NCBI RefSeq assembly: GCF_024436035.1
Contig: NZ_JANFNG010000004.1
Location: 62,001 to 126,000 of the forward strand
DNA: 64,000 nt
Direction of reading: 5' to 3'
DNA from: Streptomyces humicola
GTDB lineage: Bacteria; Actinomycetota; Actinomycetes; Streptomycetales; Streptomycetaceae
Part shown: piece after piece, positions 1 to 64,000 of the stretch
Position numbering within the stretch: the stretch's first letter is position 1
How the letters are laid out: each line of letters begins with the position of its first letter
Position numbers and translations under genes: made by a program
Notes under the pieces: generated by a model
What the model was told of the DNA's origin: nothing
Seen by the model: only the letters and a program-made list of their open reading frames with translations
The model's database searches: none

Positions 1-4
1 ACGG

Positions 5-982
5 TCACTGTCCGTTCTCCTTACGCAGCTCGAAATCCCAGGCGTCGCGGACGATGGAGGTGAGGTCGGTGCGGGCGGGTTTCCAGCCGAGGCGGGTGCG
101 GGCGCGTTCGGCGGAGGCGACGAGGACGGCAGGGTCGCCGCCGCGCCGCGGCGCCACGGTCTCGGGGATCGGGTGGCCGGTGACGCGGCGGACGGTCTCG
201 ATCACCTCACGGACCGAGAAGCCGTTGCCGTTGCCGAGGTTGCAGATCAGATGCTCACCGGTGCGGGCATGGGCGAGAGCGAGGAGGTGGGCCTCTGCAA
301 GATCGGCGACATGGATGTAGTCGCGCACGCAGGTGCCGTCGGGGGTTGGGTAGTCGTCGCCGTAGACGGAGATCGACTCACGCTTGCCGAGAGCTACCTG
401 GAGCACCAGCGGAATCAGGTGGGTTTCGGGGTCGTGCCGTTCGCCGTACGGGCCGTACGAGCCGGCGACGTTGAAGTAGCGCAGGGAGACAGCGGCCAGG
501 CCGTGCGCCGCGCACTCGCCGGTGATCATGTGGTCGACGGCCAGCTTGCTCGCGCCGTACGGGTTGGTGGGCGACGCGGGGGCGTCCTCGGTGATGGGCA
601 CGGTGCGGGGTTCGCCGTAGACGGCGGCCGTGGAGGAGAAGACGAGAGTGCGCACGCCCACGTCGCGCATGGCGGTGAGCAGGTCGGTCGTGCCGCCGAC
701 ATTGTTGCGCCAGTACTTCTCGGGGTTGACGACGGACTCGCCCACCTGTGAGCTGGCGGCGAAGTGCAGGACGGCGTCGTAGGACGGGTCGAGCACACGG
801 ACCGCGTCCTGGATGCGGCCCTGGACGAAGTCGGCGCCCGCGGGGACGCCCTGGCTGTGCCCGGTGGTCACGTCGTCGAGGATCGTGACCTGGTGTCCGG
901 CGTCGAGCAGGTGCGCTGCGACGACACTGCCAACGTAACCGGCACCGCCGGTTACCAGGACCTTCTTGCCCGTGCTGCTCAC
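5..982 (-). CDS. galE: UDP-glucose 4-epimerase
   Basis: 325-residue extended short-chain dehydrogenase that interconverts UDP-galactose and UDP-glucose in the Leloir pathway. The N-terminal Rossmann motif GGAGYVGS (about residues 12-19) binds NAD; the YGASK segment in the middle carries the catalytic Tyr-xxx-Lys; the C-terminal half with RRGGDPA is typical of GalE substrate binding. The ATG at 982 overlaps the galT stop in a 4-base ATGA, so translation is probably coupled to galT. The stop codon lies at the very edge of the window; a galK gene would be expected just beyond it. Family assignment is firm. Confidence 0.96.
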
Positions 983-2106
983 TGGTGTCGCGCCTTTCGC
1001 TCGTAGCCGGGTGTGGCGATCTCGCGCAGCCGTGCGGCGGCCGCCTCCGGGGGCACATCGTTGATGAACACGTTCATGCCGGACTCGGAACCCGCGAGGA
1101 ACTTCAGCTTGCCCGACGTGCGGCGAATGGTGAAAAGTTCCAGATGGAGGGCGAAGTCACGGCGTGAGGGGTGGCTTACGGGCGCCTGGTGCCACGCGGC
1201 GATGTACGGGGTCGGCGGCTCGTCCTTGCCGAAGATCCGGTCGAAGCGGCGCAGCAGTTCGAGGTAGACGACGGGGAATTCGGCGCGCGCTGCGTCGTCG
1301 AGCGCGAGCAGGTCCGGCACGCGGTGGTTGGGGTACAGGTGCACCTCGTAGGGCCAGTGGGCGGCGTGCGGGACGAAGGCGGTCCAGTGGTCGGCCTCGA
1401 TGACGATCCGGCTGCCGGCAGCGCGTTCGGCGGCGAGCACGTCGTCGAAGAGATTCCCGCCTGCGATGCGTTCGCGATGGCGGTCGAGGGCGCGCAGCAT
1501 GCGCTCGGTGCGCGGGGTGACGAAGGGGTAGCCGTAGATCTGGCCATGCGGGTGACTGAGGGTGACGCCGATCTCGCGGCCGCGGTTCTCGAAGCAGAAG
1601 ACCTGCTCGACGCCGGGGAGCTGGGAGAGCTCGGCGGTGCGGTCGGTCCATGCCTCCAGCACGAGGCGGGCCTGCTCCGGGGTGAGGTCGGCGAAGGACG
1701 CGTCGTGGTCTGAGGTGAAGCACACGACCTCACAGCGTCCGGCCCCGGGACGGTGGGCGAGCAGGCCATGGCCGTCCTCGGCGGTGAGCGGTCCCGGGCC
1801 GCCGGTGAGCGAGGGGAACCGGTTCTCGAAGACGACGACGTCGTAGTCGTCGGCTGGGATCTCGGAGTGGCGCCCGTCGCGCGAGGGACACAGAGGGCAT
1901 TCGTCTGCCGGCGGGTGATAGGTGCGGCCCTGGCGGTGCGAGGCGACGGCGATCCACTCGTCGAGCAGCGCGTCGTAGCGGATCTCGGAGGCGGTGGCGG
2001 TGGGCTCCAGCGGACGAGGGTCGACCGCGTCGCGCACGACGTCGTCCCGGGAGTCGTAGTGCACCAGCTCACGGCCGTCGGCGAGCCTCATCGTCGTCTT
2101 CTTCAC
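979..2106 (-). CDS. galT: galactose-1-phosphate uridylyltransferase
   Basis: 375-residue GalT, which exchanges UMP between UDP-glucose and galactose-1-phosphate. The active-site HPH triad is at residues 185-187 (context [13 protein letters not shown]), and a CPLC pair at residues 70-73 matches the metal-binding cysteines of the family. I chose the GTG at 2106 because GAGGAG (2115-2120 on this strand) sits 8 bases upstream; an ATG five codons later is the alternative. It is first in the galT-galE unit and is divergent from the symporter gene, with a 246-base shared promoter region. Expression is probably galactose-controlled. Confidence 0.96.
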
Positions 2107-2352
2107 TCTGCAGGCTCCTCACACGCTCCACCTCAAACATAACCGAACACAATCAATCACAACACACCACCGACGTCAATGCGCCCATGTGCGACCAACC
2201 TGTCATCAACTAGTAAACGCTTAACTATGACAAATCCTCCGCGCTTCGATCACGATCCAACAAAGAACTTCACAGAGCCTGTTCTTTTTCGAAACTTTGG
2301 GAGCTACGTTCGAGCGGTTCCGTTCGTGTAATCGCAACGAAGCGAGTGACCC
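2107..2352. promoter_or_regulatory. divergent gal promoter region with operator-like repeat
   Basis: This 246-base divergent region is clearly less GC-rich than its surroundings. At 2135-2166 the minus strand carries short repeated GATTG/TGTG and TGTT words (for example TGTGATTGATTGTG), which resemble direct-repeat operators of DeoR-type sugar repressors. No regulator gene lies next to it. Which base words are bound is inference. Confidence 0.4.
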
Positions 2353-4023
2353 ATGTACGACTTGGCCGACGGGCTTCGGCTACCGACCAATGGTCTTGAC
2401 TACGCGATCCTGGTGATCTACTTCGCCGTGGTCCTCGGCATCGGCTTCGCTGCCAAGCGCAGTGTCAGGACCAGCCTCGACTTCTTCCTCTCCGGCCGGT
2501 CACTGCCCGCGTGGGTCACCGGCCTGGCCTTCATCGCCGCCAACCTCGGCGCCACCGAGATCCTGGGCATGGCGGCCAACGGCGCCCAGTACGGTGTGTA
2601 CACCGTCCACTGGTACTGGGTCGGTGCGATCCCGGCGATGGTCTTCCTCGGCCTGGTGATGATGCCGTTCTACTACGGCTCCAAGGTGCGCTCGGTCCCG
2701 GAGTTCCTGCTGCGCCGTTTCGACAAGAGCGCCCACTTGCTCAGCTCGATCCTGTTCGCCTTCTCCGCGGTTCTGATCGCCGGCGTCAACCTCTACGCGA
2801 TGGCGATCGTCGTGCAGGCGCTGCTGGGCTGGCCGACCTGGGTGGCGATCCTCGTCGCGGGACTCTTCGTCCTCGTCTACATCACCGTAGGCGGGCTCTC
2901 CTCCGCGATCTACAACGAGGTACTGCAGTTCTTCGTGATCCTCGCGGCGCTCATACCGCTCGTCATCGTCGGCCTCAAGCGCGTCGGCGGGTGGCACGGA
3001 CTGACCACGACGCTCACCCACTCCCACGGGCACAACTTCATGACCGCCTGGGGCGGTACGGGCATCGGCGCGAGCAACCCGCTCGGCGCCAACTGGCTCA
3101 CCATCGTCCTCGGCCTCGGCTTCGTGCTCAGCTTCGGCTACTGGACCACCAACTTCGCCGAGGTGCAGCGCGCGCTGTCCGCCAAGAACCTCTCGGCGGC
3201 CCGCCGCACCCCGCTGATCGCCGCGTTCCCGAAGGTCTTCATCGTCTTCGGCGTGCTGATCCCCGGACTGATCGCCGCGGCGATCGTGCCCAAGATCGGC
3301 ACCCCCGGCTCCAACCTCACCTATAACGACGCGATCCCGCTGCTCATGCAGGACCTGCTGCCCAACGGGGTGCTGGGCATCGCGGTGACCGGCCTGCTGG
3401 CGGCGTTCATGGCGGGCATGGCCGCCAACGTCTCCTCGTTCAACACCGTCTTCACCAACGACATCTGGTCGCAGTACGTCAAGCGCGGCGAATCCGATGC
3501 CTACTACCTGAAGTTCGGCCGGGTCATCACCGTCATCGGCGTGCTGATCAGCATCGGAACCGCGTTCCTCGCCTCCAGCTTCAGCAACATCATGGCGTAC
3601 CTGCAGACGTTGTTCTCGTTTTTCAACGTCCCGCTGTTCGTCGTGTTCATCATCGGCATGTTCTGGAAGCGGACCACGGCAAAGGCCGGGTTCTGGGGCC
3701 TGCTGGCGGGCACCGTCGCCGCGATGATCAACTACTTCTGGATCTACAAGGACCACATCGTCGCGATCCCCAGCGACCAGGGCGCCAACTTCGTCTCCGC
3801 GATCGTCGGCTTCGTCGCCGGAGCCGTGGTCATGGTCGCGGTGAGCCTGGTGACCAAGCCCAAGCCGGTGGAGGAGCTGGCCGGGCTGGTGTACGGGACG
3901 CGTTCGCCGGGCATGGAGGAGCCTCCGGCAGCGGGCGACGAGGCCTGGTACCGCAAGCCCGCGTTGCTGGGCACCGGCGCCCTGGTGCTCGCCGCCGCGC
4001 TTTACCTCCCCTTCTCGTTCTGA
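2353..4023 (+). CDS. sodium:solute symporter (SSS family), probable sugar transporter
   Basis: 556-residue integral membrane protein with about 14 hydrophobic segments and SSS family signatures: the N-terminal SLDFFLSGRSLP segment, the GATEILGMAANGAQYG region of the sodium site and the SFNTVFTNDIW segment. It resembles SglT/vSGLT-like sugar symporters. Its divergence from galT-galE suggests it imports galactose or a galactoside with sodium; the substrate is inferred from position. The ATG at 2353 follows GAAGCGAG. A small membrane-protein gene starts 33 bases after its stop and is probably co-transcribed. Confidence 0.88.
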   Translation: MYDLADGLRLPTNGLDYAILVIYFAVVLGIGFAAKRSVRTSLDFFLSGRSLPAWVTGLAFIAANLGATEILGMAANGAQYGVYTVHWYWVGAIPAMVFLGLVMMPFYYGSKVRSVPEFLLRRFDKSAHLLSSILFAFSAVLIAGVNLYAMAIVVQALLGWPTWVAILVAGLFVLVYITVGGLSSAIYNEVLQFFVILAALIPLVIVGLKRVGGWHGLTTTLTHSHGHNFMTAWGGTGIGASNPLGANWLTIVLGLGFVLSFGYWTTNFAEVQRALSAKNLSAARRTPLIAAFPKVFIVFGVLIPGLIAAAIVPKIGTPGSNLTYNDAIPLLMQDLLPNGVLGIAVTGLLAAFMAGMAANVSSFNTVFTNDIWSQYVKRGESDAYYLKFGRVITVIGVLISIGTAFLASSFSNIMAYLQTLFSFFNVPLFVVFIIGMFWKRTTAKAGFWGLLAGTVAAMINYFWIYKDHIVAIPSDQGANFVSAIVGFVAGAVVMVAVSLVTKPKPVEELAGLVYGTRSPGMEEPPAAGDEAWYRKPALLGTGALVLAAALYLPFSF

Positions 4024-4056
4024 CGCCCCGGCACAGGTGCATAGGAGCAATGTCCC

Positions 4057-4341
4057 ATGAGTGAGTACCAGCACGAGGTCGAGGAGCTGGAGGCCAAGTC
4101 CGCAACCGCGGCACGGCTCTTCGACATACGCCGCATCATCGGCGGCCTGTTCGTGGTCTACGGCGTCATCGTCACCGTCGCCGGCATCACCGCGTCGAGC
4201 GCCGACATCAAGAAGGCACAAGGCATCAACATCAACCTGTGGACGGGTATCGGCATGCTCGCCCTCGGCCTGCTCTTCCTGCTCTGGCTCCGGCTGAGCC
4301 CGACGCCGCCTCCGCCGTCCCCCGACGAACAGCAGAAGTAG
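4057..4341 (+). CDS. small two-helix membrane protein
   Basis: 94 residues with an acidic, coiled-coil-like N terminus (about residues 1-22), two hydrophobic helices (about 29-47 and 59-79) and a proline-rich cytoplasmic tail. The ATG has an AGGAG about 10 bases upstream. It follows the SSS symporter by 33 bases on the same strand, so it is probably an accessory subunit or partner of that transporter. I know no characterised function; the partnership is inferred from spacing. Confidence 0.75.
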   Translation: MSEYQHEVEELEAKSATAARLFDIRRIIGGLFVVYGVIVTVAGITASSADIKKAQGININLWTGIGMLALGLLFLLWLRLSPTPPPPSPDEQQK

Positions 4342-4380
4342 CGGAAACAGCAGACGAAGTCGTCACGCCGGGGCCCGGTG

Positions 4381-4405
4381 CGGCGGACTGGTGATCAGTC
4401 CGCCG
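4381..4405. terminator. bidirectional hairpin terminator
   Basis: Perfect 9-bp inverted repeat CGGCGGACT / AGTCCGCCG with a 7-base loop between two convergent genes. The repeat overlaps the stop codon of the response regulator gene. There is no T-run, which is usual for high-GC actinobacterial terminators. Confidence 0.6.
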
Positions 4406-5093
4406 AGCCGGGCCGCCGCCCGTTGCGTTCGGCGACTGCGCGCTCCAGCAGCCCCGTACGGGCCGCGAGCGCCGCCGCCTCCAGGCGCGATCCGACGCCC
4501 AGCTTCATCAGTACCCGCTGCACATGGGTACGTGCCGTGCTCGACGCGATCCCCATCCGCGCGGCGATCAGCCGGGTGTCCTCGCCGTCCGCCACCCGTA
4601 CCAGCACCTCCACCTCGCGCGGGGTGAGCATCTGCAGCAGGCGCCCGGCCTCGTCGTCCGGCTCGGCGACCGGGTGGAGCAGCTCGGTGAAGGCGCCCTG
4701 CAGCAGCGCCGGTGCCACCGCGACCTCTCCGGCGCGTGCCTTCGCCATCGCGCGCTCCACGCCCTCGATGCGTTCGTCGTGACGCACGTAGCCGGAGGCA
4801 CCGGCGGCGAACGCCGCCGCGATGCCGCGCGGACTCGGTACGGGGCCGAGCACGACGACCGAAACCGTGGGACGCTCCCGCTTGATTCTCACCACGGGAT
4901 CGAACACACCCGGCTCCGCGGGTTGCGTCGTCCCCAGCAGGCACACCTCGGGCATGCGCGAGATCACCAGCTCCGCCGCGCTCGCGCACGGCGCGCCGGC
5001 CGCGAGGACGCGGTGGCCGCGCAGCTTCAGCGCCGAGGCGAGTGCCTCCGCGAGCAGACGGTGGTCGTCGACCACCACCAGCCTGACGCCCAT
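4395..5093 (-). CDS. atypical LuxR/NarL-family response regulator
   Basis: 232 residues: an N-terminal receiver-like domain (about 1-120) and a C-terminal LuxR helix-turn-helix (about 150-215, containing LTPREVEVLVRVADGED and the HVQRVLMKLGV recognition segment). The acidic pair D9-D10 is present, but the phospho-acceptor position in PEVCLLGTTQP is Gly54 rather than Asp, and the usual Lys near GASGY is replaced (GASGYVRHD). It is therefore probably not controlled by ordinary phosphorylation. No kinase gene is adjacent. The start at 5093 is preceded by GAGGGGG; longer in-frame starts lack such a site. Target genes are unknown. Confidence 0.85.
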   Translation of the reverse strand: MGVRLVVVDDHRLLAEALASALKLRGHRVLAAGAPCASAAELVISRMPEVCLLGTTQPAEPGVFDPVVRIKRERPTVSVVVLGPVPSPRGIAAAFAAGASGYVRHDERIEGVERAMAKARAGEVAVAPALLQGAFTELLHPVAEPDDEAGRLLQMLTPREVEVLVRVADGEDTRLIAARMGIASSTARTHVQRVLMKLGVGSRLEAAALAARTGLLERAVAERNGRRPGSAD

Positions 5094-5628
5094 GTGGCTT
5101 GCCCCCTCATTCCCGCAGGGCCCGGGAGTCCCGGGCGGTAGTGAGACTCCCCGGTGCGGCGCGTTTCCACGCACGTGATGTGATGCCAATGCCGTACCCG
5201 ATGCTGCGACAGCAGTCGTAGCGTCCGTCTGCCCAGTGTCCCGTGCGCACCCCACCTACTGCGGGACCGGGCCTCGCCCGGAAGGTACACGCTTACTCGT
5301 CGTCGTGTGCCCATTACCCACAAGAAGGATCCTCGACGAGCCTCCCCTCCGGCGTTTCCGAGCGATTACTGATCTGTTTCCAGCCGACTCGGGGACGGCT
5401 CGTATCCGTCCGTGCGCCCTGTGTAGTCACTCGCGCCGCCCTCCGCCTCATGCAACTCCCCAGGCAGGGACGGTGGTTGAAGCGCATACCGGACACGAAC
5501 CGGTACACGATGCGCCACCACAGGGTCACCACATGTGACGGATTTGGATCGGTCGATGTGCAAACCGTGAAGATTATCGACAGACTCGCGTCCGTTATCC
5601 GGAACATCTCAGCGAGGAGATGATCGAT
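5094..5628. other. non-coding divergent region
   Basis: 535 bases with no gene I can support. It must carry the promoters of the response regulator (minus) and the protease inhibitor (plus). A tight inverted repeat GCCCGGG/CCCGGGC with a 3-base loop (5120-5136) lies in the regulator's 5' leader, 27 bases upstream of its start. I see no other convincing structure. Confidence 0.5.
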
Positions 5629-6084
5629 ATGCGGAGCAGAGCAGGACTGGTGGCTGTGTGCGGCGCCATGCTCGCCGCGGCCGTCGCACTGCCGTTGGGC
5701 GGCACGGCGTACGCCGCCGATACCGCCGGCGCGACGGACGCAGCACGGACGGCCGCGGCTGACACCCCGTCCGCCCTGGTCCTCACCCTGTCGCCCGGCG
5801 AATCCGCCCAGACGGTGGGCGTGGAGCGCGCGGTGACACTGACCTGTACGCCCTCACCGGGCGGGAGCCATCCGGCGCCGCAGGAAGCGTGCGCCGAACT
5901 CAGCGCCGCCGACGGCGATCTGGCCGCGCTCCCGGCACAGCCGCAGTCGTTCTGCGCCATGATCTACGCCCCGGTCGTCGTCACCGTGCAGGGGGCATGG
6001 CAGGGCGAACGCGTCGACTACGCACGCAGTTTCCCGAACGAGTGCGTGATGCGCGCCCAAGGCGGCCCGCTCTACGCCTTCTGA
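5629..6084 (+). CDS. secreted subtilisin inhibitor (SSI family)
   Basis: 151-residue precursor with a typical signal peptide (Arg at 2 and 4, hydrophobic core to about 23, AYA cleavage near residue 29). The mature part is a Streptomyces subtilisin inhibitor: PSALVLTL near the start, ERAVTLTC, four cysteines at 73, 88, 109 and 139 for the two conserved disulfides, and a C-terminal YAF. The reactive-site loop reads CAMIYAPV, so P1 is Met111 and P1' Ile112. It should inhibit extracellular subtilisin-like proteases. I chose ATG 5629 because GAGGAG lies 9 bases upstream; for the ATG at 5620 the same site would be too close. Confidence 0.93.
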   Translation: MRSRAGLVAVCGAMLAAAVALPLGGTAYAADTAGATDAARTAAADTPSALVLTLSPGESAQTVGVERAVTLTCTPSPGGSHPAPQEACAELSAADGDLAALPAQPQSFCAMIYAPVVVTVQGAWQGERVDYARSFPNECVMRAQGGPLYAF

Positions 6085-6226
6085 TCTTCCGGACTGCGGC
6101 TCCCGCGCAGGGCAGGGGGTGTGCCAAGGAGAGCCGCGGGCGGTGGAGCCCCAGGGAGACAGCGGAGATGTGCCGGTGCTGTGGGGGCCCGGCACCCGCC
6201 TCTGGGGTGACCACCGCACCACTCGC

Positions 6227-6260
6227 GGGGCGGAGGAGCATGGTGCAGCTCCTCCGCCCC
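6227..6260. terminator. strong bidirectional hairpin terminator
   Basis: Perfect 13-bp stem GGGGCGGAGGAGC / GCTCCTCCGCCCC with an 8-base loop, between the inhibitor gene on the plus strand and the decayed DUF2079 gene on the minus strand. It is suitably placed to stop transcription from both sides. Confidence 0.7.
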
Positions 6261-6278
6261 GTCCGTACTCAAACCCGG

Positions 6279-6928
6279 TCAGCCCCTTCTCAGCAACGTG
6301 ATCCCGTCGTCGTACGCCACGCCGTGGTAGCCGTGGGCTTCCGCCCAGGCGACGGCGTCGGCCGCCGCCCGCGGCGAACAGCAGCGGCAGCGCCCAGCAC
6401 ACCGCTGCCCGCCACCGCCGCCGGGCCGCCGCCTCCGCCGCGAAGGCCAGCAGCGGGACGGACGGCGAAGCACACTTCGTGGAAGTCGAAGTGCACGGCT
6501 TGCACAAGCCCCCACGACGCCCCGACACCGAACCCGGTCACGACCGCCGCAGCCGGCCCGATCTCTTGACAGGCCCATCGGGAGAGCGGGAGGATCGCCG
6601 ACGCGATGAGGGCGGCCTGCGCCACGAGCAGGGTGAGCGGGCTGGGAAAGACCCGGTACACGCGGGCGAGCAGCATCAGCACTGGATGGAAATGATCACC
6701 CAGCAGGTTGTATCCAGGCCCTTTCAACGGGGCCACGGGCGCGTGCGGATGCGCGTAGGCACGCACCGCCTGCTCGAAGATCCCCAGGTCGTATCCGGCC
6801 GACCGCAGCTGCTGATGCCTGCGGATCGACAGCGCGCAGTACAGGCCGAAGAAGAGGGCGGCCATCGCGACGGGGATCGCCCGCTCGGCCCAGCGGCCCG
6901 GCTCCGGGGTTCTGCCGGACGGGCTCAA
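6279..6928 (-). pseudogene. decayed DUF2079 membrane protein gene
   Basis: The frame starting near the TTG at 6928 encodes typical DUF2079 sequence (YDLGIFEQAVRAYAHPHAP, GYNLLGDHFHP, VYRVFPSPLTLLVAQAAL, HFDFHEVCFAV). At 6456-6463 the plus strand reads GGACGGAC; one GGAC looks like a 4-base duplication that shifts the frame. The continuation (PLLAFAAEAAARRRWRAA) is in the second frame. The C-terminal end (AVAWAEAHGYHGVAYDDG) is in the third frame, ending at 6279. About 250 internal residues of a normal 450-residue protein are missing. The putative start overlaps the stop of the upstream PQQ-propeller gene. I read this as a relic with one frameshift and one large deletion. Confidence 0.8.
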
Positions 6929-8466
6929 TGGAACGCCGCGATCAACACCGGCGTGGTGCCCGTGCTGCCCCCCGCGTAGATCTGCTGCGGCGCCATGAAG
7001 AAGTGCTCCCGGTACCAGTACAGACCCATCCCGGTGCCGACGCCGTAGGCCTTGTTCTCCCCGCTCTGCGTGGACGAGGAGAACTGGACGTAGCGCGTGA
7101 CCGCACCGGTCGAGGTGTCGATGCGGTAGATCGCCCCCGGGCTCTGAAAGCTGACGGGCATGTACGCGAGCAGATTGTTCCCGCTCTCCGCGAAGACCTC
7201 CAGGGCCCGTTCCTTGTCGCCCCTGCTGACCCACTTAGGCTGCCCGTTCGACAGATCGATCGCCTCGACCTCGTTGACCTGGCCGTAGGTGCCCTGCGCC
7301 GCGTTCCCCTGGGCGGAGGCGGTGGCGATGTAGGCGGTGCCGCTGTCGACGACGACGTCGTTGCAGGGCATCAGATCGTTGGCCGGGCAGTCGATGTGGA
7401 CCTTGCTCTTGTCGAGAGCGAACTGGGAACGCGTCCTGCCGCTCGCGTCGATGGCGAGGGCATCCGTGATCAGATCCGATCCGGCGGCGATGCCGACCAC
7501 CACCGGGTCGACCGACAGCACATTGGTCACCGAGGTGCCGGCCGGGGCGTCCCAGGTCCACAGCGCCTTGCCGGACATGGGGTCGAGCTTGGCCACGTGG
7601 TACGGCCCGTCGAAGCCGCACTGGATGACGTCGATGAGCTGTGTGCCGCCAGCAAAGCCCTTGTCGGTGCACTGGGCGCCGTCCTGGAGCTGCCACAGCA
7701 TCTTATCCGTGCCGATCTGGTAGGCGACGGAGTCGCCCTCCCACGCGAGGGCGACGACATCGCCGCTGATGCCGATCTGGGTGTAGTCGTACTCGACCGG
7801 GCTGCCGTCGCCGTTGCGGGACGGGAGGGGCTTGGTCCACAGCCGGCGGTGCGCCGAGAGGTCGATGAGCATGACGTTCTCGCACCGCGTGCCGTACTGC
7901 ACTGCGATCTTGTCGTTCACCGCCTCGTGCGACACCGCACAGGTGGTGCCGGAGGGGGCGGCGATCGTCCAGTCCTCGTGGCCGTTGTCGATGTTGTAGG
8001 CGGTGACGCCGCTGAGCGTGGTCTTGACGACGTCGTCCCCGGAGAACCACACGCCCGGGTCGGGCTTGAGCCCGGCGCTCGACGGCACCGACGGGGAGGG
8101 CTTGTCCCAGACGAGCCTTCCCTGGGAGTGGTGCTGTGCGTCGATTCCACCGCCCGAACCGCCGCCGCCCTGGGCCTGGTTGTGCGAGCCGCCGCGGAAG
8201 GCCACGAGCCACACGCCGCCTGCCACCACGAGCACCGCTGCGACCACCGCTGCGACCACCGCTGCGACCACCGCGGCGATCCTGCCGCCCGACAGCCCTC
8301 GGGCCGGCGCGACGGGCGAGTAGGGCGCCGGGTACGCGGGCTGCTGCACCGGCCACCCCTGCGGGGGCTGCTGCTGTGCGTACGGGTTGTACGAGTTCCC
8401 GTACGGGCTGTTGCCGGGGCTGTTGTAAGAGTTCTGGCCCGGTGGCGGCGGCGGTGGCTGCGACAT
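6925..8466 (-). CDS. membrane-anchored PQQ-like beta-propeller protein
   Basis: 513 residues: a proline/glutamine/tyrosine-rich cytoplasmic N terminus (about 1-55), one transmembrane helix (about 62-90) with an Ala/Val repeat, then a large extracellular domain with PQQ-like propeller blades (GVTAYNIDNGHEDWTI, MSGKALWTWDAP, VEAIDLSNGQPKWVS). Function unknown; such proteins are common in Streptomyces and may be surface scaffolds or sensors. ATG 8466 is preceded by GGGGGAA; the longer frame to 8559 has no good ribosome site. The decayed DUF2079 gene follows with overlapping stop/start. Confidence 0.85.
   Translation of the reverse strand: MSQPPPPPPGQNSYNSPGNSPYGNSYNPYAQQQPPQGWPVQQPAYPAPYSPVAPARGLSGGRIAAVVAAVVAAVVAAVLVVAGGVWLVAFRGGSHNQAQGGGGSGGGIDAQHHSQGRLVWDKPSPSVPSSAGLKPDPGVWFSGDDVVKTTLSGVTAYNIDNGHEDWTIAAPSGTTCAVSHEAVNDKIAVQYGTRCENVMLIDLSAHRRLWTKPLPSRNGDGSPVEYDYTQIGISGDVVALAWEGDSVAYQIGTDKMLWQLQDGAQCTDKGFAGGTQLIDVIQCGFDGPYHVAKLDPMSGKALWTWDAPAGTSVTNVLSVDPVVVGIAAGSDLITDALAIDASGRTRSQFALDKSKVHIDCPANDLMPCNDVVVDSGTAYIATASAQGNAAQGTYGQVNEVEAIDLSNGQPKWVSRGDKERALEVFAESGNNLLAYMPVSFQSPGAIYRIDTSTGAVTRYVQFSSSTQSGENKAYGVGTGMGLYWYREHFFMAPQQIYAGGSTGTTPVLIAAFH
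8238..8273 (-). repeat. three tandem 12-bp repeats in a transmembrane segment
   Basis: Three exact copies of CTGCGACCACCG (plus strand) in frame within the PQQ-propeller gene. Each adds one Ala-Val-Val-Ala unit to the transmembrane helix, so copy-number slippage would change helix length without shifting the frame. Confidence 0.9.
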
Positions 8467-8562
8467 CGGTGGTTCCCCCGTTGGTGCCAGATGTTGTGAG
8501 CGGATTCTTTGTACCACCGGGCGCCGACAGGACTGCGGGCCGGGCCGTCTGCCGCTCAACCG

Positions 8563-10362
8563 TTACGCGTCGTCCGCGATCTCCAGCCAGCGCATTTCGA
8601 GTTCGTCCCGCTCGTCGCGCAGCCCGCGCAGCTCCGCGTCGAGCTCCGCCACCCGCTCGAAGTCCGTCGCGTTCTCCGCGATCGCGGCGTGCAGTGCCGC
8701 CTCCTTCTCGGCGATGCGGTCCAGTTGGCGTTCGATGCGCTGGAGTTCCTTCTTCACCGCACGGGATTCGGCCGCGGACGACCGGGCCTTGGGCGGTGCC
8801 GCCGGCGCCGCGGCGGCGGAGGCCTCGATGGCCGCGCGGCGGCGTTCGAGGTACTCATCGATGCCGCGCGGCAGCATCCGCAGCGTTGCGTCGCCGAGCA
8901 GCGCGAAGACCCGGTCGGTGGTGCGCTCGATGAAATACCGGTCGTGGCTGATGACGACGAGCGATCCCGGCCAGCCGTCGAGCACGTCCTCCAGTTGCGT
9001 GAGCGTCTCGATGTCGAGGTCGTTGGTCGGCTCGTCGAGGAAGAGCACGTTCGGTTCGTCCATGAGCAGCCGCAGGATCTGCAGGCGGCGGCACTCGCCT
9101 CCGGAGAGGTCACCAACCGGCGTCCACTGCTTCTCCTTCACGAAGCCGAAGCGTTCGCACAGCTGCGAGGCGGTCATCTCCCGCCCCTTGCCGAGGTCGA
9201 CCCGCTGGCGCACCCGCTCGACCGCCTCCAGCACCCGCCACGTCGGGTCGAGTTCACGCACCTCCTGCGAGAGGTAGGCGAGCTTGACGGTCTTGCCGAC
9301 CACCACCCGGCCGCCCACGGGCTGCTGCTCGCCGCCCGAGTACGCGGCGTCGGCGAGCGTGCGCAGCAGCGACGTCTTGCCGGCGCCGTTGACGCCGACC
9401 AGGCCGATGCGGTCGCCGGGTCCCAGCTGCCAGGTCAGGTGCTTGAGCAGCATCTTCGGTCCGGCGGTGACGGTCACGCCCTCCAGGTCGAAGACGGTCT
9501 TGCCGAGCCGTGAATTGGCGAACCGCATCAGCTCCGCGGAGTCGCGCGGCGGCGGCACATCGGCGATCAGCTCATTCGCCGCCTCGATGCGGAAGCGCGG
9601 CTTGCTGGTCCGGGCCGGGGCGCCGCGGCGCAGCCAGGCGAGCTCCTTGCGGGCGAGGTTCTGGCGCTTGGCCTCCTCGCTCGCGGCGCGGCGCTCGCGT
9701 TCGGCGCGGGCGAAGACGTAGTCGGAGTAGCCGCCCTCGTACTCGTGGACGGCGCCGCGCTGCACGTCCCACATGCGGGTGCAGACCTGGTCGAGGAACC
9801 AGCGGTCGTGGGTGACGCAGACCAGCGCCGCACGGCGCGCCTGCAGGTGGGCGGCGAGCCAGGCGATTCCCTCGACGTCGAGGTGGTTGGTCGGCTCGTC
9901 GAGGACGATCAGGTCCTGCTCGGCGATGAGCAGCTTGGCGAGCGCGATGCGCCGCCGCTCGCCGCCCGAGAGCGGTCCGATGATGGTGTCCAGGCCCTGC
10001 GGGAAGCCGGACAGGTCAAGGCCGCCGAAGAGACCGGTGAGCACGTCACGGATCTTGGCGTCCCCCGCCCACTCGTGGTCGGCAAGGTCGCCGACGACCT
10101 CGTGCCTGATGGTGGCGGCGGGGTCGAGCGAGTCCGCCTGGGTGAGGACGCCGAGGCGCAGGTCGGACACGTGGGTGACGCGGCCGCCGTCCGGCTCCTC
10201 CAGCTTGGCGAGGATGCGGACGAGGGTGGTCTTGCCGTCGCCGTTGCGGCCGACGACACCGATGCGGTCGCCCTCCGATACGCCGAGCGAGACGCCGTCG
10301 AGCAGCGTACGTGTCCCGTACACCTTGTCGATGGCCTCGACGTTGACCAGGTTGACGGCCAT
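8563..10362 (-). CDS. ABC-F family ATPase (Uup-like)
   Basis: 599 residues with two ABC domains and no membrane segments. Domain 1 has Walker A GRNGDGKTT (near residue 38), signature LSGGERRR and Walker B LIVLDEPTNHLD. Domain 2 has GVNGAGKTS, LSGGECRR and VLFLDEPTNDLD. The C-terminal 90 residues form a charged coiled coil (KKELQRIERQLDRIAEKEAAL), as in Uup-like proteins. ABC-F proteins act on ribosomes or on branched DNA rather than in transport. It starts 63 bases downstream of ispE on the same strand, so it may be read through from the tatD-rsmA-ispE group. Confidence 0.93.
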   Translation of the reverse strand: MAVNLVNVEAIDKVYGTRTLLDGVSLGVSEGDRIGVVGRNGDGKTTLVRILAKLEEPDGGRVTHVSDLRLGVLTQADSLDPAATIRHEVVGDLADHEWAGDAKIRDVLTGLFGGLDLSGFPQGLDTIIGPLSGGERRRIALAKLLIAEQDLIVLDEPTNHLDVEGIAWLAAHLQARRAALVCVTHDRWFLDQVCTRMWDVQRGAVHEYEGGYSDYVFARAERERRAASEEAKRQNLARKELAWLRRGAPARTSKPRFRIEAANELIADVPPPRDSAELMRFANSRLGKTVFDLEGVTVTAGPKMLLKHLTWQLGPGDRIGLVGVNGAGKTSLLRTLADAAYSGGEQQPVGGRVVVGKTVKLAYLSQEVRELDPTWRVLEAVERVRQRVDLGKGREMTASQLCERFGFVKEKQWTPVGDLSGGECRRLQILRLLMDEPNVLFLDEPTNDLDIETLTQLEDVLDGWPGSLVVISHDRYFIERTTDRVFALLGDATLRMLPRGIDEYLERRRAAIEASAAAAPAAPPKARSSAAESRAVKKELQRIERQLDRIAEKEAALHAAIAENATDFERVAELDAELRGLRDERDELEMRWLEIADDA

Positions 10363-10425
10363 TGCTCTCCATACGTGCGGGGGCGGATGAGCCTTCCAGC
10401 GTAGTCGGCGCTGCCGGTCGTTTAT

Positions 10426-11379
10426 TCAGGGCAGCGTTCGGTCAGGACTGCCGTCAGGAAAGACGGTGGCGCCCGGCACCGGGCCCGAGGTGACCCGCAC
10501 CTTGCGGCAGGTGCCCGAGGAGAGCAGGGCCTCGGCGACGGATTCCGCCGCCTCCGGATCCTTGGCGAGGAAGGCACAGGTCGGGCCCGAGCCCGAGACG
10601 AGGGCAGCGAGCGCGCCGCCCTCCGTGCCGGCCCGCAGCGTGTCGGCGAGCGAGGGGCGCAGACTCACCGCGGCGGCCTGCAGATCGTTGGCGAGAGCGC
10701 AGGCGAGGGCGGCGGCGTCGCCCGTGCGCAGCGCTTCGAGCAGCGCGGGCGTGGGCTGCGGTTCGGGGAGGTCGGCGGCGGTGTGGCCGCCGCCGGACGC
10801 CTCACGGAGCCGGTCGCACTCGCGGTAGACCTCCGGGGTGGACAGGCCACCGTCGGCGACGGCGAAGACCCAGTGGAAGGTCCCGGTCACCTCGACCGGT
10901 TCGAGCCGCTCTCCCCTGCCGCGCCCGAGCGCCGCCCCGCCGACGAGGCTGAACGGCACGTCGCTGCCCAATTCGGCGCAGATCGCCAGGAGTTCGGCGC
11001 GTGTGGCGCCCGTTCCCCACAGTGCGTCGCAGGCGACGAGCGCGGCCGCGCCGTCCGCGCTGCCGCCCGCCATGCCGCCTGCGACCGGGATGTCCTTGCT
11101 GATGTGCAGGTGGACGCGGGGTTCGATGCCGTGCCGCGCCGCCAGCGCGAGGGCTGCGCGCGCGGCGAGGTTGGTCTCGTCGAGCGGCACCTGGTGGGCG
11201 TCGGGTCCCGATGCGGTGATCCGCAGCCGGTCGGCCGGGGTCGCGGTGACCTCGTCGTGGAGGCCGACGGCGAGGAAGACGTTGGCCAGGTCGTGGAAGC
11301 CGTCGGGGCGCAGGCCTCCGACGACGAGCTGGACGTTGACCTTGGCCGGTACGCGGACGGTGACGGGGGCGGGGGTCAC
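10426..11379 (-). CDS. ispE: 4-diphosphocytidyl-2-C-methyl-D-erythritol kinase
   Basis: 317-residue GHMP kinase of the MEP isoprenoid pathway, phosphorylating the 2-hydroxyl of CDP-methylerythritol. Visible motifs are the N-terminal [11 protein letters not shown], the glycine-rich ATP loop [17 protein letters not shown] and the C-terminal [10 protein letters not shown]. The GTG at 11379 overlaps the rsmA stop as GTGA, which gives translational coupling and fixes the start. The order tatD-rsmA-ispE is a conserved actinobacterial arrangement. Confidence 0.95.
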
Positions 11380-12278
11380 TGGTCTCCTCGGGAGAGCTCG
11401 ATGCCGGGCTTGTGTTCGGCGATGGCGGCGAACTCCTCGACGGTCAGCGCCTCTCCGCGCGCCTGAGGCGAGACCCCGGCCGCGGTCAGCGCGGCCTCCG
11501 CCGCCGCGGCGGAGCCGGCCCATCCCGCGAGGGCGGCGCGCAGCGTCTTGCGGCGCTGCGCGAACGCCGCGTCGACCACCGCGAAGACCTCCTCGCGGCG
11601 CGCGCTGGTCTTCGGCGGCTGCGCACGGCGTACGAGCGAGACGAGCCCGGAATCGACGTTGGGCGCGGGCCAGAAGACGTTGCGGCCGATGGCCCCCGCC
11701 CGCTTGACCTCCGCGTACCAGGCCGCCTTGACCGAGGGGACGCCGTACACCTTCGAACCGGGCCGGGCCGCCAGCCGGTCGGCGACCTCGGACTGGACCA
11801 TCACCAGGGTCCGTTGGATCGTCGGGAACGTCGCCAGCATGTGGAGCAGCACCGGGACGGCGACGTTGTACGGAAGGTTGGCGACGAGCGCGGTCGGTGC
11901 GGGGCCCGGCAGCTCGTCGACCTGCATGGCGTCGCGGTGGACGAGCGAGAAGCGGTCGAAGCGGCCGGGCAGGCGCGCCTGCACGGTCGTCGGCAGGGCC
12001 TGGGCGAGCACCGGGTCGATCTCCACTGCGACCAGCCGGTCCGCCGCTTCGAGCAGTGCCAGCGTCAGCGAGCCGAGGCCCGGCCCGATCTCGACCACGA
12101 CGTCCTCGGGGCGCACCCCTGCGGTGCGCACGATGCGGCGCACGGTGTTGGCGTCGATGACGAAGTTCTGGCCGAGTTGCTTGGTCGGGCGGACGCCGAG
12201 TGCGGCGGCCAGCTCCCGGATGTCGGCGGGACCGAGGAGATGGCCGTGATCGGTGTCGCTCGATGGGGTGGTGCTCAC
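11376..12278 (-). CDS. rsmA: 16S rRNA dimethyladenosine transferase
   Basis: 300-residue RsmA/KsgA that dimethylates two adjacent adenosines near the 3' end of 16S rRNA. Evidence: [18 protein letters not shown], the SAM-binding [17 protein letters not shown], the catalytic NLPYNVAVP and the C-terminal RRKTLRAAL. It starts 9 bases after tatD ends and overlaps ispE by 4 bases. Confidence 0.96.
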
Positions 12279-12287
12279 TCCCCCAGC

Positions 12288-13205
12288 TTATGGGGCGGGT
12301 GAGACCTGCCCGTACGCGAAGGCCTTGGCCGTGTTGGCCGCCACGGCAGCGGCGAGGGTGTCCTCGTCGACGCCCTTGGCGGCCGCCATCGCCCGTACCG
12401 TGATCGGGACGAGATAGGGCGCATTGGGGCGCCCGCGATAGGGCGCCGGAGTCAGAAACGGGGCATCGGTCTCGACGAGCAGCAGGTCGAGCGGTGCGAC
12501 GGCGACGGCGTCACGCAGCGGCTGGGCGTTCTTGAAGGTGACATTGCCGGCGAAGGACATGAAATACCCGGCCTCGGCGCACACCTTCGCCATCCCGGCG
12601 TCGCCGGAGTAGCAGTGGAAAACCACGGTGTCCGGCGCGCCCTCCTCGGCCAGGACGCGCAGCACGTCGGCGTGGGCGTCGCGGTCGTGGATCACCAGAG
12701 CCTTGCCGGTCCGCTTGGCGATGTCGATATGGCGGCGGAACGAGTACGTCTGCGCGTCCACGCCCTCCGGGCCGGTACGGAAGTAGTCGAGCCCGGTCTC
12801 GCCGACCCCGCGGACCTGCGGCAGCTCGGCGAGCACGGCGATCTCGTCAAGCGCGGCGTCGAGCGCCGCCATGCCGCCGGGCTCACGCGCGCCCTGCCGC
12901 GACCAGCCGTCAGGATCTCCGTGGACGATGCGGGGGGCTTCGTTGGGGTGCAGGGCGACGGTGGCGTGGACGCCGTCGTACGAGGCCGCGGTGCCGGCCG
13001 CCCACCGCGACCCGGCGAGATCGCATCCGACCTGGACCACGGTCGTCACACCCACCGACGCAGCCTTGGCCAGTGCCTCGTCGACCGTGCCCTGCTGCAT
13101 GTCGAGGTGGGTGTGCGAGTCGGCGACCGCCACCCGCAACGGCTCGGGCAGCGGCGGAGCCGCGTCCTTCTCCGCCTTCTCCGTCTTCTCGGCCTTCTCC
13201 GCCAT
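12288..13205 (-). CDS. TatD family metal-dependent hydrolase
   Basis: 305 residues with a lysine/glutamate-rich N-terminal extension (about 1-20) followed by the TatD amidohydrolase fold: metal-binding DSHTHLD near residue 31, GVGETGLDYFR, VIHDRDA, VFHCYSGD and LLVETDAPFL. TatD proteins are 3'-5' exonucleases/deoxyribonucleases. It lies 9 bases upstream of rsmA. In the Streptomyces arrangement I remember, resuscitation-promoting-factor genes lie between tatD and rsmA; they are absent here. Confidence 0.94.
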   Translation of the reverse strand: MAEKAEKTEKAEKDAAPPLPEPLRVAVADSHTHLDMQQGTVDEALAKAASVGVTTVVQVGCDLAGSRWAAGTAASYDGVHATVALHPNEAPRIVHGDPDGWSRQGAREPGGMAALDAALDEIAVLAELPQVRGVGETGLDYFRTGPEGVDAQTYSFRRHIDIAKRTGKALVIHDRDAHADVLRVLAEEGAPDTVVFHCYSGDAGMAKVCAEAGYFMSFAGNVTFKNAQPLRDAVAVAPLDLLLVETDAPFLTPAPYRGRPNAPYLVPITVRAMAAAKGVDEDTLAAAVAANTAKAFAYGQVSPAP

Positions 13206-13238
13206 GGCCCGGAGTCTACGAGCCGTCCCCGGACCCCC

Positions 13239-13760
13239 TCAGGCGGGCCGCCCCTGGTCACGGTCGCGCCGGAACAGCGCGAGCAGCACCGCGACCCAGT
13301 TGCGGTGGGGACGACGGGTGCGCGGCCGCTCCGCCTCGTCCTCCGCGGCCTTCTCCTCCCGTTCCTCCCGTTCCTCCCCCTCGTGCTCCCAGCCGGTGTC
13401 CCAGGCCAGGCCGCCGAGCACGTTGAACGGGTCCGCCCACGAACCGGTCGTCCCGCCCTGCTCGGACATCGCACTGCCCATGGGGTGCTCCCGGACCGCG
13501 CCGGAGACACGGCCGGAGCGCATGATCCGCACGTGGTGCCCGCCGCAGTTCATGCACGTGGGCCGGGTGAGCGGCGAGGGGACGGGCTGCTGGTGCACGT
13601 AGTACGTGACGGAGGTGTGCCCGGCCTCGTCAGTGTGGTGCCCTATTTCGTAGGACTGCTCCCACACGTGCCCGCAGCCCATGCACGCGAACGAGTACGC
13701 CTCATGCACCGTCTCGTTGGAAGAACCGTGCGGGTACGGGGTGCCGACGGTCTCGCTCAT
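13239..13760 (-). CDS. zinc-ribbon-like protein of unknown function
   Basis: 173 residues. Two CxxC pairs at residues 26-29 and 69-72 (CMGC, CMNC), about 40 residues apart, suggest a single zinc ribbon. Highly charged Glu/Arg stretches follow at the C terminus. There is no signal peptide. ATG 13760 has AGGAG six bases upstream; the longer in-frame start at 13811 is not supported. It sits between rsmI and tatD on the same strand. I do not recognise a characterised homologue; a regulatory or nucleic-acid-binding role is only a guess. Confidence 0.8.
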   Translation of the reverse strand: MSETVGTPYPHGSSNETVHEAYSFACMGCGHVWEQSYEIGHHTDEAGHTSVTYYVHQQPVPSPLTRPTCMNCGGHHVRIMRSGRVSGAVREHPMGSAMSEQGGTTGSWADPFNVLGGLAWDTGWEHEGEEREEREEKAAEDEAERPRTRRPHRNWVAVLLALFRRDRDQGRPA

Positions 13761-13889
13761 GGCAACTCCTGATGCCCACCGGGGCAGGATGCCCAGTGCG
13801 GGACTTACCACCCACGTTAGGACGTTCCGGCCCTGATGCGCACCCGCGTGTGTGCGGTAACGGACGGGCAGGTGGGAACAGCACTCGCC

Positions 13890-14744
13890 TCATCCGGAAC
13901 GGCGGGAAGATTTCGCCGCCACGACGGCGTCGAAAACGTCCCGCTTGGGGACTCCCGCGTCCGCCGCGACCACGGCGATCGCCGCCTTCCGCGGCTCGCC
14001 CGCGGACTCCCGTACCGCGACCCTGCGTGCGAGCTCGGCCGGATCCGGCTGCTCCGCGGCAGCGCGCGGCGCCCCCTCCACCACCACGGTGATCTCGCCA
14101 CGCACTCCCTCGGCCGCCCAGGCTGCAAGATCCTTCAGCGGGCCGCGCTTGACCTCCTCATACGTCTTGGTCAGCTCACGGCAGACCGCCGCCCGGCGCT
14201 CGCCGCCGAAGATCTCCGCCATCGCGGCGAGGGTGTCGTCCAGGCGGTGCGGTGCCTCGAAGTAGACGAGCGTGCGGCGCTCGTCCGCCACCTCGCGCAG
14301 GCGTGCGGCCCGCTCCCCCGCCTTGCGCGGCAGAAATCCCTCGAAGCAGAACCGGTCCACGGGCAGGCCGGACAGGGCCAGCGCGGTCAGCACAGCCGAC
14401 GGGCCCGGCACGGCCGTGACCCGGATGCCGCGCTCGACACACGCGGCCACCAGCCGGTAGCCGGGGTCGGAGACGGACGGCATCCCGGCGTCCGTGACCA
14501 GCAGCACGCGGTCGCCCGACTCCAGTGCGTCCACGAGCTCGGGGGTGCGGGCGCTCTCGTTCCCCTCGAAGTAGGACACGATGCGCCCGGCCGGCGTCAC
14601 ACCGAGCGCGGAGGTGAGGCGCCGCAGGCGGCGGGTGTCCTCCGCGGCGATCACATCGGCCGAGGCGAGCTCGGCGGTCAGACGCGGAGGGGCGTCGTCC
14701 GGCGTTCCGATGGGCGTTCCGGCGAGTACGAGGAGTCCTGTCAC
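13890..14744 (-). CDS. rsmI: 16S rRNA (cytidine(1402)-2'-O)-methyltransferase
   Basis: 284-residue tetrapyrrole-methylase-fold enzyme that 2'-O-methylates C1402 in the decoding centre. The N terminus TGLLVLAGTPIGTPDDAPPRL and the motifs VIAAEDTRRLRRL, VLLVTDAGMPSVSDPGYRLV, GPSAVLTALALSGLP and FEGFLPRKAGER are diagnostic. I chose GTG 14744 because family members begin just before TGLLVLAGTPIG; an ATG nine codons upstream is possible. It is divergent from the mannosyltransferase gene. Confidence 0.94.
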   Translation of the reverse strand: MTGLLVLAGTPIGTPDDAPPRLTAELASADVIAAEDTRRLRRLTSALGVTPAGRIVSYFEGNESARTPELVDALESGDRVLLVTDAGMPSVSDPGYRLVAACVERGIRVTAVPGPSAVLTALALSGLPVDRFCFEGFLPRKAGERAARLREVADERRTLVYFEAPHRLDDTLAAMAEIFGGERRAAVCRELTKTYEEVKRGPLKDLAAWAAEGVRGEITVVVEGAPRAAAEQPDPAELARRVAVRESAGEPRKAAIAVVAADAGVPKRDVFDAVVAAKSSRRSG

Positions 14745-14854
14745 CGCTCCAGTCTCTCCCGACCATGGCATCAGCCGACTCCGTGGGCGGGCCCCCGGGC
14801 CCGACCATCCACAAGGGGGCGCACACCCGGCCGACCTATCCCTACGATGTCCCG

Positions 14855-16582
14855 GTGACCAGTGACACCGCGACCGAGCCCGGGGCCGCCGCCTCCGGGG
14901 CGACCGCGTCGGGCGCGTCCCGCGCGGCGCACCCGACGGCGTGGCAGCGGCGCCTGCGCCGTTTCGGCCATGTCGAGCACCCCCGCACCCCCGTCAGCGA
15001 CCGTCTGGTCCCCCCGTTCCGGGAGCCGGGCGGGGCCCGGGTGTGGCAGACGCTGGGCCTGGGCCCGGCCGCGGTCCGGCGCCTCGCCCGCTGGTCGGGG
15101 TGGGGCGGCCCGCTGCTCGTCGCGCTGGTCGCCGGTGCACTGCGGTTCTGGCAGCTGGGCAGCCCCCGCGCGGTGATATTCGACGAGACGTACTACGCCA
15201 AGGACGCCTGGGCGCTGTGGCACTTCGGCTACGAGGCGACCTGGCCGGACAACGCCAATGCGCAGATCCTCGCGACGCCGCAGCACATCCCGGTCAGCCC
15301 GGACCCCTCCTACGTGGTGCACCCGCCGGTGGGGAAGTGGGTCATCGGGTTCGGCGAGTGGGTCTTCGGGCTCAACCCGTTCGGCTGGCGGTTCATGACC
15401 GCGCTGCTCGGCACGCTCGCGGTGCTCATGCTCTGCCGGATCGGGCGGCGGCTGTTCCGTTCCACCGCGCTCGGCTGCCTCGCCGGCGGGCTGATGGCGG
15501 TCGACGGGCTCGAATTCGTGATGAGCCGCACCGCGCTCCTCGATCTGATCGTGATGTTCTGGGTGCTTGCCGCCTTCGGCGCGCTGCTGATCGATCGTGA
15601 CAAGGCGCGCGCCCGGCTCGCCGCCGCCCTGCCGGACGGCGACCGTCCGGACGCCGAGGCCGGGGCGCTGACCCGGCTCGGCCTGCGCCCGTGGCGAATC
15701 GCGGCCGGGGTGCTGCTGGGCCTGGCCTGCGCATCGAAGTGGAACGGCGCGTTCTATGTCGTCGCCTTCGGGATCATGGCCGTGCTCTGGGACGCGGGGG
15801 CACGGCGCCTCGCCGGGGCATCCCGTCCGTACCGGGCGATGCTGCGGCGCGACGCGGGCCCGGCCTTCCTCTCGCTCGTGCCCGTCGCCCTGGCGACGTA
15901 TCTGCTCTCCTGGACCGGCTGGTTCGTCACCGGGAACGGCTACTTCCGGCACTGGGCTGACGGCCGCGGCGGCACGTGGTCGTGGATCCCGGGGCCGCTG
16001 CGCAGCCTGTGGCACTACCAGTACGAGGTGTACCAGTTCAATGTGCACCTCACGCAGCCGCACACCTACCAGTCCAACCCGTGGAGCTGGCTGGTGCTGG
16101 GCCGCCCGGTCTCGTACTACTACGAATCGCCGAAGCCCGGCCAGAGCGGCTGCACGGCGGCAGGCGGCTGCGCCCGCGAAGTACTGGCCATCGGAACACC
16201 GCTGCTGTGGTGGGCGGCGTGCTTCGCGCTGCTCTACCTGCTCTACCGGTGGGCGCTGGGCCGCGACTGGCGGGCGGGGGCGATCCTGTGCGGTGTCGCG
16301 GCCGGGTACCTGCCGTGGTTCCACTACCAGTCGCGCACGATCTTCCTCTTCTACGCGGTGGTGTTCGTACCGTTCCTGTGCCTGGCGGTGGCGATGATGG
16401 TCGGGGCGATGCTGGGCCCGCGGGGAGCGACCGAAAGACGCCGGATGTGGGGCGCGGTCGGCGCGGGCACGCTCGTTCTGCTGATCATCTGGAATTTCAT
16501 CTACTTCTACCCGCTGTATACCGGTATGACAATCCCGCTGGACGCCTGGCGCGCCCGCATGTGGTTGGATACGTGGATCTGA
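14855..16582 (+). CDS. pmt: dolichyl-phosphate-mannose-protein mannosyltransferase (GT39)
   Basis: 575-residue multi-pass protein that O-mannosylates secreted proteins using polyprenyl-phosphate-mannose. After a cytoplasmic N terminus, the first external loop carries the catalytic acidic pair D110-E111 in FDETYYAKDAW. Other GT39 hallmarks are HPPVGKWVI, FGWRFMTALLGTLAVL, LACASKWNGAFYV and the C-terminal YPLYTGM region. GTG 14855 fits Streptomyces Pmt N termini; an in-frame ATG at 14765 would add 30 atypical residues and overlap rsmI's upstream region. Confidence 0.94.
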   Translation: MTSDTATEPGAAASGATASGASRAAHPTAWQRRLRRFGHVEHPRTPVSDRLVPPFREPGGARVWQTLGLGPAAVRRLARWSGWGGPLLVALVAGALRFWQLGSPRAVIFDETYYAKDAWALWHFGYEATWPDNANAQILATPQHIPVSPDPSYVVHPPVGKWVIGFGEWVFGLNPFGWRFMTALLGTLAVLMLCRIGRRLFRSTALGCLAGGLMAVDGLEFVMSRTALLDLIVMFWVLAAFGALLIDRDKARARLAAALPDGDRPDAEAGALTRLGLRPWRIAAGVLLGLACASKWNGAFYVVAFGIMAVLWDAGARRLAGASRPYRAMLRRDAGPAFLSLVPVALATYLLSWTGWFVTGNGYFRHWADGRGGTWSWIPGPLRSLWHYQYEVYQFNVHLTQPHTYQSNPWSWLVLGRPVSYYYESPKPGQSGCTAAGGCAREVLAIGTPLLWWAACFALLYLLYRWALGRDWRAGAILCGVAAGYLPWFHYQSRTIFLFYAVVFVPFLCLAVAMMVGAMLGPRGATERRRMWGAVGAGTLVLLIIWNFIYFYPLYTGMTIPLDAWRARMWLDTWI

Positions 16583-16663
16583 CCGGATCGGGTGCACTGC
16601 ACCTGACGGGACGTGATATGTGTCTGCTTCGGCACCAGAGCGTTTGCCGCCAGTTGTGGTTCC

Positions 16664-16692
16664 TTGACCGGATGACCACATCTGTGTCATAG
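16664..16692 (+). promoter_or_regulatory. candidate housekeeping-type promoter for the PBP gene
   Basis: TTGACC (16664-16669), a 17-base spacer and TCATAG (16687-16692) match a principal-sigma-factor promoter. It lies 66 bases upstream of the ATG at 16759. This is a sequence match only. Confidence 0.5.
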
Positions 16693-16758
16693 AGTTCCGA
16701 GCGCGTCACGCCCCTCGAGGATCGGTGCGTGTCGGACGGTCCGGGGAGGGAAGGACGC

Positions 16759-18393
16759 ATGCAAGGACGTACCAAGGGTGCCGTCATCGGCGGTGTGTGC
16801 GCGGTGGTGGTCGGCGCGGCCGGGTACGGCGGTTACACCCTGTTCCAGGGGACGTCGGCCGGTGCTTCGGTGGCGCACGCCGCGCCTCAGCCGTCGCCCA
16901 CGGTCAGCACTCCCCCGTCGGCCGCCGATGTCGCCGCCACCTCGCGCGACTTCCTCGCCGCGTGGGCGTCGGGCGACACCGCGAAGGCGGCCGGCCTCAC
17001 CGATGACGCAACGCAGGCCGCCGACCAGCTCGCCGCGTTCCGTCAGCAGTTCCACGCCACGTCGCTCAGCCTGAGCCGCAGGCCCGCGATGGGCACGAGC
17101 GTGCCGTTCTCGGTGCGCGCCCGGTTCGACTACAACGGCCAGCCGTCCAGCTGGGCATACGACTCGTCGCTGACGGTGACCCGCGACGCGTCGGGCCGCC
17201 CGGTGATCAAGTGGGCGCCGTCCGTGCTGTATCCGACGCTGACGCAGGGCGAGAGCCTGGAGACGGATCAGTCGGTCACGCCTCCCCTCACCGTCGTCGA
17301 CCGCAACGGGACGGTGCTGACGGCCTCCCAGTACCCCTCGCTCGGCTCGATTCTCAGCCAACTGCAGCAGGCCTACGGCACCAAGACCGGCGGCACGCCC
17401 GGCACTGAGATCCGCGTCAAGGGCGCGAACGGGCAACCGGGACAAGTACTGCATGTCCTCTCCCATGGCACGTCCGGCAAGGCGCTGCCCACCACGATCG
17501 ACGCCCGCATCCAGGCCGCGGCCGAGCAGGCCGTCAAGACCAAGGGGCCGGACGCCTCGACGGTGGTCATCCAGCCGAGCACCGGCGCGATCCTCGCCAT
17601 CGCCAACCAGCCGGCCGTCGGATACGACAAGGCGATGATGGGCACGTACGCGCCCGGCTCGACCTTCAAACTGATCACCGCCTCGGCAGCGCTGGAGACC
17701 GGGAAGGTCGCCCCCGACAAGCCGCTGCCCTGCCCCAAGTACCTCCAGTACGGCAGCCAGACCTTCCACAACGTCGACAACTTCTCGCTCAACAACCCGA
17801 ACATGGCCCTGGACTTCGCGGACTCCTGCAACACCGCCTTCATCTCCACCGCGAACTTCCTGCCGGACGACGCCGTGGCCAACGAGGCCCGCGACGTGTT
17901 CGGGATCGGGCTCAACTGGAACGTCGGCGCTCCCAGCTACGACGGCAGCATCCCCGCGGCCACCGGGTCGCTGAAGGCCATGTCGTACATCGGCCAGGGC
18001 CGGGACCTGATGAGCCCGCTGGACATGGCATCGGTGGTCTCCACCGTCAAGGCGGGCTCCTTCCACCAGCCCTTCATCGTCCCGCCGTCGGTCGACGGCC
18101 GTACCTTCGCCCAGGCCGCACGGCCGCTGCCCGCCACCGTGGCCGCCGAGGTCCGCTCCATGATGCAGCTGACCGCGCAGTCCGGCACCGCGGCCCCGGC
18201 CATGACCGGGCTCAGCGGTGACGTCGGTGCGAAGACCGGAACCGCCGAGGTCGACGGACAGACCAAGCCCAACAGCTGGTTCGTGGCCTACGACGGCGAC
18301 GTGGCCGCCGCGGCCACCGTCCCCAACAGCGGCGAGGGTTACCAGTTCGCCGGACCCATCGTCGCAGCGATCCTCAAGGCAGCCGCCGGGTGA
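16759..18393 (+). CDS. penicillin-binding protein (class B-like transpeptidase)
   Basis: 544 residues: an N-terminal membrane anchor (about 7-25), an NTF2-like MecA-N domain (about 60-170), a dimerisation region, and a C-terminal transpeptidase domain. The catalytic motifs are S301-T-F-K (APGSTFKL), S356-C-N and K492-T-G (GAKTGTAEV). It should cross-link peptidoglycan outside the membrane. ATG 16759 follows GGAGGGAAGG; the GTG at 16729 lies before that site and is less likely. Its stop codon overlaps the start of a short toxin-like remnant. Confidence 0.92.
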   Translation: MQGRTKGAVIGGVCAVVVGAAGYGGYTLFQGTSAGASVAHAAPQPSPTVSTPPSAADVAATSRDFLAAWASGDTAKAAGLTDDATQAADQLAAFRQQFHATSLSLSRRPAMGTSVPFSVRARFDYNGQPSSWAYDSSLTVTRDASGRPVIKWAPSVLYPTLTQGESLETDQSVTPPLTVVDRNGTVLTASQYPSLGSILSQLQQAYGTKTGGTPGTEIRVKGANGQPGQVLHVLSHGTSGKALPTTIDARIQAAAEQAVKTKGPDASTVVIQPSTGAILAIANQPAVGYDKAMMGTYAPGSTFKLITASAALETGKVAPDKPLPCPKYLQYGSQTFHNVDNFSLNNPNMALDFADSCNTAFISTANFLPDDAVANEARDVFGIGLNWNVGAPSYDGSIPAATGSLKAMSYIGQGRDLMSPLDMASVVSTVKAGSFHQPFIVPPSVDGRTFAQAARPLPATVAAEVRSMMQLTAQSGTAAPAMTGLSGDVGAKTGTAEVDGQTKPNSWFVAYDGDVAAAATVPNSGEGYQFAGPIVAAILKAAAG

Positions 18394-18554
18394 CACCACT
18401 CGTGGCCCAATTCAACGGCGCCAAGTCACGTATCCTCAGCGACCAGATCTACTCGGTTGCCCCCATTCGGCTCGGCGAATTCAAGGGCGCTCTCGATGGG
18501 GACGGACTCACAGAGCTCGACCGGGCGCTGATGCTGAAGCTCGGACTGATCTGA
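18390..18554 (+). pseudogene. C-terminal fragment resembling a PemK/MazF-type toxin
   Basis: A 54-codon frame starting at GTG 18390 and overlapping the PBP stop as GTGA. The peptide contains VAQFNGAKSRILSDQI, RLGEFKGALDGDGL and TELDRALMLKLGLI. This pattern resembles the last third of PemK/MazF endoribonuclease toxins, which end in a short helix of the type AxxxALxxxLGL. The N-terminal beta-barrel half is absent and no antitoxin is visible. It is most likely a relic; a short expressed peptide cannot be excluded. Confidence 0.4.
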
Positions 18555-18568
18555 ACCACTGGGTGATA

Positions 18569-19366
18569 TCAGCCGACCGCGTCCTCGTCGAAGGCCTGGT
18601 TCATCCCGAGGTTGCTCACCAGCAGGCCGCCGTCGACGGGCAGGGTCACGCCCGTGATCCAGGAGGCGTCGCGGGAGGCGAGGAAGGTGATCGCCGCGGC
18701 CATGTCCTCGGGGGTGCCGACGCGGCCCAACGGGTAGTGGCGGGCGAGGTGCGCGAGGACGTGGGACTGGCCGCGCTGGTCCCAGCCAGCCGTGTGGGTG
18801 GTGCCGGGCTGGACGAGGTTGACGCGCACGCCGCGCGGGGCGGCCTGGACAGCGAGCGTCCGCGTGAACCCCACCAGGGCCGCCTTCGCGGCGCTGTAGG
18901 CGGTGCAGCCGTGGTACGCCTCGGAGTTGACCGAGCCGACGTTCACGATCGCGCCGCGGCCGTCCGCGGCGGCCAGATGCGGGAGCGCGGCGCGCGAGCA
19001 GCGCATCGTGCCGTGGACGGTCACCTCGAAGTCCCGGTACCACGCGGTGTCTTCGAATTCCTCGAAACGTTCCGGATCCGCGGCGCAGGAGTAGGCGTTG
19101 TTGACGAGGACGTCGAGCGAGCCGAAGCGCTCGACGGCGAAGGCGACCGCCCCGTCGACTGCGGCCTGGTCGGCGACATCGCATGCGTACGGCTCGGCCG
19201 TCCCGCCCGACGTGATGATGGCCTCGGCGACGCGGTCGGCGCGCTCGGGCACGATGTCAGTGACCAGGACGCTGCCGCCCTCACCCGCGAACCGCCGTGC
19301 GGCCGCCTCGCCGATCCCCTGACCCGCACCGGTGACCAGCACCCCGTACCCGTCGAACCGCCCCAT
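18569..19366 (-). CDS. SDR family oxidoreductase
   Basis: 265-residue classical short-chain dehydrogenase. It has the NAD(P)-binding TGAGQGIG motif (residues 12-19), NNAY in place of the usual NNAG, a catalytic Ser-Val-Asn-Ser strand and YSAAK, and the C-terminal PVDGGLLVSN typical of 3-oxoacyl-ACP-reductase-like members. The substrate is unknown. An NCS1 permease gene lies upstream on the same strand with a 93-base gap, so the two may share a transcript. Confidence 0.9.
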   Translation of the reverse strand: MGRFDGYGVLVTGAGQGIGEAAARRFAGEGGSVLVTDIVPERADRVAEAIITSGGTAEPYACDVADQAAVDGAVAFAVERFGSLDVLVNNAYSCAADPERFEEFEDTAWYRDFEVTVHGTMRCSRAALPHLAAADGRGAIVNVGSVNSEAYHGCTAYSAAKAALVGFTRTLAVQAAPRGVRVNLVQPGTTHTAGWDQRGQSHVLAHLARHYPLGRVGTPEDMAAAITFLASRDASWITGVTLPVDGGLLVSNLGMNQAFDEDAVG

Positions 19367-19459
19367 CGACTGCCCCTTTGCGTCGGCTCCCGTCGGAGGT
19401 GATCAGCGTAGGGTCGCCCCCGCCCGACGGACCATCGCTTATTCGCCGCCCAAGTGCCC

Positions 19460-20911
19460 TCACACCCCCGCCAGGCGCTGCTCGCTGCGGGCGATCGCGT
19501 CCTCTTCCCGGGCCCTGTCGCGTGTGCGGGAGATCAGCACATAGACCATCGAGGTGACGAACAGGCCGACCAGCCAGGCGATGTCGGTTCCGGCGAGGTC
19601 GTGGGCGACCGCTCCGGTGTAGGACCAACTGCCCAGGTTGGGCAGGACCATGAACGGGATCTCGGCGGCGAAGCCGGCCGCATAGGCGGTGAGGCCGCGC
19701 CATGACCAGGCGCCGTAGATGCCGGTCGGGGTGAACAGGTCGGTGACCGCGTAGTGGCCGCGCCGGAGGAAGAAGAAGTCGACAAGGTTGGTCGCCGTCC
19801 ACGGAACGAGCAGGTAGAGCATGAGCGTCAGTGCGGTGAAGACCGCCGCGACGGCGTTTTCGGAGATCAGCGAGGCGATCGCATACCAGACCGCCGCCAG
19901 CACGAGAATGGTGACGATGCGCGCGGCGCGCGTCGGTTTGATCGTGCGGATCGAGTCGACGCCCGTCAGCACGGTGAGCATGCCGCCGTACGCGTTCATG
20001 CCCATGGTGGCGACGAGGCTCAGCACGGACAGGACGGCGGTGGCCGCGCCGAGCCCGGGGATGACGTGGTCGCCCGCCTGGCGCAGTCCGACCAGGCCGT
20101 CGCTCACCCCCAGGCGTATGGCCAGCCACGCGCCGAGCGCGATGAGCCACACGGCGGAGCCGGATGCCCCGAAGAAGACGGACGCGATCAGGGACCTGGC
20201 CGAGGTGGCCCGCGGCAGGTACCGCGAGTAGTCCGACACGTACGGCGCATAGGTGATGTTGTAGGCGGCCGCCGCGGAGAACTGGGCGAAGAATGCGGCC
20301 CAGGTGAACGCGAGGTGCTGGTGGGAGGGTTGGCCGCCGGCGTGTCCGGTGAGCACCCCGCCCGTGAGCAGCAGCATCAGCGGCAGCGAGATGTACAGCA
20401 GCCACCGGAAGACGCGGTGCAGCCAGTCGTGCCCGTAGACCGCGAGCAGCACGGCGAGCACGGTCGCACCGACCGCCACGGAGGGCCGGCTCCAGCCGAA
20501 CACGCCGTTCAGGCCTTGGGAGAGCAGCACCTGGTCGGCGACGTTGAAGCCCAGATAGGTGAAGAGCGTCGCCACCAGCACCACGATCACGCCGCGGTAG
20601 CCGAACTGCGCACGTGACTGGATCATCTGGGGCAGTCCGAGGACGGGGCCCTGCGAGGCATGGAACGCCATGAAGAGCGTGCCGACGACGATGCCGAGTA
20701 CGCCGGCCAGCACTGTCGGCCCCAACGGCAGGCCCAGCGAGGGCCCGACGAAACCGACGGCGACAGTGAAGTACTGGAAGTTGCCCAGGAACCACAACGG
20801 GCCCTGGTGCCAGACGCGTCCGTGGCGTTCCTCGTCCGGTACCCAGTCGATCGACCGGGTCTCCACGCCAAACGAGCCGCCCACGCCGTGTGTTGCGTGT
20901 GTTTCGATCAT
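19460..20911 (-). CDS. NCS1 family nucleobase/cation permease
   Basis: 483-residue protein with about 12 membrane helices. It shows NCS1 features: an N-terminal VETRSIDWVPDEERHGRVW cytoplasmic segment, LWFLGNFQYFTVAVGFVGPSLGL in the first helix, the GYRGVIVVL loop and YVSDYSRYLPRATS. NCS1 carriers import purines, cytosine, hydantoins, thiamine precursors or similar; the substrate cannot be told from sequence. ATG 20911 is preceded by GGGAGG, so the longer frame to 21040 is rejected. Confidence 0.9.
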   Translation of the reverse strand: MIETHATHGVGGSFGVETRSIDWVPDEERHGRVWHQGPLWFLGNFQYFTVAVGFVGPSLGLPLGPTVLAGVLGIVVGTLFMAFHASQGPVLGLPQMIQSRAQFGYRGVIVVLVATLFTYLGFNVADQVLLSQGLNGVFGWSRPSVAVGATVLAVLLAVYGHDWLHRVFRWLLYISLPLMLLLTGGVLTGHAGGQPSHQHLAFTWAAFFAQFSAAAAYNITYAPYVSDYSRYLPRATSARSLIASVFFGASGSAVWLIALGAWLAIRLGVSDGLVGLRQAGDHVIPGLGAATAVLSVLSLVATMGMNAYGGMLTVLTGVDSIRTIKPTRAARIVTILVLAAVWYAIASLISENAVAAVFTALTLMLYLLVPWTATNLVDFFFLRRGHYAVTDLFTPTGIYGAWSWRGLTAYAAGFAAEIPFMVLPNLGSWSYTGAVAHDLAGTDIAWLVGLFVTSMVYVLISRTRDRAREEDAIARSEQRLAGV

Positions 20912-21041
20912 CAGGGCCTCCCGAGCCGTTCGGGCCACGTTGGGAGGGGACGCTATCCGGCCATGAACGCCGCGTGTAGCGGACGTTTCCGTTACATCGC
21001 GGGTGTGCGATGGACGAATCGCACACCCATCGGCAAGCACG

Positions 21042-22202
21042 TCACGACAGACAGCTGCGCACCGCCCGTACCAGGGCCTGGGCGCGGGGGTCGGCGGTCA
21101 CCGACTGCTGGAGGCCGTTGGTGACGTAACCGAAGGCGATGCCTGCTTCGGGGTCGGCGAAGCCGAGGGAGCCGCCGCGGCCCGGGTGGCCGAAGGAGGC
21201 CGGGGTGAGCAGCGGGCAGGACGGGCCGTGCAGCATGAAACCGTGGCCGAAACGGGTGTTGACCACCAGCACGCGGTCCGGGCCCTCGGACTCAGGGGTG
21301 CGGGCCGTGGTGAGCGTCGCCGGGGCGAACAGGCCGTCGATGAGCGCGGCGTAGAAGCCGGCGAGGCCGCGCGCGGTGGCGACGGCGTTGGATGCGGGCA
21401 ACTCGGCTGACTGGTAGGCGGGGTCGTTCTCGTCGACGGGCGGCAGTATCGCGCCGAACGCGCGCCGCGTCAGCGACCGCGGGTCGGCGTAGGCGGCGAC
21501 CACGGAGGGCTTGGGGCGGGCACGCAGCCCCTTCGCGGAGGGCGGTTCGGGGGCCTCGACGGCGGCGACACGGCCGACCCGCGGCCGGCGGTCGTGGGGC
21601 AGGCCGATCCACAGGTCGAGCCCGCGGGGGCGCGCGATCTCCTGGTCGAACCAGGCGCCGAGCGTGCGTCCCGTGGCGCGCTGCACCAGCGCGCCCAGCA
21701 GCCAGCTGAAGGTCTGTGCGTGGTAGCCGTGGTCGGTGCCCGGCTGCCACTGGGGGGCCTGCGCGGCCACCGCACGCGGTCCCGAGCTGCCGTCGAGCGC
21801 CTGCTCCACGGTGAGCGGGGTGTCGAGCGCCGGCACCCCCGCGCGGTGGGTGAGCAGATCGCGGACGAGGACGCGCTCCTTGCCCGCCGCCTTGAACTCG
21901 GGCCAGTACGAGGCGACAGGCGCGTCGAGGTCGAGCTGGCCGCGCTGGTGGAGCAGGAGAAGGCAGGCCGCGGCCGGCCCCTTGCCCGCGGAGCGGATGA
22001 TCTGCGCGGTGTCCTCGGCCCACGCGGGACCCTCGTCGGGGGCGCCGGCGTGGGCGGCTCCGGCCCACAGATCGACGACCCTGCGCCCCTCCCGGTGGAG
22101 CGTCACCGCGGCGCCCACCTCACCGCGCTCCTTGAAGCCTCCTACGAACGCGTCGCGGACCGGCTCGAAGCCGTCCGCCACCGTTCCGTGGACCTCTATC
22201 AC
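21042..22202 (-). CDS. serine hydrolase, class C beta-lactamase/esterase fold
   Basis: 386 residues with no signal peptide. The nucleophile motif S71-A-G-K74 (SxxK) is followed by LLTHRAGVPALD, GYHAQTFSWLLGALVQR (the Tyr of the YxN-like motif) and the C-terminal FGHPGRGGSLGFADP loop. These match EstB-type esterases and LACTB-like peptidases rather than true beta-lactamases. The natural substrate is unknown. GTG 22202 has a purine-rich GGGGAGCAGGGA upstream. It is divergent from the tricorn gene. Confidence 0.9.
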   Translation of the reverse strand: MIEVHGTVADGFEPVRDAFVGGFKERGEVGAAVTLHREGRRVVDLWAGAAHAGAPDEGPAWAEDTAQIIRSAGKGPAAACLLLLHQRGQLDLDAPVASYWPEFKAAGKERVLVRDLLTHRAGVPALDTPLTVEQALDGSSGPRAVAAQAPQWQPGTDHGYHAQTFSWLLGALVQRATGRTLGAWFDQEIARPRGLDLWIGLPHDRRPRVGRVAAVEAPEPPSAKGLRARPKPSVVAAYADPRSLTRRAFGAILPPVDENDPAYQSAELPASNAVATARGLAGFYAALIDGLFAPATLTTARTPESEGPDRVLVVNTRFGHGFMLHGPSCPLLTPASFGHPGRGGSLGFADPEAGIAFGYVTNGLQQSVTADPRAQALVRAVRSCLS

Positions 22203-22324
22203 TGTCCGTCCCTGCTCCCCGCCGAGTCGCCAACCCCTCCATGGTGCACGGGGCCGCCCCGTGCCCCGCCCCGGGCCCGCTCCGGCCCCGCTAAAAGTTG
22301 CCCCCAGCAAATCAGGCCAGAACC

Positions 22325-25300
22325 ATGGAAAACGTGACAGATGACGTGGACGTTGTGACGGACGGCGCATATCTGCGATTCCCCCACATCCATGGCGACC
22401 TGCTCTGCTTCGTCGCCGAGGACGATCTGTGGCTTGCACCACTCGCAGCCCCCGGTACGGTCCCGGGACGGGCCTGGCGGGTCACCGCCGACCGTACGCG
22501 CCTGGGGCATCCACGCTTCTCACCGGACGGTACCGTCATCGCTTACACCAGCTGGCGCAGCCTCGACCCGGAGATCCACCTCGCCCCGGTGGGCGGCGGC
22601 CCGGCGCGGCGTCTGACGTACTGGGGCAGCCCGGACGCCCGGGTGTGCTCCTGGACGCCGGACGGGCGGATCCTCGCCGTCTCCTCGCACGGCCAGCCGC
22701 TCTCGCACTACTCGCACCCCTATGCCGTCCCGACCGACGGGTCGCCCGGCGGGCGGCTGCCGTGGGGCCCCGCCTCCTACATCGCCGTCGCCGACATCGG
22801 CGGGGAGCACCTGACGCTGCTGCTCAACGGGACCCCGCCGCACGAGCCCGCCGCCTGGAAGCGCTACCGGGGCGGAGCGACGGGCCGGCTGTGGCTGCAG
22901 GGCACACGGCTGCTGCCGGAGCTGAAGGGCCACCTGGACTGCCCGATGTTCGTGGGTGAGCGGATCGCGTTCCTCTCCGACCACGAGGGCGTGGGGAATC
23001 TGTACTCGTGTCGCAGGGACGGCTCGCAGCTGCGGCGTCACACCGATCACGCGGAGTTCTACGCACGGCACGCGTCGACCGACGGCACCCGGGTGATCTA
23101 CCAGTGCGCGGGCGAGCTGTGGCTCGCCGAGGACCTGACGGATCCGGCAGCGACGCCGCGCCGTCTGGACGTACGGCTCGGAGGCCCGCGCAACGGGCGC
23201 CGCCCCTACCAGGTCCCGGCCGCGTCCAACCTCACCGGCCTGGCGTGCGACACGACCGGCCGGGCGAGTGCGGTGTGCGTTCGCGGCAGCCTGTACTGGC
23301 TGACGCACCGGGACGGCCCGGCCCGTACGATCACCGACCAGCCCGGCGCGCGGGTGCGGCTGCCGGTGATGCTGGGCGACACCGGCCACGTCGCGTTCGT
23401 CACGGACGCCGAGGGAGAGGACGCGATCGAGCTCGCCACGCTGCCGGGCCGGGCGACGGCGCCCCGCTTCCCGGTACGGGAGACGGGTGACGAGGACGTG
23501 TGGGCCGGCGCGGACGAAACGTTCCCCGGCGTGCCCCCTGCGGCCTCGGGGGCCGTTCCGGCGCCCGAGCCGGTGGGCGCGCGTGAGGCTGCTCCCGTAC
23601 GCACCCCGGAGCGCAGCGCCCCGAGCGAGGGCGGCTCCCGGGACACGGGCGGCACGGACACGCGTGCCACGAGCCGCGCCGCCGGAGAGCGCCCGCCCGG
23701 TGCGGCACGGCTGGGAACGACACCGGGGCGGCCCGACCCGGGCCGGCTCGGCTGGGCGGCGGCGGGGCCCGGCACGCTCTCGCACACGCCCGTCGACGCC
23801 GGGGAGCGCCGGCTCGCCGGCGGCGAGCTCGGCCGTGTGCACGAGATGGCGTCGTCCCCCGACGGTACGACGCTCGCCGTCGCCTCCCACGACGGCCGGC
23901 TGCTGCTGGTGACCACCGGGCTCGGCGAGGGCGGCGAGGAGTCCGCGGAGGAGGCCGCGGGCGGTGTCACCGAGCTCGTCCGCTCCGACAACGGTCCGGT
24001 GCGCGATCTGTGCTTCTCCCCCGACTCGGCATGGCTCGGCTGGTCGCACCCGGTGATCGGCAGGTCCCTGCGCCAGATCAGGATCGCCAGGCTCTCCGAC
24101 TCCACCGTCATCGACGTCACCAACGGCCGGTTCGAGGACGAGCAGCCGGTCTTCACCCGCGACGGGCGCTATCTCGCGTTCCTCTCCTGGCGCGGCTTCG
24201 ACCCCGTCTACGACGTGCACACCGGCGATCTGTCCTTCCCGCTCGGCTGCCGCCCGCACCTGGTGCCGCTCAACTCCGCGACTCCTTCGCCCTTCGCGCT
24301 GCCCGTCGAGGGCCGCCCGGCCACCGGCGGTCTCGATCCGCTCGACGGGGCGGGCGGCCCGGTGGTGGTCGAGGCGGAGGGGCTGGCGAGCCGGGTGACC
24401 CCCTTCCCCGTAGCGGCGTCGAAGTACTCCTCGCTCTCCGCCGTGCGCGGCGGTCTCGTCTGGTTGCGCTGGCCGATCTCCGGTGCGCTCGGCGAGACGT
24501 TCGCCAACCCGACCGACCCCTCCCCGCGCCCCTCTCTCGAATTCTTCAACCTGGCGAAGTCGCGGCGGACCGAGCTCGTCCACCACATGGACTGGTACGT
24601 GGTCAGCGGGGACGGCAGCCGTCTCGTCGTCTACGACGACGGCGATCTCGCGGTGGTGCCGGCCTACGAGCGGGGTGACGACGACACGACGGTCATCCTC
24701 GACCTGCGGCGGATCCTGCACGAGGTCGACCCTGCGGCCGAGTGGCGGCAGGCGTATGCGGAGGCCGGGCGGATCATCCGCGACTACTTCTGGTCCCCGG
24801 ACATGTGCGGGATCGACTGGGACGCGATCATGGACCAGTACCGTCCGATGGTCGAACGGGTGGCGTCCCCCGAGGAGTTCGCCGATCTACTGCGTGAGGT
24901 GCTCGGCGAGCTCGGTACCTCGCACGCGTACTGCACGGCGGCGCGGCGCAACGAGGGCCCGCCGCACTACCAGCGCCCGATCGGGCTGCTCGGCGTCAAC
25001 TTCTGCCACCACAAGGACGGTTCCTGGGTGGTGAGCCGGATCCTGCCGGGCGAGTCCTCCGACCCCAAGGCGCGTTCCCCGCTCGCCGGCACCGGGATCC
25101 GGGATGGTGCGGTGCTCACCCATGTCGACGGCCGTCCCGTCGATCCGGTGGCGGGGCCGTATCCGCTGCTCGCGGGGGCGGGCGGGACAACGGTCGAGCT
25201 CACCTTCACCAAGCCGGCGGGCGCGGCCGTGGGCAACGGGCATCCGCGCCGCGTCGCCGTCCAGCCGCTCATCGACGAGCGGCCGCTCCGTTACCAGGAC

Positions 25301-25972
25301 TGGGTGGCCCGGCGGCGCGCCGTGGTACGGGAGTTGAGCGGCGGCCGGTGCGGCTATCTGCACATCCCCGACATGGGCGGTTCCGGCTGGGCGCAGTTCA
25401 ACCGCGATCTGCGGTCGGAGGTGTCACTGCCTGCGCTGATCGTGGACGTGCGCGGCAACGCGGGTGGCAACATCAGCGAGCTGGTGATGGAGAAGCTGAC
25501 CCGCTCCATCCTGGGGTGGGACGTGACGCGCGGCGCGCAGCCGGTCAGCTACACCAGCAACGCACCGCGCGGGCCGATCGTCGCCGTCGCCGACGAGGCG
25601 ACATCGTCCGACGGGGACATGATCACCGCCGCCTTCCGGCTGCTCGGCCTCGGCCCTGTCGTCGGCACCCGCACCTGGGGCGGGGTGGTCGGCATGACGG
25701 GTCGCCACCGGCTCGGCGACGGGACGGTCATCACCGTGCCCATGAACGCGGCCTGGTTCGACGCCTACGGGTGGCAGGTGGAGAACTCGGGGATCGAACC
25801 GGACATCGAGGCGCTGCGCACCCCGCTCGACTGGGCCGAGGGACGCAACTCGGTGCTCGCCGCCGCCGTACGGGTCGCGCTCGACCTGCTGGAGAGCCAC
25901 CCGGCAGCCACCCCGCCCGATCTCAGCGACCGCCCCGACCGCTCCCGGCCGGTGCTGCCGCCGCGCAGCTGA
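22325..25972 (+). CDS. tricorn protease homologue
   Basis: 1215-residue cytoplasmic peptidase. It has an N-terminal six-bladed propeller (starting AYLRFPHIHGDLLCFVAEDDLWLA), a second propeller, a PDZ domain (about 910-1000, around GIRDGAVLTHVDGRPV) and a C-terminal serine-peptidase domain. The catalytic residues of archaeal tricorn map well: Ser866-His867 (GTSHAY), Ser1095-Asp1096 (TSSDGD) and Glu1158 (NSGIEPD). Tricorn processes proteasome-type oligopeptides. About 100 residues of Pro/Ala/Gly/Arg-rich sequence (about 398-500) interrupt the boundary between the propellers. ATG 22325 gives the family N terminus. Confidence 0.94.
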   Translation: MENVTDDVDVVTDGAYLRFPHIHGDLLCFVAEDDLWLAPLAAPGTVPGRAWRVTADRTRLGHPRFSPDGTVIAYTSWRSLDPEIHLAPVGGGPARRLTYWGSPDARVCSWTPDGRILAVSSHGQPLSHYSHPYAVPTDGSPGGRLPWGPASYIAVADIGGEHLTLLLNGTPPHEPAAWKRYRGGATGRLWLQGTRLLPELKGHLDCPMFVGERIAFLSDHEGVGNLYSCRRDGSQLRRHTDHAEFYARHASTDGTRVIYQCAGELWLAEDLTDPAATPRRLDVRLGGPRNGRRPYQVPAASNLTGLACDTTGRASAVCVRGSLYWLTHRDGPARTITDQPGARVRLPVMLGDTGHVAFVTDAEGEDAIELATLPGRATAPRFPVRETGDEDVWAGADETFPGVPPAASGAVPAPEPVGAREAAPVRTPERSAPSEGGSRDTGGTDTRATSRAAGERPPGAARLGTTPGRPDPGRLGWAAAGPGTLSHTPVDAGERRLAGGELGRVHEMASSPDGTTLAVASHDGRLLLVTTGLGEGGEESAEEAAGGVTELVRSDNGPVRDLCFSPDSAWLGWSHPVIGRSLRQIRIARLSDSTVIDVTNGRFEDEQPVFTRDGRYLAFLSWRGFDPVYDVHTGDLSFPLGCRPHLVPLNSATPSPFALPVEGRPATGGLDPLDGAGGPVVVEAEGLASRVTPFPVAASKYSSLSAVRGGLVWLRWPISGALGETFANPTDPSPRPSLEFFNLAKSRRTELVHHMDWYVVSGDGSRLVVYDDGDLAVVPAYERGDDDTTVILDLRRILHEVDPAAEWRQAYAEAGRIIRDYFWSPDMCGIDWDAIMDQYRPMVERVASPEEFADLLREVLGELGTSHAYCTAARRNEGPPHYQRPIGLLGVNFCHHKDGSWVVSRILPGESSDPKARSPLAGTGIRDGAVLTHVDGRPVDPVAGPYPLLAGAGGTTVELTFTKPAGAAVGNGHPRRVAVQPLIDERPLRYQDWVARRRAVVRELSGGRCGYLHIPDMGGSGWAQFNRDLRSEVSLPALIVDVRGNAGGNISELVMEKLTRSILGWDVTRGAQPVSYTSNAPRGPIVAVADEATSSDGDMITAAFRLLGLGPVVGTRTWGGVVGMTGRHRLGDGTVITVPMNAAWFDAYGWQVENSGIEPDIEALRTPLDWAEGRNSVLAAAVRVALDLLESHPAATPPDLSDRPDRSRPVLPPRS

Positions 25973-26003
25973 TCTCGAGCGCTGTGCGCCGTCAGCCTCA
26001 GCC

Positions 26004-27905
26004 TCAGCCGACCAACGGGACCAGCTGCCGGCGCAGCAGGCGGGCGCGGGCGGCGTTCAGGTCGGACGGCGCCTCCTCGGCGCGGGCGCGCTCGGCCGCG
26101 TACAGCCGCAGCAGGCCGGGCAGCCGCACGCTACCGGGCGCGTGCTCGCTCGCCAGGTGCGCCGCGGTGAGGCGCTGCAGGTGCTCCTCGGCCTCCCGCT
26201 CGGCCAGGCCGGCGAGCACCGCGGCGTCCTTGGTGGTCACCTCGGGCAGCGGGGTGGAGCCGAGCAGCCGGAACAGCCGCTGGGCGGGGGCGGGCAGCGC
26301 CCGGTAGGAGCGGTCGAACGTGCCCTTCACCGCGCCACCGCCGCACAGGGAGAGCAACGCCAGGCGGTCGCCGGTGCGCAGTTCGGCTGCGTAGGAGCCG
26401 ACAGAGGTGAAGCGCCGGCCCGCCAGATTGGCGGCTGCGACGCACAGCGCGAGCGGCAGGTGGCCGCAGAGCGCGGCGAGTTCGGCGGCCGCGTGCGGTT
26501 CGGCCGCGATGCGCTCGGCGCCGATGATCTGGCCGAGGAGCGCCAGCGATGCCTGAGGGCTGAGCGCGTCGAGGACGAGGCGGTGCGCGCCGTGGAACGC
26601 GGTGAGCGCCGGAAGTTCGGTGCGCGCGGTAACCAGGACGGCGCAGCCGGGTTCGCCGGGCAGCAGCGGCATCACCTGCTCGGCGTCGGTGGCGTCGTCA
26701 AGGACGAGCAGCACCCGCCGTCCGGCGAGACGGGCGCGCAGCCTCGCCGACTGGGCGGCGGGACACGGCGGTTGCGCGCCGTCGGTCTGTCCGGTGGCGT
26801 AGAGAGCATCGGTGAGCAGCGCGCCGGGGGAACGGGGGGCGCCGCACGGGTCGGCGAGCGGGAGGAAGAGCTGGCCGTCGGGGAAGCGGTCGGCCAGGCT
26901 GCGGGCGACGCGTACGGCCAGTGCGGTCTTGCCGCTGCCGGGGGCGCCGGTGACCACGACGATGGGCACCGTCCCGGCGGCCGGTGGCGTGGTCAGCCGC
27001 CTGACGGCCCGGTCGGCCTCGGCGTCGCGGCCCGCCACCTCCGGGGGGCCGCCGGGCAGTTGGCGCGGCTCGCTCCAGGCGTCGTGCACCGGGGCCGCGC
27101 CGCACACCGTCGCGCGTTCGCGGCGCGGCGGCCACTCGACGTCCACGTCGTCGAGCACGCTGCGGTGCACGGCGCGCAGGTCGGGGCCCGGCTCCACGCC
27201 GAGCTCGGCGTAGAGCAGCCGGGCGACGTCGTGGTAGGCCGAGAGCGCCTCGGCGCGCCGCCCGCACCGGTACAAGGCGGCGATCAGCTGGCACCAGGGC
27301 CGTTCGTGCAGCGGCCGTTCGGCGATGACGGGCCGCAACAGCGACAGCGCGGCGGCGGGGCTTCCGGGTCCGCCACGGGTGAGGTCGATGTCGCAGAGCC
27401 GCTCGACGACGTGCAGCCGTTCCTCCTCCAGCGCGGGCGCTTCGTCGCGCTGCAGCAGGTCGCAGAGGACGTCCTGCAGTGCCGATCCGCGCCACAGCCC
27501 GAGGGCATCGCGCAATTGATGGGATGCGGCCGCGAGCTGACCACGTGCCAGGTGCCGCTCCGCGGCGGAGGCGAGGCTGCGGAAGCGGGTGAGGTCGACG
27601 GCCTCGTCGGCTGCGGCGAGCGCGTACCCGGTGGATCCGGTGCGGATCGCCGTGTCGCTGCCGGTGGACTCGCGCAGCGTGCGGCGCAGCCGGGCGACGT
27701 ACGCCTGCACGGTGTTGCGGGCCCCGGCCGGAGGCTCGCCGTCCCACAGATACTTGATGAAGCTCTGAGCGGTGACCTCGTGGCCGGGCTGGAGCAGCAT
27801 CAATGCGAGCACGGCGCGTTGGCGCCCGGCCTGGAGCGGCACCGTCCGCCCGGCGTACCGGATCTCCAGCGGCCCGAGCAGCCCGAAGTACACAGCGTCT
27901 GTCAT
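26004..27905 (-). CDS. SARP-type regulator with NB-ARC domain (AfsR-like, no TPRs)
   Basis: 633 residues. Residues 1-95 form an OmpR-like winged helix (YFGLLGPLEIRYAGRTVPLQAGRQRAVLAL split over two strands), about 100-250 the bacterial transcriptional activator domain, and about 300-580 an NB-ARC ATPase (Walker A GAPGSGKTAL, Walker B RRVLLVLDDA). AfsR proteins continue with TPR repeats to nearly 1000 residues; this one stops just after LLRLYAAERARAEE. SARPs activate secondary-metabolite or developmental genes by binding direct repeats. No biosynthetic cluster is adjacent, so its target is unknown. ATG 27905 is the family start. Confidence 0.9.
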   Translation of the reverse strand: MTDAVYFGLLGPLEIRYAGRTVPLQAGRQRAVLALMLLQPGHEVTAQSFIKYLWDGEPPAGARNTVQAYVARLRRTLRESTGSDTAIRTGSTGYALAAADEAVDLTRFRSLASAAERHLARGQLAAASHQLRDALGLWRGSALQDVLCDLLQRDEAPALEEERLHVVERLCDIDLTRGGPGSPAAALSLLRPVIAERPLHERPWCQLIAALYRCGRRAEALSAYHDVARLLYAELGVEPGPDLRAVHRSVLDDVDVEWPPRRERATVCGAAPVHDAWSEPRQLPGGPPEVAGRDAEADRAVRRLTTPPAAGTVPIVVVTGAPGSGKTALAVRVARSLADRFPDGQLFLPLADPCGAPRSPGALLTDALYATGQTDGAQPPCPAAQSARLRARLAGRRVLLVLDDATDAEQVMPLLPGEPGCAVLVTARTELPALTAFHGAHRLVLDALSPQASLALLGQIIGAERIAAEPHAAAELAALCGHLPLALCVAAANLAGRRFTSVGSYAAELRTGDRLALLSLCGGGAVKGTFDRSYRALPAPAQRLFRLLGSTPLPEVTTKDAAVLAGLAEREAEEHLQRLTAAHLASEHAPGSVRLPGLLRLYAAERARAEEAPSDLNAARARLLRRQLVPLVG

Positions 27906-28194
27906 ATGAGTCCCCACCGGATGAGTCCGCATCCGGATCCATCCTGCCTTGTGTGGATGCGGTGAAAACCCTGTGTTTTGCGCCACCCATGGCGGAAGAA
28001 GTCCCGTCCGGGGCTCCGCGGGCGTCCGAGCAGGGCTGCGATCACGCCTGTGACATGCGGATTCAGAGCCGAGTCAGCCGCGGGTCAGCGGGCAGTCATG
28101 ACCGTCCGGCATAGTCCTATAGGCGTCGGATCCCCCGCTCGCATTCAAGCCTCCCCGCTTGGAATGGCCTTGGAGTGGATCTGGCGCACCCGGG

Positions 28195-28305
28195 CTGATT
28201 CCGGACCAGCAAGCAGGACGGAGTGCAGGACGGAATCAGGTCGGTTCCGGCAGGGCGGAACCGACACGAACGAAGGGCGCACCCGTGGGGGGATGCGCCC
28301 TTCGT
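28195..28305. repeat. three consecutive hairpins in an intergenic region
   Basis: Within the 506-base gap 27906-28411, three inverted repeats follow each other with almost no spacing: CTGATTCCG/CGGAATCAG (28195-28203, 28231-28239); GTCGGTTCCG/CGGAACCGAC (28240-28249, 28256-28265, 6-base loop); and ACGAAGGGCGCA/TGCGCCCTTCGT (28270-28281, 28294-28305, 12-base loop). The first loop holds a direct repeat GCAGGACGGA. The last hairpin could terminate the minus-strand gene at 28412. Together they could be a structured RNA. The rest of the gap shows nothing I can support. Confidence 0.6.
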
Positions 28306-28411
28306 CACCTCGGCTGCGTACGCGCCGAGCGGCCACCGCGTGAGTCACGGTCGTTCGCGGCGATGTCGCGGCGATGTCGCGGCGGTACGACGCCCATTGG
28401 CGTCGCTCGCG

Positions 28412-28642
28412 TCAGAAGCGGTCGTCCATGTCGTCCGACGGCAGCTCCTGATCGTCGGGGAACGCACCCGGCTCTTCCACGTCCTCCCCCTGGGCTGACC
28501 TCTCCCTGCTCCGCGGGGGGACCCCCTGCGGCTCCTGGCTCCGCCTGCGCTGGTCGCGGGCGCGCTGACGCAGCTCCTCGTCCGACAGCTCGTAGTCGGA
28601 CTGCGCGTCGTCGTTGTACTGGAAGTCGTCCTGCCTGCCCAT
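28412..28642 (-). CDS. small hydrophilic protein of unknown function
   Basis: 76 residues, very rich in Asp, Glu, Gln and Arg and without hydrophobic segments, so probably disordered. ATG 28642 has GAGGAG with a 5-base gap; the GTG two codons upstream overlaps that site and is not likely. It follows no operon partner. Nothing in the sequence points to a function. Confidence 0.6.
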   Translation of the reverse strand: MGRQDDFQYNDDAQSDYELSDEELRQRARDQRRRSQEPQGVPPRSRERSAQGEDVEEPGAFPDDQELPSDDMDDRF

Positions 28643-28752
28643 GATCACTCCTCAGAGGGTGTCGGGGAATGGGCCTCCATCAGACAAACACGGCCTTCCG
28701 GACAGCGCATCTTGAATCGTCACCGCGCGTCATCGAGCAACGAACGCCCAGG

Positions 28753-29652
28753 TCAGGATGGTTTGGGCGCTTTACGAGCCGCCTCGTCGGCCTGCCCGCC
28801 GGCCCCCACGAGGCCGCGCCGCACATCCGCCGTCTCGCGCAGTCGCGGCTCTGCGCGCCGCATCTCCCGCTGCCCCACCGTGCCGATGACCGACGGCAGA
28901 TAGCCGCGCACGGACTGCATGCCGCGCAGCCACCACTGCGCGTAGACGTGCGGGGCGCGGCGCGCGATGCCGGCGACGATGCGGTCGACGGCGGGCGCGA
29001 GCGGATAGGTGCGGTTGGCCGGCCAGGGCAGCCTGGCGCGCAGCTCGCGCAGCACATCGTCCTGGTCGGCACCGCGCACCATGTCGGTGTCGGTCCAACT
29101 CAGGTAGCCGACACCGACCTTCACGCCCTGGTAGCCGACCTCGGCGCGCAGGCTGTGCGCGAACGCCTCGACGCCTGCCTTGCTCGCGCAGTACGCGGCC
29201 ATCATCGGCGCCGGGGTGATCGCGGCGAGCGAGGCGATCTGCAGGTAGTAGCCGCGCGAGGCGACGAGTGCGGGCAGGAAGGCGCGTGCGGTCGCCACGC
29301 TGCCCAGCAGGTTCACCTCGATGACCCGGTCGAAGGCGGCGGCGTCGGAGGCGAGGAAGGGACCGCCGGTGGCGATGCCTGCGTTGGCGACGACGACGTC
29401 GATCCGCCCGTACCGCTCGCTGATCTCGCCCGCGATCCGCGCCATCGCCTCCCGGTCGGTCACGTCCGCCTCCCAGGAGGCGCCGCCCACCTCCTCGGCG
29501 ACCTCGGCGAGTTCGGCAGGCTCCAGGCCCACGAGCGCAAGGCGGGCGCCGTGCGCTGCGAGTTTGCGGGCGAGCAGCGCCCCGACCCCGCGGGCGGCGC
29601 CGGTGACCACCACGACCTGCCCGTCCAACGCGCCCAGTGACTTGTTGCTCAT
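28753..29652 (-). CDS. SDR family oxidoreductase of the monooxygenase operon
   Basis: 299-residue short-chain dehydrogenase: TGAARGVG cofactor motif (about 18-25), VANAGIA, a serine in the LQIASLAAITPAP strand, and YCASK as the Tyr-xxx-Lys pair. A C-terminal extension of about 60 residues follows the core. Its ATG overlaps the stop of the alpha/beta-hydrolase gene as ATGA. In context it probably oxidises or reduces an alcohol/ketone handled by the two upstream enzymes. The substrate is unknown. Confidence 0.9.
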   Translation of the reverse strand: MSNKSLGALDGQVVVVTGAARGVGALLARKLAAHGARLALVGLEPAELAEVAEEVGGASWEADVTDREAMARIAGEISERYGRIDVVVANAGIATGGPFLASDAAAFDRVIEVNLLGSVATARAFLPALVASRGYYLQIASLAAITPAPMMAAYCASKAGVEAFAHSLRAEVGYQGVKVGVGYLSWTDTDMVRGADQDDVLRELRARLPWPANRTYPLAPAVDRIVAGIARRAPHVYAQWWLRGMQSVRGYLPSVIGTVGQREMRRAEPRLRETADVRRGLVGAGGQADEAARKAPKPS

Positions 29653-30587
29653 ACCGTCCTGCTCTCCTGTGTCCGCTCGTCGCCGAGATGATCGCGTACC
29701 AGGCCGCGGATGACGTCCACGAGCGCGTCGGGGTCCTCCAGCGGGGTCATGTGCCCGAGGCCCGCCAGCTCGGTCAGCCCCGTGCAGTTGGGCAGTCGCG
29801 CCGCCATGCGATGGGCGTGGACCGGCGGGGTGAGTTTGTCGGCGGTGCCGACGATGACGGCGGTGGGCATGGTGAGCGCGTCGATGCCCGCATCGAGGTC
29901 GAGCGTCTCCAGCACCCGGCCCCATCCGGCGCGCGGCGCCGGCTTGCACGCGTGCACGATGCGGGCAGCCGCACGCACCTGCTCCTTCGTCGAACCGGCG
30001 CCCATGATCCCGTACTTCAGGGCCGCGTTCCCCAGCGGATTCACCGGGCCTAGCGGCATCCGCGAGTGCAGCAGGAAGCGGTCGAACCCGGCCTGGATCC
30101 GCTGGGACTTCACCCACGGCGGCAGCAGCCGCGATTCGTCGACCAGCCCCGAACCGCCCGTGCTGCACAGCAGCGCGGCGGCGGCCCGCTCCTGCAGCGC
30201 GGGGCGGGCGGCTGCCGCCATCAGCGTCATGCCGCCCATCGAGTGGCCGGCGAGCACGGCCCGCCCGCTCGCGGGCACCTCGGCGTCAAGCACCACGCAC
30301 AGGTCGTCGGCGAGAGCGTCGGTGGTGTAGCCGTACGAATTGGCCGGTGTCGTGCTGCGGCCGTGGCCGCGCTGGTCGTAGGCGATGACACGCAGGTCGT
30401 CGGCGAGCCCGCGGATCACCGGGGCCCAGAACAGCGTCGAGCAGGTCCAGCCGTGACTGAGCACCACGGTCGGCGCGTCCTGCGGGCCGTGCTCCTCGAC
30501 GTGGATGCGGATGCCGTCGGCCGATGTGACATACGTCGTCCGGCGCGGGACGGGCGGTTCATAGCGGCTCATTCCCGTGGGACTCAC
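29649..30587 (-). CDS. alpha/beta hydrolase of the monooxygenase operon
   Basis: 312 residues. The oxyanion segment is VVLSHGWTCS, the nucleophile elbow GHSMGG, the acid lies around VIVGTADKLTP and the histidine in LAGLGHMTPLEDP: a full catalytic triad. It is coupled to the monooxygenase by a GTGA overlap (GTG 30587) and to the SDR by ATGA. A second start, ATG 30572, is possible. It probably hydrolyses an ester, plausibly the Baeyer-Villiger product of the upstream enzyme; that substrate is inferred. Confidence 0.9.
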   Translation of the reverse strand: MSPTGMSRYEPPVPRRTTYVTSADGIRIHVEEHGPQDAPTVVLSHGWTCSTLFWAPVIRGLADDLRVIAYDQRGHGRSTTPANSYGYTTDALADDLCVVLDAEVPASGRAVLAGHSMGGMTLMAAAARPALQERAAAALLCSTGGSGLVDESRLLPPWVKSQRIQAGFDRFLLHSRMPLGPVNPLGNAALKYGIMGAGSTKEQVRAAARIVHACKPAPRAGWGRVLETLDLDAGIDALTMPTAVIVGTADKLTPPVHAHRMAARLPNCTGLTELAGLGHMTPLEDPDALVDVIRGLVRDHLGDERTQESRTV

Positions 30588-32128
30588 GCCGCCACCTCCT
30601 CGGTCTGGGGAGCGCGCGCCGGAACGCGCAGGACGTCGTACTCATTGAGGTCCACGCGCCGGGTGGCCCGGCGGAACTCACCCGTCGTGCCCGGCCACAA
30701 CGTCGTGTTCCGGCCATTGGCGTCCAGGTACCAGCTGTGGCAGCCGCCCGTCTTCCACACGGTGCGCTGCATGCGGCGCTGCACCTCGTCGTTCCATGCC
30801 TGCACCGCCTGCGGCCGCGCGTCGAGCGCGGCGGCGCCGAGCCGGTCGAGGGCGCGCAGGTAGTCGATGGCGTAGTTCGCCCCGGACTCGATCATGAGGA
30901 TCATGGAGCTGTTGCCGAGGCCGGTGTTGGGCCCGATGATCAGCAGCAGGTTGGGGAAGCCGTCGATGGTGCTGCCGCGCAGCGCGGCCATGCCGTCCTT
31001 CCAGTGCTCGGCGAGGCTCCGCCCGTCGGCGCCGTGGATGCGGTCGCCGATCGGCATGTCGGTGACGTGGAAGCCGGTGCCGAAGATGATCGCGTCGACC
31101 TCGCGCTCGATGCCGTCCGCGGCCACGATCGTCGAGCCGCGTACCTCCTTCAGCGCCGAGGAGACGAGCTCGGTGTTGGGCTGGGCGAGCGCCGGATAGT
31201 AGTCGTTGGAGAGCAGGATGCGCTTGCAGCCGATGGTGTAGTCGGGGGTGAGTTTGGCCCGCAGCTCGGGGTCCTTGATCGCCTTGTGCAAATGGGACTT
31301 GGCGAGCTGTTCGGCGGCCTTCATCATCTGCGGCCGCTTGACGAACGCACCGACCTGGAACTCCCGGATCAGCCAGAGCAGCCCGCGGCGCGCCTTGTGG
31401 GTGGCGGGGATCCTGCCGTGCAGCCAGCGCTCGACGGCGTTGATGCCGCGGTCCATGCGCGGCATCACCCACGGCGGGGTGCGCTGCAGCACGGTCAGCC
31501 GCTTCACCTCGGGCTGGATCGACGGGATGATCTGGATGGCGGAGGCGCCGGTGCCGACCACCGCGACGCGCTTGCCCTTCAGGTCGTAGTCGTGGTCCCA
31601 GCGCCCGGAGTGGAAGACGCGCCCCGGGAAGTCGTCGAGCCCCGGGATGTCGGGGATCTGCGGGTCCGAGAGCGGTCCCGCCGCCGAGATCACCACGTCG
31701 GCGGTGAGGTCGCCCTGTGCCGTGGTGAGCGACCAGTGCGCCGCCTCGGCGTCCCACCGGGCGCTGCGCACCTCGGAGTTGAACCGGATGTGCGGCCGCA
31801 GCCGGAAGGTGTCGGTGACCTGCTCCAGGTAGGAGCGGATGTGCGGCTGGCCGGAGAAGGTGCGGGGCCATTCGGCGTTGGGGGCGAAGGAGAACGAGTA
31901 CAGGTGCGAGGGCACGTCGCAGCAGCAGCCGGGGTAGCTGTTGTCCCGCCAGGTGCCGCCGACGGCGTCCGCCCGTTCCAGGATCACGAAGTCGGTGATC
32001 CCCTCGCGCCTGAGCTGGACGCCCATGCCGAGCCCGCCGAAGCCCGTGCCGATCACCGCCACCCGCACGTGCTCCGGTTGCTCCGGTTGTGCCTCCCCGC
32101 CGCGCTCCCTGCTGACTGCGCTGCCCAT
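30584..32128 (-). CDS. flavin-containing monooxygenase, Baeyer-Villiger type
   Basis: 514 residues. The first Rossmann motif VAVIGTGFGGLGMG binds FAD near the N terminus; the second, KRVAVVGTGAS, binds NADPH. Just before it stands the Baeyer-Villiger fingerprint FPGRVFHSGRWD (FxGxxxHxxxWD). A late GTGFHVTD segment matches the family. It should insert one oxygen next to a carbonyl, turning a ketone into an ester. ATG 32128 has GGGAGG 7 bases upstream. It is first in a three-gene coupled operon, divergent from a MerR-family regulator. Confidence 0.92.
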   Translation of the reverse strand: MGSAVSRERGGEAQPEQPEHVRVAVIGTGFGGLGMGVQLRREGITDFVILERADAVGGTWRDNSYPGCCCDVPSHLYSFSFAPNAEWPRTFSGQPHIRSYLEQVTDTFRLRPHIRFNSEVRSARWDAEAAHWSLTTAQGDLTADVVISAAGPLSDPQIPDIPGLDDFPGRVFHSGRWDHDYDLKGKRVAVVGTGASAIQIIPSIQPEVKRLTVLQRTPPWVMPRMDRGINAVERWLHGRIPATHKARRGLLWLIREFQVGAFVKRPQMMKAAEQLAKSHLHKAIKDPELRAKLTPDYTIGCKRILLSNDYYPALAQPNTELVSSALKEVRGSTIVAADGIEREVDAIIFGTGFHVTDMPIGDRIHGADGRSLAEHWKDGMAALRGSTIDGFPNLLLIIGPNTGLGNSSMILMIESGANYAIDYLRALDRLGAAALDARPQAVQAWNDEVQRRMQRTVWKTGGCHSWYLDANGRNTTLWPGTTGEFRRATRRVDLNEYDVLRVPARAPQTEEVAA

Positions 32129-32282
32129 GCCGTCGCCTCCCGATCCACCGGTCCGCCATGACCACTCAATCGCGCCAGCAATCACTGGCATAGTCCGGAG
32201 GGTAGACCACGGGCGTTACCAGCGGTAGGGGGGCGGCGGCACCGATCCCGGTCCCCGAGGGCCGGGACGTAAGCTGGCCGAC
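32129..32282. promoter_or_regulatory. divergent promoter region of monooxygenase operon and MerR gene
   Basis: 154 bases between divergent starts. The inverted repeat GCCAG-N6-CTGGC (32174-32178 and 32185-32189) is the best operator candidate for the adjacent MerR-family protein. I could not define -10/-35 elements with confidence. Confidence 0.35.
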
Positions 32283-33101
32283 GTGGCGGACCTGGCAGAT
32301 CTGGCGGAGCAGAGGCAAACCGACGCGGCGCAGCACCACGCGCGAGGCGAATACCGGACGGCCGAGCTCGCCAAGGAGGCCGGGATCAGCGTGCGCACGC
32401 TGCGCTTCTACCGCGAGCGCAAATTGCTGCCACCGCCGCGCCGCGAAGGCCGCATCGCCTGGTACTCCGAGTCCCATCTCGCCCGGCTCCGGACCATCGC
32501 GGCCCTGCTGGAACGCGGGCACACTCTCGGGGGCATCGCCGACCTGATCGCCGCCTGGGAGAACGGGCGCGACGTCGGCGAGGTGCTCGGCCTGGAGAGC
32601 GCGATCTCCACCCCGTGGTCCGAGGAGGCACCCGTGCGCCTCACGGCGGAGGAGCTGGCCGACTCCTTCGGCTCCGAGGTCAGCGCGGAGAATCTCGCCG
32701 AGGCCCTCGACATCGGCTACATCGCGATCGAAGCGGACGGCGAACACGTCGTGCACGTCAGCCGCCGGCTGCTCGACGCCTCGGCGGCGCTGGTACGGGA
32801 GGGTGTGCCGCTCTCGGCGGTGCTCGCCGCGGGGCGTGAGGTCCGCGCACATGTCGACGCGCTCGCCGATCTGTTCACGACGCTGATTCGTACCCATGTC
32901 GTCGATGCCGTCGCCGCGGACGCCGCTTTGGAACAGGGGGAGGCCACGCGGCTCGCGGAGCGGCTCGACCGGCTGCACCCGCTGGCGAAGACCGTTGTCG
33001 AGGCCGAGCTGTCGATGGCCATGGACCGCAGGGTCCGCGCCGAGCTCGACGCATGGCTGCAGCAGCACGCACACGGCCTCGACGAGGGGCGGCCCGACTG
33101 A
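32283..33101 (+). CDS. MerR family transcriptional regulator
   Basis: 272 residues. The winged helix-turn-helix is at about residues 24-92 (YRTAELAKEAGISVRTLRFYRERKLL split across helices), followed by a dimerisation helix and a long C-terminal domain with no cysteine cluster, so it is not a metal sensor of the classical type. GTG start at 32283. It is divergent from the monooxygenase/hydrolase/SDR operon, which it probably controls, with the effector bound by the C-terminal domain. Confidence 0.88.
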   Translation: MADLADLAEQRQTDAAQHHARGEYRTAELAKEAGISVRTLRFYRERKLLPPPRREGRIAWYSESHLARLRTIAALLERGHTLGGIADLIAAWENGRDVGEVLGLESAISTPWSEEAPVRLTAEELADSFGSEVSAENLAEALDIGYIAIEADGEHVVHVSRRLLDASAALVREGVPLSAVLAAGREVRAHVDALADLFTTLIRTHVVDAVAADAALEQGEATRLAERLDRLHPLAKTVVEAELSMAMDRRVRAELDAWLQQHAHGLDEGRPD

Positions 33102-33117
33102 CCGGGTGGGCGGCAGC

Positions 33118-33915
33118 TCAGCGGTGCGGCTGCGAGTGCCGCTGCGCGGCCCGCTCCGCCGCCTCCTCGTCCGCGTACACCTCGCAGACCAGCCGGCGGC
33201 CGGGCGTCATGTTGTGCTCCAGCTCCCACAGCACGACCTCGTCGCCGTTCTCCAGCAGGAAGGCGTGCTCGTACATCCGCCACCACACGCCGCGCCCGCT
33301 GGGGTGGGTGGGGCGGTGCGGCAGGATCCGGATGTCGTGCGCGCGGGCGCCGCGCAGCCGACGCTGCGTCAACTCATCAGGGATGTCGTGGTTTTCGGCC
33401 CTGCGCAGCACCCGGCGGGCGTGGTCGGCCGAGCCCTCGCCGTCCTCGACGTACCGGCGCGGCCACTCCGTCTGCCCGTTGCCGATGATGCATTCCAAGT
33501 CCAGCTCCGCGGGCCAGGGTTCGAACTCGGGGTCGGAGAATCCGGGACCCGCGATCAGCTCGTTGACCCGGCGCTGAGCCTGTTCGAGCGCGTCGGCGTC
33601 GGTATAGATCTCGTACCACTGTCCGGGCTCGTCCGGCTTGGTGTACTCCAGCTCCCATACCGTCTCGCTGCCGCCGTCGGCAAGCAGGAAGACGTGGCGG
33701 TAGGTGCTGCGCTCGGGAGGGCGCTGCGGGTCGCCGGCGCCCCAGAACGACTGCAGCTCGGACGACCAGGCGACCGCGTAGCCCAGGCGGGAGGTGATCG
33801 CGTCGTCGAGCTCGAACCCGTTCTGCGCCCGTGCGACCAGCGCGTCCAGGTGCTCGGCGGGCGTCGCGTCGTGCACGCGCCCATGGCCGTCGCCCCCGGG
33901 TCCCACGTACTCCAT
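33118..33915 (-). CDS. DUF6227-like protein with internal duplication
   Basis: 265-residue soluble protein. Two related segments, YRHVFLLADGGSETVWELEY (about residue 72) and YEHAFLLENGDEVVLWELEH (about 214), are each followed by a similar Tyr-rich strand and a helix ending in ERAAQR or EQAQRR. This points to a tandem duplication of an alpha/beta unit. SADHARRVLRRAEN in the middle resembles what I recall of DUF6227 proteins of Streptomyces. Function unknown. It is convergent with the MerR gene 16 bases away. Confidence 0.65.
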   Translation of the reverse strand: MEYVGPGGDGHGRVHDATPAEHLDALVARAQNGFELDDAITSRLGYAVAWSSELQSFWGAGDPQRPPERSTYRHVFLLADGGSETVWELEYTKPDEPGQWYEIYTDADALEQAQRRVNELIAGPGFSDPEFEPWPAELDLECIIGNGQTEWPRRYVEDGEGSADHARRVLRRAENHDIPDELTQRRLRGARAHDIRILPHRPTHPSGRGVWWRMYEHAFLLENGDEVVLWELEHNMTPGRRLVCEVYADEEAAERAAQRHSQPHR

Positions 33916-34033
33916 TGCCGTCCTCCTGTGCTACGTCACCCCCGACTCACCGTAGCGGCATCGCCACGCCGCGCGACCCGGCTTTGGGCAAATGATGGGC
34001 CGGGCCCTGGAGCGGAGCACTTCGTGACGGGCA

Positions 34034-35314
34034 TCAGCCGGACAGGGCCGGTTCGTCCTCCCGTGTGCGGGCGTGCGGGACCGCGGCGCTGCTCGTGGGA
34101 ACCGACGAGCGCCACAGGCTACGGCAGGCCGAGAAGGACGCGGCCACGAGCAGGCCGTTGCGGGAGAGCATCAGCACCAGGCCGGGCCCGTCGCTGTTGA
34201 TGACGTGGCCGAAGCCGATCGGGAACTCCAGCACGGTGAAGACGCACGCGACGAGCGCCAGCAGCACGGGAAAGCGCTGGACCGTCGAGCGGGTCGCCAG
34301 GCACAGGCCGCCAAGGCCCAGTAGCCAGATCATGTACTGGGGGCTGATCACCCGGCTGGTGGTGATGAAGAGGAGCACCGCGGTGAAGGCGGCGTCGAAG
34401 AGCACGGCCGTGGTGAAGACCCGGGCCTTGATGCGCCACCACACCAGCCAGGCGAAGGCGAGCGCGGTGACCGCGATCGACAACGTGGCCACGGTGTGCA
34501 CATACGGGCCGAGGAACTCGAACGAGCCGTAGTTGAGCCGGTCCGTGCCGTGCCACAGGCCTGCGTACCGGGCGAGGTGGAACGGCAGCGCGGCCGCCGA
34601 CTCGATCTCTATCCCGCGGTCCTTCTGCTCGGTGAGGAAGCCGAACGCGCCACGGGTGAAGGCGAGGAAGAGCCCGCAGATCACGGCCCCGGCCACGGCC
34701 GCGGTCGTCCAGGCGCGCCGCGTCGCACGGCCGCGCGCGACGCCGATCAGCGCAAGCACCGGCCAGACCTTGAACAGCGCGCCGATCGCCGCGAGCACGC
34801 CCGCAACCCGGGGATGGCGCACCGCGGCCAGCAGCGTGCCCACCGCGACCGCGGTCACCATCACGTCGTACCGGGCGAGCACGATCGGACCGAGTACCGC
34901 CATGCCGACGACCCACAGCCAGGCGCCGGCGAGCCCTCCTCCGTTCGTCCGGCCCGCGCGCAGCAGCAGGACGAGGACGATGAAGTCACAGGCGCAGGCG
35001 AGCACGTAGAACGCGCCGGCGTAGGAGAAGAACGGCAGCAGAGCAGGGGCGAGCATCGCCGCGGCGGCCACCGGCGGGTACTGCCAGGTGACGTCGTTGA
35101 TCGGGAAGCTGCCCGAGCGCAGCACTTCGTACCAGCCCCGGTATATGCGCCAGACGTCGGGCGAGACGTCGGTGCCCGGGAACTTCCAGTCGCCGTGCAG
35201 TGCGAGGATGAGCAGGGCACGCGTCACCGCCCAGGCGAGCAGCAGGAGCAGCAACGGCCATACGCCGAAACGTCGGTCGGGGCGGTCAGGGGTGCTGGTT
35301 CGGTACAGCCGCAC
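34034..35314 (-). CDS. GT87 family membrane glycosyltransferase (DUF2029)
   Basis: 426 residues with about 10-12 hydrophobic helices. The first external loop contains PDVWRIYRGWYEVLRSGSFPIND and TWQYPP, which match polyprenyl-phosphate-mannose-dependent mannosyltransferases of family GT87. FKVWPVLALIG and SPQYMIWLL are further family segments. Probably it transfers mannose from a lipid carrier to a cell-envelope glycan. The acceptor is unknown and no glycan operon surrounds it. Confidence 0.85.
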   Translation of the reverse strand: MRLYRTSTPDRPDRRFGVWPLLLLLLAWAVTRALLILALHGDWKFPGTDVSPDVWRIYRGWYEVLRSGSFPINDVTWQYPPVAAAAMLAPALLPFFSYAGAFYVLACACDFIVLVLLLRAGRTNGGGLAGAWLWVVGMAVLGPIVLARYDVMVTAVAVGTLLAAVRHPRVAGVLAAIGALFKVWPVLALIGVARGRATRRAWTTAAVAGAVICGLFLAFTRGAFGFLTEQKDRGIEIESAAALPFHLARYAGLWHGTDRLNYGSFEFLGPYVHTVATLSIAVTALAFAWLVWWRIKARVFTTAVLFDAAFTAVLLFITTSRVISPQYMIWLLGLGGLCLATRSTVQRFPVLLALVACVFTVLEFPIGFGHVINSDGPGLVLMLSRNGLLVAASFSACRSLWRSSVPTSSAAVPHARTREDEPALSG

Positions 35315-35516
35315 TGGTGACAGGCCTCTCCTGCAGGGTGGGTCGGGGCTCAGACGGCCGGGCGCGGCCGAGCAAGAGTGACGATACTGTGATTATCAGA
35401 TATCTTTTACCACTGGATCTCCACAGCACCTTCACAGGGACGTTCTGTCGCGGCCTCCGCAACCTCCATAACTAGCGCATCCACAGCGTCATTGACCAGG
35501 CTCGTCACAGCGCGGC

Positions 35517-36713
35517 TCACAGCGCCGCCCGGTCGCCGGTGTCCACCGGCTGTGTCGCATAGGCGCCTTGCGCCGCGTCGGAGGCCACTTGGTCGGCAGT
35601 GAGCACGTACCCGGTGGACGCGTCGGCGGTGGAGCGCGCGAAGACCACCCCGTAGACCCTGCCGTCGGTGGTGAGCAGCGGGCCGCCGGAGTTGCCGGGC
35701 CGGACGTCGGACCGTATCTGGTAGACGTCCCGGGTCGTGGTGTTGTCCCCGTAGATGTCCTGGCCCCTGGCGGTGATCCGGTTGGCGACGGTGGCCGCGC
35801 GCAGATCGAGGCCGCCGTCCTGCGGATACCCGGCGACGACCGCGGGGTTCCCGCGCTGCGCGACGCCGGCGAACTTCAGCGAGGGCGTGGACAGGTCCGG
35901 CACGTCGAGGACGGCGACATCCGTCTCGGGGTCGAAGAGCACCACCTTGGCAGGGTACGGCGCCCCGACCCCGCCGACCTGCACCGTCGGATTGCGGACG
36001 CCCGCCACCACGTGGGCGTTGGTCATGACGTGCTGGCTCGCGTAGACGAAACCGCTGCCCTCCTGGCCGCGCTCGCCGCCGTTCACATACGCGACGCCCT
36101 CGATCTTCACCACGCTGCTCTTCGCCGCCGCGGTGGCCACCGGCGTCACCGAGTCACCCGAGGGCGCGGGCACGCTGGTGATCGGCTCGTTCTCGAACGG
36201 GTTGAACACCTGCGGGAAGCCCGCCCCCGACAGGGCGTCGTCCGCCCGGCTGAACCAGGCAGGCGTCTGCGCGGGCAACGCCCTGTCGACGGCGCCGAGC
36301 ACCGCCGAGTTGCGGATCTGGCTGCTCAGCGCGGGGATCGGCGCCGTGACGAGCACGCTCGCCATCAGCCACGCCACCGCGAGCAGCGCGACGACGGCCG
36401 CCGCGGCGCCACCGAGCCCGTCCACCCAGCGCACCGGCCCCCAGTTCAGCCCCTGCCGCACCTTCCAGGCGAGCCCGCTCGCCAGCGCATGTCCGATGCA
36501 GGCGGGAACGAGCACGGAGAGCAGCGCGACGACGGCGGCGGTGGAGGTCCCGGCGGTGAAGGGACGCAGCACATACGGCAGCAGCCAGACACCGATGACC
36601 GCGCCGCCGAGGAACCCGGCAAGCGAAATGCACCCGGCCACGAGACCGCGCCGGTAACCCGACGCGGCGTAGCCGAGCGCTGCCAGGATCAGCAGCAGAT
36701 CGAGAAGATCCAC
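35517..36713 (-). CDS. MarP-like membrane serine protease
   Basis: 398 residues: four N-terminal transmembrane helices forming a CvpA-like domain (about 1-135), then a periplasmic trypsin-like domain. The catalytic triad is visible as TNAHVV (His), DVAVLDV (Asp) and PGNSGGPL (Ser). MarP of Mycobacterium has this layout and protects cells from acid by processing a peptidoglycan hydrolase. GTG 36713 (VDLLDLLLIL) is chosen because the membrane domain starts there and GGAAGGGG lies upstream; the longer frame to 36830 is not supported. Confidence 0.9.
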   Translation of the reverse strand: MDLLDLLLILAALGYAASGYRRGLVAGCISLAGFLGGAVIGVWLLPYVLRPFTAGTSTAAVVALLSVLVPACIGHALASGLAWKVRQGLNWGPVRWVDGLGGAAAAVVALLAVAWLMASVLVTAPIPALSSQIRNSAVLGAVDRALPAQTPAWFSRADDALSGAGFPQVFNPFENEPITSVPAPSGDSVTPVATAAAKSSVVKIEGVAYVNGGERGQEGSGFVYASQHVMTNAHVVAGVRNPTVQVGGVGAPYPAKVVLFDPETDVAVLDVPDLSTPSLKFAGVAQRGNPAVVAGYPQDGGLDLRAATVANRITARGQDIYGDNTTTRDVYQIRSDVRPGNSGGPLLTTDGRVYGVVFARSTADASTGYVLTADQVASDAAQGAYATQPVDTGDRAAL

Positions 36714-36897
36714 GGGGACCCCTTCCGTCTCCGTCGTACGCCCCCGCATCGCACCTCGGGATGAAAGAGGCACGCGTCTGTAAATACGCACGCATCCCCC
36801 CGCACGGTTCCCGCACGTGGCGCGCGTCATCCGATCCTAAGCGCCCAAGAGCCTCACGGACCGTGACGAATTCCACCACGGTGCGCCCGCGGGCGCG

Positions 36898-37392
36898 TCA
36901 CCGTCCGGGCTCGGGGAAGCGGCTGCCCGCCATCCGTTCGAAGATCAGATTGGTCTGGGTCTGGCCCACGGCGGGGTGGGTCGTCAAATGGTCCACGACG
37001 AAATCGCGCAGCGCATCGGAGTCGGCAACGGCGACATGCAGCAGATAGTCGTCCGAGCCGGCCATGTGAAAGACCTCGAGCACTCCCGGCAGCCCCGGCG
37101 CCACACTGCGGAAGCTCTCGTTCTGCTCCCGGGTGTGCGCGCGCAACCGCACCGAGATCATCGCCTGAAGCGGCATCCCCAGTGCCGACAGATCGACGTC
37201 GGCCTGGAAGCCGCGGATCACGCCGCGGTCGCGCAGCGACCGCACCCGCGCCAGGCACGTCGACGCGGCCACGCCCACCTCGTCCGCCAGGGCATTATTC
37301 GCAATCCGGGCATTCTGTGCGAGCACCCGGACGATCGACCGGTCGACCTCGTCCAGGGGCGGCTGTGGAATCTTCGGCACAGCCCACAGCAT
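36898..37392 (-). CDS. Lrp/AsnC family transcriptional regulator
   Basis: 164 residues: N-terminal helix-turn-helix (about 12-60, LADEVGVAASTCLARVRSL) and C-terminal RAM ligand-binding domain (about 75-155) with GSDDYLLHVAV. It is divergent from the trans-sulfuration enzyme gene across 165 bases and is likely its regulator, by analogy with other Lrp-type genes next to amino-acid enzymes. The intergenic region is comparatively AT-rich next to its start. Confidence 0.92.
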   Translation of the reverse strand: MLWAVPKIPQPPLDEVDRSIVRVLAQNARIANNALADEVGVAASTCLARVRSLRDRGVIRGFQADVDLSALGMPLQAMISVRLRAHTREQNESFRSVAPGLPGVLEVFHMAGSDDYLLHVAVADSDALRDFVVDHLTTHPAVGQTQTNLIFERMAGSRFPEPGR

Positions 37393-37557
37393 CGCCCCGA
37401 TTGCCGAGCATCAGCAAGCCATTACGGGCATCTTCCGAATACCGTTCGGCCTGCTTTCCAATGGCACTCGCAAAGTTCATCCTTGGCGTCGACATTGGCA
37501 GCCCACGCGAACGCGAGACCCGCGCCCCGCGCCCCTGCCCGACCCACCGGGAGTGCC

Positions 37558-38736
37558 ATGAGCAGCGCCGACACCCGTGCCGTCCACGCCGGCCGCGACG
37601 ACCTCGTACGACTGGGCGTGCACGTGCCACCCCTCGACCTGTCCACCACCTATCCGCTGCCGGACGTCACCACCGGCGGCGACTCGTACGAGGCCCTCGC
37701 CACCGGAGGGCTCCCCACAGCCGGCGGCAGCCACGTCTACCAGCGGCTGTGGAACCCGACCGTGGGCCGGTTCGAAGAGGCGCTCGCGGAGCTGGAAGAG
37801 TGCGAGCAGGCCGTCGCCTTCTCCTCGGGCATGGCCGCACTCACCGCCTGTCTGCTCGCCGCGGCGGCCGAGGGCAAGCGCCACGTTGTCGCCGTACGGC
37901 CGCTGTACGGCGGCTCGGACCACCTGCTCGCGACCGGACTGCTCGGCACCACCGTCACCTGGGCCCAGCCCGGCACGATCGCCGACGCGCTGCGCCCGGA
38001 CACCGGACTGGTGATCGTCGAGACCCCCGGCAACCCCACACTCGACCTGATCGACCTCGCCGACGTCGCCCGCCAGGCCGGCGACGTACCGGTGCTCGTC
38101 GACAACACCTTCGCCACCCCCGTACTGCAGCAGCCCGTCCGCTGGGGAGCGACGCTGGTGCTGCACAGCGCGACGAAGTTCATCGGCGGGCACGGCGACG
38201 TACTCGCCGGTGCCGTCGCCACCGACGCCACCTGGGCGTCGAGGCTCCGCCAGGTCCGCGCGGTGACCGGCGGCATCCTGCACCCGCTCGCCGCCTACCT
38301 CCTCCACCGCGGCCTGCAGACGCTGCCGGTGCGGATGCGGGCGGCGAGCGACACGGCGGGCAAGCTCGCCGCCTGGCTGCAGGCCCAGCCCGCGGTGAGC
38401 GCCGTGCACTACCCGGAACTGCCCGAGTGCGACCCGCTGCAACTGATAGGCCGTCAAATGTCCGGCCCGGGCGCCGTACTCGCCTTCGAGATGGCCGACG
38501 GCTACGACGCCGCCGCAAAGGTCGCGGGCGCCTGCCGCCTCATCACCCACGCGGTCTCCCTGGGAGGCGTCGACACCCTCATCCAGCACCCGGCCTCCCT
38601 CACCCACCGGCCGGTCGCCCCCGACGCCAAACCGCAGGCGGCCGTGCTGCGCCTGTCCGTCGGCCTCGAATCACCCGACGACCTGCGCGCCGACCTCGCC
38701 TCCGCACTCACCGCGGCGGTCACCGCCTGCGCATGA
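37558..38736 (+). CDS. trans-sulfuration family PLP enzyme (cystathionine gamma-synthase/lyase-like)
   Basis: 392-residue type I PLP enzyme of the Cys/Met metabolism family. The PLP lysine is K207 in HSATKFIGGH; D182 in LVDNTFATP binds the pyridine nitrogen; VYQRLWNPTVG and SSGMAAL are conserved. The residue that is Cys in methionine gamma-lyases (YGCT) is Gly here (LYGGS), favouring cystathionine gamma-synthase or lyase activity. ATG 37558 has GGGAG upstream. It is regulated in all likelihood by the divergent Lrp protein. Its 3' end overlaps the convergent ABC transporter gene by 17 bases. Confidence 0.9.
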   Translation: MSSADTRAVHAGRDDLVRLGVHVPPLDLSTTYPLPDVTTGGDSYEALATGGLPTAGGSHVYQRLWNPTVGRFEEALAELEECEQAVAFSSGMAALTACLLAAAAEGKRHVVAVRPLYGGSDHLLATGLLGTTVTWAQPGTIADALRPDTGLVIVETPGNPTLDLIDLADVARQAGDVPVLVDNTFATPVLQQPVRWGATLVLHSATKFIGGHGDVLAGAVATDATWASRLRQVRAVTGGILHPLAAYLLHRGLQTLPVRMRAASDTAGKLAAWLQAQPAVSAVHYPELPECDPLQLIGRQMSGPGAVLAFEMADGYDAAAKVAGACRLITHAVSLGGVDTLIQHPASLTHRPVAPDAKPQAAVLRLSVGLESPDDLRADLASALTAAVTACA

Positions 38737-40426
38737 CCACCGGCTCATGGCGCCGCAACAGCACGGTGACAACGGCGACGCCGGCCACACCGAGCGCCAC
38801 GAGCACACCGACGTCCAGCCCCCACTGGGCCGCCGTGTGCGTCCACAGCGGATCCACCAGGCCCGGCCGGCCGGCCTCGGCCGGCGGCCCGATGCGGGAG
38901 AGATCGATGGTGGCGGCCTGAGCGGCGACGGCCCAGCGCGACGGCGAGAGCCACGACAGCTGGGCCAGACCCGCCTGGTTGAACAGCGGGAAGACCGCCC
39001 CGCTGCACATCACCTGGACCAGCGTGGCCAGCACCAGCAGCGGCATCGTCTTCTCCGCGGTGCGCACGAGCGCGGAGATGATCAGCCCGAGCATCATCGA
39101 GGTGACCGCGAGCACCACCACGACCGCGACCAACTCGGCCACGGACGAGGAGATCACCAACCCGTGCCCCGGCAGCCGGCGTCCCCACAGCCCGATCCCC
39201 GCAACGACGAGCCCCTGCACGGCCGTGATCGCGCCCAGGACGACGATCTTCGAGACGACGTACGCGGACCGGGACAGGCCGGTGGCGCGCTCGCGTTGGT
39301 AGATCACCCGCTCCTGGACCAGCTCGCGCACGGAGTTGGCCGTTCCCGTCAGGCAGGCCCCGATAGCCAGGACCAGCAGCACGCACTGCGCGTCGGCATT
39401 GAAGTTCGGTGCACAGGCGGCGAGATCGACGCCGGCCTGACTCGCCGGCAGGAACCCGTACTGCGCGGGCACTGCCATGCTCAGCACCCCCAGGAGGACG
39501 GGCAGCGCGACCATCAGCCACACATGCCCGCGATCCGCCGCGATCACCGAGCAGTTGCGCCGCACCAGCGTCAGCAGCTGCGAGCCCCAGCGCTGAGGAG
39601 CCGGCGGCCGCTGCATCACCGAGACCGCGGGCGCGGCCAGCGTGGGCACGTCGCGACGCGCCACCACGGGCTCGGGCTCGGCCTCGCGCTCGGGGTGCCG
39701 GTCGAAGTCCTCGAAGACATCGGCCCAGTGGGTACGGCCGAAGAACGCCAGCGCCTCCCCGGGCGGCCCGAAGTACGCCGCCCGCCCGCCCGGCGCCAGC
39801 ACCAGCAGCCGGTCGCACAGCCCCAGATTGGCCACGCTGTGCGTGGAGACCACCACCGTGCGCCCGTCGTCGGCAAGATCACGCAGCATCTGCATCACCT
39901 GCCGGTCGAGCCCCGGGTCGAGGCCCGAGGTCGGCTCGTCGAGAAACAGCAGCGACGGCTTGGTCAGTAGCTCCAACGCCACCGACACTCGCTTGCGCTG
40001 GCCGCCCGACAGCGCGGTGACGCGGTTGTCCGCCCGGTGCGCAAGCCCCAGCTCGTCCAGCACCTCCTCCACCCGCCGGTCCCGTTCCGCCTGCGAGGTG
40101 TCACGCGGGAAGCGCAGCCTGGCCGCGTAGCGCAGCGCCGTGCGCACCGTCAGCTGGGTGTGCAGGATGTCGTCCTGCGGCACCAGACCGATGCGCCGGC
40201 GCAGTTCGGCGAAGTGTTCGTACAGATTCCGCCCGCCGCAGAGCACCTCGCCCTCGTCCGCCGGCTGATAGCCGGTCAGCGCCCGCAGCAGCGTCGACTT
40301 GCCCGACCCTGACGGGCCCACCACCGCCACCAGCGAATTCGACTCCAGGCTCAGGCTGACGCCGTCCAGAAGGGTTTTGTAGGTGCCCTTGTGCCGGACT
40401 CTGGTGGTCAGGCCGGTCGCGGTCAT
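38720..40426 (-). CDS. ABCG-type half transporter (ATPase fused to ABC-2 membrane domain)
   Basis: 568 residues from ATG 40426. The N-terminal ATPase has Walker A GPSGSGKST, signature LSGGQRKR and Walker B LLFLDEPTSGLD. A basic/acidic linker follows, then about six transmembrane helices of the ABC-2 type (from about residue 315), with ERVIYQRERATGLSRSAYVVSKI between them. Actinobacterial relatives usually carry FHA domains before the ATPase; none is present here. Probably an exporter with unknown substrate. The frame is open to 40552, but the extra 42 residues do not resemble the family. Confidence 0.88.
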   Translation of the reverse strand: MTATGLTTRVRHKGTYKTLLDGVSLSLESNSLVAVVGPSGSGKSTLLRALTGYQPADEGEVLCGGRNLYEHFAELRRRIGLVPQDDILHTQLTVRTALRYAARLRFPRDTSQAERDRRVEEVLDELGLAHRADNRVTALSGGQRKRVSVALELLTKPSLLFLDEPTSGLDPGLDRQVMQMLRDLADDGRTVVVSTHSVANLGLCDRLLVLAPGGRAAYFGPPGEALAFFGRTHWADVFEDFDRHPEREAEPEPVVARRDVPTLAAPAVSVMQRPPAPQRWGSQLLTLVRRNCSVIAADRGHVWLMVALPVLLGVLSMAVPAQYGFLPASQAGVDLAACAPNFNADAQCVLLVLAIGACLTGTANSVRELVQERVIYQRERATGLSRSAYVVSKIVVLGAITAVQGLVVAGIGLWGRRLPGHGLVISSSVAELVAVVVVLAVTSMMLGLIISALVRTAEKTMPLLVLATLVQVMCSGAVFPLFNQAGLAQLSWLSPSRWAVAAQAATIDLSRIGPPAEAGRPGLVDPLWTHTAAQWGLDVGVLVALGVAGVAVVTVLLRRHEPVVMRRR

Positions 40427-40758
40427 CGCGACCTTGCGGACGGGGACGCCCACTTCAGGGCGGTCGCCGAGGAGGCAGTATGCGCCGCCTCCGCGCGTAC
40501 CGGCCGAATTCACGACATGACGCCCGAAAACCGGCGACCGTTCGTACGCCATTCTTCCTCAAGACTCGATCGCGGCCCCGCCCAGGCGGACCCCGCGGTT
40601 CGTGCAGCTGGCAGGTATATCCACCATCTCCCGGCGTGACCAGCGACTCCGTCCTCCCCCGGACGGTTTTTCGGTCTACTGCGGCTGCGGTACACGCCTG
40701 ATCCCGTACCATCGGGGCGGTGCCGTCACCAATACCGCCCCGCAGTGGTCCGGTATGC
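40427..40758. other. non-coding region upstream of the ABC transporter gene
   Basis: About 330 bases without a supportable gene. The short open frames here have no family resemblance and no convincing ribosome sites. It should hold the promoter of the ABC transporter gene on the minus strand, downstream of the tRNA terminator. Confidence 0.4.
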
Positions 40759-40786
40759 AAAAACCCCGCCAGATGTCTGGCGGGGT
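40759..40786 (-). terminator. rho-independent terminator of the tRNA-Ala gene
   Basis: Perfect 11-bp inverted repeat ACCCCGCCAGA / TCTGGCGGGGT (40763-40773 and 40776-40786) with a 2-base loop. It is followed on the minus strand by TTTTT (40759-40763), 18 bases past the tRNA 3' end. A textbook intrinsic terminator. Confidence 0.88.
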
Positions 40787-40803
40787 CGATATGAGGTATG
40801 AGG

Positions 40804-40877
40804 TGGACCTGAGGGGATTTGAACCCCTGACCCCCTCGATGCGAACGAGGTGCGCTACCGGACTGCGCTACAGGCCC
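40804..40877 (-). tRNA. tRNA-Ala (anticodon CGC)
   Basis: 74 bases that fold into a full cloverleaf: 7-bp acceptor stem GGGCCTG/CAGGTCC, D arm GCGC, anticodon stem CCTCG/CGAGG around loop TTCGCAT, and T arm AGGGG/CCCCT around TTCAAAT. The anticodon is CGC, reading GCG. The third acceptor pair is G3-U70, the alanine identity element. CCA is not encoded. It is followed by a clear terminator. Confidence 0.95.
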
Positions 40878-40965
40878 TTGCAACGAGGAAAACTCTAGCA
40901 TCCCGGCCGGAGTGGTCGTGACCAGGGACTGGCCCGCCGGCCCGGGTGCTGCCGGTCGCCGGCGG

Positions 40966-42021
40966 TCACTCGTTGGCGGCGCGGGGGCGGTCCGGGTCGG
41001 CGTACTGGTCGAAGAGCGGCGTGCTGCGGCGGGACGACGCAGGGGTCTGGCGCTTGCGCTCGGCGCCGTCGGTGGGAGCGGCGGACGCCGCGGCGGCGCT
41101 GGAGCGGGCGGAGCTCCAGGTGTCCGGGGTGCTCATGTCGAGCGCACCCGGGGTGCGCGGGGCGACCGGGGCGGTGACGTACGTCGGCAGCGGGACCGGG
41201 ACCGGCTCCCAGCCGTCGTCCGGGGTGCCGTTCTCGTGCTGCTGGTCGACCCATTCCGCGTGATCGGTCTGCTCGACGAGCGCACGGCGGTCGGCGGTAC
41301 GGGGCGAGGGGGCCGGGGCTGCGGCGGGGGCGGCCGGTTCGGGAGTGGCCGTCCCCGCCTCGTCAGGGCGTGGCCGCTCTCGGGAACGTCGAGCGGCCTC
41401 CGCGGCCCGGCGCTGGTCCATCGCCTGCTCGAAGCGGCGGCGCTCCTGCCTGCGCAGGTGGCGGATGTAGAGGCTGAGCAGGATGCCGGGGACGGCGGGG
41501 GCCCACAGGTAGGCGAGGCCTCCGAGCGCAGCAGCGACGGCGCCGGCGGTGAAGGCGAGGAAGAGGACGGTGGTGGTGCGGCGACGGCGGGCGAGCAGCT
41601 TGGCGCGTGCCGTGGAGGTCCGCGCGTGGGGCTGAAGGTGGGACTGAGACTGGGGCTGAGGCTGGGGCTGAGATTGGGGCTGAGATTGGGGCTGAGGCTG
41701 GGACTTCGGGGCGGCCTTCTTGCCCGCCTCGGTCGCGGTCATGGCCAGGCCTCGGACGTCCACCGAATCGGCGGATGTGCCGGGCTTCTCTTCCGGCATG
41801 TCGTCGCCGGAGGTGTCATCAGGATTGTCCGCGCGCGCCTTGGCGTATCGGCGCTCCATTCCCGCTCGTCCGGACAGCAGCCGGATGGCGGTGCTGAAGC
41901 GTTCCGTCGGACGCGCCTCGTTCAGCTCGTCCTGCCTACGGAGCCACATCGGCACCAAGTAGGCAGCCCAGGCCCCCACGATGACTGCATAGATGAGGCC
42001 GCTGCTGCTCACGCTGACCAC
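40966..42021 (-). CDS. glpR: gephyrin-like molybdotransferase receptor GlpR
   Basis: 351 residues: one N-terminal transmembrane helix (about 8-26), a charged cytoplasmic stretch, a Gln/Pro/Ser tandem repeat (about 106-130), then a hydrophobic hairpin of two helices (about 147-185) and a long Pro/Ala-rich polar tail. The layout and the position near the gephyrin-like glp/moeA gene match GlpR. In Corynebacterium GlpR is the membrane receptor of Glp and acts with FtsZ in division and polar growth. Assignment rests on organisation and neighbourhood, since most of the protein is low complexity. Confidence 0.72.
   Translation of the reverse strand: MVSVSSSGLIYAVIVGAWAAYLVPMWLRRQDELNEARPTERFSTAIRLLSGRAGMERRYAKARADNPDDTSGDDMPEEKPGTSADSVDVRGLAMTATEAGKKAAPKSQPQPQSQPQSQPQPQPQSQSHLQPHARTSTARAKLLARRRRTTTVLFLAFTAGAVAAALGGLAYLWAPAVPGILLSLYIRHLRRQERRRFEQAMDQRRAAEAARRSRERPRPDEAGTATPEPAAPAAAPAPSPRTADRRALVEQTDHAEWVDQQHENGTPDDGWEPVPVPLPTYVTAPVAPRTPGALDMSTPDTWSSARSSAAAASAAPTDGAERKRQTPASSRRSTPLFDQYADPDRPRAANE
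41632..41703 (-). repeat. six 12-bp tandem repeats in glpR
   Basis: Six copies of a 12-base unit close to CTGAGATTGGGG (plus strand), five of them near-identical (41644-41703). They encode a Gln-Pro/Gln-Ser linker. The plus strand thus carries regularly spaced runs of four guanines. Confidence 0.9.
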
Positions 42022-42150
42022 GGTAGGCGTACGGGTAGGGGCTGTTCAGCAATTTCGCGCGGTGTGTCGCACGATCTGGCTGATATGCCGAACTTTTCTT
42101 GCGATTGTTGCGATCAGCCGACAGCAAATGCAGTATTTCGAACAGATATT

Positions 42151-42744
42151 TCATTTCTGGGCTGCGCCCGGCTTCGCCCTGTGCCAGCGGGAGAGCAATC
42201 CCTCCGGCACCTCATCGGCAGTGAGCGCGAACACACAATGGTCACGCCACGCCCCATCAATGTGAAGGTACCGAGGACGCAGCCCTTCCTCCCTGAACCC
42301 CAGCTTTTCCACGACGCGAAGGCTCGGCGCGTTCTCCGGCCGGATGCACACCTCGATCCGGTGGAGTCCGACCGTGCGGAAGCAGTGGTCGACGGCGAGC
42401 GCGACGGCGGTCGGCACGACACCGCGTCCCGCCACGGCCTCGTCCACCCAGTAGCCGATGTGCGCCGAGCACATCGACCCCCACGTGATGCCGGCCACCG
42501 TCAACTGGCCGACAAGGCGCCCCTGGTACTCGATGACGAACGGCATCATCCGGCCGGCGCCCGCCTCGCGCCGCAGGTGCCGGACCATCTGGCGGTACGT
42601 CGGCCGCTGGACGAGGCGGCCCGGCGGCGCCGGGGGGACGGTGGCCTCCCAAGGGCGCAGCCAGTCCCGGTTACGGCGGTTGACTTCACGCCAGGCGCGC
42701 TGGTCGCGCATCCTTATCGGGCGCAGTGTGATCTCGCCGTCCAC
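42151..42744 (-). CDS. GNAT family N-acetyltransferase (RimJ/RimL-like)
   Basis: 197 residues from the GTG at 42744, with the GNAT fold: ITLRPIRMRDQRAW at the start, GYWVDEAVAGRGVVPTAVALAVDH (acetyl-CoA loop) and HRIEVCIRPENAPSLRVVEKLGFREEG. It resembles acetyltransferases of ribosomal-protein N termini. Family members begin about nine residues earlier, and a CTG at 42771 with GGGAG upstream overlaps the mog stop, so the true start may be that CTG. It is part of the moa/glp group. Confidence 0.9.
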   Translation of the reverse strand: MDGEITLRPIRMRDQRAWREVNRRNRDWLRPWEATVPPAPPGRLVQRPTYRQMVRHLRREAGAGRMMPFVIEYQGRLVGQLTVAGITWGSMCSAHIGYWVDEAVAGRGVVPTAVALAVDHCFRTVGLHRIEVCIRPENAPSLRVVEKLGFREEGLRPRYLHIDGAWRDHCVFALTADEVPEGLLSRWHRAKPGAAQK

Positions 42745-42767
42745 CAGTACAGCAGGCCAGGATTCGT

Positions 42768-43265
42768 TCAGCTGGGTCTCCCTGAGTCGGGGTGGTCACC
42801 ACCGCGGATCTGGTCGACGGCGTGCGTCAGGATCGGGCGGAGGACGGCGAGCCCGTCCCGCACGCCACCGGTCGACCCGGGGAGGTTCACCACCAGGGTG
42901 CTCCCGGCGACACCCGCGATGCCACGTGAGAGCGCGGCCGTCGGCACCTTGTCGCGGCCTGCGGCCCGGATCGCCTCGGCGAGGCCGGGGATCTCGTAGT
43001 CGATGACGCGGCGGGTGGCCTCAGGGGTGCGGTCGGTGGGCGAGATCCCGGTGCCGCCGGTGGTGAGGACGACGTCGTAGAAGGCGGCGACTGCCTCACG
43101 CAGGGCTTGCTCGACGGGGTCGCCGTCGGGCACGACGCGCGGTCCGTCGACCGCGAAGCCGAGTTCGCGCAGGGCCTCGACGAGGAGCGGGCCGCCGCGG
43201 TCCTCGTAGACGCCGGCCGCCGCACGGTTGGAGGCGGTGACGGCGAGAGCGCGATAGGTCGTCAT
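42768..43265 (-). CDS. mog: molybdopterin adenylyltransferase (MogA/MoaB)
   Basis: 165-residue MoCF-fold protein, adenylylating molybdopterin before metal insertion. The hallmark [18 protein letters not shown] and the C-terminal [13 protein letters not shown] phosphate-binding loop are present. Its ATG overlaps the moaC stop as ATGA. It forms a coupled pair with moaC, downstream of glp/moeA. Confidence 0.93.
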
Positions 43266-43786
43266 GCGCTGCCGCCTTCCTGCCCGGCGTCGTCCGCCGG
43301 GCGCGACCAGTCTCCGGACTTGCCGCCGGTCTTCGTCTCGACCCTGACATCGGTGATGACGGCGGCCTTGTCGACCGCCTTGACCATGTCGACGACGGTG
43401 AGGGCGGCGACGGAGACGGCCGTGAGCGCCTCCATCTCCACGCCGGTACGGTCGGTGGTCTTGACGGTGGCGGTGATCTCGACCGCGTCGTCCGTGACGG
43501 CGAGGTCGACCGCGACGCCGGAGACGGCGAGCGGGTGGCACAGCGGGACGAGGTCGGGGGTCCGTTTGGCACCCATGATCCCGGCGATGCGGGCGGTGGC
43601 GAGGGCATCGCCCTTGGGGACGCCCCCGCCCCGCAACAGCTCTACGACGCGCGGGGAGACGAGCACGCGTCCCGAGGCGGTGGCGGTGCGCGCGGTGACG
43701 TCCTTGGCAGAGACGTCGACCATGCGTGCCGCGCCCGCCTCGTCGAGGTGGGTCAGGTTCCGCTGCGGCTCCGGTGGGCTGCTCAT
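43262..43786 (-). CDS. moaC: cyclic pyranopterin monophosphate synthase
   Basis: 174-residue MoaC, which with MoaA converts GTP to cyclic pyranopterin phosphate in the first step of molybdenum cofactor synthesis. Family motifs: [53 protein letters not shown] and KTGGKSGDW near the C terminus. It is followed by mog with an ATGA overlap and preceded by glp at 70 bases. MoaA is not in this window. Confidence 0.96.
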
Positions 43787-43856
43787 GGTTCTCCCGGTCA
43801 GCTTCTTCAGGCAGACACCGCCTTTGGGCAGACACCGTACCGGCAGGCACGGACAC

Positions 43857-45158
43857 CTAGGTGAGCAGGATGACCTCGACGTCCGTGCCGGGTGTGACGT
43901 CCGTGACGTCCTCGGGGACGACGATCAGGGCGTCGGCGTGCGCGAGCGCCTTCACCAGGTGGGAGCCGGAGCCGCCGACAGGGGCGACAGTGCCGCCCTC
44001 GGGGTCGTAGCGGCCGCGCAGGAACTGGCGCCGCCCCTTGGGCGAATGGGTGATCTCGCCGGTGCACCGAGCCCTTACGGTCTCGCGCCGCGCCGGTTCG
44101 ATGCCCATCAGGGCGCGGATCGCGGGCCGTACGAAGAGCTCGAAGGAGACGTAGGAGCTGACCGGGTTGCCGGGCAGGCCGAACAGCGGTGTGCGCCCGG
44201 GCCCGATGAGGCCGAACCCCTGGGGTTTGCCCGGCTGCATCGCGAGCTTGCGGAACTGCATGCCGTCCTCGCCGCCGAGCGCCTCCTTGACGACATCGTA
44301 CGCGCCGACGCTGACGCCGCCGCTGGTGACGACGATGTCCGCGCCGCTGAGCTGCTGGGCGACGACGGCGCGCAGGGAGGCCACCTCGTCGGCGACCGCG
44401 TCGACGCGGCGGGCGTCGGCACCGGCGTCGCGGGCGGCGGCGACGAGCGCATAGCTGTTGGAGTCGTGGATGCGGCCGGGGGTGAGCTGCTCACCGGGCG
44501 GGACGAGTTCGCTGCCGGTGGAGATCACGACGACGCGGGGGCGCGGGCGCACCCGGACCCGGGCGCGTCCGACGGCGGCGAGCAGGCCGATCTGCGGGGG
44601 GCCGAGCAGCGTTCCAGCGGCGAGCGCGAGCTCTCCTTCGGTGACGTCGCTGCCGCGGGCGCGCACGTGGCCGCCGGGCTCGACAGGACGGTGGACGCGG
44701 ACCTCACCGGTGGCGCCGGAGGGGTCGGCGCTATGGGCGCGCATCGCGATGGCGGGGCCCGCGCCGCTGCCGGCGTCGGTCCATTCGACGGGGACGACGG
44801 CGTCGGCGCCGGGCGGGAGCGGGGCGCCGGTCATGATGCGGGCGGCTTCGCCGGGGCGGACGGTGGGCAGCTCGCCGAGGCCGGCGTGGACGTCGCCGAT
44901 CACCGTCAGGACGCGCGGCGCGTCCCCGGTGGCGCCTGCGACGTCGGCGGTGCGGACGGCGTAGCCGTCCATGGAGCTGTTGTCGAACGGCGGCAGGGCG
45001 ACGGGGACGGTGACGTCCTCGGCGAGCACGCACCCATGGGCGTCGAGGATGGGCAGGTCCGCCGGGTCGAGCGGGGTGAGGTTGCGCAGGATGTCGTCGA
45101 GGTGCTCGTCGACCGTCCAGATGCGGTCGCGCTCGGCATGATCGGGGGTGGTGCTCAC
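43857..45158 (-). CDS. glp: gephyrin-like molybdotransferase Glp (MoeA family)
   Basis: 433 residues with MoeA domains: [11 protein letters not shown] (about 55-65), [39 protein letters not shown], and [19 protein letters not shown] in the MoCF domain, plus a C-terminal beta domain. MoeA inserts molybdate into adenylylated molybdopterin. In Corynebacterium the paralogue Glp instead binds FtsZ and GlpR. The presence of a GlpR-type gene in the same operon favours the Glp name; both roles are possible. The GTG start overlaps the galU stop (GTGA). Confidence 0.9.
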
Positions 45159-46081
45159 TCTTGCATGTCCTCCGTGACGTAACGGCGAAGCCAGGACCGG
45201 AAGTCGGGTCCCAGGTCCTCACGTTCGCATGCCAGTCGTACGATCGCACGAAGATAATCACCGCGGTCGCCGGTGTCGTAACGGCGTCCGTGGAAGAGGA
45301 CCCCGTGCACCGGGCCGCCGTGGGCGCCCTGCTGGGCGAGGTCGCGGAGGGCGTCGGTGAGCTGGATCTCGCCGCCGCGGCCGGGCGGGGTCTGCTTGAG
45401 CACGTCGAAGATCCCGGCGTCGAGCACGTAGCGGCCGATCACGGCGTAGGAGGAGGGCGCGTCCGCGGCGGCCGGCTTCTCGACGAGGTCGGTGACGCGC
45501 ACGACGTCGTCGCCGCCGTCCGCCATCGGGCTCGCTATGGGCTGGACGGCGGCGCAGCCGTAGAGGTGGATGTGGTCCGGGTCGACCTCCATGAGGGCGA
45601 TCACGCTGCCGCCGAAACGTTCCTGGACCTCGATCATGCGGGTCAGCAGCGGATCGCGCGGGTCGATCAGATCGTCGCCGAGGAGGACCGCGAACGGTTC
45701 CTCCCCGACGTGCGGCTGCGCGCAGAGCACGGCGTGGCCGAGGCCGCGAGGATCCCGCTGGCGGACGTAGTGCATGGTGGCGAGGTCGCTGGACTCCTGC
45801 ACGCGGGCAAGCCGGGATTCGTCGCCCCGGCGGGTGAGAGCCTCTTCGAGCTCGTAGTTGCGGTCGAAGTGATCCTCCAGCGGGCGCTTGTTGCGTCCGG
45901 TGACCATGAGCACGTCGGTGAGGCCTGCCGCGACGGCCTCCTCGACCACATACTGGATCGCCGGCTTGTCGACGACCGGCAGCATCTCCTTGGGCGTGGC
46001 CTTGGTGGCGGGCAGGAACCGGGTTCCCAGGCCCGCGGCGGGGATGACGGCCTTGCTGATCCGACGGCGTACATGAGTCAT
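45155..46081 (-). CDS. galU: UTP-glucose-1-phosphate uridylyltransferase
   Basis: 308-residue nucleotidyltransferase making UDP-glucose. N-terminal signature AVIPAAGLGTRFLPATKATPKEMLPV, then KPAIQYVVEEA, a GDDLID metal site and VEKP. ATG 46081 is chosen; a GTG three codons upstream is possible. It heads the galU-glp-moaC-mog-GNAT-glpR unit and is divergent from the folate cyclo-ligase gene. UDP-glucose feeds trehalose, glycogen and envelope synthesis and the Leloir reactions of galT/galE. Confidence 0.95.
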   Translation of the reverse strand: MTHVRRRISKAVIPAAGLGTRFLPATKATPKEMLPVVDKPAIQYVVEEAVAAGLTDVLMVTGRNKRPLEDHFDRNYELEEALTRRGDESRLARVQESSDLATMHYVRQRDPRGLGHAVLCAQPHVGEEPFAVLLGDDLIDPRDPLLTRMIEVQERFGGSVIALMEVDPDHIHLYGCAAVQPIASPMADGGDDVVRVTDLVEKPAAADAPSSYAVIGRYVLDAGIFDVLKQTPPGRGGEIQLTDALRDLAQQGAHGGPVHGVLFHGRRYDTGDRGDYLRAIVRLACEREDLGPDFRSWLRRYVTEDMQE

Positions 46082-46160
46082 GCTCGGCACGATAGCCGCT
46101 GTGCGTGTGCGGAAGGTGAAATCATCCCGTACAGCCGTATATCAGTATGTACGACTTATG

Positions 46161-46200
46161 AGGTGCTGGGAGGTGCCGGGAGGTGCCGGGAGGTGCCGAC
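46161..46200 (+). repeat. four 10-bp tandem repeats in a divergent promoter region
   Basis: Four consecutive copies of AGGTGCCGGG (first and last with one or two changes) in the leader of the folate cyclo-ligase gene. Each copy joins to give GGGAGGTG, a ribosome-binding-site-like word. Confidence 0.9.
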
Positions 46201-46221
46201 GGGGCGGGAAGGGCAGACAGC

Positions 46222-46815
46222 GTGGACGACCAGGACACCAAGGGCACGTTGCGAGCGGAACTCCTGCGGGTGAGGCGCGGGTTGCCGGCAGATGAGCGCT
46301 CGGCGGCGGCGCGGGCGCTGGCCCGGCACGCGCTCGAGCTGCCGGAGCTGGCCTCGGCCTCGGCGGTCGCCGCCTATGTGTCGGTCGGCGCGGAGCCCGG
46401 GACCCGGGATCTGCTCGACGTGCTGCACACACGCGGCACACGCGTCCTGCTGCCCGTCCTCCTGCCCGACAACGATCTGGACTGGGCGGTCTACGAAGGG
46501 CCGGACTCGCTCGCGCCCGCCGGGCGCGGTCTGCTGGAGCCGGACGGTCCGCGCCTCGGCCCCGAGGCGGTGGTGGCGGCGGACGTCGTCCTGCTCCCCG
46601 GCCTCGCGGTGGACGCGCGCGGGATGCGGCTGGGACGCGGCGGCGGCTCGTACGACCGTGTACTCGAACGCCTCGCGAAGGCCGGGGCGCGGCCGGCGCT
46701 CGTGGTGCTGCTCTACGCGAACGAGGTGGTCGCGCGGGTCCCGGTGGAGCCCCACGACCACCCCGTGCGTGCGGTGATCACCCCGGCGGGCGTGCGGCGG
46801 TTCGCCGCCCCGTGA
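46222..46815 (+). CDS. 5-formyltetrahydrofolate cyclo-ligase
   Basis: 197 residues. The ATP-dependent enzyme returns 5-formyl-THF to the folate pool as 5,10-methenyl-THF. Evidence: KGTLRAELLRVRRGLP at the N terminus and the family signature LPGLAVDARGMRLGRGGGSYDRVL in the C-terminal half (split by substrate residues). GTG 46222 follows GGAAGGGCAG; the GTG 39 bases earlier lies inside the tandem repeat and is less likely. The stop is 14 bases from the convergent acylase gene. Confidence 0.92.
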   Translation: MDDQDTKGTLRAELLRVRRGLPADERSAAARALARHALELPELASASAVAAYVSVGAEPGTRDLLDVLHTRGTRVLLPVLLPDNDLDWAVYEGPDSLAPAGRGLLEPDGPRLGPEAVVAADVVLLPGLAVDARGMRLGRGGGSYDRVLERLAKAGARPALVVLLYANEVVARVPVEPHDHPVRAVITPAGVRRFAAP

Positions 46816-46829
46816 CGTCCCGGTGACGA

Positions 46830-49550
46830 TCACGGCGTGAGCGTCAGCTTGTCCTTCGTCGCCCCGCTCACATCACCCCGGCTGTAGGCCCACGGCAGCA
46901 TCTGCCCGGCGGCCCACATGCTGGTCTGGTCCGAGTAGTGCGCGCTGTACGCGTGGCCGGACGCACCGGTGAGGTTGATCCACCGCGACTTGTCGAAGTC
47001 GGCGAGGTTGACCACCATCCGGAACGAAGGCACCCAGACGGTGTCGTATCCGGCGGCCGCGCTCCAGCCGGTGGCGTCGACCGCCGCCGCGCCGCCGCTC
47101 ATCTGGTACGGCCCGCGGTTGAGCAGCACCTTGGTGAGCGACGAGCCGGTGTCACCGAGGGCGGAGTTGCGCAGCTCCAGCTCGTGCAGCCGGCCCCAGG
47201 TCCAGGTGCTGATGTCCTTGCCGAGCTTGGCGGTGAGCTCGAAGCGGGCGTCGGTGAGCGCCTTGAGCAGCAGCTGGTCGCGGTCGGTGGGCTTGGAGGT
47301 GGGCAGCGTCGAGGTGTTCCACCAGGGGCTGTTGGCGTCGGGGAGGAGGTTGCGCACCACCTCGAACCAGCGGTCGCTGCCGTCGGGCTGGGCGTCGGTC
47401 GGGTTGGCCTCGCCGCACTCGGTGACGAGGTTCGACCCGCCGTTGAGGTTGTCGACCGGGCCGGTGGAATCCACCGGCTGGACGCGCAGGCACTGGCCGC
47501 GCGGCCGCAGCTCCTTGGGCAGCTTGTTGCCGAACGCGAGCTGCAGCAGGTTGCGCCAGACCGCGTTGAAGTACGCGGCGGACGCCGAGTCGTCGCTCTG
47601 TGTGAAGTCCCAGCCCTCCAGCAGCTGCTGAGCCTGGCGGACGTAGGGATCCGTGACGTTGATCTTGAGCAGATAGGGCACGAGCAGCTCGGCGATCTCA
47701 CTGCTGTTGTCCATCTGCATGGACTGCATGTCGTCCATGGAGATCTTGCCGCCGCCTGCGATCTTCGATTGGATGAGGTCGGTGATGCGCTGGCTGCGCG
47801 CGCCGTATCCCCAGTCGGAGCTCAGCTGGTACGGGTAGTTCTTGTCGGTGACGGCCTGGTTGGCGGTGACGATGTAGCCCTGCTTGGGGTTCTTCTCCCA
47901 CGGCAGGGCGGAGAACGGGATGTCGCCGGTCCAGCGGTACGCCGCGTCCCACCCGGGAGCGGGATACATCCCGTCGCCCTTGCGGACGGGGATCTGGCCG
48001 AGCGCCTGGTAGCCGATGTTGCCGCTGGTGTCGGCGTACACGAGGTTCTGCGCGGGGGCGGCGAAGTCGCGTGCGGCGTCTTGAAGTTGGGTGACGTCGG
48101 TGGCCCGGTCGATCCCGAGCACGGCGTCCATCGTCCTGCCGGGGGTGAGCGCGGTCCAGCGAAGGGCGACCGCGTAGCCGTTCCTCCGGTCAGGCGCCGG
48201 ATCGCTCACCGGCGCCTCCTGGCCGACCTTGGTGTACTGGTCGCTGACGTCGGAGACGAGCGGGCCGTTGTTCGTCGTCCGTACGGTGATCGTGCGGGAC
48301 CGGCCGCCCGCGACGTCGATGGTCTCCTGGCGGGTGGTGAGCGGAAGTTGCTTGCCGTCGTAGAGGTAGGTGCCGTCGGTGACCTTCTCCAGATACAGGT
48401 CGCTGGTGTCCGCGCCCATCTCGGTCATTCCCCAGGAGACGGACTGGTTGTGGCCGATGAGGACACCGGGCATGCCGGGGGCGGTGAAGCCGGTGACGTC
48501 GTACGGGCAGGAGGCGCTCACCGTGCGGCAGTGCAGCCCCATCTGATACCAGACGGAGGGCATCTGCGGGCCCAGGTGGGGATCGTTGGCCAGCAGCGGC
48601 TTCCCCGTGGTGGTGTACGAGCCCGAGACCACCCATGCGTTGGAGCCGACTCCGCTGCCGGCCGGACCGAGCGGGCCGGGCATGCCGCTGATGGTCTTGG
48701 CTACGGCGGCCAGCTGACTGCTCGCGTAGTTCAGGGCGGTCGACGGCTGCGTCGCGGTGGCCGAGGCGGAGGCGGACCCGGAGGGCGGGGTGTAGGTCTG
48801 TCCGTCCGCCGAGACCGTGCCGCCGGAGACGACCGGCTGGCTGCTTGAGTACGGGTAGGGCGGATAGAGCTGCGCGATCTGGTCCGGCGTGAGCCTGGCG
48901 GTCATCAGGGCGCGGTCCAGCTCGTCCTGCATGTTGCTGCGCTCGGTCCAGGCGAACGACTTCAGCCAGGAGAGCGAGTCCACCGGTGTCCACGGCTGGG
49001 GGGTGTAGTCGTTGTCCAGGCCGAGCGAGGTGTACTCGACGGAGAGCGCGGCCCCGTGGTGGGTCTGCAGATAGGCGTTCACACCGTCGGAGTACGCCTG
49101 CAGGACCGCCTTGGTCGACTCCGACAGCTTGCTGTCCCACTCCTGCTGGGCGACGCGGCGCAGCCCGAGGGTGCGCAGGAACGCGTCGTTCTCCACCTGC
49201 CCCGACCCGAACATCTCGGAGAGCGTGCCGGCCGTGAAGTGGCGGCTGATGTCCATCTGGTAGAAGCGGTCCTGCGCCTGGACATAGCCCTGGGCGCGGA
49301 AGAGGTCCGCCGTGTTGTCGGCGTAGATCTGCGGGATGCCCTGGTTGTCGCGGTCGACCTCGGCCTGGCCGCCGAGGCCGGGCAGCTTCAGCGTGCCGGT
49401 GGTCTGCGGGAAGGAACCGCGGACCGTACTTACGCCCCAGTACGACCCGTAGCCGATGCTCGCCACGAGCAGGAACACGACCGTGATCACGACGAGGCGC
49501 GTACGACGGCCCTTCTTCTTCGCCGGCGTGGCGGGGGTACTGGCGGGCAT
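46830..49550 (-). CDS. penicillin acylase family protein
   Basis: 906-residue Ntn hydrolase, membrane-anchored or secreted through a hydrophobic segment (about 19-37). The alpha-subunit part starts with VDRDNQGIPQIYADNTADLFRAQGYVQAQDRFYQMD. The probable autoprocessing site and nucleophile is Gly302|Ser303 in GVGSNAWVVSG, followed by LLANDPHLG and MGLHC. The linker before it (about 240-275) is Ser/Thr/Ala-rich. Such enzymes cleave N-acyl groups from beta-lactams, acyl-homoserine lactones or lipopeptides; the substrate here is unknown. Confidence 0.92.
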   Translation of the reverse strand: MPASTPATPAKKKGRRTRLVVITVVFLLVASIGYGSYWGVSTVRGSFPQTTGTLKLPGLGGQAEVDRDNQGIPQIYADNTADLFRAQGYVQAQDRFYQMDISRHFTAGTLSEMFGSGQVENDAFLRTLGLRRVAQQEWDSKLSESTKAVLQAYSDGVNAYLQTHHGAALSVEYTSLGLDNDYTPQPWTPVDSLSWLKSFAWTERSNMQDELDRALMTARLTPDQIAQLYPPYPYSSSQPVVSGGTVSADGQTYTPPSGSASASATATQPSTALNYASSQLAAVAKTISGMPGPLGPAGSGVGSNAWVVSGSYTTTGKPLLANDPHLGPQMPSVWYQMGLHCRTVSASCPYDVTGFTAPGMPGVLIGHNQSVSWGMTEMGADTSDLYLEKVTDGTYLYDGKQLPLTTRQETIDVAGGRSRTITVRTTNNGPLVSDVSDQYTKVGQEAPVSDPAPDRRNGYAVALRWTALTPGRTMDAVLGIDRATDVTQLQDAARDFAAPAQNLVYADTSGNIGYQALGQIPVRKGDGMYPAPGWDAAYRWTGDIPFSALPWEKNPKQGYIVTANQAVTDKNYPYQLSSDWGYGARSQRITDLIQSKIAGGGKISMDDMQSMQMDNSSEIAELLVPYLLKINVTDPYVRQAQQLLEGWDFTQSDDSASAAYFNAVWRNLLQLAFGNKLPKELRPRGQCLRVQPVDSTGPVDNLNGGSNLVTECGEANPTDAQPDGSDRWFEVVRNLLPDANSPWWNTSTLPTSKPTDRDQLLLKALTDARFELTAKLGKDISTWTWGRLHELELRNSALGDTGSSLTKVLLNRGPYQMSGGAAAVDATGWSAAAGYDTVWVPSFRMVVNLADFDKSRWINLTGASGHAYSAHYSDQTSMWAAGQMLPWAYSRGDVSGATKDKLTLTP

Positions 49551-49681
49551 CGCTGTCCTTCGCGGGGCAGGGTGGACCGGAGTGCTGGCAGCAACCTTAT
49601 GGGGCTTCCCCTTGCGCTCCGCACCCGGTCCCCCGGAATGCCAAGTACCGGTAAAATGTTAGGCAAGGCAACCAACTCGCG

Positions 49682-51307
49682 GTGACCCGACGACGGAGTC
49701 GGCCGAAGCAACTGCACCGCCTGGTCACGCTGTTCGCGCCGTACGTCAGTTCAGATCAGTTCACATGTGGGCCGTCCACCGGCCCAGCTACGGAAGGTCC
49801 GGCCCTGTCTGTCGCACACCTGAACGAAGTCCTGCTCGTCTCGGCCCTCGTGCTGCTCGTCGCCGTGGCGGCAGTACGCATGTCGTCACGCAGCGGGCTT
49901 CCCAGCCTGCTGCTCTATCTGGGCATAGGCGTCGCGATCGGACAGGACGGCATAGGCGTCCACTTCAACGACGCGCAGTTGACGCAGGTGTTGGGGTACG
50001 CGGCGCTGGTGGTGATCCTCGCCGAGGGCGGCATCGGCACCAAGTGGAACCAGGTCAAGCCGGCCGTGCCGGCGGCGGCCGTGCTGGCGACCGCGGGGGT
50101 CGCCCTCAGCGTCGGCATCACCGCCGCCGCGGCACACTATCTCGTCGGCCTGGAGTGGCGGCAGGCTCTGATCATCGGCGCCGTCGTCTCCTCGACCGAC
50201 GCCGCAGCCGTCTTCTCCGTACTGCGGAAGGTTCCGCTGCCCGCCCGGCTCACGGGGGTGCTGGAGGCGGAGTCGGGTTTCAACGACGCGCCCGTCGTCA
50301 TCCTCGTCGTCGCCTTCAGCGCCGCCGGGCCCGTGGAGCACTGGTACGTCCTGATCGGGAAGATCATCCTGGAGCTGGCGATCGGCGCGGCGGTCGGGAT
50401 CGCGGTCGGCAAACTCGGTGCCCTCGCGCTCAAGCAGGTGGCGCTGCCCGCCTCGGGCCTGTACCCGATAGCGGTGATGGCGCTCGCCGTGCTGGCGTAC
50501 GCCGGCGGGGCGATCGCCCACGGCAGCGGCTTCCTCGCCGTCTACCTCGCGGCGGTGGTCCTGGGGAACGCGGCGCTGCCGCACCGGCCGGCCACCCGAG
50601 GCTTCGCGGAAGGGCTGGCATGGCTGGCGCAGATCGGCATGTTCGTCCTGCTCGGGCTGCTGGTGAACCCGCGTGAGCTGGGGGACGACCTCATACCCGC
50701 GCTGATCATCGGGGCGGCGCTGACGGTGGTGGCCAGGCCAATGTCGGTGGTGGCGACGATGACGCCGTTCCGCACGCCATGGCGGGAGCAGGTCCTGCTG
50801 TCCTGGGCGGGGCTGCGCGGTGCGGTGCCCATCGTGCTGGCGACGATTCCGATGGTCGCCCAAGTCACCGAGAGCCGCCGGGTGTTCAACATCGTCTTCG
50901 TGCTGGTGATCGTCTTCACCCTGCTCCAGGGGCCCACACTGCCGTGGCTGGCCAGGCGGCTCTCCCTCGGCGACCCGGAGGGCGCGGCAGACCTGGGGAT
51001 CGAATCGGCGCCGCTGGAAAGGCTGAGCGGGCATCTGCTGTCGGTGTCGATACCTCCGCGGTCGCGGATGCACGGCGTCGAGATCGGCGAGCTGCGGCTG
51101 CCGAAGGGCGCTGCGGTCACCCTGGTCGTACGGGAAGGGAAGAGCTTCGTGCCCGGTCCGGCAACGGTGCTGATGCGCGGCGACGAGTTGCTGGTGGTGG
51201 CGACGGATCCGGTGCGGGATGCGACCGAGCGGCGGCTGCGGGCGGTGGGCAGCGGCGGCAAGCTCGCCGGCTGGCTGGGCGAGCACGACGACCATACGCA
51301 CCGATAA
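49682..51307 (+). CDS. potassium/proton antiporter (CPA1, NhaP2-like) with TrkA-C domain
   Basis: 541 residues from GTG 49682: about 12 membrane helices (GLPSLLLYLGIGVAIGQDG, SSTDAAAVFSVLRKVPLP, ESGFNDAPVVILV with the Asp of the ion site), then a cytoplasmic TrkA-C-like domain (about 445-530, MHGVEIGELRLPKGAAVTLVV). It exports K+ in exchange for H+. The first 41 residues are unlike the family. A CTG at 49805, preceded by GGAAGG, would give the usual N terminus (SVAHLNEVLLVSALVLL) and is the more likely true start. Confidence 0.9.
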   Translation: MTRRRSRPKQLHRLVTLFAPYVSSDQFTCGPSTGPATEGPALSVAHLNEVLLVSALVLLVAVAAVRMSSRSGLPSLLLYLGIGVAIGQDGIGVHFNDAQLTQVLGYAALVVILAEGGIGTKWNQVKPAVPAAAVLATAGVALSVGITAAAAHYLVGLEWRQALIIGAVVSSTDAAAVFSVLRKVPLPARLTGVLEAESGFNDAPVVILVVAFSAAGPVEHWYVLIGKIILELAIGAAVGIAVGKLGALALKQVALPASGLYPIAVMALAVLAYAGGAIAHGSGFLAVYLAAVVLGNAALPHRPATRGFAEGLAWLAQIGMFVLLGLLVNPRELGDDLIPALIIGAALTVVARPMSVVATMTPFRTPWREQVLLSWAGLRGAVPIVLATIPMVAQVTESRRVFNIVFVLVIVFTLLQGPTLPWLARRLSLGDPEGAADLGIESAPLERLSGHLLSVSIPPRSRMHGVEIGELRLPKGAAVTLVVREGKSFVPGPATVLMRGDELLVVATDPVRDATERRLRAVGSGGKLAGWLGEHDDHTHR

Positions 51308-51637
51308 CACCCGAAAACACCCGAATGGCAAGGCAGCCGACCGGGCCCGGTCCGTCCGGCCCTTACCTGTGTACCGGTCCGTACCTGTGTACTGGCCGTG
51401 TACTGGTTCGTACCTGTGTAAAAGCTGGAAGCACGTACCGGTAACATATGGGGCGTTGTACACCCCCAACTCTGCCTGATGCAGAGCTGGCGCGACCGCA
51501 CGGCGGCCGCGGTCCCCCTGCCACCCCTTGGTGCGGACCTCGGTATCTACCGCGGTTCGGCGCGAGAGGACAGCTCTCGGCGCGTCACACCGGGCACGGG
51601 TCGATGGCGCGCTACCAGGCGGCAGAAAGGCCCGGCC
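51308..51637 (+). promoter_or_regulatory. intergenic region with repeated TACCTGTGTA motif
   Basis: 330 bases before the MFS gene. Three copies of TACCTGTGTA lie at 51364, 51382 and 51411, with a partial copy (GTGTACTGG) at 51398, in an 18/17/12-base series. GTAC half-sites flank the motif, so it may be an operator array for the MFS gene. I see no gene in the region. Confidence 0.5.
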
Positions 51638-52930
51638 GTGGGATCCACGGTCACGAGCACCACCACGCACACGCAATCCGTCGGCTACCGGCAGCTGCTG
51701 CGCACGCCCGGCGCATGGACGTTCCTGCTTCCCGGTTTCGCGGCGCGCCAGCCGTTCGCCATGCTCACGATCGGCATCGTGCTGCTCGTCGAGCACACCA
51801 CGGGCTCGTACGGCACCGCGGGCGCCGTCGCCGCCGTCACCGGGGTCTCGGTGGCGCTGTTCGGCCCGCAGAGCGGCAAGCTGGCGGACCGTTTCGGACA
51901 GGGCGCCGTCCTGGTACCCGGCGTCCTGGTGCACGCCGCTTCCGGCGCACTGCTGACCGCCCTCGCGCTGGCTCACGCCCCGCTGTGGGCGCTCTTCGCC
52001 GCCGCGGTGCCCGTCGGCGCGTCGCTGCCGCAGGTCGGCCCGATGGTGCGGGCCCGCTGGGCGGCCCGCCTCGAGAAGTCGCCGCTGATGGCGACCGCCG
52101 CGGCGTTCGAATCCGTGACGGACGAGCTCACCTTCGTCATCGGCCCGGTGCTCGCCACCGCGCTGTGCACCTCCGTCCACCCGTCCGCCGGGCTGCTCGC
52201 CGAGTCCGCGCTGACGCTGCTGGGCGGCCTGTTCTTCGCGGCGCAGCGCAGCACCGCGCCGGTGCCGAGCCGCCACGCGGCGGCCGCACACCGCGAGCCG
52301 CACGCCTCGGCCCTGACCGTCCCGGGCGTGCGCGTGCTGGCGGCTGCCTTCCTCGGCATCGGCTCGGTCTTCGGCGGCATGCAGGTCTCGCTGACCGCCT
52401 TCACCAACGCGATCGGCCAGCCCGGCATCAACGGGGCGCTGTACGGGGTGTTCGCGGCCGGAAACATGCTCGCGGGCGTGGTCTGCGGCGCGATCGCCTG
52501 GCGAGCGGCGCCACGGCGGCGGCTGCTCGTGGCGTATCCGCTGCTCACGATGGCCTGCTCCACGCTGTGGGCGGTGCACGACGTGCCGCTGCTCGGCGCG
52601 CTCGGGCTGGTGGTGGGGCTGTGCATCGCACCCTGCCTGATCACTGGCTACACGCTGGTCGAAACGCTCGTCCCGGCCTCGGCGCGCACCGAGGCGTTCA
52701 CATGGATGACCGGCGCGGTGGCGCTGGGCCAGGCGGGCGCGGCGACGGTGTCGGGGCAGCTGGCCGACGCCGTCGGCCCGAGCGCCGGCTTCCTGGTGCC
52801 GCTGGCGGGGACGTCCCTGGCACTGGTGGCCATGGTGGCGCTGCGCGGGTATCTGGCGCCACGGCGGGCGAGCGTGGTCGCGGTACGTGGTGATGCCCAC
52901 CCTGACCGGATGCTGGTCTCAGTGGACTGA
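51638..52930 (+). CDS. MFS transporter
   Basis: 430 residues with 12 predicted helices and a typical A-motif-like loop after helix 2 (GPQSGKLADRFGQGAVL). Helix 1 begins near residue 25 (AWTFLLPGFAARQPFAMLTIGIVLLVEH split over one helix). It resembles uncharacterised Streptomyces sugar/drug MFS carriers; substrate and direction are unknown. GTG 51638 has AGAAAGG upstream; the open frame from 51479 would add 53 non-membrane residues lacking family similarity. Confidence 0.85.
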   Translation: MGSTVTSTTTHTQSVGYRQLLRTPGAWTFLLPGFAARQPFAMLTIGIVLLVEHTTGSYGTAGAVAAVTGVSVALFGPQSGKLADRFGQGAVLVPGVLVHAASGALLTALALAHAPLWALFAAAVPVGASLPQVGPMVRARWAARLEKSPLMATAAAFESVTDELTFVIGPVLATALCTSVHPSAGLLAESALTLLGGLFFAAQRSTAPVPSRHAAAAHREPHASALTVPGVRVLAAAFLGIGSVFGGMQVSLTAFTNAIGQPGINGALYGVFAAGNMLAGVVCGAIAWRAAPRRRLLVAYPLLTMACSTLWAVHDVPLLGALGLVVGLCIAPCLITGYTLVETLVPASARTEAFTWMTGAVALGQAGAATVSGQLADAVGPSAGFLVPLAGTSLALVAMVALRGYLAPRRASVVAVRGDAHPDRMLVSVD

Positions 52931-52996
52931 AGCGGCGGAATGCTGCACTATTGAGCGTCGTTAGCACTCATTGAGTGAGAGTGCCAGGAGGAGCAA

Positions 52997-53350
52997 GTGC
53001 CGACCTACCAGTACCAGTGCACCGAGTGCGGCGAGGGCCTCGAAGCGGTGCAGAAGTTCACCGACGAGGCGCTCACCGTGTGCCCGAGCTGCAACGGCCG
53101 CCTGCGCAAGGTCTTCTCTGCGGTCGGCGTCGTCTTCAAGGGCTCCGGCTTCTACCGGACCGACAGCCGCAACGGGTCGTCGGGCAGCAGCACGGCGGCG
53201 AAGAGCAGCAGCAACGGCGGCGATAGCGGCGGCAGCGGTTCGGAGAGCAAGGCGTCGGGCAACGGATCGAGCTCCACCTCGACCGCCGGATCCGGTGCGG
53301 GCTCCTCCTCGACCAGCGGCTCCTCCACCGCCAGCACGCCCGCTGCCTGA
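52997..53350 (+). CDS. FmdB family zinc-ribbon protein
   Basis: 117 residues. The N-terminal 45 residues are a classic FmdB ribbon with cysteines at 8, 11, 29 and 32 (PTYQYQCTECG, CPSC) and the GSGFYRTD end. The last 55 residues are a Ser/Gly/Thr/Ala-rich, disordered tail. GTG 52997 is preceded by AGGAGGAG. FmdB proteins are thought to be regulatory; no target is known here. MTA phosphorylase follows 32 bases later. Confidence 0.9.
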   Translation: MPTYQYQCTECGEGLEAVQKFTDEALTVCPSCNGRLRKVFSAVGVVFKGSGFYRTDSRNGSSGSSTAAKSSSNGGDSGGSGSESKASGNGSSSTSTAGSGAGSSSTSGSSTASTPAA

Positions 53351-53382
53351 ACCGGCGCGGCGTACGTCGGTAGGGTGGCCGC

Positions 53383-54231
53383 ATGGTTCACAGCGGCGGC
53401 CACCAGGCCGACATAGGGGTCATCGGCGGGTCCGGTTTGTATTCGTTTCTCGACGACGTGACGGAAATCACAGTCGAGACGCCCTACGGACCGCCGAGCG
53501 ACTCTCTGTTCATCGGCGAGGTGGCCGGGCGTCGCGTCGCCTTCCTCCCGCGGCACGGCCGCAAACACCACCTGCCGCCGCATCGCATCAACTACCGCGC
53601 CAATCTGTGGGCGCTGCGCTCCGTCGGCGTCCGGCAGGTCCTCGGCCCCTGCGCGGTGGGCGGGCTGCGGCCCGAGTACGGGCCTGGCACGCTGCTCATC
53701 CCCGATCAGATCGTCGACCGTACGAAGGCGCGTGAGCAGACGTACTACGACGGCGAGGCGCGGGCGGACGGCCAGGTGCCGAACGTCGTGCACGTCGCGT
53801 TCGCCGACCCGTACTGCTCGGTCGGTCGGCGCGTGGCCGTGGAGACGGCACGGGCGAGCGGTTGGGAGCCGGTGGACCACGGGACGCTCGTGGTCATCGA
53901 AGGTCCGCGTTTCTCGACCCGCGCGGAGTCCCGCTGGCACGAGGCGCAGGGCTGGTCGGTCGTCGGTATGACGGGGCATCCGGAGGCGGTGCTCGCCCGT
54001 GAGCTGGAGCTCTGCTACACGTCGCTGACCCTGGTCACCGATCTCGACGCGGGCGTGGTCGCAGGTGAGGGCGTCTCGCACGAGGAGGTACTGACGGTCT
54101 TCGCGGCCAACGTCGACCGGCTGCGGACGGTGCTCTTCGACGTCGTCGGGCGGCTGCCCGAGACGGACGAGCGCGACTGCCTGTGCACGCGTGCGCTCGG
54201 CGGTCTGGACACCGGGCTCGACCTGGGGTGA
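53383..54231 (+). CDS. S-methyl-5'-thioadenosine phosphorylase
   Basis: 282-residue PNP-family enzyme. GVIGGSGLY binds phosphate near the N terminus; RHGRKHHLPPHRINYRANLWAL, CAVGGLRPEYGPG and EGPRFSTRAESRWH follow. The base-binding end carries VTDLDAG, with the Asp-x-Asp of adenine-preferring MTAPs rather than the Asn of guanine/inosine enzymes. It salvages the thioether product of polyamine synthesis. The downstream small gene is separated by 146 bases. Confidence 0.92.
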   Translation: MVHSGGHQADIGVIGGSGLYSFLDDVTEITVETPYGPPSDSLFIGEVAGRRVAFLPRHGRKHHLPPHRINYRANLWALRSVGVRQVLGPCAVGGLRPEYGPGTLLIPDQIVDRTKAREQTYYDGEARADGQVPNVVHVAFADPYCSVGRRVAVETARASGWEPVDHGTLVVIEGPRFSTRAESRWHEAQGWSVVGMTGHPEAVLARELELCYTSLTLVTDLDAGVVAGEGVSHEEVLTVFAANVDRLRTVLFDVVGRLPETDERDCLCTRALGGLDTGLDLG

Positions 54232-54377
54232 GGCGCCTGCGGCGGGCGCGGGGTCACCCGCTGGGGTGACGTGGTTTTCCACAACGCGTGCGTTGTCCAC
54301 AGGCTCACGCGCGGTGGCGCGGGACGCGGGATGGTGGAGCGGTCAGTCCCCGGACCGAACCCGGAGTGGAGATCGTC

Positions 54378-54593
54378 ATGTCCCAGCAGGCCAGCCCCGC
54401 GCAGCCGGCACCGCTCGCACCGCCCGCCGCCGGCTGCGGAGTCCCGCTCTTCCCGCCGATCCGGGCAGACGGCACAGGCGGCCGTCTCCGTCGGATGCTG
54501 CGGCGCAGGCGACGATGGTTGACGGCCGGCTTGGCGGGTACGGCCGCTGCGCTGGCCACAGCCGTTCCGCATCTCGTATCCATGCGCACCTGA
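54378..54593 (+). CDS. short protein, possibly a truncated SAF/CpaB-like membrane protein
   Basis: 71 residues: a Pro/Ala-rich start, a cluster of arginines (RLRRMLRRRRRW) and one short hydrophobic helix (TAGLAGTAAALATAVP), ending nine residues later. This matches the first part of the RcpC/CpaB-like proteins that, as I recall, lie beside mscL in Streptomyces, but the following SAF region is missing. ATG 54378 has GGAGTGGAG upstream. It could be a relic or a short membrane peptide. Confidence 0.45.
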   Translation: MSQQASPAQPAPLAPPAAGCGVPLFPPIRADGTGGRLRRMLRRRRRWLTAGLAGTAAALATAVPHLVSMRT

Positions 54594-54691
54594 CCGTTCT
54601 GCGGCACGCACGCCACGCCCAGCGATCGACTGGAAGCCCTGCCCCGCTGTGCCGTAGGTTGCGAAGCCGTGCGGAACGAGAGGAACCACCG

Positions 54692-55216
54692 GTGAGCGAT
54701 GCGGTAAGTGAGAAGAAGCCGGAGAACGGGAGCCTGTTGAGCGGCTTCAGGCAGTTCCTGATGCGTGGCAACGTCGTCGACCTGGCCGTTGCGGTCGTCG
54801 TCGGTGCGGCGTTCACCAGCATCGTGAACTCCGTGGTCAACGGCGTGATCAGTCCGGTGGTCGGTGCGTTCGGCACCCAGAACCTGGTCAACTACACGTC
54901 CTGCCTCAAGGGCCCCTGCACGATCTCCGGCGGCAAGGTCACCCACGGCGTGTACATCTTGTGGGGGTCGGTGCTGAGCTCCGCGCTCAACTTCCTGATC
55001 ACCGCGGCCGTCGTCTACTTCCTCATGGTCGCGCCGATGGCCCGCTTCCTGGCGCGGCGCGCCGCAAAGCAGAATCAGGAGGCCGGGCAGCAGGCCGCGG
55101 CCGAGGCGGAGGCCGAGGAGATCGCGCTGCTCCGCGAGATCCGCGACGCACTGGTCCACCAGCGCGGCCCCGGCACCACCCTGGTCGACCAGCGCGGCCC
55201 CAGCGACGGGCACTGA
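54692..55216 (+). CDS. mscL: large-conductance mechanosensitive channel
   Basis: 174 residues. The first helix FLMRGNVVDLAVAVVVGAAFTSIVNSVV and FLITAAVVYFLMVAPM as the second helix define MscL (both written here in parts longer than the motif core NVVDLAVAV). The periplasmic loop has a Cys pair (SCLKGPC), and the C-terminal helix is Ala/Glu-rich with a short repeat (QRGPGTTLVDQRGP). It releases solutes under hypo-osmotic stress. GTG 54692 follows GAGAGGA. Confidence 0.94.
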   Translation: MSDAVSEKKPENGSLLSGFRQFLMRGNVVDLAVAVVVGAAFTSIVNSVVNGVISPVVGAFGTQNLVNYTSCLKGPCTISGGKVTHGVYILWGSVLSSALNFLITAAVVYFLMVAPMARFLARRAAKQNQEAGQQAAAEAEAEEIALLREIRDALVHQRGPGTTLVDQRGPSDGH

Positions 55217-55526
55217 GCCCTGCCCGGATCTGCCCGTTGACGAGCCACGGCGGGCCTGCTGTCGGGAGGCCCGCCCTCTGCTCGTTCAGGGCCGGTGTCA
55301 GAGCTGGTGCCCGCCTTGCGGCGCACCACGACGTAGCCGGCGCCGCCGAGGACGGCTGCCGCTGCGGCGCTGCCTGCGGCGATCGGCACCTCTGTAGCAG
55401 GTGACTGGTCCGTCTGTGGAAGCCGGTGATGTGCGGCGAGATCCACGAAGCTACGGAGACACCAAGGAACCGGGCGGCGCCGGATGGCCATAAGCCGGAT
55501 CGTTCTTTCAGCCGGGACTGTGCGGC
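55217..55526. other. non-coding or decayed segment
   Basis: 310 bases with no solid gene. The minus strand at about 55290-55405 encodes PATEVPIAAGSAAAAAVLG and GYVVVRRK, which looks like the sorting-signal/transmembrane end of a surface protein. It has neither an upstream gene body nor a clear start, and it runs into the mscL 3' end. It may be a relic; this is weak evidence. Confidence 0.25.
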
Positions 55527-55730
55527 TCAGATGTGGTGCGGAGGCTTTTCATCGAGGAAACGTGCCAGGTCAGCAACGCTGCTCTGAGCGGGCGGCCGAT
55601 CGCCCCAGGCCTCGTCCGTGTCGTCGGACGACGGGCGGTCGAACGGGTCGTCGAAGATCAATCCGGCCGAAGGCTTCGGGCGCGGCTTCGGCCGTGGTTC
55701 ACCGGGAACGGAGTCGGGGGCGCTGCTCAT
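55527..55730 (-). CDS. small conserved hydrophilic protein
   Basis: 67 residues, rich in Pro, Asp and Ser, containing PKPSAGLIFDDPFDRPSSDD and ending LARFLDEKPPHH. I recall similar short proteins in Streptomyces but know no function. The ATG at 55730 is immediately preceded by GGAGGT, an unusually short spacing; a GTG at 55769 would extend it 13 residues into the heptamer repeat array. Confidence 0.6.
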   Translation of the reverse strand: MSSAPDSVPGEPRPKPRPKPSAGLIFDDPFDRPSSDDTDEAWGDRPPAQSSVADLARFLDEKPPHHI

Positions 55731-55765
55731 ACCTCCAAGGGTAGGCAACGCCCCCGGCCGCCCGG

Positions 55766-55828
55766 TCACGCGTCACGCCTCACGCCTCACGCCTCGTGCG
55801 TCAGGCGTCAGGCGTCACGCCTCACGCG
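55766..55828. repeat. nine-copy heptanucleotide tandem array
   Basis: Nine consecutive 7-base units: TCACGCG, three TCACGCC, TCGTGCG, two TCAGGCG, TCACGCC, TCACGCG. The left and right halves are partly complementary, so the array can also fold into an imperfect hairpin. The last unit contains the fruA stop codon. Confidence 0.92.
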
Positions 55829-57879
55829 GCCACGGCGACCTTCGGCTCCGGGTCGGCCGCTTCCGCGGCGGATGGCTCGGGCTGCGGCGCCTTGCGCGCG
55901 CTCTTGAGCACCACGACCAGCGCGCAGGTCACCGCCGCACCTGCCACGATGGCGATCAGGTAGAGCAGCGGATTCCCGATGAGCGGGACGACGAAGATGC
56001 CGCCGTGCGGGGCGCGCAGGGTGCACTCGAAGGCCATCGACAGCGCGCCGGTGACCGCACCGCCGGCCATCGCGGACGGGATCACCCGCAGCGGATCGGC
56101 CGCAGCGAAGGGAATCGCGCCCTCGGTGATGAACGAGGCGCCGAGCACCCAGGCTGCCTTGCCGTTCTCCCGTTCCGCCTTGGTGAACAGCCTGCCGCGC
56201 ACCGTCGTGGCCAAAGCCATCCCGATCGGCGGGACCATGCCGGCGGCCATCACCGCGGCCATGATCTTCAGGCTGCCCGGGGTCGGGTCGGCGACGGCGA
56301 TACCGCCCGTCGCGAAGGCGTACGCAACCTTGTTGACCGGTCCGCCCAGGTCGAAGCACATCATCAAGCCGAGGATGATCCCGAGGATGATGGCGTTGGT
56401 CCCGGTGAGGCCGTTCAGCCAGTCGGTCATGCCCTTCTGCGCGGATGCGATGGGCTTGCCGATGACCACAAACATGAGGAATCCGACGATCGCCGAGGAG
56501 ATCAGCGGGATCACCACCACCGGCATGATGCCGCGCAGCACGGCCGGGATACGGAACCGTTGGATCCCCATCACCACCGCGCCCGCGATGAGACCGGCGA
56601 CGAGGCCGCCGAGGAAGCCCGCGTTGATGGTGAGTGCGATCGCACCGCCGACGAAACCGGGGACCAGCCCCGGCCTGTCGGCCATCCCGTAGGCGATGTA
56701 TCCGGCGAGGACCGGCACCAGGAATCCGAAGGCGACGCCACCGATCTGGAAGAGCAGCGCCGCCCAGCTGCCGGTCTCGGTCCATATGAAGTGCTGCATG
56801 ACCGACGGCGCCGACTTGACCTCGTAGCCGCCGAGGGCAAAGGCGATGGCGATGAGCAGACCACCCGCGGCGACGAACGGGACCATGTAACTGACGCCGG
56901 TCATCAGCCACTTGCGCAGTTTGGTGCCGAAGTGGTCGGTCGGCTCGTCGGCCGCACGGTCCATGGGGGACGACGGGGCAGCGGCCTTGTCGGCGACCTC
57001 ACCGCGCTCCGCCTTGCCGCGGGCCTCGTCGATCAGCTCCTGCGGGCGGTTGATGGCCGCCTTCACACCGACGTCGACCACGGGCTTGCCCGCGAAGCGC
57101 TCCTTGTCACGCACCTCGACGTCGTGCGCGAGGATCACCGCGTCGGCAGCGGCGATGGCGGCGCGCGGAAGCTTGTCGTAGCCGGCCGAGCCCTGGGTCT
57201 CCACGACCAGTTCGACACCCTGCGCGGCGGCGGCCCGCTGCAGGGATTCGGCGGCCATGTAGGTGTGGGCGATGCCCGTCGGGCAGGAGGTGACCGCCAC
57301 GACACGGAAGGCCGGCGCCGGCTCGGGTCCCGGTCCGGGTCCGGGCTCGGCCGTGGCCTCCGCCTCCGCCTCTGCCTCCGGCCCTGCCTCCGCCTCCGCC
57401 GCGGCCTGCGCGCCCTCCTCCGCCTGCGGCGCGTCGCCGCGGATGAGGGCGGCCGCGCCGGCCGCGTCCTGCGCCGCCCGCAGCGCGCCGGTGAACTCCG
57501 GGTCCATCAGATGCCGCGCGAGGGTCGACAGGATCGACAGGTGGTCGTCGTCCGCGCCCGCCGGAGCGGCGATCAGGAAGACCAGGTCGGCCGGGCCGTC
57601 GGCGGCGCCGAAGTCGATGCCCTGCGCGCTGCGCCCGAAGGCCAGAGTCGGCGCGGTGACGTGCGCGCTGCGGCAGTGGGGTATGCCTATGCCGCCGTCG
57701 AGGCCGGTGGGCATCTGCGCCTCCCGGGCGGCGACGTCGGCGAGGAAGCCGTCGAGGTCGGTGACCCGGCCCGCCTCGACCATGCGCTCGGCAAGCGACC
57801 GCGCCGCCGCTTCCTTGGTGTCGGCGGCCAGGTCTAGGTCGACCAGGTCCGCGGTGATCAAGGTGGTGAACTCGCTCAT
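55822..57879 (-). CDS. fruA: fructose PTS permease IIABC
   Basis: 685 residues. IIA domain (about 1-145) with phospho-His68 in GIGIPHCRSAH; an acidic Ala/Glu/Pro/Gly linker (about 148-190); IIB domain with phospho-Cys199 in VTSCPTGIAHTYMAAE; IIC domain of about 9-10 helices from about residue 315 (YMVPFVAAGGLLIAIAFALGG, FDLGGPVNKVAYAF, APHGGIF). It imports fructose as fructose-1-phosphate. Its ATG shares one base with the fruK stop (TGATG). The 3' end lies in the heptamer repeat array. Confidence 0.95.
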   Translation of the reverse strand: MSEFTTLITADLVDLDLAADTKEAAARSLAERMVEAGRVTDLDGFLADVAAREAQMPTGLDGGIGIPHCRSAHVTAPTLAFGRSAQGIDFGAADGPADLVFLIAAPAGADDDHLSILSTLARHLMDPEFTGALRAAQDAAGAAALIRGDAPQAEEGAQAAAEAEAGPEAEAEAEATAEPGPGPGPEPAPAFRVVAVTSCPTGIAHTYMAAESLQRAAAAQGVELVVETQGSAGYDKLPRAAIAAADAVILAHDVEVRDKERFAGKPVVDVGVKAAINRPQELIDEARGKAERGEVADKAAAPSSPMDRAADEPTDHFGTKLRKWLMTGVSYMVPFVAAGGLLIAIAFALGGYEVKSAPSVMQHFIWTETGSWAALLFQIGGVAFGFLVPVLAGYIAYGMADRPGLVPGFVGGAIALTINAGFLGGLVAGLIAGAVVMGIQRFRIPAVLRGIMPVVVIPLISSAIVGFLMFVVIGKPIASAQKGMTDWLNGLTGTNAIILGIILGLMMCFDLGGPVNKVAYAFATGGIAVADPTPGSLKIMAAVMAAGMVPPIGMALATTVRGRLFTKAERENGKAAWVLGASFITEGAIPFAAADPLRVIPSAMAGGAVTGALSMAFECTLRAPHGGIFVVPLIGNPLLYLIAIVAGAAVTCALVVVLKSARKAPQPEPSAAEAADPEPKVAVAA

Positions 57880-58859
57880 CACGCGGCTCCCTTGCTGGCG
57901 GGCGAAGCGCCGGTCCAAACCGGCTCTTTGAGGGGACGGTCGTTCGGTACATCGAGGGTCGTGATCACCGCGGCCGGGTCGAGGTCCGCGGGGGTCGGCA
58001 TCACGCTGCCGGGTAGCTGGACGGTGGCCGCGCCGTGCGCCACCGCCGAGGCGAGCGCCGCCTCGCCCGTGCCGCCTGCGGTGAGGAAACCGGCGAGCGA
58101 CGCGTCGCCGGCACCCACATTGCTGCGGACGGTGGCGACCTCGGCGCTGGCGTAATAGGTGCCGGTGGCGTCGACGAGCAGTTGCCCGTCGGCGCCGAGG
58201 CTGGCGAGGACCGCCCCGGCACCCATGGTGCGCAGCTCCTCGGCCGCCTTGACGGCATCGCCGACGGTGGCGAGCGGGCGTCCGACGGCCTCCGCGAGCT
58301 CCTCGGCGTTGGGCTTGACGACGTCGGGGCCCTCACGCAGTGCGGCGAGCAGCGAAGGCCCCGAGGTGTCGAGCGCTATCCGGGCGCCGGCCCGGTGCGT
58401 ACGGGCGACGAGCTCGGCGTACCACTCGGGGGGCAGTCCGCGAGGGAGGCTGCCGCAGCACGCGATCCAGTCGGCGCCGACCGAGCGCGCCCGCACCGCT
58501 TCGAGCAGCGCCTCCGATTCGGCCGGGGTCAGCTCGGGGCCCGGCGCATTCACCTTGGTGAGGGTGCCGTCGGGTTCGACGAGGGACATGTTGGCGCGGG
58601 TCGGACCGGCCACCGGCACCCCCTCGACCTCGATGCCGTGCGCGGCGAGGAGCTCGGCGAGCAGCGCGCCGACCGGGCCCCCGAGCGGGAGCACGGCGAC
58701 GGTGCGGTGCCCCGCGGCGGCGACCGCGCGCGAGACGTTGACGCCCTTGCCTCCGGGGTCCACACGGTCACCGGCGGCCCGTACAACCGCGCCGCGCTCC
58801 AGTGCCGGGATCTCGTAAGTGCGGTCCAGGCTGGGGTTGGGGGTGACGGTGACGATCAC
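57879..58859 (-). CDS. fruK: 1-phosphofructokinase
   Basis: 326-residue PfkB-family kinase that makes fructose-1,6-bisphosphate from the FruA product. Motifs: TVTPNPSLDRTY at the start, DPGGKGVNVSRA, KPNAEELAEAVG and the catalytic SNVGAGDASLAGFL. I chose GTG 58859 because it overlaps the fruR stop as GTGA and gives the family N terminus; a GTG at 58865 would sit only 4 bases from the GGAGG. Confidence 0.95.
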   Translation of the reverse strand: MIVTVTPNPSLDRTYEIPALERGAVVRAAGDRVDPGGKGVNVSRAVAAAGHRTVAVLPLGGPVGALLAELLAAHGIEVEGVPVAGPTRANMSLVEPDGTLTKVNAPGPELTPAESEALLEAVRARSVGADWIACCGSLPRGLPPEWYAELVARTHRAGARIALDTSGPSLLAALREGPDVVKPNAEELAEAVGRPLATVGDAVKAAEELRTMGAGAVLASLGADGQLLVDATGTYYASAEVATVRSNVGAGDASLAGFLTAGGTGEAALASAVAHGAATVQLPGSVMPTPADLDPAAVITTLDVPNDRPLKEPVWTGASPASKGAA

Positions 58860-59617
58860 GCGCACACCACCTCCGTGCCGTGCGCCTCGATGGCGCGGAC
58901 GCACTCGGGCGCGAGCCCCCCGTCCGTGATGAGCAGATCGACGCCGGACAGCTCACCGAAGCGGGCGAAGTGCTGCTGTCCGTACTTGGCGGAGTCCGCG
59001 AGGAGGACCACCCGGCGCGCGGCGGAGATCATGGCCCGCTTCACCGCTGCCTCAGCGAGGTCGGGGGTGGTCAGGCCGTGCTCGGGTGAGAAGCCGTTGG
59101 CGGCGAGGAAAAGGACGTCCGCGCTGATCTCGCCGTATGCACGCAGCGCCCACGCATCGACGGCGGCACGCGTGCGGTGGCGCAGCCTGCCGCCGACGAG
59201 GTGGAGGGTGAGGTCTGGGTATTCGGCGAGGCGGGCCGCGATCGGCAGGGCGTGGGTGACGACGGTGAGCCGGGTGTCGAGCGGGAGCGCTGCGGCGAGC
59301 CGGGCGGAGGTGGTGCCCGCATCGATGATCACCGAGCCCTCGGTGGGGAGCTCGGAGAGGGCGGCGCGTGCGATGCGGTCCTTCTCGGCGGCCGCCACCG
59401 TGTCGCGGGTCTCCAGGTCCGGCTCGAAGTCGAGGCGGCCGGCGGGGATGGCCCCGCCGTGGACCCTGCGGATCAGCCCGGCCCGGTCGAGCGCCTTGAG
59501 GTCGCGGCGGACGGTCTCGGCCGTGACGTCGAACTCCTCGGCGAGCGAGGGGACGTCGACACGCCCGCGGTCGCGGGCCCGTCGCAGGATCTCTTGCTGG
59601 CGCTCCGGGGCGTACAT
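58856..59617 (-). CDS. fruR: DeoR family regulator of the fructose operon
   Basis: 253 residues. N-terminal winged helix YAPERQQEILRRARDRGRVDVPSLAEEFDVTAETVRRDL (in part), then the DeoR sugar-phosphate domain with VIIDAGTTSARLA and LLADSAKYGQQHF. It is the first gene of fruR-fruK-fruA and probably represses the operon until fructose-1-phosphate accumulates. The effector is assumed from family and context. Confidence 0.92.
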   Translation of the reverse strand: MYAPERQQEILRRARDRGRVDVPSLAEEFDVTAETVRRDLKALDRAGLIRRVHGGAIPAGRLDFEPDLETRDTVAAAEKDRIARAALSELPTEGSVIIDAGTTSARLAAALPLDTRLTVVTHALPIAARLAEYPDLTLHLVGGRLRHRTRAAVDAWALRAYGEISADVLFLAANGFSPEHGLTTPDLAEAAVKRAMISAARRVVLLADSAKYGQQHFARFGELSGVDLLITDGGLAPECVRAIEAHGTEVVCA

Positions 59618-59712
59618 GATGTCTGAGCGAGTCCGTTCATGCCCGAGTTTGTTGTTCCGTCGCTATACTACGGTGAGAGCGGAAGAAAACAAAGAGAAAC
59701 GGGCATGAAACA
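59618..59712 (-). promoter_or_regulatory. fru operon promoter with long-spaced inverted repeat
   Basis: TTCATGCCCG (59636-59645) and CGGGCATGAA (59700-59709) form a perfect 10-bp inverted repeat flanking the promoter. The region between has a TAGTAT -10-like box on the minus strand near 59666-59671 and an AT-rich AAACAAAG stretch. A good candidate for FruR operators on both sides of the promoter. Confidence 0.5.
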
Positions 59713-59741
59713 AGCCCCGGCGCGAGCGATGCGCCGGGGCT
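59713..59741 (-). terminator. hairpin terminator downstream of hrdD
   Basis: Perfect 11-bp stem AGCCCCGGCGC / GCGCCGGGGCT (59713-59723 and 59731-59741) with a 7-base loop, 42 bases past the sigma-factor stop. TTGTTT follows on the minus strand. Confidence 0.75.
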
Positions 59742-59783
59742 CTCCCTCTCGGTCTGTCGGTCTGTCGGTCCTGCAATTGCCTG

Positions 59784-60764
59784 CTAAGCGGCCTCGTACG
59801 CCAGACCCGTGTCACGGGCCATCTTCTTCAGGTCCGCCAGCGCGTGCTTCTCGATCTGGCGGATGCGCTCCCGGGTGAGACCATGCTGCTTGCCGACCTC
59901 GGTCAGCGTGCGCTCCCGTCCGTCCTCCATCCCGTAACGGGCGCGGATGATGGAGGCGGTGCGCCCGTCGAGGCGGCCGATCAGCTCCTCCAGTTCCTCG
60001 CGCCGCAGCATGACCAGCACCGAGTCCTCGGGCGACGCCGCCGAGGTGTCCTCGACGAGATCGCCGAACTGGGTCTCGCCCTCGTCGTCCACCGACATGT
60101 TGAGGCTCACCGGGTCACGAGCCCAGTCAAGGACGTCGGCGATGCGCTCGGGCGAGGCATCGAGCTCGGCCGCGATCTCCGCGGGCTCCGGATCGCGCCC
60201 GTGCTCACGGTTGAACTCGCGCTGCACCCGGCGGATCCGTCCGAGCTCCTCGACGAGGTGGACGGGCAGCCGGATGGTGCGCGACTGGTCGGCTATGGAA
60301 CGGGTGATGGCCTGGCGGATCCACCAGGTCGCGTAGGTGGAGAACTTGAAGCCCTTGGCATAGTCGAACTTCTCCACCGCCCTGACCAGGCCGGCGTTGC
60401 CCTCCTGGATCAGGTCCAGAAGCGGCAGGCCACTGCGCGGGTAACGGCGAGCGACCGCGACGACGAGGCGCAGGTTCGAGCGGATGAAGACGTCCTTCGC
60501 GCGGGCGCCGCGCTCGACGATGGCCCGCAGCTCGGTCTCGCTCGCCCCAGCGGCCGTCTCTCCCTCTTCGAGCAGATGCTCGGCGAAGACCCCGGCCTCG
60601 ATGTCCCTGGAAAGCTCGACCTCCTGCGCCGCGTCGAGGAGCGGTGTGCGCGCGATCTCGTCAAGGTACATGCCGACCAGATCGCGGTCGGTCACCTCGG
60701 CGCCGTTGCCGCGAACACTGCTGGGCCCGTCGGTCTGACGGCGGGCTACGGCACGGGTTGCCAT
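59784..60764 (-). CDS. hrdD: RNA polymerase principal-like sigma factor (HrdD type)
   Basis: 326 residues. Region 1.2 DLVGMYLDEIARTPLLDA, region 2 with DLIQEGNAGLVRAVEKFDY and FKFSTYATWWIRQAITR, region 3, and region 4.2 with RERTLTEVGKQHGLTRERIRQIE: a group 2 sigma-70 factor. The sequence is close to what I recall of Streptomyces HrdD. ATG 60764 is preceded by GAGGGAG; the long upstream frame is not part of the protein. A sigma-R-type promoter lies about 85 bases upstream of the start codon. HrdD is not essential in S. coelicolor. Confidence 0.93.
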   Translation of the reverse strand: MATRAVARRQTDGPSSVRGNGAEVTDRDLVGMYLDEIARTPLLDAAQEVELSRDIEAGVFAEHLLEEGETAAGASETELRAIVERGARAKDVFIRSNLRLVVAVARRYPRSGLPLLDLIQEGNAGLVRAVEKFDYAKGFKFSTYATWWIRQAITRSIADQSRTIRLPVHLVEELGRIRRVQREFNREHGRDPEPAEIAAELDASPERIADVLDWARDPVSLNMSVDDEGETQFGDLVEDTSAASPEDSVLVMLRREELEELIGRLDGRTASIIRARYGMEDGRERTLTEVGKQHGLTRERIRQIEKHALADLKKMARDTGLAYEAA

Positions 60765-60848
60765 GCGTGCTCCCTCTGCGTGGTTCGGTCGCGTCATCAT
60801 GTATCGGTAATCGGTCGGTGGACTCAGCGTGCCCACTCTGGAAGAAAC

Positions 60849-60874
60849 AACGACTGGAATCCGGACAGAATTCC
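60849..60874 (-). promoter_or_regulatory. sigma-R-type promoter of hrdD
   Basis: On the minus strand GGAAT (60874-60870), exactly 18 bases, then GTT (60851-60849), an exact match to the sigma-R consensus. In S. coelicolor hrdD has a sigma-R-dependent promoter induced by disulfide stress. The -10 element is 85 bases from the start codon. Confidence 0.75.
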
Positions 60875-61117
60875 CAAGTCGACCGCGGATTTTTATGATC
60901 TTGCAGTATGCTGGCGGGCCGGTTCGCTCTGCCGCCTGTCTGCCTCTCTGTGCAGCGAAGACGCAGGCTTCGCGGGAAACGGTTGCCTCGCCGGCCGGCA
61001 ATCACCCGGCGATCACGCGGCGATCACCCAGCGGTGCGTCCGGCGATCACCGTGCCGCCGGCTCTCGTGCGCTCAACTCGCGTGCGTACGCCGCGTTCTA
61101 CGGCAGCCGGTACGGCC

Positions 61118-61609
61118 TCACCGCAGCCACGGTACGTCGGCTCCGGCGCCCGTCCTGGGGGCGAGCCCCTCGGCGACCGTACGCATGATCTCGCCGAGCG
61201 CCCGCACCTGATCATCGTCGAGCCGGTCGAAGACCGCGCTGCGCACCGCCTCCACGTGTCCGGGCGCAGCCTTCTCCAATGCGGCGAAGCCCTCGTCGGT
61301 GAGGACCGCAACCTGGCCGCGACGGTCCGTGGGGCACTCCTCACGGCGCAGCCAGCCGTCCTTCTCCAGCCGGGAGATCGCGTGCGAGAGCCGGCTGCGG
61401 GTGATCTTGGAGCGTTCGGCGAGGTCGGTCATCCGCATCCGGCGGTTCGGCGACTCCGACAGCCAGACGAGCAGCATGTAGTAGACGTGCGGCATGCCGG
61501 CGTCGCGTTGCAGCTGGCGGTCGATGTGGTCGGAGAGCAGCTGGCTGGCGGCCATGTAGGCACGCCAGGTCTGCTGCTGCTCCGCATCGAGCCACCGCGG
61601 TTCCCTCAT
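61118..61609 (-). CDS. MarR family transcriptional regulator
   Basis: 163 residues of winged-helix MarR fold: VYYMLLVWLSESPNRRMRMTDLAERSKITRSRLSHAISRLEKDGWLRREEC (helix-turn-helix and wing, in part) and TDRRGQVAVLTDEGF. ATG 61609 has GGAG close upstream. It is downstream of the DHA2 efflux gene on the same strand, after a terminator. A perfect palindrome 18 bases upstream of its start is its probable own operator. Confidence 0.92.
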   Translation of the reverse strand: MREPRWLDAEQQQTWRAYMAASQLLSDHIDRQLQRDAGMPHVYYMLLVWLSESPNRRMRMTDLAERSKITRSRLSHAISRLEKDGWLRREECPTDRRGQVAVLTDEGFAALEKAAPGHVEAVRSAVFDRLDDDQVRALGEIMRTVAEGLAPRTGAGADVPWLR

Positions 61610-61627
61610 ATCTCCAGAGTAGGCCGC

Positions 61628-61639
61628 TTGAAGCTTCAA
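61628..61639. promoter_or_regulatory. MarR-type palindromic operator
   Basis: TTGAAGCTTCAA, a perfect 12-bp palindrome of the form typical for MarR sites, between the terminator and the marR start. Confidence 0.65.
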
Positions 61640-61686
61640 AAATGACGTCGGGTCCCGCCTCCCCCGTGACGAGGCGGGACCCGACG
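61640..61686 (-). terminator. intrinsic terminator of the DHA2 efflux gene
   Basis: Perfect 16-bp stem (61646-61661 with 61671-61686, core GGGTCCCGCCTC) and a 9-base loop. On the minus strand it is followed by TCA and TTTTT. The T-run abuts the MarR palindrome. Confidence 0.88.
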
Positions 61687-61727
61687 AGCCGGGACGGTGA
61701 CGCTCGGCGTGTGGCTGAGTGCGTGGC

Positions 61728-63251
61728 TCAGTGCGCGATCACCGGGACGGCGATCTCCTCGATCTCGTCCTGGCCGGAGCCGGAGGCGACGGTCGTGCCG
61801 CCCTGGTGCCCGGTGTTGATGAACACCGTCGCGATCACCGCGGCGACCGCGAGGATGCCGACCGCCCACCAGATGGCGACGGAGTAGCCGTGCACCATCG
61901 CCTGCAGCTTGAGCTGCTGCAGCTCGGCGGCGGACCGTGCCCCCGCCAGGCGCGCAGCGGCCCACCCGGTAGTGGCGCTAGCGGCGATGGTGTTCAGCAG
62001 CGCGGTGCCGATCGAACCGCCCACCTGCTGCGAGGTGTTGACCATCGCGGAGGCCACACCGGCGTCACGCGGCTGGACGCCGTGGGTCGACAGGCTCATC
62101 GCCGGCATGAACGCCGTACCCATGCCGAGGCCCAGCAGGATCTGGGCGGGCAGGATCAGCGCGACGTAGCTGCTGTCGACCTTGAGCTGCGTGAGCATCA
62201 GCATGCCAAGCGCCGCCACGACGAAGCCAGGGCCCATCAGCAGCCGCGGCCGCACCCGCGTCATGAGCCGGGCACCGATCTGCGTCGAGCCGGTGATCAT
62301 GCCCGCGACCATCGGCAGGAACGCCACACCGCTGACGACCGGGCTGTAGCCCTTGACCACCTGCAGGTAGTAGGTGAGGAAGAGGAAGAGCCCGAACATG
62401 CCGATGACGGCGAGGCCGAGCGAGGCGTAGACGCCGCCGCGGTTCCGCTCGGTCACGACGCGCAGCGGCAGCAGGGGCGCCTTGACCTTGGACTCGACGA
62501 GCGCGAAGGCCGCGAGCAGTACGGCAGCGGCCACGAACAGGCCGATGGTCACCTGCGCGCCCCAGCCGTCGGACTCGGCCCGGGTGAAGCCGTAGACAAG
62601 GGAGACGAGTCCGGCGGTGGCGAGCACCACGCCGGGGATGTCGAGGCGGCCGCGGTTACGGCCTTCCGCGGGCTCACGGATGACGGTGATGGCACCGGCC
62701 ACCGCGACGACGGCGAAGATGACGTTGACGTACAGGGCCCAGCGCCAGTTGAGGTACTCGGTGAGCACGCCGCCGAGGATGAGGCCGATGGCACCGCCAC
62801 CGCCCGCGATCGCACCGTAGATGCCGAACGCCTTGGCGCGTTCCCTGGCCTCGGTGAAGGTCACGGCCAGGAGGGAGAGCGCGGCCGGTGCGAGCAGGGC
62901 GCCGAACGCGCCCTGCAGCGCCCGCGCGCCGAGCAGCATCCCGGTGTTGACGGCGGCACCGCCGAGCGCGGAGGCACCGGCGAAGCCCAGCAGGCCGGTA
63001 ATGAAGGTGCGCTTGCGGCCCACCATGTCGGCGATGCGGCCGCCGAAGAGCAGCAGTCCGCCGAAGGCCAGCGTGTAGGCGGTGATCACCCACTGCCGGT
63101 TGCCGTCGGATATGCCGAGGTCTCTTTGGGCCGACGGCAGGGCGATGTTCACGATGGTCGCGTCGAGCACGACCATCAACTGGGCTATGGCGATGAAAGC
63201 AAGCGCCTTCCAGCGCTTCGGGTCGAGCTGCGGATTGTCGGTCGCAGGCAT
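61728..63251 (-). CDS. DHA2 family MFS efflux transporter
   Basis: 507 residues with 14 helices. Family motifs: LDATIVNIALPSAQRDLG (motif D1 in helix 1), LLLFGGRIADMVGRKRTF (motif A), LGARALQGAFGALLAPAALSLL (motif B) and GGAIGLILGGVLTEYLNWRW (motif C of antiporters). It is probably a proton-driven multidrug or antibiotic exporter. A TetR gene lies upstream and a MarR gene downstream, both on this strand. ATG 63251 is chosen; a GTG four codons earlier lies in a palindrome. Confidence 0.93.
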   Translation of the reverse strand: MPATDNPQLDPKRWKALAFIAIAQLMVVLDATIVNIALPSAQRDLGISDGNRQWVITAYTLAFGGLLLFGGRIADMVGRKRTFITGLLGFAGASALGGAAVNTGMLLGARALQGAFGALLAPAALSLLAVTFTEARERAKAFGIYGAIAGGGGAIGLILGGVLTEYLNWRWALYVNVIFAVVAVAGAITVIREPAEGRNRGRLDIPGVVLATAGLVSLVYGFTRAESDGWGAQVTIGLFVAAAVLLAAFALVESKVKAPLLPLRVVTERNRGGVYASLGLAVIGMFGLFLFLTYYLQVVKGYSPVVSGVAFLPMVAGMITGSTQIGARLMTRVRPRLLMGPGFVVAALGMLMLTQLKVDSSYVALILPAQILLGLGMGTAFMPAMSLSTHGVQPRDAGVASAMVNTSQQVGGSIGTALLNTIAASATTGWAAARLAGARSAAELQQLKLQAMVHGYSVAIWWAVGILAVAAVIATVFINTGHQGGTTVASGSGQDEIEEIAVPVIAH

Positions 63252-63260
63252 GGGAGTGAC

Positions 63261-63327
63261 CACCTAGGTGTGCGAGAAGTCGATACGTGGATATGCAGGG
63301 TTATGCGGAAACAAGCGGAAATTCCGC
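63261..63327. promoter_or_regulatory. palindromes upstream of the efflux gene
   Basis: CACCTAGGTG (63261-63270) is a perfect palindrome immediately before the efflux gene. GCGGAA-A-TTCCGC (63315-63327) is a second one, preceded by another GCGGAA copy at 63305. Either could be the operator of the adjacent TetR protein. Confidence 0.45.
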
Positions 63328-63433
63328 CGGAATCAAGGGCCGGGAAGGAGACAAGACCGGGCCGAAGGGGGTTCAGGAGCAACTCAGGAGGGGGCGAGAG
63401 GGGTGAGGGAGCAGGAGTGAAGTGCGGGTCAGG

Positions 63434-63529
63434 TCTGAAGTAGGTCAGGATCAGGGTCTGAAGTGAAGGTCGGGGCCGAAGTGAAGGCTGAGGCCAAGTG
63501 AAGGCCGGGACCGAAGTGAAGGTTGGGAC
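63434..63529. repeat. 18-bp degenerate tandem repeat
   Basis: Four copies of an 18-base unit close to CCGAAGTGAAGGYTGGGR (63459-63529, one copy 17 bases) with a further degenerate copy upstream (63434-63450). They lie between the TetR gene and the efflux gene. I find no supported coding function. Confidence 0.85.
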
Positions 63530-63532
63530 TGA

Positions 63533-64000
63533 TCAGGACTTCCGTTGCAGGTCCTCGAGCGTGGTGGGGGTCCCCGGCAGTGCGGACCGCCCCGGCGCCC
63601 GCAGCCCGTCGAGGAATAGCTGCAGATGACGGTGGACGAACTGGTCGATGTCGAAACATCCCGTGCCGGGCAGTGGCCGGGTGAGCTGGGAGATCATCAC
63701 CATCACGTCGCCGAGCGCCACGTCGGCCCGCAGCCGCCCGGAGCGATGCGCCGCCGCCACGACGGCCCCGGCCGCCCGCGTCAAGTGGTCGCGTACGGCG
63801 AGGAGTTCGGGGTCGTCGGCCTCGAACGCCCCGGAGAGCAGCGGGCAGAGCGCGCCGATGCGCTCGTCCGCGGCACGGTGCACGAAGCGTTGCAGCGCCG
63901 CGAAGCCGTCCGGCTCCTCGGCGAGCGCCGCCTGCGCCTGTTGCGTGGTGCGCTCCATCACCGACAGGACGATGGTGCGGAGCAGATCGCGGCGGTCGGC
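63533..64000 (-). CDS. TetR family regulator, 5' end beyond the window
   Basis: The C-terminal 155 residues of a TetR-family protein; the reading frame stays open through base 64000. The DNA-binding N terminus is not in the window. Visible segments (LCPLLSGAFEADDPELL, GRLRADVALGDVMVMISQLTRP, FVHRHLQLFLDGLRAPG) match TetR ligand-binding domains. It is upstream of the DHA2 efflux gene on the same strand and is its likely repressor. Confidence 0.8.
   Translation of the reverse strand, partial: ADRRDLLRTIVLSVMERTTQQAQAALAEEPDGFAALQRFVHRAADERIGALCPLLSGAFEADDPELLAVRDHLTRAAGAVVAAAHRSGRLRADVALGDVMVMISQLTRPLPGTGCFDIDQFVHRHLQLFLDGLRAPGRSALPGTPTTLEDLQRKS

Follow-up and report, generated by a model that had tools for sequence, protein, structure and literature searches.

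A response regulator without a phospho-acceptor aspartate, conserved across the Streptomyces family, and its possible origin in a kinase-regulator module

The 64,000-nucleotide stretch of DNA analysed here (the window) encodes a regulator, labelled A in this analysis, that is by definition an aspartate-less receiver regulator; its family is uncharacterised and its history can be traced. With a probability of roughly 45% we consider A to be the kinase-orphaned remnant of a module of a histidine kinase, A and a sister regulator labelled B, which would now act without phosphorylation and be set by its abundance and its choice of dimer partner. Judged from its sequence, A cannot be controlled by aspartate phosphorylation at the usual site, since it has lost three of the five residues of the active site and the Asp is present in none of the 107 orthologues. 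The sequence-only reading that preceded this work had expected control by a different mechanism, and to this extent it was right. By the Streptomyces family we mean the family of the window (f1). The coordinates of all features are collected in Table 1.

Table 1. Position, strand and supporting evidence of regulator A, its key residues and its neighbours (window positions unless a contig or residue numbers are given)
Feature	Position	Strand	Evidence
galE	5..982	-	Pfam
galT	979..2106	-	Pfam
Sodium:solute symporter, convergent with A	2353..4023	+	Pfam
Regulator A, 232 aa	4395..5093	-	ORF, Pfam, NarL/DesR alignment, AlphaFold model
Pseudo-receiver of A	residues 1-120	-	Pfam, alignment, model
LuxR/GerE helix-turn-helix of A	residues about 151-216	-	Pfam GerE
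His105 codon, conserved Lys position of A	4779..4781	-	alignment, orthologues
Gly83 codon, conserved Thr/Ser position of A	4845..4847	-	alignment, orthologues, model
Gly54 codon GGG, phospho-acceptor position of A	4932..4934	-	alignment, orthologues, model
Asp9-Asp10 codons, acidic pair kept in A	5064..5069	-	sequence; 107/107 orthologues
Conserved element AAGCGTGTACCTTCC, candidate promoter or operator of A	5280..5294	-	motif searches
galK and regulator B, just beyond the window	contig C44:59994-62008	same strand as A	

The reading frame of A is open upstream as far as 5255, and the start used by the orthologues is the ATG at 5091-5093. The match to Pfam GerE lies above its cut-off (54.2 bits, cut-off 23.5) and the match to Response_reg below it (25.9 bits, cut-off 30.2). 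In sequence and fold we found full-length matches to DesR, NarL and VraR, and the receiver-like fold followed by a C-terminal LuxR/GerE helix-turn-helix makes A a NarL/FixJ-type response regulator. In the phmmer alignment Gly54 stands opposite the phospho-Asp of NarL and DesR, Gly83 and His105 take the places of the Thr/Ser and the Lys, and the acidic pair is kept. From the set that defines a canonical phosphorylatable receiver (DD, D, T/S, K) A thus retains DD alone, and a receiver without the phospho-acceptor Asp is a pseudo-receiver. The sequence-only reading had described the missing acceptor, the retained pair D9-D10 and the changed Lys, all of which we can confirm; the change of Thr to Gly83 is additional. 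It had also asked for an alignment with NarL-family receivers, which gave Gly54 at the acceptor position and no Asp there, and for a structure prediction.

The AlphaFold model of A (single chain, 39 sequences, best of five) had a mean pLDDT of 83.0 and a pTM of 0.64, with pLDDT values of 60.6-77.2 for the other four models. Strand 1 ends in Asp9, strand 3 in Gly54 and strand 4 in Gly83, and His105 follows directly after strand 5, so these positions correspond to the sites of the DD pair, the D, the T and the K; Gly54 at the end of strand 3 is the acceptor site here as well. Foldseek matched the model over its full length to VraR, LiaR and NarL; the TM-scores reached only about 0.5 and the rmsd was large, probably because the two domains are arranged differently. 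Given the model and the alignments with NarL and DesR, we rejected a misalignment of Gly54.

We collected 107 full-length orthologues of A, 27 from whole-genome searches and 80 from the matches listed in a pattern scan. Over residues 2-216 there are 94 distinct sequences, and at least three pairs are one contig met twice; an incomplete copy (L035) and paralogues or outgroups (L002-L008, L036, L037) were excluded. Asp9, Asp10, His11, Arg12, Gly54 and Gly83 are invariant in all 107 orthologues listed, where DD is partly selected in the 80 pattern-scan rows because DDHRLLAE was among the patterns, and Gly54 and Gly83 are unselected. Position 105 is His in 99 cases, Ser in four and Gln in four. 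The comparison of homologues, also proposed beforehand, therefore argues against a sequencing error at Gly54. As GGG is two base changes away from any Asp codon, a single miscalled base is no explanation either, and this candidate was discarded.

For the individual genomes we detected A at E ≤ 1e-30 in 28 of 37 members of the Streptomyces family, one copy being incomplete. An order-wide sample contained 132 genomes of this family and A was present in 130 of them; 131 belong to genus g9, with A in 129 of those, and G123 and G131 are without A. Neither A nor B was found at the cut-offs used in the seven genomes of the genera g2, g5 and g15, and a later profile search of those genomes without A returned matches near 1e-40, the level of ordinary regulators. 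We computed dN/dS for 16 of the 27 sequences (120 pairs) and obtained medians of 0.24 for the receiver, 0.31 for the linker and 0.17 for the helix-turn-helix. The value for the receiver indicates purifying selection and hence a receiver that is retained for function. A pseudogene reading was dropped on account of this selection and of the residues kept in all 107 orthologues listed.

The neighbourhood of A is also conserved. Among the matches listed, 66 loci had full flanks and near A they contained galE in 58 cases, galT in 61, the symporter in 56 and an ABC-F-like ATPase in 64. The sequence-only reading had compared A to the ligand-binding regulators of some antibiotic clusters, and this parallel did not hold, the neighbours of A being galE, galT, a symporter and an ABC-F-like ATPase and not biosynthetic genes. 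We saw no biosynthetic genes in the neighbourhood and rejected an antibiotic-cluster regulator; descent from a former histidine kinase-A-B module is better supported than that parallel. Two other observations concern the region upstream of A. A gene for a subtilisin inhibitor (SSI, Pfam) at 5620-6084 on the plus strand is divergent from A and is perhaps local to this lineage, as SSI was undetected within the flanks of the 80 listed loci. At 6279-7234 on the minus strand we noticed by eye overlapping frames that look like a membrane protein broken by frameshifts.

Upstream of A we found an element of the form AGCGTGTA[GC]CTTCCG, often with GTCGAACA before it. Its core GTGTA[GC]CTT occurs 44-197 bp 5' of A in 77 of 80 sequences, namely the window and 79 listed loci (of 80 scan loci, L058 was dropped), and the 10-mer GCGTGTAGCT is present in 76 of the 79 loci. 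The 15-mer AAGCGTGTASCTTCC has one match in the window, at 5280-5294 with zero mismatches, for 0.06 matches expected at up to two mismatches. Across the genome the sole exact copy is the one at A; three more copies appear at two mismatches, compared to 22 for the reversed control. A scan for sigma-70 promoters around A found none. We also searched 26 relatives from the G genomes: AGCGTGTASCTTCCG was present within two mismatches in 13 and with three mismatches at a similar distance in three more, and in the remaining relatives, including L009, it was absent or the match unlikely. For L009, which belongs to the genus of the window, the element was not found within 600 bp of A at up to four mismatches. 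The element at 5280-5294 is a candidate promoter or operator of A.

The sister regulator B (C44:59994-60776) is encoded 5.6 kb from A on the same strand, behind galK. It starts about 90 bp 3' of galK on the same strand and may thus be transcribed with the gal operon. For the receiver of B we compared 28 members of the Streptomyces family: the Asp is kept in all 28, Thr is replaced by Ala in all 28, and the Lys position is Lys in 26 and Arg in two. The second acidic residue is Gly in six of the 28, two not being covered. Outside the main family line D and K are present in 10 of 10 and T/S in nine of 10. The loop after the acceptor Asp of B (L118 9994-10776) carries a long and variable insertion rich in proline and alanine, and this loop contains an insertion in the Catenulispora-like A too.

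In 26 of the 27 family genomes with both regulators A and B share a contig, on the same strand, with A first and at a distance of about 1.6-8.4 kb; in G001, a fragmented assembly, they are on separate contigs. We observed galT, galE and galK between them in L118, L121, L123 and L189, together with the symporter and a small protein in L118. Between A and B we detected only the galT end and galE in L183, and only galE in L184. In L183 the short galT end (2400-2546) is all of galT that was detected between A and galE, and A and B are both kept. Across the 37 family genomes, at the cut-offs used, 27 have both regulators, seven neither, one A only and two B only (L123 and L176 are one B and were counted once); the Fisher p of 2.6e-5 is overstated, as the seven genomes without either come from three genera. 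Of the two regulators, only A was found in G010 and only B in G011 and G024 (B partial in G024). The linkage of A and B is not strict.

We then turned to other actinobacteria, where we searched class-wide with profiles and examined twelve regions. A and B are often neighbours there, in some loci preceded by a histidine kinase gene. The genomes of genus g19 are taken to be Catenulispora-like. In one such genome (L122) a gene with HisKA and HATPase_c domains (Pfam) precedes A and B, which are next to each other on one strand, and this locus lies near an ABC-F gene like the one found by A in 64 of 66 listed Streptomyces loci. The arrangement histidine kinase-A-B, in one order and on one strand, was encountered in L122, L219 and L221. 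The kinase and A occur in L222 and L223, where B was not seen before the stretch ended; A and B occur without such a kinase in L224 and, divergently, in L220; and A is solitary in L225. L226-L230 contain other regulators. B comes before A in L185 (G037), where the module kinase was not found.

For A of other families we observed the acceptor Asp, the Thr/Ser and the Lys in 11 of 11 cases, and likewise in a paralogue, A', of G003; four of these 12 carry a changed acidic pair. For A of the Streptomyces family all 19 tree rows show the letters DDGG followed by H, S or Q. As A of the other families retains D, S/T and K, we place the loss of these three residues in A on the stem of the Streptomyces family. 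A tree of 68 regulators, for which we used 19 of the 27 family A and 16 of the 28 family B, recovers the A-labelled rows (31) and the B-labelled rows (26) each as one group (100/99). It places A of the Streptomyces family, whose stem measures 1.24 changes per site, as sister to the Catenulispora-like A (84/81); several branches are long and the bootstrap was not settled. The orthology of A in the Streptomyces family with A elsewhere is a probable one, based on a long stem branch and an ABC-F gene shared in one locus, L122. An additional, divergently transcribed A'/B' pair was noticed in L119 and L190 (both G003) and in L120 (G029), with the acidic residues EA in A' and DR in B'; we found no module kinase beside it.

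The search for the kinase itself used a profile of five module kinases. One row is from g19, which tilts the search towards the Catenulispora-like genus, although the remaining rows are 31-34% identical to it. At most 45 candidates per genome were scored. Eight of the 10 Catenulispora-like genomes matched at 5.9e-83 to 4.8e-90, and in G039 and G042 the module kinase is on a different contig from A and B. Among the candidates scored in the 37 family genomes there was no orthologue of the module kinase, the best match being 3.7e-25; the best match in the genome of the window, on another contig, was 1.1e-16. The profile had no match in L118 (C44:50001-69000), L121, L123, L183, L184 and L189. By this profile A has no nearby partner kinase and is an orphan response regulator. 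A pocket residue is changed in one of five modules with the kinase (B unseen in two) and in five of five lineages without it (Fisher p 0.048), a weak trend because the solitary canonical A of L225 was omitted and a fair count would be five of six. B keeps its Asp and could still be served by an unlinked kinase.

For A as the remnant of such a module we propose the following course. The module kinase would have been lost in the Streptomyces family, and the gal genes would have come to lie between A and B as they do now. A would bind DNA without phosphorylation, and its receiver would serve mainly as a dimerisation module. By analogy to BldM and WhiI, its activity may depend on the amounts of A and B and on whether A pairs with itself or with B. 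Expression of A would start from a conserved promoter region of its own, and co-transcription of B with the gal operon would couple the pair to the carbon supply. A more specific version treats the pair as a domesticated two-component module that lost its kinase, was parted by the gal operon and became an obligate phosphorylation-free heterodimer, each half being expressed from a separate promoter, for A its own and for B that of the sugar-controlled gal operon, so that the dimer reads the carbon state; in this full form we regard it as unlikely. NarL-type regulators dimerise through the alpha1/alpha5 face. In A and B the conservation is 0.93 and 0.94 for helix 1, the highest of all helices, 0.87 and 0.89 for helix 4, 0.82 and 0.89 for helix 5, and 62% and 73% for helix 2; since helix 4 is conserved like helix 5, no dimer face is singled out.

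A could also act alone, as a constitutive homodimeric DNA-binding protein that is controlled by its expression only, with B an independent neighbour. Many atypical regulators dimerise without phosphorylation (PMC12632262), A has a conserved upstream element of its own, and G010, G011 and G024 each keep one regulator without the other. However, A and B form matched sister groups whose order and strand are the same in every one of the 26 genomes with the two on one contig, and both receivers are damaged in the Streptomyces family, so we hold independent action to be possible and rather improbable. A third explanation is that DNA binding responds to a small molecule or metal that sits in the rebuilt pocket (Asp9, Asp10, Gly54, Gly83, His105). 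The near invariance of the changed positions and of DD-His-Arg would fit a new pocket, and RedZ and JadR1 are precedents (PMC12632262), but no ligand is known for A, its neighbours are not biosynthetic, position 105 can be His, Ser or Gln, and the c-di-GMP motif of VpsT is missing from all 107 listed orthologues. We judge this explanation to be quite unlikely.

That A is a dedicated regulator of the galactose operon is suggested by galT and galE beside it in most listed loci and by the position of A and B on either side of the gal genes in the loci read. Against this, the Catenulispora-like locus L122 has A and B but yielded no gal gene, and A and B persist in L183 and L184, where a fragment of galT or none was detected and no galK. 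A dedicated role is thus very improbable, and gal-operon regulation is unlikely to be the primary role of A. Two specific mechanisms were also considered. VpsT-type receivers for c-di-GMP carry the motif W[FLM][TS]R, which none of the 107 listed A orthologues has, and VpsT-like binding was rejected. Redox control by Cys as in RitR is less likely: Cys51 is present in 105 of the 107 but lies inside strand 3, and it is a single Cys in 95.

In a 2025 review the mechanisms by which pseudo-receivers are activated or inactivated are called a mystery (PMC12632262). For A both the state before and the state after can be read, an intact kinase-A-B module elsewhere and a kinase-less, degenerate pair across the Streptomyces family, which gives a natural series on the role of the receiver once phosphorylation is gone. 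From gene order and recall, and not from sequence, we presume that SCO3144 of S. coelicolor is A and that SCO3134 is B. Both are tabulated as NarL-type orphan regulators (PMC9739842). SCO3134 is higher in later mycelium (PMC3610822), down-regulated in glucose (PMC4848846) and influenced by the carbon source (PMC10345050); for SCO3144 a change of 2.42 is given in a study that examined relaxation and supercoiling of the chromosome (PMC6637917). In the one collection searched, SCO3144 and SCO3134 appear in table entries or brief mentions, and no literature was found on the regulation of galP1 in Streptomyces. A is present in 130 of 132 sampled family genomes, yet for its probable S. coelicolor homologue this collection yielded table entries only.

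Among known systems A resembles the aspartate-less receivers (ALRs), which likewise couple a DNA-binding domain to a receiver fold that has no acceptor Asp. In 11% of ALRs the Asp is replaced by Gly, only 29% have an acidic residue at the second acidic position, and 70% have a basic one at the Lys position (PMC4395418). A departs from typical ALRs in that its acidic pair is complete and Asp, Thr and Lys are all missing, a pattern that is uncommon by the statistics of PMC4395418; according to that 2015 paper, a characterised example of the Gly type with a structure was lacking. The atypical Streptomyces regulators RedZ and JadR1 are inhibited by end products of their pathways (PMC12632262; for RedZ also PMC9739842), and RedZ sits in its own biosynthetic cluster (PMC9739842), which A does not. 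There is also a likeness to BldM and WhiI, which form a heterodimer in which the pocket of WhiI is degenerate and BldM is functional with a substituted acceptor Asp (PMC4125116; the precedent is also described in PMC12632262). Like these, A and B are two atypical orphan regulators, paired in genomic position and in the tree.
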